Positions 1-32,690 of a stretch of 32,690 nucleotides of DNA are shown piece by piece. The notes under the pieces were generated by a model. That model was not told the origin of the DNA. It did not search any database and worked only from the letters and a program-made list of their open reading frames with translations. This DNA comes from a virus. A program made the translations under genes and the position numbers. The stretch spans positions 1-32,690 of IMG/VR virus record IMGVR_UViG_3300010885_052543; one strand, written 5' to 3'. The stretch's first letter is position 1; the number at the start of each line of letters is the position of its first letter.

Positions 1-123
1 GCACAGCGTCCAATTCATCGCGGGCGCCGCCTTGATTGCCAAACACGTTTTGCCAGCCGCCGCGCCGCGCGATAAAGCCCTTGATGCGCGCCTCAAATTC
101 TTGGCTGGTATTCCGGCGACAAA
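1..123. repeat. Terminal redundancy, left copy (identical to 32568-32690)
   Basis: These 123 bases are identical to the last 123 bases of the window. The LPD29 gene reads in frame through the join, so the sequence is a closed circle of 32,567 bp with a duplicated end. The end lies inside a coding gene, which fits an assembly overlap of a circular or circularly permuted genome better than physical direct terminal repeats. Confidence 0.95.
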
Positions 124-505
124 AGACATAGGCGCCGGTGCAAATCAGCTTTGCATCCGGGTGCGGCATCCATTGGCGCACCGCTGCGCGTGTGCCCATG
201 CTGCCCTCACTTCCGGGATCACTGGCGACCGTTGCGGTGCCATCCGGCAAAAGCCAAAGCTTTGCGGTCCAAGCCATGTCAATCATGCCATCAAAACGCT
301 TGCCTTCGAACATGCCGGCTACCGCATCAACTTCCTTGCCGGTTGGGCCATCAGTCCAAGACACATCAACCGAGCAGCCGCCCGAATACTTTTCAGACCG
401 GACCGAAAACTTGACGCCAGGAAAAGCAGACTTGAGCGCCGCGCGAATAAGCCGCGCGGTTTCTGCAACGCTCAAATAATGGGTCTGAATACCTTGCTTT
501 GACAT
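1..505 (-). CDS. LPD29-domain protein (N-terminal 168 codons; continues across the circle junction)
   Basis: The gene starts at 505 (ATG), runs leftward off the window start and continues at 32567 down to the stop at 32494-32496, giving 192 aa in total. The N-terminus contains YLSVAETARLIRAALK, then FPGVKFSVRS, YSGG, DVSWTDGP and FDGMID. This is the signature of LPD29, a domain associated with large polyvalent proteins of phages and conjugative elements, whose biochemical role is unknown. Residues after about 80 are less typical and include a Cys-containing stretch (ICTGAYVFC). The start is supported by a GGGAT-type ribosome site about 9 bases upstream and by a near-consensus promoter at 554-581. 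Polyvalent proteins are proposed to act early against host defence; that role is inference here. High confidence in the domain, none in a specific function. Confidence 0.85.
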   Translation of the reverse strand, partial: MSKQGIQTHYLSVAETARLIRAALKSAFPGVKFSVRSEKYSGGCSVDVSWTDGPTGKEVDAVAGMFEGKRFDGMIDMAWTAKLWLLPDGTATVASDPGSEGSMGTRAAVRQWMPHPDAKLICTGAYVFCRRNTSQEFEARIKGFIARRGGWQNVFGNQGGARDELDAV

Positions 506-553
506 GGGGCAATCCCTTCATGATAGCGGGGCCAATCCCTCGCTTGATCCGCA

Positions 554-581
554 TTTATAGGGAATAAAAAAGGCTTGTCAA
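554..581 (-). promoter_or_regulatory. Sigma70-type promoter for the LPD29 gene
   Basis: On the minus strand a perfect -35 TTGACA (581-576) is followed after 16 bases by TATAAA (559-554). The predicted transcript would start near 547, about 40 bases upstream of the LPD29 ATG at 505. The spacer contains a T6 run and the surroundings are clearly more AT-rich than the flanking genes. No copy of the TATCAC-N5-GTGAT operator overlaps it, so this promoter may escape the control that acts on the other leftward genes. Confidence 0.7.
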
Positions 582-610
582 CAAAAAAATGCAGCGCCCC
601 GAAATTATTT

Positions 611-868
611 TCAGGCCGCTGCCATTGCCGCCGCGCGTTCGATCAAGCGCGCCTCAATCCCGCCAGGATCACCAGCACCAGGCGCGCCGGATTGCGCGGA
701 AATCCAAGCCTCGACCGCCTGGATATCCCACCGCCACCCCAGCCCCGGCAGAGGTGGCGGAAAGCCCGCCGCCACCAGGCGCGCGCGCCGCGCGTGAAAT
801 GCGCGCGGCTTGCAACCAAGTATGGCCGCGATTTCATCGGCACAAGCCACGCGCCGCGCCGGGATCAT
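611..868 (-). CDS. Small helix-turn-helix DNA-binding protein (AlpA/excisionase-like)
   Basis: This 85-residue protein has a predicted winged-helix/MerR-type fold over residues 8-58. ADEIAAILGCKPRAFHARRARL looks like a helix-turn-helix, and the following GWRWDIQAVEAWI resembles the wing and second helix of AlpA or excisionase-type proteins. It is the last of four leftward genes, each starting inside the stop of the one before: ATG at 866-868 overlaps the stop at 865-867. It could be the excisionase or a regulator of the early genes. The position away from the integrase neither supports nor excludes an excisionase. Family assignment is by eye. Confidence 0.65.
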   Translation of the reverse strand: MIPARRVACADEIAAILGCKPRAFHARRARLVAAGFPPPLPGLGWRWDIQAVEAWISAQSGAPGAGDPGGIEARLIERAAAMAAA

Positions 869-1191
869 ATCGGCCCGCCGCGCCTTGCTGGGATGAACGC
901 CGCGACATTGCCGCCGCCATCCCGCGCCAGGTTATCGGCGCTGCGCACGCCGAGAAGATCAAGCTCCCGCGTCAGCTTACGCACCAGATCAGACAGCGCC
1001 GCTTCGATGATGCCGGGATCAATTTCCGCTTCCACTATATCGCGGGCGGATTTCCCATCACCCACGCGCACTTGCACCTTGACGGGATCAAGCGACACGC
1101 CGGCAAAAAACCGGAACCGCCGCAGCGCATCCACTGCCGCTTCATGTGCTTCCACGCTGGTCATGGCCAGCTTCACTTGGCCCGGGGTCAT
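865..1191 (-). CDS. Hypothetical phage protein, 108 aa
   Basis: I do not recognise this protein. The start at 1191 is chosen over an upstream ATG at 1212 because it overlaps the stop of the preceding gene (ATGA at 1188-1191), the pattern used throughout this cluster. It is soluble and mixed alpha/beta, with an acidic centre (residues 40-70) and no cysteines or membrane segment. It belongs to a four-gene translationally coupled cluster behind the operator-covered promoter at 1707-1734, so it is probably an early or lysogeny-controlled accessory gene. Confidence 0.7.
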   Translation of the reverse strand: MTPGQVKLAMTSVEAHEAAVDALRRFRFFAGVSLDPVKVQVRVGDGKSARDIVEAEIDPGIIEAALSDLVRKLTRELDLLGVRSADNLARDGGGNVAAFIPARRGGPI

Positions 1192-1421
1192 GCTGCCACC
1201 GCCTTTCCGCACGTCAACGCGGCTTCGCGGGCTTCGGGGCCGGCGCAGGCCATGCAGAGCTTCTTTTGACCAAACCCGCCGGCCACGTCCGGGTCAACTT
1301 CCATCTCTGCGTAGTGATTTCCGGGCAAGATGTCGCTCTCGCAATTACGACAGAAGGTCGCTTTGCGCGCGCGGCGGATCAAGCGCTGATCAAGCCAGCC
1401 GCCTTGAATTTGAATGCTCAT
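1188..1421 (-). CDS. Small zinc-ribbon-like protein, 77 aa
   Basis: Two CxxC knuckles are present, CRNC (Cys24/Cys27) and CMAC (Cys56/Cys59), about 30 residues apart. That is the arrangement of a four-cysteine zinc ribbon. The N-terminus is basic (RLIRRARKATF). Such small proteins often bind nucleic acid or a protein partner; nothing here says which. The start at 1421 overlaps the previous stop (ATGA), so it is co-translated with its neighbours. Confidence 0.7.
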   Translation of the reverse strand: MSIQIQGGWLDQRLIRRARKATFCRNCESDILPGNHYAEMEVDPDVAGGFGQKKLCMACAGPEAREAALTCGKAVAA

Positions 1422-1678
1422 GCTGCCCCCCGTGGCGCAACTGGCGCGGAACGCGGCGCGGGCGCGAAATCGGCAAAGCGCACCACATTGGCGCCGAGGT
1501 CATCGCCGGCCAGCCAGGCCGGAACCGGCGCGCCTTCCATGCCGGCCACCTGATCCGCCGCGGATTGCAGCGCAAGGGATACGCCCAGCGCCTGATCCGG
1601 AGACAGCACCACGCCGGAGGAAACCCCAGCCCATGCCTTGAATGTTTGTGAGAGATTGCGCAGTTTTTCGCTTGTCAT
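1418..1678 (-). CDS. Hypothetical early protein, 86 aa, first gene of the leftward cluster
   Basis: The start at 1678 is chosen because AAGGAG lies about 10 bases upstream; a longer open frame reaching 1849 would run through the operator and has no ribosome site. Sequence is helical at the N-terminus (SEKLRNLSQTFKAWAG) and Ala/Pro-rich at the C-terminus. I do not recognise a family. It leads the four-gene set 1678 to 611, immediately downstream of the promoter and operator at 1707-1734. Confidence 0.7.
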   Translation of the reverse strand: MTSEKLRNLSQTFKAWAGVSSGVVLSPDQALGVSLALQSAADQVAGMEGAPVPAWLAGDDLGANVVRFADFAPAPRSAPVAPRGAA

Positions 1679-1706
1679 GCCTGCCCGCCTCCTTAGCGGG
1701 TGGCAT

Positions 1707-1734
1707 AATCTATCACTTTTTGTGATAGATGCAA
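1707..1734 (-). promoter_or_regulatory. Promoter for the leftward small-gene cluster
   Basis: On the minus strand TTGCAT (1734-1729) is followed after 16 bases by TAGATT (1712-1707), a fair sigma70 match. A perfect palindromic operator (1708-1730) fills the spacer and touches both hexamers, so a bound regulator would block polymerase. A strong AAGGAG ribosome site and the ATG at 1678 follow. Confidence 0.55.
1708..1730. promoter_or_regulatory. Palindromic operator, copy 1
   Basis: A perfect inverted repeat, ATCTATCAC and GTGATAGAT with a five-base T spacer. The inner TATCAC-N5-GTGAT is shared with a second site at 2521-2541 in front of the Cro-like gene. Two-fold symmetric sites of this size are typical for XRE/Cro-family dimers, two of which are encoded right next to it. 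Confidence 0.8.
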
Positions 1735-1763
1735 TATCCCTTTTTGAAATATCCGAGCCAAGC

Positions 1764-2120
1764 CTAAATGGGTGCGCAACCAGGCGCGGCGGTTTCGCCA
1801 ATTGCTTTGGCCAATGCCTCGCGTTTTTCCCAGTTAAGGCCGCGATCATCGCCCAAATAAAGCCAGTCTAAATCAACTCCCAGCATCGGCAGCAGCCGCG
1901 CCAGCTCAGACACCTTGGGGCGACGCGTCCCGGCTTCCCAATTGGTCACCGCTGTTGGCGTGACAAGACATGCCGCAGCAAGATCCTTCTGGCGCAGTCC
2001 GACCAATCGCCGCGCAGCCTGAAGGCGTCGCCCGATGGCCGGCAAATCTTGCGCCGCCGCACCCAGCGCGCGCCCGGTTTTTAGATGTTCCTTGCGCTGG
2101 CCTTGCTTAAACGGGATCAA
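1764..2120 (-). CDS. XRE-family transcriptional regulator (second of a tandem pair)
   Basis: This 118-residue protein has a Cro/C1-type helix-turn-helix over residues 28-87: IGRRLQAARRLVGLRQKDLA, TPTAVTNWEAGTRRPKV, then LDWLYLGDD, the usual end of phage repressor HTH domains. There is no C-terminal peptidase or dimerisation domain. Its start (2118-2120) overlaps the stop of the upstream paralogue. The two proteins are near-copies across the HTH core (NWEAGTRRPKVSE and LDWLYLGDDR are shared), so they arose by tandem duplication. Likely a prophage repressor or its modulator acting at the two TATCAC-N5-GTGAT operators on either side. Confidence 0.9.
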   Translation of the reverse strand: MIPFKQGQRKEHLKTGRALGAAAQDLPAIGRRLQAARRLVGLRQKDLAAACLVTPTAVTNWEAGTRRPKVSELARLLPMLGVDLDWLYLGDDRGLNWEKREALAKAIGETAAPGCAPI

Positions 2121-2482
2121 GAGGCATCCCTGATGGATGCCAGATCAGAAACTTCCGGCAAGCTAGCTAGAATTTTCTCGATTTCCTCGCGTTTATCCCA
2201 CCGCAAAGACCGATCATCCCCCAGATAAAGCCAATCCAAAGTGATATGCAGCACCGGGATCAGCCGCGCGATTTCAGAAACCTTGGGCCGGCGCGTGCCA
2301 GCTTCCCAATTCGCGGTGGAACTCTGCCCCACGCCCGCAATGTTAGCCAGATCACTTTGGCGCAGCCCAGCCGCCATGCGTGCAGCCTTCAAACGCCGCC
2401 CGATTGCGGCCGTATCCTGCGCAGCGTCAGCCAATGACCGGCCATTTCTGATCTCACTCATGGTGATGATTGTAGCGCTCAT
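2117..2482 (-). CDS. XRE-family transcriptional regulator (first of a tandem pair; candidate repressor)
   Basis: The start at 2482 (121 aa) is preferred over 2527 because GGAG lies eight bases upstream and the longer form would run into the operator at 2521-2541. HTH at about residues 25-85: IGRRLKAARMAAGLRQSDLA, GQSSTANWEAGTRRPKV, LDWLYLGDD. It is divergent from the Cro-like gene at 2551 across an operator-bearing promoter, the usual position of the lysogeny repressor. It lacks the LexA-like cleavage domain of lambda CI, so induction would need another route such as an antirepressor or competition with its paralogue. Confidence 0.9.
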   Translation of the reverse strand: MSATIITMSEIRNGRSLADAAQDTAAIGRRLKAARMAAGLRQSDLANIAGVGQSSTANWEAGTRRPKVSEIARLIPVLHITLDWLYLGDDRSLRWDKREEIEKILASLPEVSDLASIRDAS

Positions 2483-2514
2483 GCCCTTATCTCCCGCCCC
2501 AACAATTTGGGAGT

Positions 2515-2544
2515 TTGACAATATCACGTAAAGTGATTTATGTG
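2515..2544 (+). promoter_or_regulatory. Rightward early promoter (PR-like)
   Basis: A perfect -35 TTGACA sits at 2515-2520. With 18 bases spacing the -10 would be TATGTG (2539-2544), with 17 bases TTATGT; both are weak. The operator 2521-2541 fills the spacer. The predicted start point falls at or next to the ATG at 2551, so the message may be leaderless. This promoter would drive the Cro-like gene and probably the replication module. Confidence 0.6.
2521..2541. promoter_or_regulatory. Palindromic operator, copy 2
   Basis: ATATCAC, five bases (GTAAA), then GTGATTTAT. The TATCAC-N5-GTGAT core is the same as the perfect operator at 1708-1730, with the same five-base spacing. It sits between the divergent XRE gene (start 2482) and Cro-like gene (start 2551) and overlaps the rightward promoter. 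Confidence 0.75.
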
Positions 2545-2550
2545 TGAGAC

Positions 2551-2844
2551 ATGGATTTGCGCGAGGTCATCACCGCCCTGGGCGGACCAGCAGGAGTAGC
2601 CACCGGCCTGGGCGTTAAGCCCGGCGCCGTTGCTACCTGGTCTTGGCGTGGCCGGTTGCCCTCGCGTCATGCGGTCCCCCTTTGGATGATGGCCGACCGT
2701 GCCGGCTTGTCTTGGCGACCAGCAGGCACGGAGGGGTTGAGCCTAGCCTCTCCCCCCGTCTCAAAGGTTGCAGAAACCTTAACGCCAGCGCAAGACGAAA
2801 CATCTAGGCGCGATATTCCACCGGCGATTGATACCGCCGCATGA
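2551..2844 (+). CDS. Cro-like / YdaS-type regulator
   Basis: This 97-residue protein has a short N-terminal HTH (about residues 4-50: VITALGGPAGVATGLGVKPG, AVATWSWRGRLPSRH), as in Cro and YdaS-type antitoxin/regulator proteins. A Pro/Ser/Thr-rich, probably disordered tail follows. It is the first rightward gene and is divergent from the candidate repressor, as cro is from cI. By position it should favour lytic growth by binding the shared operators. The ribosome site is poor (GTGAG, five bases off), which fits the possible leaderless start. Confidence 0.8.
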   Translation: MDLREVITALGGPAGVATGLGVKPGAVATWSWRGRLPSRHAVPLWMMADRAGLSWRPAGTEGLSLASPPVSKVAETLTPAQDETSRRDIPPAIDTAA

Positions 2845-2878
2845 ACGCCCAACCCTCAGCCCAGCCCAGCGCAGCCGC

Positions 2879-3316
2879 ATGATTGCCCCAGCCCCTCGTG
2901 CCAGGCGCAGCCCGGCCTTGCCCGTTTCCCCTGCCCCCAGGGCTGAAGGCAGGCATTCCGCGCGAGCTTGGAGCCGGATATGGGCCTTGGGGAGCAGGGC
3001 AGGGGGCTTTTCCTTTGTTTTCAATGGTGTGGCAGATGTTACGCAGCGTTGCGTTAGCTGTAACGCCTTTTCCTCTGCAATATCAAGGGCTTGCGCGCAT
3101 GTTACGCTTGTTACGCTTTCGCGCGCGCATGTAATGTCACGAGCGCCCGGGTGTGGTGCCCTTATTGCGTTCTCATACGCGCGCGCGGGCCGTAACAACC
3201 GTAACAGGCATAAAAAGAGAGATATATTCCTTATTCTGACTACGTTACTTCCGTTACGCTTGGCCGCAACCGGGCGTAACAGGCGGGAGAATAAAAACAG
3301 GGGCATTCCGGCATGA
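2879..3316 (+). CDS. Doubtful ORF covering the candidate origin
   Basis: An open frame of 145 codons from ATG 2879 (or from a TTG at 2828) ends exactly on the ATGA start of the next gene. Much of its sequence is dictated by the GTTAC repeats (repeated Val-Thr pairs such as HVTLVTL, and Arg-Asn where the repeat is inverted), and its composition is Arg/Ala-rich like a non-coding frame. No family is recognised. The neat stop/start overlap is the only argument for it. Probably non-coding. Confidence 0.2.
   Translation: MIAPAPRARRSPALPVSPAPRAEGRHSARAWSRIWALGSRAGGFSFVFNGVADVTQRCVSCNAFSSAISRACAHVTLVTLSRAHVMSRAPGCGALIAFSYARAGRNNRNRHKKRDIFLILTTLLPLRLAATGRNRRENKNRGIPA
3038..3280. other. Candidate replication origin: GTTAC iterons around an AT-rich core
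   Basis: Nine copies of GTTAC or its complement lie at 3038(+), 3060(-), 3101(+), 3110(+), 3192(-), 3201(-), 3244(+), 3253(+) and 3276(-). Three pairs have exactly 9-base spacing. The pairs 3192/3201 (minus) and 3244/3253 (plus) flank, in mirror orientation, an AT-rich stretch at 3209-3242 that stands out in GC-rich surroundings. Repeated initiator sites beside an easily melted core are the classic origin layout, and the primase and helicase genes follow within 4 kb. No recognisable initiator protein is encoded nearby. The rest of 2845-3312 holds no convincing gene. Confidence 0.5.
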
Positions 3317-3810
3317 CCGCGGAGACCCCGAAGCAGCGCCACCGAGAGCGCCAGCGCGCGGAGCGGCGCGAGATCAAGGAAGCCGCAGCAGCCGCCGCGC
3401 GGCCTGCCCTGGATCAGCCAGCGCTGGCACCGGACCTGGCGCCTCCGCCCGCGCGCATCGGCCCAGGCCGCCCAGCAGGCGCAGGGAACCGCGCAACCCG
3501 CGAATGGGTCCGCCACTTGATTGACAAGCACGGGAGCCCGCTAGAGCGCCTGCTTGAGATTGCCGGAATGGACCCCGAGCAGCTGCGCGAGAAGCTGAAA
3601 TGCGACCGGCTGGAGGTGTTTGACCGGCAGCTTACCGCCCTCAAGGAAGCGCTGCCCTATCTGCACCAGAAGCTGCCTCAGAGCATTCAGGTGGATGGCG
3701 CGCCGCTTATGGCGGTTCAGATCATGGTGAGCGGTGCGGTTGCGGCGCGCATCGGCACGCCAGCGGAAAGCCAAGCAAATCAGCATGTTATCGAGGGCGA
3801 ACCGGCATGA
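3313..3810 (+). CDS. Conserved phage protein, possible small terminase subunit
   Basis: This 165-residue protein has a basic N-terminus (residues 1-22, many Arg/Lys), a Pro/Ala linker, then GPGRPAGAGNRATREWVRHL followed by helices ending in ALKEALPYLHQKLPQ. The GRPxG/N-R-T helical start and the 'LPYLHQK' region resemble DNA-binding or small-terminase-type proteins seen in alphaproteobacterial phages, but I cannot name the family with certainty. It directly follows the candidate origin and its stop overlaps the next start (ATGA at 3807). It could be the small terminase, although the large subunit is almost 4 kb away. Confidence 0.65.
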   Translation: MTAETPKQRHRERQRAERREIKEAAAAAARPALDQPALAPDLAPPPARIGPGRPAGAGNRATREWVRHLIDKHGSPLERLLEIAGMDPEQLREKLKCDRLEVFDRQLTALKEALPYLHQKLPQSIQVDGAPLMAVQIMVSGAVAARIGTPAESQANQHVIEGEPA

Positions 3811-4435
3811 GTTTGAAGCGCGGCAGTTTGAAGGAACAGGCAAAGCCAAGGGAAACCAAGGCGTCCGGCCATGCTCGGCAGCTAATCGCCAATCAGCAGC
3901 CGGAAGCCTCGCGCGCCAGCCTGCCCGCGCCAGGCCGCGCGCCCCGCCGCGCCCGCGCGACCCCCCCGGCCCCCCTCCCCCCCCACCCCCCGCGCCCGCG
4001 CGCGCCTCCCTGTCCGCCCCTCCGCACGGGGAGCAAAGCGAAAAACCTCTCGCCCTACGGGCGGGGGATAGGTCGGAAAACTTCGCCACCCCTTTCCAGG
4101 GTGGGGAGCCGGGGGCGCTGGCGGATGGGCGGAAGCAGCGGCGGCGGTTCACGCCGGCGGAAGACGCCGCGATTTTGGCGGGGCGGCAGGCCACGCCGCG
4201 CGTGCGATTTGCGGATATCGCAGATGCGCTTGGCCGGGATGAAGTAACGGTCCGGGGCAGAGCATCGGATTTGGGCTGCGTGAAGGGCCAGCCTGTCCAC
4301 GTCAAAACCGCCAGAAAATACGCCCCAGAAACCCCAGACGCCCTCAAGCCGCGCCGCTGCCTGAAATGCCGCGAGGTATTCCAGCCGCCAAGCCAGTTCA
4401 TCTTCCGGTGCGAAATTCACAGAGGCGAGGGATGA
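3807..4435 (+). CDS. Myb-like/zinc-ribbon DNA-binding protein, apparent frameshift in a C-rich run
   Basis: The coupled start at 3807 (ATGA) opens a frame (MSLKRGSLKEQAKPRETK...) with normal G/C third positions. After the C-rich tract at 3955-4020 the convincing coding signal moves to the -1 frame, which ends at 4435. That part has a Myb/SANT-like helix set (RRRFTPAEDAAILAGR, RFADIADALGRDEVTVRGRASDL) and a short zinc-binding end (CLKC, then C and H in FRCEIH). The -1 frame is also open upstream, from ATGs at 3734 and 3785, but its third positions there are atypical. Either the C-run has lost a base in sequencing or in nature, or ribosomes shift. The Myb-like part resembles small regulators that scan DNA in phage early regions. 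The 3' end overlaps the primase start. Confidence 0.6.
4046..4104. repeat. Double-hairpin palindromic element inside the Myb-like gene
   Basis: Two GC-rich hairpins lie close together: CGCCC-TAC-GGGCG at 4051-4063 (extendable outward through G-T pairs to 4047-4067) and CCACCC, seven bases, GGGTGG at 4086-4104. Paired hairpins like this recall dispersed intergenic palindromic repeats of alphaproteobacteria. Here the element falls in coding sequence, in the linker between the N-terminal part and the Myb-like domain. Confidence 0.4.
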
Positions 4436-5487
4436 CCCAGCGCCGCCACATTCACGACATCTACACGATCATCGCCGCCTTGAAGGCGCAGATCGAACCG
4501 CTTTGCCGGGAATTGCTGCCCGGCGGCAAGCGGGATGGCCAGGAATGGCGCGCGGGCGACCTGACCGGGGCGCCGGGCCAGAGTGTGGGCGTGCGGCTGA
4601 CTGGCGACCGCGCGGGCGTATGGGCCGAGTTTAACGGCGGCGGCAGTGCCGGCGATGCGCTGGACCTGATAGCCCATTGCCGCTTTGGCGGGGACAAAGG
4701 GCAAGCGCTGCGCTGGGCCCGGCAATGGCTTGGCATGGGCGATGATGGCCACCCCTTCCGCCAGCAGGCGCCGCAAGTGCCAGCCGCCAAGCCGCGCATG
4801 GCGGAATTGGACAATGAAGGCCGCTTACTCAAGGCCCGGAAGATTTGGCTGGATGCCGTGCCCATCCTTGGCACCCCGGCGGAAGAATATCTGGCAGGCC
4901 GCGGCATTGACTTCGCGCAGCTGGGCCGCGCGCCGGGCGCGCTGCGCTTTGCGGCCAAGTGCTGGAACGCCGAGGTGAATGCCGAGCTTCCCGCCATGGT
5001 GGCGGCAATCAATCGCCGTGGGGAGCATGTGGCCACGCATCGCACCTGGCTGGCGCAGCGGGATGGCAAATGGACCAAGGCGCCCTTGCGCGCGGCCAAA
5101 AAGGTGCTGGGCAGCTACCAAGGCGGCGCCATCGCCATCTGGCGCGGCGCATCGGCGCGGCCATTGGCGCAGGCCCCGGAAAATGACGTGGTGGCGATAT
5201 GTGAGGGCATTGAGGATGCGCTGACGCTGGCGCTGCATGACCCCGGCTTGCGCGTGCTGGCAGCCATCAGCCTTTCCAATCTGGGCAATGTGCAACTGCC
5301 CGCGCAGCTGACGGACCTGACCCTGGCTTTCGATAGGGACGGCGAAAACGCGGCAGCCCGGGCAGGGCGGGAAAGGGCAGTCCGCCAATACATGGAACAA
5401 GGCCGCAGCGTGAAAGAGGTTTTTCCGCCGCCGGGCCACAAGGATTTTAACGCCTGGCACCAGGCGCTTGGGGGAAAAGCAGCGTGA
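4432..5487 (+). CDS. Toprim-domain DNA primase
   Basis: This 351-residue protein starts at 4432, chosen over a TTG at 4366 because it overlaps the previous stop and follows GAGGCGAGGG. The C-terminal half carries the Toprim fold: AICEGIEDALTLAL gives catalytic Glu258, and LTLAFDRDGE gives Asp301/Asp303 for metal binding. The N-terminal region (WRAGDLTGAPGQSVGVRL, GVWAEFNGGGSAGDALDLI) matches the zinc-binding/DUF7146-type part of phage primases but lacks the cysteine zinc ligands. It should synthesise primers at the fork together with the ATPase encoded next, whose GTG start overlaps its stop. Confidence 0.85.
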   Translation: MTQRRHIHDIYTIIAALKAQIEPLCRELLPGGKRDGQEWRAGDLTGAPGQSVGVRLTGDRAGVWAEFNGGGSAGDALDLIAHCRFGGDKGQALRWARQWLGMGDDGHPFRQQAPQVPAAKPRMAELDNEGRLLKARKIWLDAVPILGTPAEEYLAGRGIDFAQLGRAPGALRFAAKCWNAEVNAELPAMVAAINRRGEHVATHRTWLAQRDGKWTKAPLRAAKKVLGSYQGGAIAIWRGASARPLAQAPENDVVAICEGIEDALTLALHDPGLRVLAAISLSNLGNVQLPAQLTDLTLAFDRDGENAAARAGRERAVRQYMEQGRSVKEVFPPPGHKDFNAWHQALGGKAA

Positions 5488-7307
5488 CAGAACCAACACC
5501 CGCGCATCGTGATGATGGCAAGGTGACGCCGATCCGCGCGGCAGTGCGGAACGCGCCGGAAGCGCGAAAGAAAAACGGCGGTGGCCTATTGCCCGATGAT
5601 TGCCAGGTTGTGGCGCTCGGCACGGATGGGGCAACCAATTACTATTTGAACGCAGGCGGCATCTTCTGCGCCGTGGCCATCAAGCAGCATTCCAAGCATG
5701 TGGTGCGGGGGTTATTCGCGCCCAACGAAAGCTATCTGCGCAAGCATTGGCCCAAAACCAGCAAGGAAGGGCTGACCACAGATTTCCGCCCGGATGATGT
5801 AGCCGGCGCGCTAATCAATGCTTGCGCTATGGAAGGCGCTTGGAGTGGTGAAGACCGCTTGCGCGGCACGGGCGCATGGGCTGGCGAAGATGATGATTTG
5901 GTTGTGCATCTTGGGTCCACCCTGATTGCCGGCGGCGCCACGCAAAGACCCGGCGCGCGCGGGCGGTATATCTACCCGGTGCGGCCAACCCGGCCAGGCC
6001 CGGCGCGCGAATATCAGACCGATGGCCCGGATGGACCGGGCGAACAATTGCTGGCGCTGCTTTCCAAATGGCAATGGCGCCGGCCTGAAATAGATCCGAT
6101 TTTGCTGACCGGCTGGATAGCCGCCGCCTTCATTTGCGGCGCGCTGCGCTGGCGCCCGCAAGCCTGGATTGCCGGGGAACGCGGATCAGGGAAATCCACC
6201 CTAATGGGCGTGATTGCCGAGCTTCTGCATCGCGGGGATTACGCGCGGCTTGTGGCGGATGCTTCAGCCCCATCCATCCGGGCAGCGCTACAGCATGATG
6301 CCGTTCCCGTGCTGCATGATGAAGCCGAGCCATCGGAAGAAATGTCTCGCCTAAATGCCAAGGTCGAATTGATGCGCCTTGCCGCCAGTGGTGGCTTGGT
6401 GATGCGCGCCACCACGGATCAGCAAGTGATCACGCAGGCAGCCAGGTTCATGGGCTTGTTCGCTTCCGTGCTGCGCCCGCCGCTGAAAGCGCAGGATGCC
6501 AGCCGCATCATCTTCCTGGACATGAAGCGCGTCACCACAGGTCGCCCGCCTTTGGTGACGGAAGATGAATTGCAAACGCTGGGCAAGCGCATCTTCCGGC
6601 GGATGATGGACCGCTGGCATGCGTTCCAGGAAGAATTGCCGATCTGGCGCGATAGCCTGATGACCGCGGGGATGGATGCGCGCCAGGCGGACCAATTCGG
6701 CACGTTGCTGGCAGTGCAAGACGTGCTGCGCCATGACGCGCCAGCCGATAGCGACACGCGGGCAGAAATGGTGGCGCGCATGGTGGACGCCACGCGCAGC
6801 GAACGCGCCGAGGAACGCCCGGAATGGCGCTGGTGCCTGGATCACCTGACAAGCATGATGTGCCAGGGCTTCAAATCTGGCGAGCAGCGCGCCATCGGCA
6901 CGGTGATTGCCGTTGCCGCAGGCCGCGCGGTTTTGCAGGACACGGACACGGGCGAGCCGCGCCGCCCCTTTCGCGGTGAACGCGATGACGCCAACCGCGT
7001 GCTGCAAGCGATTGGGCTGCGCTTTCATCCGATGAAAGTCAACGACCGCCCGCTGGAAGACCCGGCCACCAAAAACCCGCTTGGCTGGCTGGCCGTGGCC
7101 AATAGCCATGCAGGCTTGGCGCAGATTTTCAGGGACACGCATTGGAAGCCGCGCAGCGGTGCCGCCGGCGGCTGGAAAAGCGCGCTCGAAAGTGCGGAGG
7201 GCGCCAGCACAGGCAGCACCTTGCGCTTTGGCGGCGTGACGGCGCGATGCGCGCTGATCCCGGTGGAATTGGCTTTGGATGGTGAGGGGAATGAGAATGG
7301 CGAGTAA
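5484..7307 (+). CDS. Helicase-like ATPase of the replication module (DUF927/DUF3987-like)
   Basis: This 607-residue protein starts with GTG inside the primase stop codon (GTGA). Walker A is GERGSGKST (231-239) and a Walker-B-like strand is VLHDEAE (276-282); about 80 residues later comes SRIIFLDM. The N-terminal 200 residues have the layout of DUF927-type proteins. Placed right after a Toprim primase, it is most likely the replicative helicase or the helicase half of a split primase-helicase. The C-terminal third (residues 430-600) shows no motif I can name. Confidence 0.75.
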   Translation: MTEPTPAHRDDGKVTPIRAAVRNAPEARKKNGGGLLPDDCQVVALGTDGATNYYLNAGGIFCAVAIKQHSKHVVRGLFAPNESYLRKHWPKTSKEGLTTDFRPDDVAGALINACAMEGAWSGEDRLRGTGAWAGEDDDLVVHLGSTLIAGGATQRPGARGRYIYPVRPTRPGPAREYQTDGPDGPGEQLLALLSKWQWRRPEIDPILLTGWIAAAFICGALRWRPQAWIAGERGSGKSTLMGVIAELLHRGDYARLVADASAPSIRAALQHDAVPVLHDEAEPSEEMSRLNAKVELMRLAASGGLVMRATTDQQVITQAARFMGLFASVLRPPLKAQDASRIIFLDMKRVTTGRPPLVTEDELQTLGKRIFRRMMDRWHAFQEELPIWRDSLMTAGMDARQADQFGTLLAVQDVLRHDAPADSDTRAEMVARMVDATRSERAEERPEWRWCLDHLTSMMCQGFKSGEQRAIGTVIAVAAGRAVLQDTDTGEPRRPFRGERDDANRVLQAIGLRFHPMKVNDRPLEDPATKNPLGWLAVANSHAGLAQIFRDTHWKPRSGAAGGWKSALESAEGASTGSTLRFGGVTARCALIPVELALDGEGNENGE

Positions 7308-7509
7308 ACAACGGCTGCAACTTGAAGACAACGACAGGGTCCTGTACGCGCTTCTCAATAACATGCTGATCAAGGAAGCCGTAGAAAAGCTTGATACTGC
7401 CGCCAAACAAGAAATGAAATTGCATGGCGTCAGCGTGCTTTGGTCCAAGATCACGCGCGCCAAGGGAATTTTGCATGAAGCGCTGGCGCTGGAAAATCAG
7501 CCATCATGA
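7297..7509 (+). CDS. Small hypothetical protein, 70 aa
   Basis: Starts at the second of two close ATGs (7297, MASKQRLQLEDND), which has GAGGGG seven bases upstream; ATGs at 7279 and 7291 are less well placed. The protein is helical and charged with no cysteine or membrane segment. It overlaps the end of the helicase gene and ends on the ATGA start of the next small gene, so it is co-translated. It could be a replication accessory factor or part of packaging; nothing in the sequence decides. Confidence 0.65.
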   Translation: MASKQRLQLEDNDRVLYALLNNMLIKEAVEKLDTAAKQEMKLHGVSVLWSKITRAKGILHEALALENQPS

Positions 7510-7682
7510 TGGTGCCAGAGGCCGTTTCTGAAATCCGCACGCTGCTCGTGGTGGCAAAAACCTATATGGCCACCCAACAGCCAGCCAAAGCGGTGAAGGC
7601 CCTGAATGAAGCCTTGGCGCTTCTGCCGCCCCTTGAATATGACGGCGTGGCAGTGCGCTTCACCACGGCAAACACACCATGA
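7506..7682 (+). CDS. Small hypothetical protein, 58 aa
   Basis: A 59-codon frame starting ATGATGGTG at 7506 inside the previous stop and ending at 7682 inside the start of the large terminase (ATGA at 7679). Both overlaps and G/C third positions support it. The centre (TYMATQQPAKAVKALNEALALLP) reads like one TPR-type helical hairpin. By position directly before terL it is a candidate small terminase partner, but it is very short for that role. Confidence 0.6.
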   Translation: MMVPEAVSEIRTLLVVAKTYMATQQPAKAVKALNEALALLPPLEYDGVAVRFTTANTP

Positions 7683-9142
7683 CCGCCGCCTTGTGGGAAC
7701 CGCCCGGCCCGGTTGGCGCAGCCTTCCTTGAAAATGAAAACCCGATCTCCGTCCTAATGGGTCCGGTTGGTAGCGCCAAAACCACAACCGGGCTGATGCG
7801 CGGGCATGTCATGTCTTACCTTTGGCCAGCCGCGCCAAGTGGGGTGCGCAAGGTCAAATTTGGCGTCATCCGTCGCCTGCAAAAAGACCTTGAAAAAACT
7901 ACCATGGCAAGCTGGAACCAGTGGTTTCCGCGCAATATGGGCGTATGGCGCGGCGGCGCTGGGGACCCGGCCACGCATGAACTGGCGCTGACACACCCCG
8001 GCGATGGCCTGCCTATTCACATGACGGTGGAATTCATTGCCCTTGGCGACCAGCGCGTTGAAGAAGCCATGCGCGGCTGGGAAGGTTCCTTCGCCTATAT
8101 TGACGAAGTGGATTTGATGCTGCCTGAAACGCTGGCTTGGGTATGGTCCCGGTGCGGGCGTTACCCGCGCGAAACCATTGGGATCAATCCTAAGCTCGCC
8201 TGGGGCACCTGCAATGCCCCGGAATTCGACAATTGGGTATTGGCCGATTTTCTGGACAAGCTGCGTGATGGTCACAAGCTTTTCCGCCAACCGGGCGGGC
8301 TTGATCCCAATGCGGAGAACATGCGCGTTCTGCCCGCAAATTTTTATACGGAAATGCTGAAAGTGCTGAAACCGGATGAAGCGCGGCGCATGGTGCATAA
8401 CCAGCCCGGGATCAGCAAAAGCGGCACGGCGGTTTATCAGGAATTCAATGATGATATCCACATGGCCAAGGAGCCTTTGGATATTCTGGACCGCCCGCTG
8501 ATCATCGGCATGGATGCCGGCGGCACACCGGCGGCAGGCTTCTGGCAGCGCGCCGCCAATGGCCAATGGCGCAAGCTGGCCGAGCTTTCGACGCATGAGA
8601 AGATCGGCGGCAGCATCACCGGCCCAAATCGGTTTGGCGAAGAACTGGCCGAAATTCTGGCAGACCGCTTTCGCGGGCTGGCCATTCGCGCGCATGCCGA
8701 TCCATCCGCCGCCCATGGTGCAGATACCCGCGCCGGTGAAGCAAGCTGGATTGATACGGTTGCGCGCGTGGCCAATATCGCCGTGGCGCCAGCGCCCACC
8801 AATGACCCGACCCCCCGGCAAGAAGCGCTGCGCTTGCCCATGACGCGGCTCATTGATGGCCGCGTGCCGGGCCTGCTGATTGACCCATCTTGCACGCTGA
8901 CGCGCAAGGCCCTTTCCCGCGATTACTTCTACCCGCTTGTGCGCAGCGCCGGCACGGTGCGGCAGGAAACCAGGCCCGCCAAGAATTGGGCATCGCACCT
9001 GGTGGAAGCTGATCAATACGCGCTGCTGGATGGTGGCGCTTATCACGAAGTCCTAGGCCGGGGCCAAAAGCGCGCCCAGGCGACAAGGCCCATTCTGCGC
9101 CCGGCGCAGATCAATGTTTTCGCAACCCAAAGGATGAATTGA
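7679..9142 (+). CDS. terL: Terminase large subunit
   Basis: This 487-residue DNA-packaging motor protein has Walker A GPVGSAKTT at residues 28-36 and Walker B FAYIDEVD at 138-145, the ATPase that pumps DNA into the procapsid. The C-terminal nuclease begins with IIGMDAGGTPAAGFW (Asp279), with a second acidic position in HADPSAAHGAD (about 343) and another in HLVEADQYALL near 443. Length and order are normal for podovirus terminases. It opens the morphogenesis block, directly before the small virion genes and portal. The start overlaps the upstream stop. Confidence 0.95.
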   Translation: MTAALWEPPGPVGAAFLENENPISVLMGPVGSAKTTTGLMRGHVMSYLWPAAPSGVRKVKFGVIRRLQKDLEKTTMASWNQWFPRNMGVWRGGAGDPATHELALTHPGDGLPIHMTVEFIALGDQRVEEAMRGWEGSFAYIDEVDLMLPETLAWVWSRCGRYPRETIGINPKLAWGTCNAPEFDNWVLADFLDKLRDGHKLFRQPGGLDPNAENMRVLPANFYTEMLKVLKPDEARRMVHNQPGISKSGTAVYQEFNDDIHMAKEPLDILDRPLIIGMDAGGTPAAGFWQRAANGQWRKLAELSTHEKIGGSITGPNRFGEELAEILADRFRGLAIRAHADPSAAHGADTRAGEASWIDTVARVANIAVAPAPTNDPTPRQEALRLPMTRLIDGRVPGLLIDPSCTLTRKALSRDYFYPLVRSAGTVRQETRPAKNWASHLVEADQYALLDGGAYHEVLGRGQKRAQATRPILRPAQINVFATQRMN

Positions 9143-9143
9143 C

Positions 9144-9422
9144 ATGCCCTTAACTATCGAACCGACGCAACCCATTGATGAACCCAATGCCGATGCAGAA
9201 CCGCAGGAAGGCGTGGATTTTGTGACGGTGCAGCTGCGCTTGCCGTTGCGGCATTATTATTGGCTACAGCGCCGCGCCGCCCTGTTTGGCCAGGAACCCG
9301 CAGCCAATGCGATTTCCATGTTGCTGGAATACAAGGCGCAGCATGACCGGACGGGCGCGGCCAATCACCGCCAGGCACCGCCCGATCGTGGCGAAATGGC
9401 CACCACCTTCCGCCCGCGATGA
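9144..9422 (+). CDS. Hypothetical protein, 92 aa, possible ribbon-helix-helix fold
   Basis: Preceded by AAAGGA eight bases from the ATG. After an acidic Pro-rich N-terminus comes a strand (FVTVQLRLP) and two helices (RHYYWLQRRAALFG, PAANAISMLLEYKAQHDRT), a layout similar to ribbon-helix-helix proteins. The C-terminus is charged. It lies between terminase and portal and overlaps the next gene by ATGA. Could be a head-completion or regulatory protein. Confidence 0.65.
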   Translation: MPLTIEPTQPIDEPNADAEPQEGVDFVTVQLRLPLRHYYWLQRRAALFGQEPAANAISMLLEYKAQHDRTGAANHRQAPPDRGEMATTFRPR

Positions 9423-9868
9423 GCACACTGCCCGCCCTGCCAAGCCGCGATTTCACCGGCGCAAGCTATTCCTTTGTGTGCTTCCCAGCGCAAATGAATG
9501 GCTTGCGGCAGCCTTGGTATCTGCGCCGCCTGCATCCCGCTTGGCGGCATTGCGTTTTGCTGCGCTATGCCGGGCCGGATTGCACGCTGATAGCCGAACA
9601 TCTTGGTAGCTATGCGCGGGTGGAGTTTCTAAATGTCAGCATTGGCCAATGCGCGCGCAATTTGCAGGAACAGCATGGCGCGCTGATCCTTTTGGTGGAC
9701 GAAACCCGCCCGCCCCCAAAGGCCATGATGCGCGGCCCAATGTCCTGCGTGGAATTCATCAAGGCGCTTTTGGGCATTGGCCGCCCCTGGATTGTCACGC
9801 CGCACCAGCTTTACCGCCACTTGCGCCGCGCTGGCGCAAGCCATGTTTTTCCAACCGCAAACAGCTAG
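9419..9868 (+). CDS. Conserved hypothetical phage protein, 149 aa
   Basis: The start overlaps the previous stop. The C-terminal part reads MSCVEFIKALLGIGRPWIVTPHQLYRHL, with a single cysteine at a helix start and a later histidine. This is a recurrent pattern in small proteins near the portal genes of temperate podoviruses and loosely recalls NlpC/P60-type folds. I cannot confirm catalytic residues. Likely a conserved accessory of the packaging/head region. Confidence 0.65.
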   Translation: MSTLPALPSRDFTGASYSFVCFPAQMNGLRQPWYLRRLHPAWRHCVLLRYAGPDCTLIAEHLGSYARVEFLNVSIGQCARNLQEQHGALILLVDETRPPPKAMMRGPMSCVEFIKALLGIGRPWIVTPHQLYRHLRRAGASHVFPTANS

Positions 9869-9880
9869 AAAGGATAGATT

Positions 9881-10249
9881 ATGTCGTGGAACCCATGGAA
9901 AATTTTCGCGCGCGCAACGCCGTTCCGAGATATTGGCGAGAAAATTGAAAAAGTCACAGAGCGAGCAAACGTATTGGGTTCCATCGGCAACATGGTCGAA
10001 CGCTGGAACCCCATGCCGCAGATCAAAATGCCCACCATCCCCGGACCGACGCCAGAACAGCTTGCCGCCCAAGCGGCCCAGGCGCGCTTGCTGACCGAAC
10101 AGGCAGACCAGATCAAAGCAACGGAAGCCGCAGCTGAAGCATCGGCGCGCGCCAGGCGCGCCCGCATGGCCGGGCGCAATTCGCTATTGCTGGATGAAGT
10201 CGGGATCATAGACGGCACGCGCCCAATGCAACCCACGCTGGGGGCCTAA
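9881..10249 (+). CDS. Hypothetical virion-region protein, 122 aa
   Basis: GAAAGGA lies nine bases before the ATG. The N-terminus is aromatic and amphipathic (MSWNPWKIFARATPF). Residues 55-100 form a long Ala/Gln/Glu-rich helix, probably coiled coil, ending in ARRARMAGRNSLLL, a motif common in small proteins just upstream of podovirus portal genes. Probably structural or assembly-related; exact role unknown. Confidence 0.65.
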   Translation: MSWNPWKIFARATPFRDIGEKIEKVTERANVLGSIGNMVERWNPMPQIKMPTIPGPTPEQLAAQAAQARLLTEQADQIKATEAAAEASARARRARMAGRNSLLLDEVGIIDGTRPMQPTLGA

Positions 10250-10252
10250 TCC

Positions 10253-11890
10253 ATGTCTATGGAACCCGAAGCGCTAATCAAGCGCGCGCAGACTGCCGAA
10301 CGCAAGCGGAATGCCTTCGCATCGCTCATGCGCGAATGCTACCGCTACGCCATGCCGGAACGCGATGCCTGGTCCAGCTATGGCTACGGCCAGGAACGCA
10401 TTTCAGAAGTCTATGACAGCACGGCCATGCTTTCGACCGCGCGCTTTGCCACCCGGCTTTGCAATGCCCTGTTTCCGCCGGGCCAGCGCTGGGCAGAACT
10501 GACCCTGCCAGAAGACATTGAAGACACAGACGAAACCAAGCGCTTGCGGGCAGAAGTGCAAGGGCTGACGGAGATTCTTTTCAAGCATATCCGCCAATCC
10601 AACTTCGATCCCTGCATGCACGAAGCCGCGCATGATTTGGCCGCTGGCGTTTCGGCTATTCTAATTGAAAATGGCAGGCTTGCTTCAGGCCGCAGCCACG
10701 GCCCTTTGCTGCGCTTTACCAGCGTGCCCGCCGCCTTGGTTGCCTTTGATGAAGGCCCCTTTGGCGTGATCGAAGGCGTGTTCTATAGCCAGCGCATCGC
10801 GGCCCGCAACATCAAGCGCCACTACCCAGACGCGAAAAACCTGCCGCGCGAAATTGACGAAAAAATCCGCACCGCGCCGGAAGATGAAATTCTGCTGCTG
10901 CAATGCACCACCTATGACGCCCAAGAAGGCAAATGGTGCTTCCAAGTGCTACTGCGCGATGCAAAAACCGAACTGGTCAAGCGCTATTACCGCACCAATC
11001 CATGGGTCATCACGCGCTGGATGAAGGCGCCGGGCGAAACCTATGGCCGGGGTCCGCTGACCATGGCGCTGCCCGATATCCGCACGCTGAATAAGCTGCG
11101 CGAATTGGCGCTAATCAGCGCCAGCTTTGCCGTTACGCCCATGTGGACTGTCATGGATGATGGCGTGATCAATGTGGACGCCGTGAAAATCCAGCCCAAT
11201 GCGCTGATCCCGGTGCGGTCCAATGGCGGACCCATGGGCCAGAGCTTGAAGGCCCTGGAAATGCCCGCGCGGTTTGACATTTCCCAAATGATGGAAGCAG
11301 AACTGAAAACCAGCATTCGGCAAATTCTGTTTGACAGCCCCTTGCCGCCGGAAGTGCAGGTGGGGCTTACCGCCACAGAAGTTATTGAACGGGTCCGGGA
11401 ATTTCAGAAAGACACTGGCGCCTTTGGCCGGCTGGAAATTGACGCGGTAAAACCAACCGTTACCCGCTGCATAGATATTCTGGAAGAAGCCGGGCAATTC
11501 GCTGCGCCGCAATTCAAAGGCGTGATGGAAGCGCTGCAACAAGACCTGATCCGCACCAAAACCACCAGCCCATTGGCCCGCGCGCAAGACGTGGCCGATG
11601 TTCAATCGGTCATGCAATTCACCGCCGGCGTCATGAGCCTTGGCGAGCCAGGCATGGAAATGGTGAAAGCGGGCCTTGATCCGGTTAAGGCCGGGCGCTG
11701 GCTTGCGGAACGATCCGGCGTGCCAGCCAAGCTAATACCGGATGAACAAGCTTTGCGCGATGAACAGGGCGCCAACCAGGAAAACGCGCAAATGATGGGC
11801 CTGATGCAAAGCCCCGTCATGGCCCAGGTAGCCGGCCAGCTTGCCAAGGCTGCCACCACCCCACCACCCACCCCGGAGCCAATGCAATGA
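10253..11890 (+). CDS. Portal (head-tail connector) protein, T7 gp8-like
   Basis: This 545-residue protein has the length and pattern of the 'bacteriophage head to tail connecting protein' family. The N-terminus (ALIKRAQTAERKRNAFASLMRECYRYAMPERDA, then YDSTAMLSTARFATRLCNALFPPGQRW) matches the start of T7-type connectors. The core has GETYGRGPLTMALPDIRTLNKLRELAL and PEVQVGLTATEVIERVREF. It forms the dodecameric ring at the portal vertex through which DNA enters and leaves. It lies after terL and before scaffold and capsid, the canonical order. The last 100 residues are Gln/Pro/Ala-rich and probably flexible. Confidence 0.93.
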   Translation: MSMEPEALIKRAQTAERKRNAFASLMRECYRYAMPERDAWSSYGYGQERISEVYDSTAMLSTARFATRLCNALFPPGQRWAELTLPEDIEDTDETKRLRAEVQGLTEILFKHIRQSNFDPCMHEAAHDLAAGVSAILIENGRLASGRSHGPLLRFTSVPAALVAFDEGPFGVIEGVFYSQRIAARNIKRHYPDAKNLPREIDEKIRTAPEDEILLLQCTTYDAQEGKWCFQVLLRDAKTELVKRYYRTNPWVITRWMKAPGETYGRGPLTMALPDIRTLNKLRELALISASFAVTPMWTVMDDGVINVDAVKIQPNALIPVRSNGGPMGQSLKALEMPARFDISQMMEAELKTSIRQILFDSPLPPEVQVGLTATEVIERVREFQKDTGAFGRLEIDAVKPTVTRCIDILEEAGQFAAPQFKGVMEALQQDLIRTKTTSPLARAQDVADVQSVMQFTAGVMSLGEPGMEMVKAGLDPVKAGRWLAERSGVPAKLIPDEQALRDEQGANQENAQMMGLMQSPVMAQVAGQLAKAATTPPPTPEPMQ

Positions 11891-12180
11891 GTGACACAGG
11901 AGATTTCTTGAAACGCGTCATTGAGGCCAAGCAAGTTGACAGCAAGCTTGGCGCCCTGATGCAACTAGACCCATTAGCGCAGAAAAGGCGGGATACAATA
12001 ACCGCCGCGCTGGCGCACCCAAACCAAATTCACGCGCTAGGCTTGGTGCTGCAAGGCGAAACGCCGGACAGCTATACGCCCGGCATGGACTTCCCGCACA
12101 CCGCGTACCTGGAAGGCCGCAAGGCTGCCTTGCGCGACCTGATCCATTTCCTCACCTACGCACCTGGAAAGGCCGCTTGA
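11887..12180 (+). CDS. Bbp19-like structural protein
   Basis: This 97-residue protein starts inside the portal stop (ATGA). The C-terminal FPHTAYLEGRKAALRDLIHFL matches the conserved 'aYreGrr' helix of small proteins like Bbp19 of Bordetella phage BPP-1, found between portal and scaffold genes in many podoviruses. Likely a minor virion or assembly component. Family assignment by eye from the helix and gene position. Confidence 0.7.
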   Translation: MSDTGDFLKRVIEAKQVDSKLGALMQLDPLAQKRRDTITAALAHPNQIHALGLVLQGETPDSYTPGMDFPHTAYLEGRKAALRDLIHFLTYAPGKAA

Positions 12181-12181
12181 T

Positions 12182-13063
12182 ATGTCCGCCACCACCAGCG
12201 AACCGCCCGCGCCCAGCGCCGCCCCGCCCCAAGCCGCCCCGGCGCCCACGCCCGCGCCAGCCCCGGCGCCCGCGGCCGCGCCGCCCGCCGACGACCTGAA
12301 TTTGTTTGACGGCGCATCCGATACCCCGCCCAGCGCCACGCCGGCCGCACCTGGCACCCGGCCAGATCATATCCCGGAACAGTTTTGGGACCCGGCCACC
12401 AACCAACCGCGCATTGAAGCCATGGCGAAAAGCTGGAAGGATTTGCGCCAGAAGGTCAGCCAGGGCACCGGCGCCGCGCCGGAAACGCCGGACGCCTACG
12501 CTTTCCCGACAGTCGAAGGATTGAATGAGGAAATCGTGAAAGCGGATGATCCGCTTTGGCAGCAGGTGCGGCAGAGCGCGCATAAGGCAGGCGTCAGCCA
12601 GGCGCAGCTTGCCGCGATCCTCACCCCCTATATTCAAGACCAGATCGAACGCGCCAAGCAAACACCCGCCGCATCACCGGAAGCAGACGAAGCCGCGCGC
12701 CAAGCTGCCTTGGCCGAGCAAAAGCAGCAGCTTGGCCCCAATGCGGATTTGATGATTTCCGACATGAAGGCATGGATCAAGGGCATGCAAACGCGCGGCA
12801 GCCTGACCGAAGGCGAAGCCCATGCTTTGCTGCAAGCGGGCAATGCCAATGGCATCCGCGCCTTGGCCAAATTGCGCGCCCTGACTGGCGAAAAAGCCAT
12901 TCCCCTGGATACCCTTGCCGGCGCGGATATGACGCGCGAAGACGCACATAAGCTGATGACCGCAGGCTATGCCAAAAAGAACGCAGGCCAACCCGGCGGG
13001 GATGAAGAAATTGAACGCGGACGCCGCGCGCTGAAGGAACTCGAACGGCGCGGCCTTTTGTAA
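12182..13063 (+). CDS. Capsid assembly scaffolding protein
   Basis: This 293-residue protein lies directly before the capsid gene. Residues 1-35 are an extreme Ala/Pro low-complexity stretch. The middle has the typical PEQFWDPATNQPRIEAMAKSW and ETPDAYAFP pattern of podovirus scaffold proteins, followed by helical, charged sequence. The C-terminus is basic and helical (EIERGRRALKELERRGLL), where scaffolds usually grip the capsid protein. It would direct procapsid formation and leave before or during packaging. Confidence 0.85.
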   Translation: MSATTSEPPAPSAAPPQAAPAPTPAPAPAPAAAPPADDLNLFDGASDTPPSATPAAPGTRPDHIPEQFWDPATNQPRIEAMAKSWKDLRQKVSQGTGAAPETPDAYAFPTVEGLNEEIVKADDPLWQQVRQSAHKAGVSQAQLAAILTPYIQDQIERAKQTPAASPEADEAARQAALAEQKQQLGPNADLMISDMKAWIKGMQTRGSLTEGEAHALLQAGNANGIRALAKLRALTGEKAIPLDTLAGADMTREDAHKLMTAGYAKKNAGQPGGDEEIERGRRALKELERRGLL

Positions 13064-13077
13064 AATGTAGCAAAAAA

Positions 13078-13099
13078 CCCCCTTGCGCCGACGCGGGGG
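13078..13099 (-). terminator. Hairpin with T6 on the minus strand, scaffold-capsid gap
   Basis: CCCCC-TT-GCG, loop CCGA, CGC-GGGGG, with A6 directly on the left (13072-13077). Read on the minus strand this is a stem followed by TTTTTT, an intrinsic terminator that would stop leftward transcription. No minus-strand gene is evident to its right, so it may act against antisense transcripts or may serve as a plus-strand RNA stem. Confidence 0.45.
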
Positions 13100-13152
13100 C
13101 ATATGTGTATTTCATGGCTTGTGTGTTCCATGTCGCTTTCCTCCCAAACCTA

Positions 13153-13184
13153 CCCGGCGGGGCTGCAAAACCCGCCGGGCCTTT
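13153..13184 (+). terminator. Intrinsic terminator-like hairpin upstream of the capsid gene
   Basis: A perfect nine-base stem, CCCGGCGGG (13153-13161) and CCCGCCGGG (13171-13179), with a nine-base loop, followed by CCTTTT. It lies between scaffold and capsid on the coding strand and could stop or slow part of the transcripts coming from upstream. Confidence 0.55.
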
Positions 13185-13194
13185 TGGCAGAAAA

Positions 13195-13324
13195 GCACAA
13201 TGAACAGACCGTGACGGAGGCGACGGCACAGCCCCAAGCGTAGGACCCGCGACACCACGGGCTTATCCCATAGGGACCCCGCCGGCAGCGGCTTCATCCG
13301 AAACGAACGTGAGGACGTTTTTTT
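13195..13324 (+). other. Structured leader region of the major capsid gene
   Basis: About 130 bases without a convincing gene hold a chain of small complementary segments: CCGT/ACGG near 13209-13227, CCCG/CGGG at 13246-13261, TCCC-ATA-GGGA at 13266-13276, GCC/GGC at 13281-13292, and AACGT-GAGG-ACGTT plus a T run at 13306-13324. They end seven bases before the GAGGAG ribosome site of the capsid gene. The last one may act as a weak terminator. A 46-codon frame (13103-13243) crosses the region but has no ribosome site. It may be a regulatory or stabilising RNA; folding by eye only. Confidence 0.4.
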
Positions 13325-13339
13325 CAGAGGAGCTTAGCA

Positions 13340-14167
13340 ATGGCGCAGGCCCTTTCCGCAATTGCTCAAATTGAATTCGATGCCGAGGTAAAAGCGGCAT
13401 ATCAGAACGCTGGCGCGCTGCGCCCGCATGTGCGTGTGCGCACCAACGTAACGGGCAGCACCGCGCGCTTCCGCCGCGTAGGGCGCGGCCAGGCGCAGCC
13501 CCGCCTTCCCGGCACTGACGTAACGGTGATGAACGCCCAGTATACCGAAGCGACCGCCACGCTGACCGATTGGATTGCGGCGGAATACACAGACAAGCTG
13601 GACGCGCAGCTGGTCAATTTCGAAGAACGCAGCATTTTGGCCAACAATATCGGCGCCGCCATTGGCCGCCGCCTTGATCAGATGATCATCGCCGCGCTGG
13701 ACGCCGCCAATGCTTCAGCCAATATCGCCGTTGCCAGCACCGGCCTGACCGATGCCAAAATGCGCCGCGCTATGGCCCTGATGGATGCGCGCGCCGTGCC
13801 GCAAGGCCAGCGCAAAATGGTAATCAGCGCGCGCGCCAAAGAAGACCTGACTTCCGAACAGCGTTTTACCAGTAAGGATTTTGTTGATCAATACGTTGTG
13901 CAGACCGGCACCCTGCCGCGCCTGTATGGCTTTGATTTCATCGTGATTGACGACCGCGACGAAGGCGGCCTGCCGCTGGCATCCACCACGCGCAGCTGCT
14001 TTGCCTTTGACATGCAGGCGATTGGCTTGGCCATCGCCCATAATGAACCGCTGGAAGTGAATTATGTGGCGGAAAAGACCAGCTGGCTTTCCGCACAGCT
14101 TATCAAGGCCGGCGCTGTCGCGATTGACGCGCTGGGCGTCATCGAAATTGCCACGCAGGAGTCCTGA
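13340..14167 (+). CDS. Major capsid protein
   Basis: This 275-residue protein has a strong GAGGAG ribosome site seven bases from the ATG. It matches the phage capsid family of T7-like temperate podoviruses: IEFDAEVKAAYQNAGALRPHVRVRTNVTGSTARFRRVGRG at the start, then TLTDWIAAEYTDKLDAQLVNFEERSILANNIGAAIGRRLDQMIIAAL, and a C-terminal IGLAIAHNEPLEVNYVAEKTSW. It would adopt the HK97 fold and form the icosahedral head. It follows the scaffold gene after a 276-base structured gap and is insulated by terminator-like hairpins on both sides. Confidence 0.92.
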   Translation: MAQALSAIAQIEFDAEVKAAYQNAGALRPHVRVRTNVTGSTARFRRVGRGQAQPRLPGTDVTVMNAQYTEATATLTDWIAAEYTDKLDAQLVNFEERSILANNIGAAIGRRLDQMIIAALDAANASANIAVASTGLTDAKMRRAMALMDARAVPQGQRKMVISARAKEDLTSEQRFTSKDFVDQYVVQTGTLPRLYGFDFIVIDDRDEGGLPLASTTRSCFAFDMQAIGLAIAHNEPLEVNYVAEKTSWLSAQLIKAGAVAIDALGVIEIATQES

Positions 14168-14170
14168 TCC

Positions 14171-14488
14171 ATGGCTTATATCGCACGAAATCTTGGCCCG
14201 GCTGGCAGCCTTGCCACGCCTATTCAAAATGGCACCGCAGAAACCGTGCCGGGCGTGCCGCGCCTTTGGATGTATCGCACCGCGGACACCGCCGCGGGCG
14301 TGGACACCAGCGGTTATTTCAATGACGCATTCCGTGTTTTGTCGGTTGGTGATGTCATCTTGCGCCTGACCATCAATGCTTCCGGGGTGCCGCAAACCGC
14401 CGGGCTTCATGTGGTGCAGACCATTTCCGCCGCTGGCGTAGTGGACGTGACCGATGCGTTGGCGCTGACGGCGACCAACACCGACTAA
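14171..14488 (+). CDS. Small virion-associated protein, 105 aa
   Basis: Starts three bases after the capsid stop. MAYIARNLGPAGSLATP, RTADTAAGVDTSGYFNDA and SVGDVILRLTI form a beta-rich pattern often found directly after the capsid gene in podoviruses, ending with HVVQTISAAGVVDVTDAL. It may be a head decoration or minor structural protein. A terminator-like hairpin follows 13 bases later. Confidence 0.75.
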   Translation: MAYIARNLGPAGSLATPIQNGTAETVPGVPRLWMYRTADTAAGVDTSGYFNDAFRVLSVGDVILRLTINASGVPQTAGLHVVQTISAAGVVDVTDALALTATNTD

Positions 14489-14500
14489 TCACAACCAGCA

Positions 14501-14525
14501 GGGCGGGCCGCAAGGTCCGCCCTTT
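14501..14525 (+). terminator. Intrinsic terminator-like hairpin after the capsid genes
   Basis: GGGCGGGCC, a GCAA tetraloop, GGTCCGCCC: a nine-base stem with one G-T pair and a GNRA loop, followed by TTTCC. It sits in the short gap after the 105-aa gene, so the capsid and its partner gene end at this hairpin. The U-tract is short, so read-through into the lysis genes is likely. Confidence 0.6.
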
Positions 14526-14539
14526 CCATGGGGGCATTC

Positions 14540-14905
14540 ATGGGTTTTCAAGTATCTGGCCCGCGTGACGTGGCTTCGCGCTTCATCAACAACGCCAATA
14601 TGATTGCGGCAAATGAGGTATGCGGCCCGGTGGAAATCAACGGGCCATTTTTGGTAATGGCCAATGCCGGCACGCCAGCGCCAGTTGGCGCCACCCTGAC
14701 CCTTGAAATGAGTGTGGACGGCGGCACCACTTGGGTTGTGCCGCAGGACCGCGCGGGCACCAGCCTTTTGGCTGCCGTCGCGCCGCCCTTCAATCGGATC
14801 ATCGAATTTCCGAGCCATGAAGATGGCCTTCTTTTTCGGCTGCGCCTGACCGCCATCACAAGCGGGCAGGTCATTGCCCGCCTTTCCAGCGGTGGGCGGG
14901 CTTAG
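14540..14905 (+). CDS. Hypothetical structural protein, 121 aa
   Basis: Start placed at 14540 with GGGGG about six bases upstream; an ATG at 14528 would add four residues. The sequence is beta-rich: NEVCGPVEINGPFLVMANAGTPAP, TLEMSVDGGTTWVVPQD, FEDGLLFRLRLTAITSG-like strands. The 'SVDGGTTW' turn is common in Ig-like or decoration-type virion proteins. Located between capsid and lysis genes. Role unproven. Confidence 0.65.
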   Translation: MGFQVSGPRDVASRFINNANMIAANEVCGPVEINGPFLVMANAGTPAPVGATLTLEMSVDGGTTWVVPQDRAGTSLLAAVAPPFNRIIEFPSHEDGLLFRLRLTAITSGQVIARLSSGGRA

Positions 14906-14914
14906 TCCCCCCGC

Positions 14915-15238
14915 ATGGAACGCGAACACATCATGCAAATTGCCGCCGCGACTTTCGCGGCATGGCTGGCAGGCTTTGCCAAAATGCTGCGCCGCAGCGC
15001 GGGCGAACGCCGCCGGATCAATTGGCCTGATGTGCTTTTGGAAACCCCAAGCGCCATTGTGGCCGGCCTTATCGGCGGTGGCGTGGCAATCGGCATTGGC
15101 CACGCCCACCCGCTGGCCATTGCCGCCGCCGGCGCCATTGCTGGCCATCTTGGCGCGCCGGTTATCACGCAAATGGCAGTCATGTTCTGGCGCCGCTTTC
15201 TTTCCATTGACCCAAAGGAGAAGAAAAATGACAAATGA
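14915..15238 (+). CDS. Holin, LydA/superfamily III-like
   Basis: This 107-residue protein has hydrophobic stretches at residues 8-22 (IAAATFAAWLAGF), 47-62 (IVAGLIGGGVAIGIGH) and 67-90 (AIAAAGAIAGHLGAPVITQMAVMF), with a charged loop between the first two and a lysine-rich tail. The 'AGHLG' segment is typical of LydA-type holins. It should form lesions in the inner membrane to time lysis. The start at 14915 is not certain; ATG 14933 is an alternative. It overlaps the second membrane protein gene by 11 bases. Confidence 0.7.
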   Translation: MEREHIMQIAAATFAAWLAGFAKMLRRSAGERRRINWPDVLLETPSAIVAGLIGGGVAIGIGHAHPLAIAAAGAIAGHLGAPVITQMAVMFWRRFLSIDPKEKKNDK

Positions 15239-15398
15239 AATGTGGCTTGGCGTGGCCAGGCACATCCTGACCGTGATTGGTGGCGGTTTTGTAGCCAAAG
15301 GCTACCTGGACGCCAATTCGCTGAATGTGGTTGTCGGCGCGGCAACATCCTTGGCGGGTGTTGGCTTGTCTATCTGGAACAAGCGCGCCAGCAAATGA
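15228..15398 (+). CDS. Small membrane protein, Pam3-gp28-like putative holin
   Basis: A 56-residue frame with AAAGGAG nine bases before the ATG. ARHILTVIGGGFVAKGYLD and VVVGAATSLAGVGLSIWNKRASK form a two-segment membrane protein with a basic end, the pattern of Pam3-gp28-type putative holins. Its stop overlaps the start of the lysin gene (ATGA at 15395). Together with the preceding gene it gives two holin-like proteins; one may be the antiholin. Confidence 0.7.
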   Translation: MTNEMWLGVARHILTVIGGGFVAKGYLDANSLNVVVGAATSLAGVGLSIWNKRASK

Positions 15399-15934
15399 GC
15401 CTGGACTTCCTGCCCAATGCCCGGCTTGATTTGGTGTTGAGCCAGATCATCCGCCCGGTATTGGCCGGCATGGCAAGTGCTGAAAAAATCGCGCATACGC
15501 CCGCAGCTGAAAGGCTGCTGCTGGCCATCGGCTGGCAAGAAAGCCGTTTTCTATATCGGGACCAGGTTGATACCGGCCCCGCCGTGCTTGGTCCCGCAAC
15601 CGGCTTTTGGCAGTTTGAAAGCGGCGGGGGCGTTGGTGGTGTCATGCGCCACCATGCCAGCAGCAGACTTGCGCGTTATCACGCGGCCATGGCTGGCCTG
15701 CCCTTTGATCAGCACACAATCTGGGCTGGCTTTGCGCAAGCCAAGCATGATTACTTGGCCGCGGCCTTTGCGCGCTTGCTGCTTTGGACTGATCCCAAGC
15801 CATTGCCAGAAGGCGAAGCCCAAGGCTGGGATTACTATTTGCGGACCTGGCGCCCAGGCAAACCGCATGCGCGCACTTGGTCCGAAGCTTGGGCGCGCGC
15901 AGATGAAGCCGTTGCGCTGGCGCCGCTGCCATGA
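15395..15934 (+). CDS. Endolysin, lytic-transglycosylase-like
   Basis: This 179-residue protein lacks a signal peptide, so release would depend on the holins. AERLLLAIGWQESRFLYRDQ has the catalytic-Glu helix pattern of SLT-type transglycosylases (Glu in WQES), followed by GPATGFWQFESGGGV, like the Gly-x-x-Gln-Phe turn of that fold. It should cleave peptidoglycan glycan strands at lysis. Coupled by ATGA to genes on both sides. Family call is from motifs; a structural role cannot be excluded. Confidence 0.65.
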   Translation: MSLDFLPNARLDLVLSQIIRPVLAGMASAEKIAHTPAAERLLLAIGWQESRFLYRDQVDTGPAVLGPATGFWQFESGGGVGGVMRHHASSRLARYHAAMAGLPFDQHTIWAGFAQAKHDYLAAAFARLLLWTDPKPLPEGEAQGWDYYLRTWRPGKPHARTWSEAWARADEAVALAPLP

Positions 15935-16539
15935 CCAGCCTTGCCGACATTGACCTGACCAACCAAGCGCTGCGCATGCTTGGCGAATTTGGCGTGTCAA
16001 GCTTCGATGAAGGCACAGACCTTGCGGAAAGCTGCAACCGCATTGTGGCCACCACCTTGCGCGCTATGCTGACTGCCTACCCATGGCGCTTCACCATGCG
16101 CAAGGCCATGCTGGCGCAGGTGGCGGAACCGCCGCTGACGGAATGGACCTATCAGCACGCCATGCCGCCCGAACAGATTTTCATTCGGTCAGTACGACCA
16201 GACCCGCGCGCCAATCCGGCTGATGAATGGGAAATCTTTGAAAACCGCATCCTTTCCCATCACGCTATTCTTTATTGCGATTATCAGGTTGAAATTGACA
16301 GCGCCGCCTGGCCGGCATGGTTCACTAATTTGGCGCGCAATGCCCTTGCCGCTGATTTGGCCATCGCGGTAGGGGCCGGCACCACGGCGGCAGATGCTTT
16401 CTATCGCCGGACTTTTGGCAGCCCCATGGAAAATGGAAGCGGCGGCCTGATGCGCGTGGCGCGCAACCTGGATAGCCAGCAGCAGACACCCCAGCGCATT
16501 GGGCACACGCCGCTACTCACCGCCCGCTGGGGCCGCTGA
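15931..16539 (+). CDS. Tail tubular protein A (T7 gp11-like)
   Basis: This 202-residue protein matches the pattern of T7-type tail tubular protein A: an N-terminal LTNQALRMLGEFGVSSF, then CNRIVATTLRAMLTAYPWRFTMRKAML, and a helical C-terminus (NLARNALAADLAIAV). It forms the adaptor ring between portal and nozzle. It is coupled to the lysin (ATGA) and overlaps the next gene's start (TGATG at 16537). Confidence 0.85.
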   Translation: MTSLADIDLTNQALRMLGEFGVSSFDEGTDLAESCNRIVATTLRAMLTAYPWRFTMRKAMLAQVAEPPLTEWTYQHAMPPEQIFIRSVRPDPRANPADEWEIFENRILSHHAILYCDYQVEIDSAAWPAWFTNLARNALAADLAIAVGAGTTAADAFYRRTFGSPMENGSGGLMRVARNLDSQQQTPQRIGHTPLLTARWGR

Positions 16540-18248
16540 TGCGCGCCGTAAAGGTTCAGCAAACCAGCTTCACCGCTGGCGAGGTTGCGCCCAGCCTGAC
16601 CGCGCGGATTGAGGTGGCGCGGTATTATTCCAGCGCGGCGCTGATCCGGAACATGCTGGTAAAGCCGCAAGGGGGCATCCGCCGCCGCCCTGGCATGCGG
16701 CATCTTTATTCGCTGGCAGGCGGCACGGATGGGGTGCGGCTGATCCCCTTCGCCTTCAATGTGGACCAGACCTATTGCATTGCGTTGCGATCCGGCGCGT
16801 TTGATGTTTTTCGCGGCAGTGATGGTGGCTATTTGGCGACCGTGACGGGCTGCCCCTGGAACGCCACCCAGGCCGCGCAGATGAACAAGGCGCAATCCGC
16901 AGATACCTTGCTGCTATTCCACCCGGATATTCAACCCCAGCGCATCCAACGCGGCGCCAATGAAACCACCTGGACGCGGACCGCGATCACCTTCACCAGC
17001 ATTCCAACCTATGACTTTGGGAGCGGCGCCGAGGCCGTGATCAGTGCCACGCGCGGCTGGCCAGAATGCGGCACCTTTCATGATGGCCGCTTGTGGCTTG
17101 GTGGCTTGAAAGGCCGCCCGGCCACCATGCTGGCAAGCAAGATTGGCGATTTTTTCAATCTGGATGTTGGCACGGGCCTGGATGACCAAGCCATCAACAT
17201 CACGATAGACACGGACCAATTGAACGCCATCCATCAAATGGCATCGGGCCGCGCGCTGATGATCTTCACCAGCGGCGCGGAACACACCATTGAAGGCGTG
17301 CCGATCACGCCCAAAACCGTGGAACGCAAAGGGCAAACCCGGCGCGGCATCAAGCGCTTCAGCCCCATTTCCGAAGTGGATGGGGCAACCCTATTCATCC
17401 AGCGCGGCGGCGCTGCGCTGCGCCAATTTCTCTACGCGGACACGGAACAAGCATGGCAAAGCACTTTGGCCAGCCTATTGGCGCCGCACTTGATCAAGGC
17501 GCCCGTGGAAATGACCGCGCGCACCAGCGTAAGCAACGACGACGCGGATCATGTGCTAATGGTCAATGCCGATGGCACAATCACCACCATGACCACGCTG
17601 CGCAGCCAGGAAGTTTTGGCCTTCAGCCGCTGGGAAACCAATGGCCAGATTAAAAGCTGCACCGCCCTGATGAATGGCCAGGTTTTCTTTGCCGTGTTGC
17701 GGAATGGCACAATCCGCATTGAGCTTTGGGATGAAGCCTGCCTGACCGATGGGGCAATCCGGCAAACCACGGGCGGCCCGTTTTCCAGCGTTTCCGGCCT
17801 TGGCCACCTGAATGGGCTGACCGCGCAGATGATTGCGGACAGCGCCTATCTTGGCACCGCCATACCAAGCGGCGGCAGTGTGACCTTGCCACGCACAGCC
17901 AACGCGGCAGAAATTGGCTTGGGCTTTGAAACCCGCCTGAAAACCCTACCGGCAGAACCGCGCGACCAATCCGGCCCGCTGATTGGCCGCATGTCCCGCA
18001 TTTCAGACCTTACCGCGCGCGTGCTGAATACCGGCATCTTTGACGTGCGCGGCCAGCCTGTTGTTTTCCGCCAGGTGGGGGCTGCCCCCGCCGCGCCGCT
18101 CGATACGCCGCCGCCAATATTTTCCGGCGATGTCATCTTGCGCGGCATGGTGGGGCATCGGCGGCAGCAGGATATCGAAATCTCCCAAACCATCCCCGCG
18201 CCCTTTGAATTGCTGGCGCTGGTTTACACGGTGCGGATGGACGCATGA
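16539..18248 (+). CDS. Tail tubular protein B / nozzle protein
   Basis: This 569-residue protein starts with the hallmark of short-tail nozzle proteins: QTSFTAGEVAPSLTARIEVARYYSSAALIRNMLVKPQGGIRRRPGMRHL. The body is beta-rich with repeated short strands (for example LWLGGLKGRPATMLASKIGDFFNLDVG). It would assemble on the gp11-like ring as the tail tube tip. Immediate overlap with genes on both sides. In T7-like order it follows tail tubular protein A directly, as here. Confidence 0.85.
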   Translation: MRAVKVQQTSFTAGEVAPSLTARIEVARYYSSAALIRNMLVKPQGGIRRRPGMRHLYSLAGGTDGVRLIPFAFNVDQTYCIALRSGAFDVFRGSDGGYLATVTGCPWNATQAAQMNKAQSADTLLLFHPDIQPQRIQRGANETTWTRTAITFTSIPTYDFGSGAEAVISATRGWPECGTFHDGRLWLGGLKGRPATMLASKIGDFFNLDVGTGLDDQAINITIDTDQLNAIHQMASGRALMIFTSGAEHTIEGVPITPKTVERKGQTRRGIKRFSPISEVDGATLFIQRGGAALRQFLYADTEQAWQSTLASLLAPHLIKAPVEMTARTSVSNDDADHVLMVNADGTITTMTTLRSQEVLAFSRWETNGQIKSCTALMNGQVFFAVLRNGTIRIELWDEACLTDGAIRQTTGGPFSSVSGLGHLNGLTAQMIADSAYLGTAIPSGGSVTLPRTANAAEIGLGFETRLKTLPAEPRDQSGPLIGRMSRISDLTARVLNTGIFDVRGQPVVFRQVGAAPAAPLDTPPPIFSGDVILRGMVGHRRQQDIEISQTIPAPFELLALVYTVRMDA

Positions 18249-18904
18249 CCTTCATCGCAGACCTTTTGCCGGCAGCCGCCGCAACCTCAGCCGCCAGCGC
18301 GGCAACCGCTAGCACGGCTGCAACTGCCGCTGGTAGCGCCGCAGCGGCTAGCACCGCCGCCGCTGCAACCGCAACACCATGGCTTGCCTATGCTTCGATT
18401 GCGGCGGCGCTTACCAGCGCCGGGCTTGGCGTAGCAGGCAGCCAGCAGAGCGCCAGCGCGCAGCGCATGCAGGCGCGCGTGCAACAAGGCCAAGCGCAAC
18501 AGGGCCAATTTGCAGCCAATCAAGAAACCTTGCGCGGAATGCAGCAAACCCTTGCGATGCGCGAGCAGTTGGCGAAAGTGCTGGCCGCGCAAAACGCGCG
18601 CTATGCCAGCGCGGGCCTTACCCTAGATGGCACACCGGAAACCGTGGCGGATAACACCCGGGCCGTGGCAGAACGCGAGCTTGCCTTAGCCGACGCCAAT
18701 ACGACGATCCGGCGCGAACAGATGCGCACCGGCGCCAGCCTGCTTTCCAGCCAAGCGGATGCAACCGGCATGGGTGCAGACTTTACCAATTGGGCAGGCA
18801 GCATCGGCGCGGGCGTCAACCTGTTTGACAATCTGGACCGCCAGGCCGCGCGCCGCGCGGGCCAGAATGTCACCATCAATGTGCAGCAGCCGGCTAGGCA
18901 ATAG
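18245..18904 (+). CDS. Internal virion protein, T7 gp14-like
   Basis: This 219-residue protein has an extremely Ala/Thr/Ser-rich N-terminus (residues 10-45) leading into a hydrophobic segment (AYASIAAALTSAGLGVAGS), then long Gln/Ala-rich helices (QARVQQGQAQQGQF...) and ALRAQNARYASAGL-like sequence. That is the pattern of the small internal core protein which enters the outer membrane first in T7-like phages. Position directly before two or three very large virion proteins supports this. Confidence 0.7.
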   Translation: MTFIADLLPAAAATSAASAATASTAATAAGSAAAASTAAAATATPWLAYASIAAALTSAGLGVAGSQQSASAQRMQARVQQGQAQQGQFAANQETLRGMQQTLAMREQLAKVLAAQNARYASAGLTLDGTPETVADNTRAVAERELALADANTTIRREQMRTGASLLSSQADATGMGADFTNWAGSIGAGVNLFDNLDRQAARRAGQNVTINVQQPARQ

Positions 18905-18907
18905 CAC

Positions 18908-21900
18908 ATGCCCCCCAACACCCCGCCCGCCCCGGAATTCACCGCACGCGCTGCGCTTGAACCCGCCACCAATCTGCCGCAGGCCAGCTATTCGCCCGTG
19001 CAGACAGGCGGGCCGCAACTGCTTTCGCTGGCAGACCGGATCAATGGCGTGCTGGCATCCCGCGCCCGGCGGGATGATCAGGAAGCGCAAGCCGCCGCCG
19101 CCGAAGCGGGCCTTACCGCGGGCCTGAAAGAACCCGGCGCGCAAATGCAGGACGGCGGCAGCCTTTACCGCGCTTCCTTCAATCGCGCCGCATTGGAAGG
19201 CGCCGGGCGCCGCCTGGAAATTGACGCGCGCGGTAATCTGGACCGGCTGGCGCGCGAACATGAAGCGGACCCCGGCGCATTCCAGCAGGCTTACCAAGCC
19301 TATACGGAAGGCGTGCTGGCCGGCATGCCGCAACCGCTGCAAGATAGGCTGCGCCCCACGCTGGACTTGCTGGGCCAGCCTTACACGCGCGCGCTGACCA
19401 CTGGCCTGGAACGCCGCACCCAAGATCAGCGCATAGGCACCTTTAATGAAGCGCTGCCCTTGCGCCTTTCCGCCATTGAACGCGCCGCCGTTGCCGCCGC
19501 TGGCGACCCCAATAGCTTGGTGGATATTGCCCGCGAGCAAAACACGCTGCGCCAGGAATTGATTGCGCTTGGCCCTCGCCAAGCCTTCACGCTGAATGGC
19601 CAGGAAATCCCCGCCGATCCCACGCGGGCGGGCGCGCTTTCCATCACGCAGATCACGGAACGCTTGGCCGCAGCCCAGGAAACCGAAGCACTCGGCACCG
19701 CGCGCGGCATGTTCAGGGGCAGCCCGCAAACAGAAGCTTGGGTTTTGGACTTTGAAGCGCGTGGCGAAAGGGGCGAAATCCCCGGCATATCGCCAGGCAT
19801 GGCCCGGCGCATCGCGGGCGAGTTTCGCCGCGACCTGGCACAAAACCGCGCCGTTGAAAATGAAACGCGCACCGCCGCGCGCACCGAAATCGCCGGCCTG
19901 ATTGACCAAGACCGCCGCGCCATTGCCGATAGCGGGCGCCCGATTTCCGGCATAACCGATGAAGCGCTGGCGCGCGCGGGCTATAATGTGCCGCAATACC
20001 GCGCCGCCGAAGCCGCGCAGATTTCCGGCTGGCAGGCCCGGCAAGATTTGCTGGCGCTCACCAGCAGCACAGACGCCGCCGCGATTGCCGCGCGCTTTGC
20101 CCCCGGCACTCAGCTATTTGCCGCAGACCCGCAAACCGCCATGGCCGTGCGGCAGCTTGCCCGCGAACGCGGTGCGCAGATTGAAGACGCGGCGCTCGAC
20201 CGCACTCTGGCAGACCGCATCACGGAAGCCGTGGCGCGCACAACCGCAACCGCAGGTCCGTTCAGCCTTGACCGCGCGATTTCCATGCTGGCGCGGCATG
20301 AAAGCGGCAACCGCCCGAACATCGGCCAGCACAATAATGGCGGCAGCGCCGGCGGTTTGCTGGGCATCACGCAACCCCTTTGGGACGATTACGCCGCCCG
20401 CGCGGGCGTGCAGGACAAACCCAAAAACGACCCAGACGCGCAAAAGGCAATCGCCCGCGTGTTCCTGGATGAACAAGACCGCTGGGCACGCGATAACCTT
20501 GGCCGTGGCCTGACCTATACCGATGCGCGCGCCGCATGGTTCCTGGGCAAAGAAGGCTGGCGCGGCATGGTGCGGGCCGATCCCGCAGCCGATGCTTTCA
20601 CCATCTATGCCGCAGCGGCTGGCCCAACCCGCGCGGCGCAGGCTTTCGACAATCCCGCCAATGCCCCGCTGCTTCAGCGCGGCGCAACAGTAGCCGAGGT
20701 TATGGGAAGGCTGGCGCGCCAGGCAGGCGAATTTGACCCGCGCCGCCCGGAAGCCTTCAGCGTGATTTCGCGCGAGGAAGCCGTAGCCGCAGGCCGCAGG
20801 CCGGAATGGGCAGACGCCGCAAATGCCGATGCCTTTCAGGTTGTTCGCCGCGCGCGCTTTGCCACCATGGCCGCCACTGCCAGCCCTGAAGAACGCCGCG
20901 TGATCGAAAGCCATCTGGCGGTATTGGGCGACGAGGCCGCAGAAAACGCCCGCGCTATGGACGCATGGCGCCGCGCCTTGGTGGACCGGGAAAAAGCCAT
21001 GGCCGATGACGCGGCGGGCTTCGTGGTGGATAACTCCCCCACCCTTCGCGCTTTGGCCGGGGAGGTTCAAGCCGGGAATGTGCAGCGCCTGCCCAACTTC
21101 CTGGAAGCCGTGGCGACTGAGCAGGAACGCTTGGGCGTGCCGCCGCAGCAGCGCAATATCCTGCCCAAGCCCTTGGCCAACGCCATGGTCTATCAGCTTT
21201 CGCAATTGCAGAATGACGCCGCCCGCGTGGCGCAGCTTTCGGTGACGACTGCAACCCTGGCATCGCCAGAAAACCGCGCGCAGTTTCTGGCCAGCATGAA
21301 AGAAGCTGGGCTGCCTGATCACCTGGCCATTGCCGCCACGGTTGCCAGGAACGCCAGCGCGCCCATCGCCCAGCGCATTGCGACCGAGCTTGCCATCCCA
21401 GAACGCGATTTGCCCTTAGATGCAGCCACACGAAAAAGCGTCACGGAAAATGTCAATTCCGCCTTTGGCCTAACCGGCGGCTGGTTTTCCTCAGCAACCG
21501 ATAAAATGGGATCACTGCGCCGCGCCCAGGCCGAGGCATCCGGCAGCGCTGCCTTCACCGCAACCGGCGAACGGGAACGGGAAATCTTGCAGCGCATCGC
21601 CATAGTGCGGGCAGGCCAAAGCGGCAGCACCAGCAGCGGCGCCGTAGATGAAGCCTATCGCCAATTATTCGGCCATCGCCAGGTGATCAATCGCGGCAAT
21701 GAAGGCGTGCTGGTTTCCGCCAGCACCGGCGCCAATGCTGACCGGCTGACAAGCGGCCTTCGCACCATTGCCGATGCGCGCATCACGGATATCCTTGCCG
21801 CCGCGCCCGATGCGCCGCGCGAATTGCCGCGCATCATGCGCGACCGCGCCGTATGGCTTGATGAAGGCGCAGGCAACTTCGCCCTTTACTTGCGCGGCAT

Positions 21901-22144
21901 GCCGCAGCCGATCCGGGGCGCTGATGGCAAGCCAATTGTGGTGACAGAACAGGATGCGCTGATGGCCGGCCTTGGCCCGTCGCCCGGGCGCGGCATGTTC
22001 TCAGGCGCGCCGCTAACGGGCCGCACCGCCAGCCCGGAACCCATGGACGCCATGGATAGCCGCCTCCGCCGCCAACTGCGCCGCAACCGTGAAGGCGCCG
22101 CGCAAAGCTTCGAAGACTTCATGCGGACAGTGCCCAATGACTGA
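18908..22144 (+). CDS. Large internal virion protein with lytic transglycosylase domain
   Basis: A 1078-residue protein in the place of the T7 core proteins. An SLT-type domain lies at about residues 452-560: ISMLARHESGNRP with catalytic Glu465, GGSAGGLLGITQPLWDDYAARAGV, and ARVFLDEQDRW. Such virion muramidases open peptidoglycan during DNA injection. The first 430 residues are helical, Ala/Arg/Glu-rich; the C-terminal half (600-1078) has several hydrophobic helices but no named motif. It overlaps the next gene by eight bases. Ejection-type function is inferred from the domain and synteny. Confidence 0.8.
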   Translation: MPPNTPPAPEFTARAALEPATNLPQASYSPVQTGGPQLLSLADRINGVLASRARRDDQEAQAAAAEAGLTAGLKEPGAQMQDGGSLYRASFNRAALEGAGRRLEIDARGNLDRLAREHEADPGAFQQAYQAYTEGVLAGMPQPLQDRLRPTLDLLGQPYTRALTTGLERRTQDQRIGTFNEALPLRLSAIERAAVAAAGDPNSLVDIAREQNTLRQELIALGPRQAFTLNGQEIPADPTRAGALSITQITERLAAAQETEALGTARGMFRGSPQTEAWVLDFEARGERGEIPGISPGMARRIAGEFRRDLAQNRAVENETRTAARTEIAGLIDQDRRAIADSGRPISGITDEALARAGYNVPQYRAAEAAQISGWQARQDLLALTSSTDAAAIAARFAPGTQLFAADPQTAMAVRQLARERGAQIEDAALDRTLADRITEAVARTTATAGPFSLDRAISMLARHESGNRPNIGQHNNGGSAGGLLGITQPLWDDYAARAGVQDKPKNDPDAQKAIARVFLDEQDRWARDNLGRGLTYTDARAAWFLGKEGWRGMVRADPAADAFTIYAAAAGPTRAAQAFDNPANAPLLQRGATVAEVMGRLARQAGEFDPRRPEAFSVISREEAVAAGRRPEWADAANADAFQVVRRARFATMAATASPEERRVIESHLAVLGDEAAENARAMDAWRRALVDREKAMADDAAGFVVDNSPTLRALAGEVQAGNVQRLPNFLEAVATEQERLGVPPQQRNILPKPLANAMVYQLSQLQNDAARVAQLSVTTATLASPENRAQFLASMKEAGLPDHLAIAATVARNASAPIAQRIATELAIPERDLPLDAATRKSVTENVNSAFGLTGGWFSSATDKMGSLRRAQAEASGSAAFTATGEREREILQRIAIVRAGQSGSTSSGAVDEAYRQLFGHRQVINRGNEGVLVSASTGANADRLTSGLRTIADARITDILAAAPDAPRELPRIMRDRAVWLDEGAGNFALYLRGMPQPIRGADGKPIVVTEQDALMAGLGPSPGRGMFSGAPLTGRTASPEPMDAMDSRLRRQLRRNREGAAQSFEDFMRTVPND

Positions 22145-24650
22145 GCCGCTTATCCCAGCGCCAAGCGCAGGCCCCGGCGTTTCTGCCGGGGAAGCGCTTG
22201 CCGCCGCCGATATGCGGCCTGATCTTTGGTCTTTTTTGGGGGACGTGCGCAGAAGCTCTTTCCAGGATGGCACGCTGGCAGGCCGCGCCACCTTGGCCGC
22301 CCGCGTGCGGCGCGCGGAAATTGACGCGGCAGATGCAGACCTTGCCAGGCTGACGCCGGAAGAATTCGCCGCCAGTGAATTCACGCGCAAAGACCTCGCT
22401 TATCAGCCAGGCATGACCATTGCCGCCGCCCGCGCGCGTGCGGAAATTTTCGACGAAACCCAAGCGCGCCAGGCGCGCATGGCCGCGCGCAATCCTGATG
22501 CTCTGGATTACGCACTGAGCTTTGGCGCTGGCATTGTGGGCGCCCTGCCCACGCCCGAGAACTTCATCCCCTTTGCCGGGCCAGCCTTGGCCGCCGCGCG
22601 CGCAACCCGCGAAGGTTCACGCCTTTACCGCCTAGCCATAGCAGCCGAAGCCGCGCGTACCGGCGGCGTTGCAGCGCGCGCCGGATTTGGTGCAAGCACC
22701 GGCGCTATTGATGCGCTGCTAGGCCAAGCCGTTGCCGCGCCCTTCATCTATGGCGACCGCGCCAGCTTTGGCGATGATGTTGGCTGGGCTGAAATTGTGC
22801 AGGATTTGGCGCTTGGCACCGCCGGCGGCGCCGTGCTGGGCGGCAGCCTATCCGCCGCGCTTGGCCGCCGCGCCACAGCCAACCCGCTTTCCGATCCCGC
22901 GCTGAAACCGCTGACCCCGACCGAACAGGATAACGCACTCCGGGCCCTGAATGCCGCCGCCGTGCAGCTTGCCGATGGTGGCGAGATTGACTTGCTGCAA
23001 ATGCCACCCGCCATCCGCAGCCAGGTGGAAGCGCTGATCCGGGAAAACCAGATATTCAAGGCAGGCCAGCAAGCGACGGCAGAAGACGGCGCAGGCAAAT
23101 CCGCCCGCGCGGCCGCCCGACCCATCGGCGCCACGGAACCCGCCGCGCCAGGCGTGATCAATCGCGCCACCACGCCCGCCGGGCTTGAGGTGCAAAGCCG
23201 CTTTGAGGTTGTGGAAGCCAGCGACCTGACCGTTTCACATAGTCCAGACACCTTCAACGAAAACCCGAATTTCCCCCAAGCGCTGCAACCGCGCGACCGC
23301 ACGCAGCTAGAACGCCAAGGCCAGGTGCGAGACATTGCCGTATTGCTACGCCCAGAGGAGGTTGAAGCAAGCCCCCTGACCAGCACCGGCGCCCCAATAG
23401 TCGGGCCTGATGGCGTGGTGGAAAGCGGCAATGGCCGCACCATGGCCGTGATGCTGGCCTATCAGGAAGGCTTGCCGACCGCGCAGACCTATCGCGCCTA
23501 TCTGGTCCAGGCAGGCTTTGAAGACGCCGCCGCGATGAAGGCGCCCGTGCTAATCCGCCGCCGCACCACGGACCTTTCCCCGGAACAGCGCCTGACGCTG
23601 GTTCAGGATAGCAATGTGACCACGGTTGATAAGCTGACACCAACCGAACAGGCGCGCACCGATGCGCTGCGGCTGACGCCCGACATGTTGCGCTTGCTGC
23701 GATCCAATGACCTGATGACGGAAGCCAATGCCGATTTTATCCGGGCATTGGTGCAAAGCCTGACTGGCGCGGAGAGCCGCAGCCTATCGGCCGGGGGCAC
23801 GCTTACGGCGGATGGGGTGCGCCGCCTTGAGCGTGCCCTTATGGCCCGCGCCTATGGCGAAACGCCTTTGCTTGACCGGCTGATCAATTCCAAGGATGAC
23901 GCGGAAGCAGGCATGGGCCGTGGCCTGATGGCCGCAGCGCCCGCCCTGGCACGCTTGCGCGGCGCCATTGAAGCCGGAGACATTGCGGCGGATTTGAATG
24001 GCCTGCCTGCCTTGGTGCGGGCAGCGCAGCGCATTGCCGATGCGCGCGCCAGCAATAAGCCGCTTGGTGCCATCATGGACCAGGTGGACGCCTTTGACCC
24101 AATAACCCCCATTGAACGCGCCTGGCTATCCCTGTTGCTGCGCCAGCCGATCCGCACCGAGCTTGGCCGCGTAGGGGCAGAAACCACAGCCGATAGGCTG
24201 AATGGCTTTGCCCGCCTTGCAGAGCAAGCACCGCGCGACCCCGATATGTTTGGCACGCCGCCGCCCGGCCTTGGTGACATTATGGCCGCCACGCTGCGCC
24301 AGGCCGGGCTTGAAAGCGACCCTGCCTTGCGGGGCTTGACGGCTGACAGCTACGCGCCGCGCGCCGAAGCGCTGCAAACCCCGCCACCCGAACGGCCACC
24401 CGCCCCAGGCAGCACAGAAGGCAATGCGCCGCGCAGCAGCATGGCCAGCCGTGCGGCGGAAATGGGGCTGGACATTGGCGATGATGGCAGCTTGCGCCGC
24501 GCGACTGCCTTACTGGATAGCGAAACACTGCCCGCCGATGCGCGGGCGGAATTGCGCGCTTACCTGGACGAAGCCCGCACCCTTCAAGACCAAGCCGAGC
24601 GCATGGCAGATGCCTATGACGCCGCCGCAACCTGCGTGATCAGAGGCTGA
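22137..24650 (+). CDS. Virion-region polyvalent protein with ddrB-ParB domain
   Basis: This 837-residue protein starts at 22137 within the previous gene's end. Residues 354-510 form a ddrB-ParB-type domain: RFEVVEASDLTVSHSPD, FPQALQPRDRTQLERQGQ, GAPIVGPDGVVESGNGR with the GNGR motif at 431-434, then a helical VTTVDKLTPTEQARTDALR. This ParB-fold variant is known from polyvalent proteins of phages and conjugative elements, thought to enter the host with the DNA. An N-terminal Gly/Ala-rich hydrophobic region lies at 115-245. Placed among the internal virion genes it is probably injected. ParB-fold proteins can bind CTP or act as nucleases; no activity is shown here. Confidence 0.75.
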   Translation: MTEPLIPAPSAGPGVSAGEALAAADMRPDLWSFLGDVRRSSFQDGTLAGRATLAARVRRAEIDAADADLARLTPEEFAASEFTRKDLAYQPGMTIAAARARAEIFDETQARQARMAARNPDALDYALSFGAGIVGALPTPENFIPFAGPALAAARATREGSRLYRLAIAAEAARTGGVAARAGFGASTGAIDALLGQAVAAPFIYGDRASFGDDVGWAEIVQDLALGTAGGAVLGGSLSAALGRRATANPLSDPALKPLTPTEQDNALRALNAAAVQLADGGEIDLLQMPPAIRSQVEALIRENQIFKAGQQATAEDGAGKSARAAARPIGATEPAAPGVINRATTPAGLEVQSRFEVVEASDLTVSHSPDTFNENPNFPQALQPRDRTQLERQGQVRDIAVLLRPEEVEASPLTSTGAPIVGPDGVVESGNGRTMAVMLAYQEGLPTAQTYRAYLVQAGFEDAAAMKAPVLIRRRTTDLSPEQRLTLVQDSNVTTVDKLTPTEQARTDALRLTPDMLRLLRSNDLMTEANADFIRALVQSLTGAESRSLSAGGTLTADGVRRLERALMARAYGETPLLDRLINSKDDAEAGMGRGLMAAAPALARLRGAIEAGDIAADLNGLPALVRAAQRIADARASNKPLGAIMDQVDAFDPITPIERAWLSLLLRQPIRTELGRVGAETTADRLNGFARLAEQAPRDPDMFGTPPPGLGDIMAATLRQAGLESDPALRGLTADSYAPRAEALQTPPPERPPAPGSTEGNAPRSSMASRAAEMGLDIGDDGSLRRATALLDSETLPADARAELRAYLDEARTLQDQAERMADAYDAAATCVIRG

Positions 24651-24651
24651 C

Positions 24652-27600
24652 ATGGGCGTTACACCGGATTGCATCGCCGCCGTGCGCAGCGCTTCAGGCG
24701 ATAAGCTGACAGATCAGGACGCCGCCGACCTGATCCGGCGGATGGAAGACTTGCGCAAGCTGGAAGAAGCGCGCGGCAATGTGGATAATTTGGATGCGCG
24801 CTTGCGTGCTTTGGCCGCAGCCGAAGCGGATAAGGCAAAGATTGCGGCGGCTTTGGAACTGCGCAACCGCGCCGCCAATATCCTGAAACTGGAAAAAGCC
24901 AAGGATCACCTGACCGCGCTAACCAGCGCGGGCATGCGCCATGATCACGCCTGGCTGGCTTGGCTGGAAGGCCGCAATTCGCCATTGGCAGGCACGCGCG
25001 ACAGCATTGCAAAGGCGACACAAGGCTACCTTGGCCGCTACATGCAGGACTTCAATCGCTTCATGCTGGGAAATAGGGAAATCGGTCGCCTTGTCCAAAA
25101 AGGCGACAAGGCTTTTGCCGCTGACGTGGTGCGAGAAATGTATGATCTGCGCAAAGATGGCCAGCCAGGACGCACCGGCAATAAGGATGCGCAGTTACTG
25201 GCGCAAGGTTATGCGGATTGGGCCAATCGCACCCGGCTGGATTTGAACGATCACGGCGCCATGATTGGCCGCCTGGATGGCTGGGGGCCGCAATCGCATT
25301 CATCCCCGCTTGTGCGGCGCGTATCACCTGATGAATGGATTGATGCCATTCTGCCAGAACTGGACCGCACCCGCACCTTCGACGGCATGAATGAAACCAT
25401 GCAGCGCAATATGCTGCGCGACATCTACGAAAGCATCACGACTGGCGTGGACCGAAACGGCATTGGCGCCGAAGTAACTGGCAGGATCACCCCGGCCAAT
25501 CTTTCCACCCGCCTTTCCCATGCGCGCGTGCTGCATTTCAAAGATGCTGACGCGCATATCCGCTATGCCGAAAGATTTACCGAAGGCAATGTGCATGACG
25601 CCATGCTGGGGCACTTCCAGCGCGCCGCCAAACTGGCCGCGCAGATGGAACACCTTGGCACCAATCCGGCCAATGCGCTGACGCAATTGCAAGCCTTCAT
25701 GTATCGCACCGCACCGCCAGGCCTTCGCGAGAAATTCCAGCCGGGCACACGCGGCAATGCCATTGCATCTTCCTTGGCCGAGGTGCAGGGCCTTAGCACC
25801 AAACCAGAAAATGCCCGCGTGGCAGAAATTGCCACCCAAATTCGCGCCTGGCAAAGCCTGAGCAAGCTTGCCGGTGCCGTCCTTTCCAATGCCAGCGATC
25901 TTGTGACGCGCGCGGCTGCCTTGACCAACCAAGGCAAGCCCATCATGGCCGCCTGGAATGAAAACCTGAAAGAGCTTTTCCGGGGGCGCGGCAACGCTGA
26001 ACAACGCGACATTGCCGCCATCCTGAATGCCGGGATGGATGGCATGAAAGGCCACATCACCGCCGCAGGCTTGGCCGAAGACATGCCACTAGGCACCACT
26101 CACAAGCTGCTGAATGGGTTTTTCAAATGGCAAGGCATGCAATGGTGGGGGGATATGTCAAAATCAGGCGGGTCCCGCATGCTTTCGCATGAAATGGCCA
26201 TCCATCGAGACAGCGCCTTTGATCAACTGCAACCACGCTATCGCCGCATTCTGCAAATGCACAACATCACGGCAGACCAATGGAACGCCATCCGGTCCAC
26301 AACCTGGCAAGCGGAAAGCGGCGATTGGTACATCACGCCAGACCGCATCGAAACCTTGCCGCGCCAAACTCTGATTGATCTAGCGCGCCCTGACCTGGAA
26401 GCCATGCAAAGCGGGCTGGCTGACCGTATCGGCAAGCGCCATGCCAATGATGCCAAGGAAGCGGAATGGATGGCCCGTCGCGCCGATGGCTTTCGCAATA
26501 GCACCATGCTGATGGTTGCCCGCTTGCAGAAGCGGAACGCTCAGGGGGAAGCCGCCGCCGCTGACCGCGTGGCCACCATGCGCGACCGCATGGGCGAATT
26601 GCAATTGCGCCTGGATGAATTGGCTGAATTCCAGCAGGCCGTGGCAGATGGCCGCGCCTGGCAGGAAGCCGCGCCAGACCCCGCCGCGCCGCGCAGCAGC
26701 AACACAATCCGCAGCACCGCCGGAACGGAAGGCGGGCGCGTATTTGACCCGCGCGCCGAACGCTATCTGGATGAAGGCGCACCGGCCACGCTTGCCGCTC
26801 GCGCGGAAGGCGAATTGCGCGCCCGCCTGGATGCGCTGCGCCGCACCATTGGCGCCATCAATCGGGAAGCAACCCAAGCCGAGAAAGGCCGCCTTCAAGA
26901 ATTTGGCGATTGGTGGAACCGCCGCCAAATGGAGCTTGACCAATTCACCGCGCGGATGGAAGCGCGCGCCGAAGCTCGCGCCGCTGATACCAAAGCGGAG
27001 GCTGATAGCTATGGCGACCAGGTGGACCGCATTCTGGCCCGCACCCAGCGCAGCTTGGAGGTACGCTTGCGCGGGTTCTTTGCCGATGAATTGGGCTTTG
27101 CCTTTATTGAAACCGATGCGCGCACCCGCCGCCAAATGTATCAGGGCACCAGCGCTGGCACGATCACTGGCGAGGTGGCGCGCTTTGTCATGCAATTCAA
27201 AGCCTTCCCCTTTGCCTATACCAATCGCGTGCTGGGGCGATCCCTTTACAGCTACACCCCAGACGAACGCCTTTTGCAGACCAAAAACTTGGGCGCGCTG
27301 ATCGGCGGCATGATTGTGATGGGCTACCTTTCCATGACCGCTAAGGATTTCGTGAAAGGCTATGGCCCGCGCGATCCGGAAAAGCCCAAAACCTGGCTGG
27401 CAGCGCTGGCGCAATCAGGTGGCCTTGGCATTTATGGCGACTTTCTGTTTGCCCAATCCAATCGCTTTGGCAATGGGCCAGCCGAAACCATCCTTGGCCC
27501 AACTGGCGCCACCGCCGCGCGCTTCGTCAGCTTGTCTCAGCTTACCCGCGATGGTGAAGCCAAGCTTGGCGACTGGATCAACTTCGGCCTGCAAAACACC

Positions 27601-27756
27601 CCCATCATTAACATGTGGTACGCCAAGCCTGCCCTTGATTTGCTGATCCTGAATTCCCTGCGGGAAGCCTATGCCCCCGGCTTCATTGCCCGCCAGCAGG
27701 AACGCAACCGTAAAGACTTCGGCCAAGAACGCATCATGCCCGCGACCGCCTTCTGA
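24652..27756 (+). CDS. Large internal virion / injected protein, 1034 aa
   Basis: Helical and charged over most of its length, with a coiled-coil-like N-terminus (residues 22-90) and a second Arg/Glu-rich coiled coil at about 690-800. The C-terminal 200 residues are distinctive: EVARFVMQFKAFPFAYTNR, a glycine-rich hydrophobic segment (LGALIGGMIVMGYLSMTAKDF), then GPRDPEKPKTWLAALAQSGGLGIYGDFLF and GPTGATAARF. This ending recurs in large virion/injection proteins of podoviruses and suggests membrane insertion. It is the last and third core-type gene, before the tailspike. Function by synteny. Confidence 0.7.
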   Translation: MGVTPDCIAAVRSASGDKLTDQDAADLIRRMEDLRKLEEARGNVDNLDARLRALAAAEADKAKIAAALELRNRAANILKLEKAKDHLTALTSAGMRHDHAWLAWLEGRNSPLAGTRDSIAKATQGYLGRYMQDFNRFMLGNREIGRLVQKGDKAFAADVVREMYDLRKDGQPGRTGNKDAQLLAQGYADWANRTRLDLNDHGAMIGRLDGWGPQSHSSPLVRRVSPDEWIDAILPELDRTRTFDGMNETMQRNMLRDIYESITTGVDRNGIGAEVTGRITPANLSTRLSHARVLHFKDADAHIRYAERFTEGNVHDAMLGHFQRAAKLAAQMEHLGTNPANALTQLQAFMYRTAPPGLREKFQPGTRGNAIASSLAEVQGLSTKPENARVAEIATQIRAWQSLSKLAGAVLSNASDLVTRAAALTNQGKPIMAAWNENLKELFRGRGNAEQRDIAAILNAGMDGMKGHITAAGLAEDMPLGTTHKLLNGFFKWQGMQWWGDMSKSGGSRMLSHEMAIHRDSAFDQLQPRYRRILQMHNITADQWNAIRSTTWQAESGDWYITPDRIETLPRQTLIDLARPDLEAMQSGLADRIGKRHANDAKEAEWMARRADGFRNSTMLMVARLQKRNAQGEAAAADRVATMRDRMGELQLRLDELAEFQQAVADGRAWQEAAPDPAAPRSSNTIRSTAGTEGGRVFDPRAERYLDEGAPATLAARAEGELRARLDALRRTIGAINREATQAEKGRLQEFGDWWNRRQMELDQFTARMEARAEARAADTKAEADSYGDQVDRILARTQRSLEVRLRGFFADELGFAFIETDARTRRQMYQGTSAGTITGEVARFVMQFKAFPFAYTNRVLGRSLYSYTPDERLLQTKNLGALIGGMIVMGYLSMTAKDFVKGYGPRDPEKPKTWLAALAQSGGLGIYGDFLFAQSNRFGNGPAETILGPTGATAARFVSLSQLTRDGEAKLGDWINFGLQNTPIINMWYAKPALDLLILNSLREAYAPGFIARQQERNRKDFGQERIMPATAF

Positions 27757-27768
27757 AAGGGATAGACC

Positions 27769-29790
27769 ATGCCTATCGCTCAAATCCAAGACAATGACCG
27801 CCGCGAGCGCTTTGTAGCCACGGCGGGGCAGACCGTTTTCCCCTATGATTTCCCTATCTATGCCGCCACGGATTTGCAGGTGCGGCGGGAACGGTCCGGG
27901 GTTATCACCACCCTGACCTATGGCGCGGATTATTCAGTGACGGGCGCGCAGAACCAGACCGGCGGCAATGTAGTGCTGACCGCTGGCGCCACCCTAAATG
28001 ATATCATTGTCATTCTATCCAACATGTCAGCCGCGCGGACCGGGCAATTTGTCAATGGTGGAGACTTGTCCGCCGCCGCACTGGAAGCGGAATTCAACCG
28101 CAACCGCATCCTGATCCAGCAGAATTACCGCGATGGCCGAAATGCCTTGCTTTTTCCGCCAACCGATCCATCAATGCAGGACCTGCCACCCATTGCCTTG
28201 CGCGCCAGCCGCTTCCTGGCTTTCGATATCAATGGCCAGCCATACGCCGCCACGCCGGCAGCAGGCACGGTGCTTGATGCTATTTCCCGCCTTGGCGATA
28301 ACATGAGCGGACGCTTTGGTTTTACACCTGGCAGCGCCACCGCCCCCGGATTAACGCCGAATAATGACAATACATCCGGGCTATTTTCTCAGCCTGGTGC
28401 CATTGCGGTTGCCGTCAATGGACAGGAAGTGTCGCGCTTCATTTCTGGCGGCTTGCGTGCCGAGCAAACCGGCACGGGCTCAGTTAGCCGCACCGTTGAA
28501 AGCAAATTACGAGACACCATCCATGTGAAAGACTTTGGCGCGGTTGGCGATGGCATCACAGACGACGGCCCGGCGATTCAAGCTGCAATCAACGCCGCAA
28601 TCGCGCGCCAAGGCGGCTCCGTGAATTTTGGTGGGCTTACCTACAAGATCACATCTTCGCTGAATGTGACGGGACTATTCGGCGTCAACCTTATCGGCCA
28701 AGGGTCTGACGGCTCACATGACGGCGGCGCGGGTTTTGGTCCTGCGACTAAAATTTTATGGGCTGGCGCGCCTGGCGGGACCATGCTGAATTTTGCTTCT
28801 AACATCGGAGCAAGCCGCATGTATGGCGGCGGCGTGTTAGATATGCAGTTGGATTGTCAAGCAGTCGCGGGCATTGGCCTTCTTGTCAATTCCATACGCA
28901 ACGGAAATTTTTCTCGCATTTATGTTTCTAACCCAACTATTGCAGCGTACAAACTGACCACACGCGGTAATGCGGCGATGGCAGAGGCCAGCGACACGCA
29001 ACGCTGCGTGTTTGATCGGCTTTCATGGCGCTGCATTGACAGCGCAGCGGTGCGCGGCGCGCACGGTATCTGGATTACAAGTTACAGTCCTGTAGGCGCT
29101 GATTCCAATACATCTCTAAATTGGTTTCTGGAACCGGACGGCCAGAATTGGGGTGGCGTGGGCAGCGGCTACGGCATTTTTCTTGAAGATGGAGACAACA
29201 ACACATTCATCAACCCGCGCATTTATCGAGTGAACACAACCGTTGAAGCGATCCGCATAAATGGCAACACATCCTGCGATGCGAACCACTTTTGGAACCC
29301 AAGTACGGGGGGATCAAGCGGCACCAATGGCATCGGCATAAAGGGCACGGCAAGCGGATTTGCGATCAACCCGACCCGGAACAGCTTTTGGTGTGTGGAT
29401 CAGGGCAACGGCACGCTTTACCCGACAGCCGATGCGGGCGTTATTTTTGGCTGGCATGGCGACAATAATGTGTGGGTGAAAAAGCTTGGTAAGCAAATGA
29501 TCTTGGGCGACAATGACGCGCCAATACTATTTGCAGCTGCGTCGTTTGGTACGGAAACACTTAAAGTAATCAATGCTTCCGGAAATCATATGATTTTGAC
29601 TAATGGAACTGAAATCTGGGGGGTCAACATAAACACGGCAAACGGCGATCTGCGCTTACAGCGTGTGGCGGGGACCGGGTCCGTTGATGTTGGTAACGGT
29701 GCGCCAGTCAAGATCGAAGGCAAAACGGTTTTGCAAGGCGCGGTGGATACCGGCGGCGCAGGCTTCCGGCTTTTGCGGGTGGCTAACTGA
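27769..29790 (+). CDS. Tailspike / tail fiber protein with T7-fiber anchor and beta-helix domain
   Basis: A 673-residue receptor-binding protein with AAGGGA upstream. Residues 10-125 match the T7 tail-fiber N-terminal anchor: GQTVFPYDFPIYAATDLQVRR, LTYGADYSVTG, GGNVVLTAGATLNDIIVILS, LEAEFNRNRILIQQNYRDG. At about 250 a pectate-lyase-type beta-helix begins: VKDFGAVGDGITDDGPAIQAAINAAIA, typical of tailspikes that bind and often cleave surface polysaccharide. From about 28,650 the DNA becomes visibly poorer in G/C with T- and A-ending codons, so the receptor-binding part appears to have come from elsewhere. No intramolecular chaperone is obvious. Confidence 0.88.
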   Translation: MPIAQIQDNDRRERFVATAGQTVFPYDFPIYAATDLQVRRERSGVITTLTYGADYSVTGAQNQTGGNVVLTAGATLNDIIVILSNMSAARTGQFVNGGDLSAAALEAEFNRNRILIQQNYRDGRNALLFPPTDPSMQDLPPIALRASRFLAFDINGQPYAATPAAGTVLDAISRLGDNMSGRFGFTPGSATAPGLTPNNDNTSGLFSQPGAIAVAVNGQEVSRFISGGLRAEQTGTGSVSRTVESKLRDTIHVKDFGAVGDGITDDGPAIQAAINAAIARQGGSVNFGGLTYKITSSLNVTGLFGVNLIGQGSDGSHDGGAGFGPATKILWAGAPGGTMLNFASNIGASRMYGGGVLDMQLDCQAVAGIGLLVNSIRNGNFSRIYVSNPTIAAYKLTTRGNAAMAEASDTQRCVFDRLSWRCIDSAAVRGAHGIWITSYSPVGADSNTSLNWFLEPDGQNWGGVGSGYGIFLEDGDNNTFINPRIYRVNTTVEAIRINGNTSCDANHFWNPSTGGSSGTNGIGIKGTASGFAINPTRNSFWCVDQGNGTLYPTADAGVIFGWHGDNNVWVKKLGKQMILGDNDAPILFAAASFGTETLKVINASGNHMILTNGTEIWGVNINTANGDLRLQRVAGTGSVDVGNGAPVKIEGKTVLQGAVDTGGAGFRLLRVAN

Positions 29791-29834
29791 GTGAAAATTG
29801 GACAAGGGCTTGAAATTGCTCAAATATCTTCACA

Positions 29835-29879
29835 CTCTTAATCAGCGGGTCCAAGGTTCGAATCCTTGTGCGCCCACCA
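29835..29879 (+). other. attP core: 3' part of tRNA-Lys(CTT)
   Basis: The stretch holds an anticodon loop CTCTTAA (29835-29841, anticodon CTT), the following stem TCAGC, the T arm CAAGG-TTCGAAT-CCTTG (29852-29868), the acceptor strand TGCGCCC, the discriminator A and CCA (29877-29879). The 5' half of a tRNA is missing, so this is not a functional gene but the identity segment that rebuilds the host tRNA-Lys on integration. It lies 108 bases from the integrase stop, the usual position of attP. Confidence 0.9.
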
Positions 29880-29894
29880 AGCAATTTCAAAGAC

Positions 29895-29960
29895 TTCCAA
29901 CTGAATAATTAGCTGCCGGCAAGGTGGAATTCCAACTCAATTCCAACTGGAATTCCAACT
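29895..29960 (+). repeat. Four TTCCAACT repeats next to attP, candidate integrase arm sites
   Basis: Direct repeats of TTCCAACT at 29895-29902, 29930-29937, 29941-29948 and 29953-29960, the last three spaced 11-12 bases apart, close to one helical turn. They lie between the attP core and the end of the integrase gene. Arm-type binding sites for the N-terminal domain of tyrosine integrases have this size, number and place. Confidence 0.6.
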
Positions 29961-29987
29961 GCCTTGTTCTGGACGTGTTCGCCCGGG

Positions 29988-31208
29988 CTATTCCTGCCCC
30001 TCTGCCGCCAGGCGACGCTTGAATGCGGCTTCGGCGCCGCGTTCGGTTCTGATCAGATAGTGCCGATCCAGGATAGCCCGCACACTGCCCGGCGTGTGGC
30101 CGGAAATGGTGGCGATCCCTTGTTCATCCACGCCCGCCTCATGCAGCCGGGTTACAGCCGTATGGCGAAGCTCGGCAAAGCGAAGCTCGGCGCAGGCCGG
30201 CATCGGCGCTACCCCAGGCAATGCCGTTTTTGGGTCGAATTCCCGCCCGCTTGCTGCAATGTCCCGAATGGCTGCGAAGGTATGGCGGAACGTATGCTCA
30301 TTCCAGGGCAGGCCCGTCCGATCATGGACCAGCAGCGCGGAAAGCCCCCGCACCGCATCGGGCCGCGCGGCCTCACCCTTCAACCGCGCCACCAAATGCG
30401 GCACCAGGTGCACCGGCAGAACCACGCGCCGCCCGGTTTTCCCCTGGCGCAGCACAATGGCCCCGCCTTCCTCCCGGTAAGGTGGCAGCGCCAGCACATC
30501 GGCTTCGCGCTGCCCCAGCCATTCATTCAACAGGATGGCCGTGCCGATCGACCGCCAGCCGAGCAAATCCGCAACCGCCGCCATATGCGCGACCGCGTCG
30601 CGCGACCATAGCACCGGATCACGCTGGCGCTTCACGATCAAGCCCGGCTTGGCCGCAGGATTGGCGCCCGGCGCCAAGTAGCCCAGCCGCTCCCCAACCG
30701 TCAGCAGCAGGCGCAGCACCCGCACCACGGCCGCGGCGCGTGCTGGCGTTTCAATCACGCGCCGAGCCTTGCCCGCCCCTTCCACCCGGCGCAGCTGCGC
30801 GGCATAGAAGGCTTGCACCGCCGGCGCAGTAATGGCCCGCGCCGGCATATCCCCCGCCCAGGTGGCGATCACATCCAAGCACCACCCATATTCGCGGCGC
30901 GTCCGGTCCGCCAGTTTGAGCCAAAACCGGCTTGCCTTGTAATCCTGGATCAGCGCCTCGACACTGCCCGGCGCTGCCCTACGCCCGCGCCTGACCGCCG
31001 CCGCCGGCGCATTCGGCGCCACTTCGCCACGGCGCCAGGCATCCACTTCAAGATTAAGCGCCTCAGCCTTGGCCAGCGCTTGCGCACGATCATCCGGCAA
31101 AGCTTGCGCCCGCCAGCCTTGCAAGCGCAGCGCCTTGGCGGGCTGCCAATAGAACCGATCCCGCCCGCCAACCATTCGCGCCACCAGGTGCCTTACTCTT
31201 CCAGCCAT
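29988..31208 (-). CDS. int: Tyrosine-type site-specific integrase
   Basis: This 406-residue protein has a SAM-like core-binding domain at about 85-185 (VEALIQDYKASRFWLKLADRTRREY). In the catalytic domain Arg234 (LGQREADVLAL), Lys257 (GKTGR), Arg348 (ELRHTAVTRL), His371 (ISGHTPGS) and Tyr384 (DRHYLIR) are in place; the first histidine of the HxxR box is Ala345, as in some phage relatives. It inserts the circular phage genome at tRNA-Lys. It is transcribed leftward toward attP; AAAGG precedes the ATG and the start overlaps the preceding ORF by 16 bases. Confidence 0.95.
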   Translation of the reverse strand: MAGRVRHLVARMVGGRDRFYWQPAKALRLQGWRAQALPDDRAQALAKAEALNLEVDAWRRGEVAPNAPAAAVRRGRRAAPGSVEALIQDYKASRFWLKLADRTRREYGWCLDVIATWAGDMPARAITAPAVQAFYAAQLRRVEGAGKARRVIETPARAAAVVRVLRLLLTVGERLGYLAPGANPAAKPGLIVKRQRDPVLWSRDAVAHMAAVADLLGWRSIGTAILLNEWLGQREADVLALPPYREEGGAIVLRQGKTGRRVVLPVHLVPHLVARLKGEAARPDAVRGLSALLVHDRTGLPWNEHTFRHTFAAIRDIAASGREFDPKTALPGVAPMPACAELRFAELRHTAVTRLHEAGVDEQGIATISGHTPGSVRAILDRHYLIRTERGAEAAFKRRLAAEGQE

Positions 31209-31606
31209 TTACGATGCCTTTCATGCGTAAAAGAGGGTGCAAGGAACCTTTCCCGCACAAACATGCGCCCGGCTGAATAGGAAAAAGACCGCCAGCGCGG
31301 CATCTTCATGTGAGCGCAACGATCCTGCCACTTGAGAATGGCAGGCCATGAAAAATACCGCCCGCCAAAACCACGAACCGGCGCAGGAAAACCACAAGAG
31401 CCGATGCGCCGCCGCCGAGCAACAAACTCACCAACCGAGCAACGAAAAAAAAGCGGCGCAATTTCATCCGCTGACACAAACCCAAGCACAATCAAGTGAG
31501 CAGAGCTCTTTTTTTTATCTTCGCGCTGCCGTGGCCCGCGCCGCACCCAATACACAATGCGCCGCTTGCCTTGATAGCGAATTTCAAGACGCCGCTTCCA
31601 ACCCAT
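31193..31606 (-). CDS. Uncertain hypothetical protein, 137 aa, low-GC ORF upstream of int
   Basis: An open frame from ATG 31606 to 31193, 17 bases after the preceding gene and overlapping the integrase start by 16 bases. That tight fit in the leftward operon argues for it. Against it, the composition is poorer in G/C than the neighbours, the sequence is rich in Arg, Phe and Trp, and two eight-base homopolymer runs (31445-31452 and 31509-31516) invite frameshifts. No family recognised. An upstream ATG at 31714 would overlap the previous gene. Confidence 0.4.
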   Translation of the reverse strand: MGWKRRLEIRYQGKRRIVYWVRRGPRQREDKKKSSAHLIVLGFVSADEIAPLFFRCSVGEFVARRRRIGSCGFPAPVRGFGGRYFSWPAILKWQDRCAHMKMPRWRSFSYSAGRMFVRERFLAPSFTHERHRKWLEE

Positions 31607-31623
31607 GATGGCCTTGCCCTTTC

Positions 31624-31854
31624 CTATTCCTGCCCGGCAGGCTGGCGCCCGCGGCTTTGCCAGCCTTGCGGCGCCGGGTTCATCGCGTGCCAGCGCGCCG
31701 CCTTGTCCAACCATTCCGCGACCACTGGCGGAACCGGCAAAGACCCCGCCGCCCAGCGCCGCACCAGCCTATCATCGCAGCCCAGCGCTTCCGCCAGGCT
31801 GCGCTGCGACCAGCGCAGGCAGCCAAGGCAAGCGCGCAATTCAAAGGGGGTCAT
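31624..31854 (-). CDS. Small helix-turn-helix protein, 76 aa
   Basis: The start at 31854 overlaps the preceding stop (ATGA at 31851-31854); an ATG at 31860 is two codons longer. FELRACLGCLRWSQRSLAEALGCDDRLVRRWAAGSLPVPPVVAEWLDKAARWH is a clear Cro-type HTH filling most of the protein. It could control the integrase operon or act as an excisionase-like architectural factor, since it lies two genes upstream of int. Different in sequence from the tandem XRE pair at 1764-2482. Confidence 0.75.
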   Translation of the reverse strand: MTPFELRACLGCLRWSQRSLAEALGCDDRLVRRWAAGSLPVPPVVAEWLDKAARWHAMNPAPQGWQSRGRQPAGQE

Positions 31855-32117
31855 GGCCACCAGCCAATTGCATCGGCCATCATTTGAAAGCGTGGATCAT
31901 ACATGGCCCCGCCGTATTTGAAGGGGCGATCAGCCAGGCTTTCATTGCGGCACAGCAGCGCCACGCCTAGATGCGCCGTTTCTTCATCGCTGGCCGCTTG
32001 CAAAACCGCCAGATAAATCCCCGGCGCAGGCCCAATGTTTTCATCATTGGAAATGTCCGCCATTTCCCTTTTCACATAAAGACGAACCAGCTCCGCCGCC
32101 TTTGAAATGTCGCGCAT
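31851..32117 (-). CDS. Hypothetical protein, 88 aa
   Basis: GGAAAG lies directly before the ATG at 32117. The protein is acidic and probably helical (AAELVRLYVKREMADISND, GIYLAVLQAASDEETAHLGVALL), ending in aromatic sequence (MADAIGWWP). No family recognised. It is translationally coupled to the HTH protein that follows, so the two may act together. Confidence 0.65.
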   Translation of the reverse strand: MRDISKAAELVRLYVKREMADISNDENIGPAPGIYLAVLQAASDEETAHLGVALLCRNESLADRPFKYGGAMYDPRFQMMADAIGWWP

Positions 32118-32158
32118 CTTTCCACCCTTTCCCGTTTCAAGCCCTGATTGGCTTGGAT

Positions 32159-32180
32159 GATGGCAGCGCTTGCTGCCATC
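32159..32180. repeat. Perfect nine-base inverted repeat between leftward genes
   Basis: GATGGCAGC, loop GCTT, GCTGCCATC. It lies in the 81-base gap between the 94-aa gene (stop at 32199) and the next leftward gene (start 32117). There is no T run on either side, so it is more likely an RNA processing or pausing hairpin, or a protein site, than an intrinsic terminator. Confidence 0.6.
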
Positions 32181-32198
32181 GCCAAAGCCAGCCCTTGC

Positions 32199-32483
32199 CT
32201 AGCCAAATAAACTGCCCTGCCGCGCCGCCTCAGCCTGCCGCATCATGCGTGCGGCCAAGCGCTTGGCATTCTCCTCAGCCTTTTCCCAGGCGGCCAAGGC
32301 TTTGAAGTGTGCAGAATGTGCAACCCACAGCTTGCTTTCAGTATCGCGCAGCGCGGCTATGTTTTTCTTGCTCCGGCTGCGATCCACCGCATTTTGTGCC
32401 AGCTTGAAAGCATGCACAGCATCATCATACCCAGCTTCTGCCGCATCGCTGACCATCTTCAATTCATCGCAGGTGAAAGACAT
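32199..32483 (-). CDS. Hypothetical helical protein, 94 aa
   Basis: Starts 10 bases after the stop of the LPD29 gene, with GGGGGCGGG just upstream, so it is in the same transcript. Almost entirely helical and charged (SDAAEAGYDDAVHAFKLAQNAVDRSRSKKNIAAL, AHFKALAAWEKAEENAKRLAARMMRQAEAARQ), probably coiled coil, with a short QGSLFG tail. Tails of the type Q-x-x-L-F can bind the sliding clamp, but the match is weak. Function unknown. Confidence 0.65.
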   Translation of the reverse strand: MSFTCDELKMVSDAAEAGYDDAVHAFKLAQNAVDRSRSKKNIAALRDTESKLWVAHSAHFKALAAWEKAEENAKRLAARMMRQAEAARQGSLFG

Positions 32484-32493
32484 GCCCGCCCCC

Positions 32494-32690
32494 TCAGATA
32501 TGGCTATTGGTGGAGCGCGCCACCATCAAAGCCCCGTCAATCACCTTGGCGCGGGAACTGACCACACGCACAGCGTCCAATTCATCGCGGGCGCCGCCTT
32601 GATTGCCAAACACGTTTTGCCAGCCGCCGCGCCGCGCGATAAAGCCCTTGATGCGCGCCTCAAATTCTTGGCTGGTATTCCGGCGACAAA
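32494..32690 (-). CDS. LPD29-domain protein, C-terminal part (5' end at 505 via the circle)
   Basis: This is the end of the gene listed at 1-505. The stop is TGA at 32494-32496. Positions 32568-32690 repeat 1-123, and 32494-32567 hold the final 24 codons, ending in VARSTNSHI. The frame is open and continuous across the join, which confirms the circular genome. Confidence 0.85.
   Translation of the reverse strand, partial: CRRNTSQEFEARIKGFIARRGGWQNVFGNQGGARDELDAVRVVSSRAKVIDGALMVARSTNSHI
32568..32690. repeat. Terminal redundancy, right copy (identical to 1-123)
   Basis: Exact copy of the first 123 bases, see the left copy. Removing one copy gives a 32,567-bp circle. Confidence 0.95.

Follow-up and report, generated by a model that had tools for sequence, protein, structure and literature searches.

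A GTTAC iteron array as the candidate replication origin of a full-size phage with a putative self-loading helicase

The cluster of GTTAC sites at positions 3038 to 3280 of the window, which is the whole stretch of 32,690 nucleotides analysed here (a 32.7-kb IMG/VR virus entry classed as linear), is most probably a replication origin of the self-loading-helicase type, and the candidate reader of its sites is the 607-aa helicase of the phage itself. An origin at this place, without a recognisable initiator gene, had been proposed in an earlier note. The origin part of that proposal was well supported by the adjacency of similar elements to helicases in several families, by the match with the origins of PICIs and SaPIs, and by a concerted switch of the sites between sister phages. 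The missing-initiator part was not supported, and the best candidate initiator was the helicase encoded at 5484-7307, with weak structural hits to Cch, D5/E5 and SaPIbov1 Rep.

The left side of the array was occupied by two genes of the HTH repressor type and one Cro-like gene. On the right, P165, a Myb-like/zinc-ribbon-like protein, a Toprim primase, the 607-aa AAA helicase, the large terminase and the major head protein were encoded, and more virion and tail genes were found further right; in total, terminase, major head, tail, virion and holin proteins were assigned in the window. The features of the array and of the adjoining replication genes were as follows.

3038-3042, plus strand: single iteron GTTAC, GAAAC in sister phages
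3060-3064, minus strand: single iteron, GTAAC on the plus strand
3101-3114, plus strand: iteron pair 1, 9-bp period, GTTACGCTTGTTAC
3115-3191, no strand: core 1, the GC-rich interval that separates pair 1 from the inverted pair 2, conserved in phages of either iteron type
3192-3205, minus strand: iteron pair 2, inverted, 9-bp period
3206-3243, no strand: AT-rich interval (68% AT), candidate melting site, conserved in relatives
3244-3257, plus strand: iteron pair 3, 9-bp period, GTTACTTCCGTTAC
3266-3270, minus strand: tenth site, degenerate, with GCAAC in the window sequence, GTAAC in L009 and GTTTC in the GAAAC group
3276-3280, minus strand: single iteron
3313-3810, plus strand: P165, adjoining the array on its right, a family-specific protein without known function
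3807-4435, plus strand: Myb-like DNA-binding and zinc-ribbon-like protein, frame broken in the window
4366-5487, plus strand: Toprim primase (DUF7146, Toprim_3)
5484-7307, plus strand: 607-aa AAA helicase of the phrog_21086 family, proposed self-loading initiator

No terminase match was obtained for P165 in domain and family scans, and neither P165 nor the Myb-like protein had a match among 50,697 phage records. The frame break in the Myb-like gene is likely an assembly or homopolymer error, because its poly-C tract was C8 in the window and C9 in all five relatives. The C-rich tract at 3940-4010, with runs of 6-9 C and a G-quadruplex-prone opposite strand, was near-identical DNA in GTTAC and GAAAC phages. 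The two HTH repressor-like genes at 1764-2527 were tandem and related (61% identical over 95 aa); two such genes were present in the window and L009, and one in L003, L004 and L007. In the Cro/YdaS-like gene (2551-2844), the N-terminal half had diverged between the window and L003/L004 and the 3' half was near-identical, a pattern that suggests recombination inside the gene.

The nine GTTAC/GTAAC copies reported previously were all confirmed in the window sequence, starting at 3038 (+), 3060 (-), 3101 (+), 3110 (+), 3192 (-), 3201 (-), 3244 (+), 3253 (+) and 3276 (-), and so were the three exact 9-bp pairs, 3101/3110, 3192/3201 and 3244/3253. Counted over the genome and compared with resampled sequence, the cluster was far above chance: the whole window contained 21 GTTAC sites against 11.2-11.4 expected, nine of them within 243 bp, while the densest 243 bp in 500 Markov resamples held at most three sites and the resamples at most one 9-bp pair, compared with three observed. 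Among the 5-mers of the window, GTTAC also showed the strongest local clustering, and a k-mer array scan of the whole window ranked the 3038-3280 array first and returned no comparable array at the 3' end of the helicase. The open reading frames crossing the array look spurious, in agreement with the earlier note, because relatives keep the spacing of the sites while the sequence between them changes with indels. The minimum of the GC skew, at 4058, was near the array but not at it, and when the region was folded as a single DNA strand the result did not exceed that of shuffled sequence (z -0.72).

The pairs at 3192/3201 and 3244/3253 mirrored each other, as described before, around an AT-rich core at 3206-3243 (68% AT) in a genome of about 61% GC. 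The single core of that description was refined here to two intervals separating the pairs, 3115-3191 and 3206-3243. Core 1 contained two 14-base alternating purine-pyrimidine tracts, CGCGCGCGCATGTA and CATACGCGCGCGCG. Of 32 non-redundant cores, 15 contained an alternating run that was unusually long relative to their own contig (combined P by Fisher's method about 4e-14). Other cores are AT-rich, and purine-pyrimidine alternation as a rule for every core was discarded as too strong a claim. Z-DNA-prone alternating tracts between inverted pairs (e.g. in L017, L044 and L057) were seen mainly in GC-rich phages.

The GTTAC array was kept in the related phages L003, L004 and L009, with two sites decayed to GTTGC in L004. 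In L005, L007 and L013, GAAAC was present at every homologous site with identical spacing, and the helicases of L005 and L007 were 84% identical to that of the window. When the ten homologous iterons were aligned, fixed differences between the two groups occupied 19 of 20 central bases and none of the 30 outer bases, compared with 39 of 278 columns elsewhere in the array alignment (P=3.5e-14). Since the flanks and core tracts remain alignable, the GTTAC/GAAAC difference appears to have arisen site by site and not by import of a foreign block. Because all ten homologous sites are GAAAC in the sisters, with fixed differences at 19 of the 20 central positions, the sites are read here as selected as a set and recognised by something phage-encoded.

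The fixed differences of the helicase between the GTTAC and GAAAC groups were concentrated in the C-terminal part, with 54 of 257 positions against 28 of 350 elsewhere (P=6e-6). The top Foldseek hits of the window helicase were SCCmec Cch, MPXV E5/D5, NrS-1 and SaPIbov1 Rep, all weak, with a best E of 0.03 and a Z of 6.3, which is within the possibly non-specific range. These fold matches are taken as weak support because the AlphaFold model was poor (mean pLDDT 57), and poor in the ATPase part. No named initiator family was assigned to the helicase in Pfam or NCBIfam, and a profile search of the PDB, started from the aligned helicases, found nothing significant. SaPI Rep and Cch2, as reported in PMC7581432, bind short iterons directly downstream of their own genes via the C-terminal domain. 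Based on this published binding, the fold hits and the C-terminal fixed differences, the 607-aa helicase is proposed to read the iterons and to load itself, and is likely the initiator of the window. According to this model, the helicase would recognise the TGTTACG units via its C-terminal domain, and the side-by-side 9-bp pairs on both flanks would assemble helicase oligomers. Opening of the AT-rich interval (3206-3243), of the alternating tract (3115-3191) or of both would follow, the helicase would load in both directions, and the Toprim primase would subsequently prime.

The array might instead be an origin or operator bound by the Myb-like/zinc protein (3807-4435) and not by the helicase, a reading that we consider unlikely. 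Its proposed recognition helix was DEVTVRGRASDLG in GTTAC phages versus GWSVVRRQATRLG and SSSVVRRQAVRLG in GAAAC phages and was conserved among the GTTAC phages; the zinc part was nearly unchanged between groups, and the protein as a whole diverged between the two groups even more strongly than the helicase. However, no homologue was found in the 19 other element-bearing records tested, so the protein cannot explain the shared GTTAC element, and in the window itself the reading frame of its gene is broken, possibly by a sequencing error. The earlier suggestion of this protein as the binder is thus limited to the small phage family of the window, in which it is possible.

The four-site layout was searched for in viral contigs of IMG/VR with the pattern GTTACGNNNGTTAC-N55-85-GTAACNNNCGTAAC. 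A total of 44 loci of 41-71% GC were obtained, compared with two for the reversed-pattern control. The GAAAC version gave four loci, and the GTGAC and GTTACA versions gave at least 120 loci each, so the element type is far commoner than sampled. A replicative helicase was encoded in 30 of 43 GTTAC records (DUF5906 in 23 and phrog_21086 in 7), and the distance between the element and the DUF5906 domain was mostly 360-760 bp, with the element usually 3' of the domain. A DUF5906-type helicase (model built here) was present in 89 of 120 loci of the GTGAC set, and 80 of 90 helicase loci had the element -200 to +400 bp from the helicase 3' end, both counted among the matches listed; in the GTTACA set, again among the matches listed, the primase-helicase cluster ended a median of 68 bp from the element. 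The tested primase-helicases of the GTTACA set were Toprim-AAA_25, and a linked member of the GTGAC set was VapE-like. Among Pseudomonadota genomes, the GTTAC element was present in 1 of 398, about 450 bp from a DUF5906 gene. Two further candidates were set aside: L028 matched the four sites only via a repetitive collagen-like gene and was an artefact, and L014, a Bradyrhizobiaceae MAG locus with a distant primase, had neither such a helicase nor an array. No description of a GTTAC phage origin was found in the open-licence literature. In L016 (7356-7424), L221 (5628-5682) and L250 (5221-5275), the GTTAC element adjoined a terminase small-subunit-like gene; no initiator helicase was found near the element in these and other loci, and the phages with this neighbour had a family A DNA polymerase or no recognisable initiator.

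Arrays were also sought without any motif at 35 helicase loci in bacterial genomes, chosen regardless of terminase, by comparing 6-mer arrays with 20 shuffles of each locus. In 25 of the 35 loci a 6-mer array exceeded the maximum of the shuffles, with a spacing of 9 bp at 11 loci and of 8 bp at 7 loci, and nearly all arrays were beyond the 3' side of the helicase domain. The array sequences differed from each other (GGTAAC, TGGCAC, TGTGCA, CTAGGA, ACGTCC, TCCAAC, TGAGAC and others). Since this motif-free scan gave arrays of many sequences, the array appears to be a property of the helicase replicon, in which GTTAC is one of many codes. GTTAC and GTGAC were found beside unrelated helicases more often than a free choice of code would suggest. 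The phrog_21086-family helicases of bacterial genomes and a human gut phage (L094-L098 and L061) were accompanied by GTTAC, GAGAC, GTGAC, GACAC or TCCAAC arrays, and most of these units fit GNNAC.

A packaging site (pac/cos), with the terminase small subunit as its binder, has to be weighed as well, since the element of some relatives adjoins a gene for such a subunit. The element adjoined a small-subunit-like gene in 28 clustered loci (the L282/L221/L016 group), and in several DUF5906 loci the large terminase subunit was 1.7-2.5 kb away. These small-subunit-like neighbours were restricted to another phage group than that of the window, in which P165 adjoins the array and the large terminase is 4.4 kb from it. 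In most loci, by contrast, the constant neighbour of the element was the 3' end of the helicase, and iteron arrays accompanied helicases in bacterial genomes picked regardless of terminase. For the array of the window a packaging role is therefore judged improbable, and in the phages with the small-subunit-like neighbour the element may be either an origin or a packaging site.

That the array is instead a set of operators, through which the Cro-like protein or the two HTH proteins would act as phage repressors of the early operon, is very improbable. Three HTH regulators were encoded within 1.3 kb and a promoter-like site overlapped 3201-3228, but the Cro-like and HTH proteins differed strongly between the window and L003/L004 while the GTTAC sites were unchanged, and what the other element-bearing phages had in common was helicases and not HTH/Cro-like regulators. 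Binding by a host protein, which the earlier note had also considered and which the presence of the GTTAC unit beside unrelated helicases in phages of 41-71% GC could favour, is the least credible of all, because close sister phages (84% helicase identity) have GAAAC at every homologous site, and the motif-free helicase loci use many different 6-mers.

The preferred reading, an origin read by the phage's own helicase, was compared with known replication systems. The alpha protein of satellite phage P4 is a helicase with its own origin-binding activity and a two-part origin (ori/crr), and it differs from the window in its iteron sequence and in that crr is separate and distant. In phage lambda, the iterons beside an AT-rich region lie inside the O initiator gene, whereas the window array is intergenic and no O-type protein was detected among the window replication genes scanned. 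SCCmec Cch, the top Foldseek hit of the window helicase, is a remote and weakly supported match. According to PMC7581432, Cch2 depends on a 5-nt iteron (AAGTG) adjoining its gene, and the putative SCCmec origin has only three direct iterons, unlike the window. The initiator DNA-binding domain and the iterons of the V. cholerae PLE RepA/ori system covary between close relatives (PMC8263062), though with a RepA_N initiator and semi-palindromic iterons of about 30 bp.

The closest resemblance was to PICI/SaPI origins. Every PICI origin has an AT-rich region with a set of iterons on either side (PMC6092414). This layout is common to PICIs, SaPIs and the window, as are a helicase-type initiator, putative in the window, and an iteron sequence that varies between elements while the layout is kept (PMC6092414; Ubeda et al., as cited in PMC7581432). 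In PICIs and SaPIs the array is just 3' of the initiator gene, and most other helicase-bearing element loci found here share this position, whereas in the family of the window the helicase gene lies 2.2 kb downstream of the end of the array, which is not at the 3' end of that gene. In addition, a PICI is a satellite without most structural genes and the window is a full-size phage genome that has them; an alternating purine-pyrimidine core in many of the elements and an iteron type that differs between sister phages are further features that set the present elements apart. The window would thus be a full-size phage with a PICI/SaPI-type origin that lies away from its helicase and whose iteron specificity differs between sisters.

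More tentatively, and as a possibility that we rate below even chances, the two-sided iteron origin with a period of about 9 bp could be a general replicon of full-size phages, whose 5-6-bp code is rewritten as a whole between sisters and in which GT(T/G)AC is frequent via a shared, swappable DNA-binding domain or a common partner. As part of this same tentative reading, it would serve the unrelated helicase classes DUF5906/D5, VapE-like, Toprim-AAA_25 and Cch-like phrog_21086. In the published account this origin layout is limited to phage satellites (PICIs), and here it appears common in full-size phages. The layout offers a simple sequence rule for locating phage origins and pairing them with their initiators. 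The GTTAC and GAAAC sisters would represent a natural experiment in the joint change of specificity of an initiator and its roughly ten binding sites. Possible reasons for such a change include escape from origin-targeting nucleases or incompatibility.
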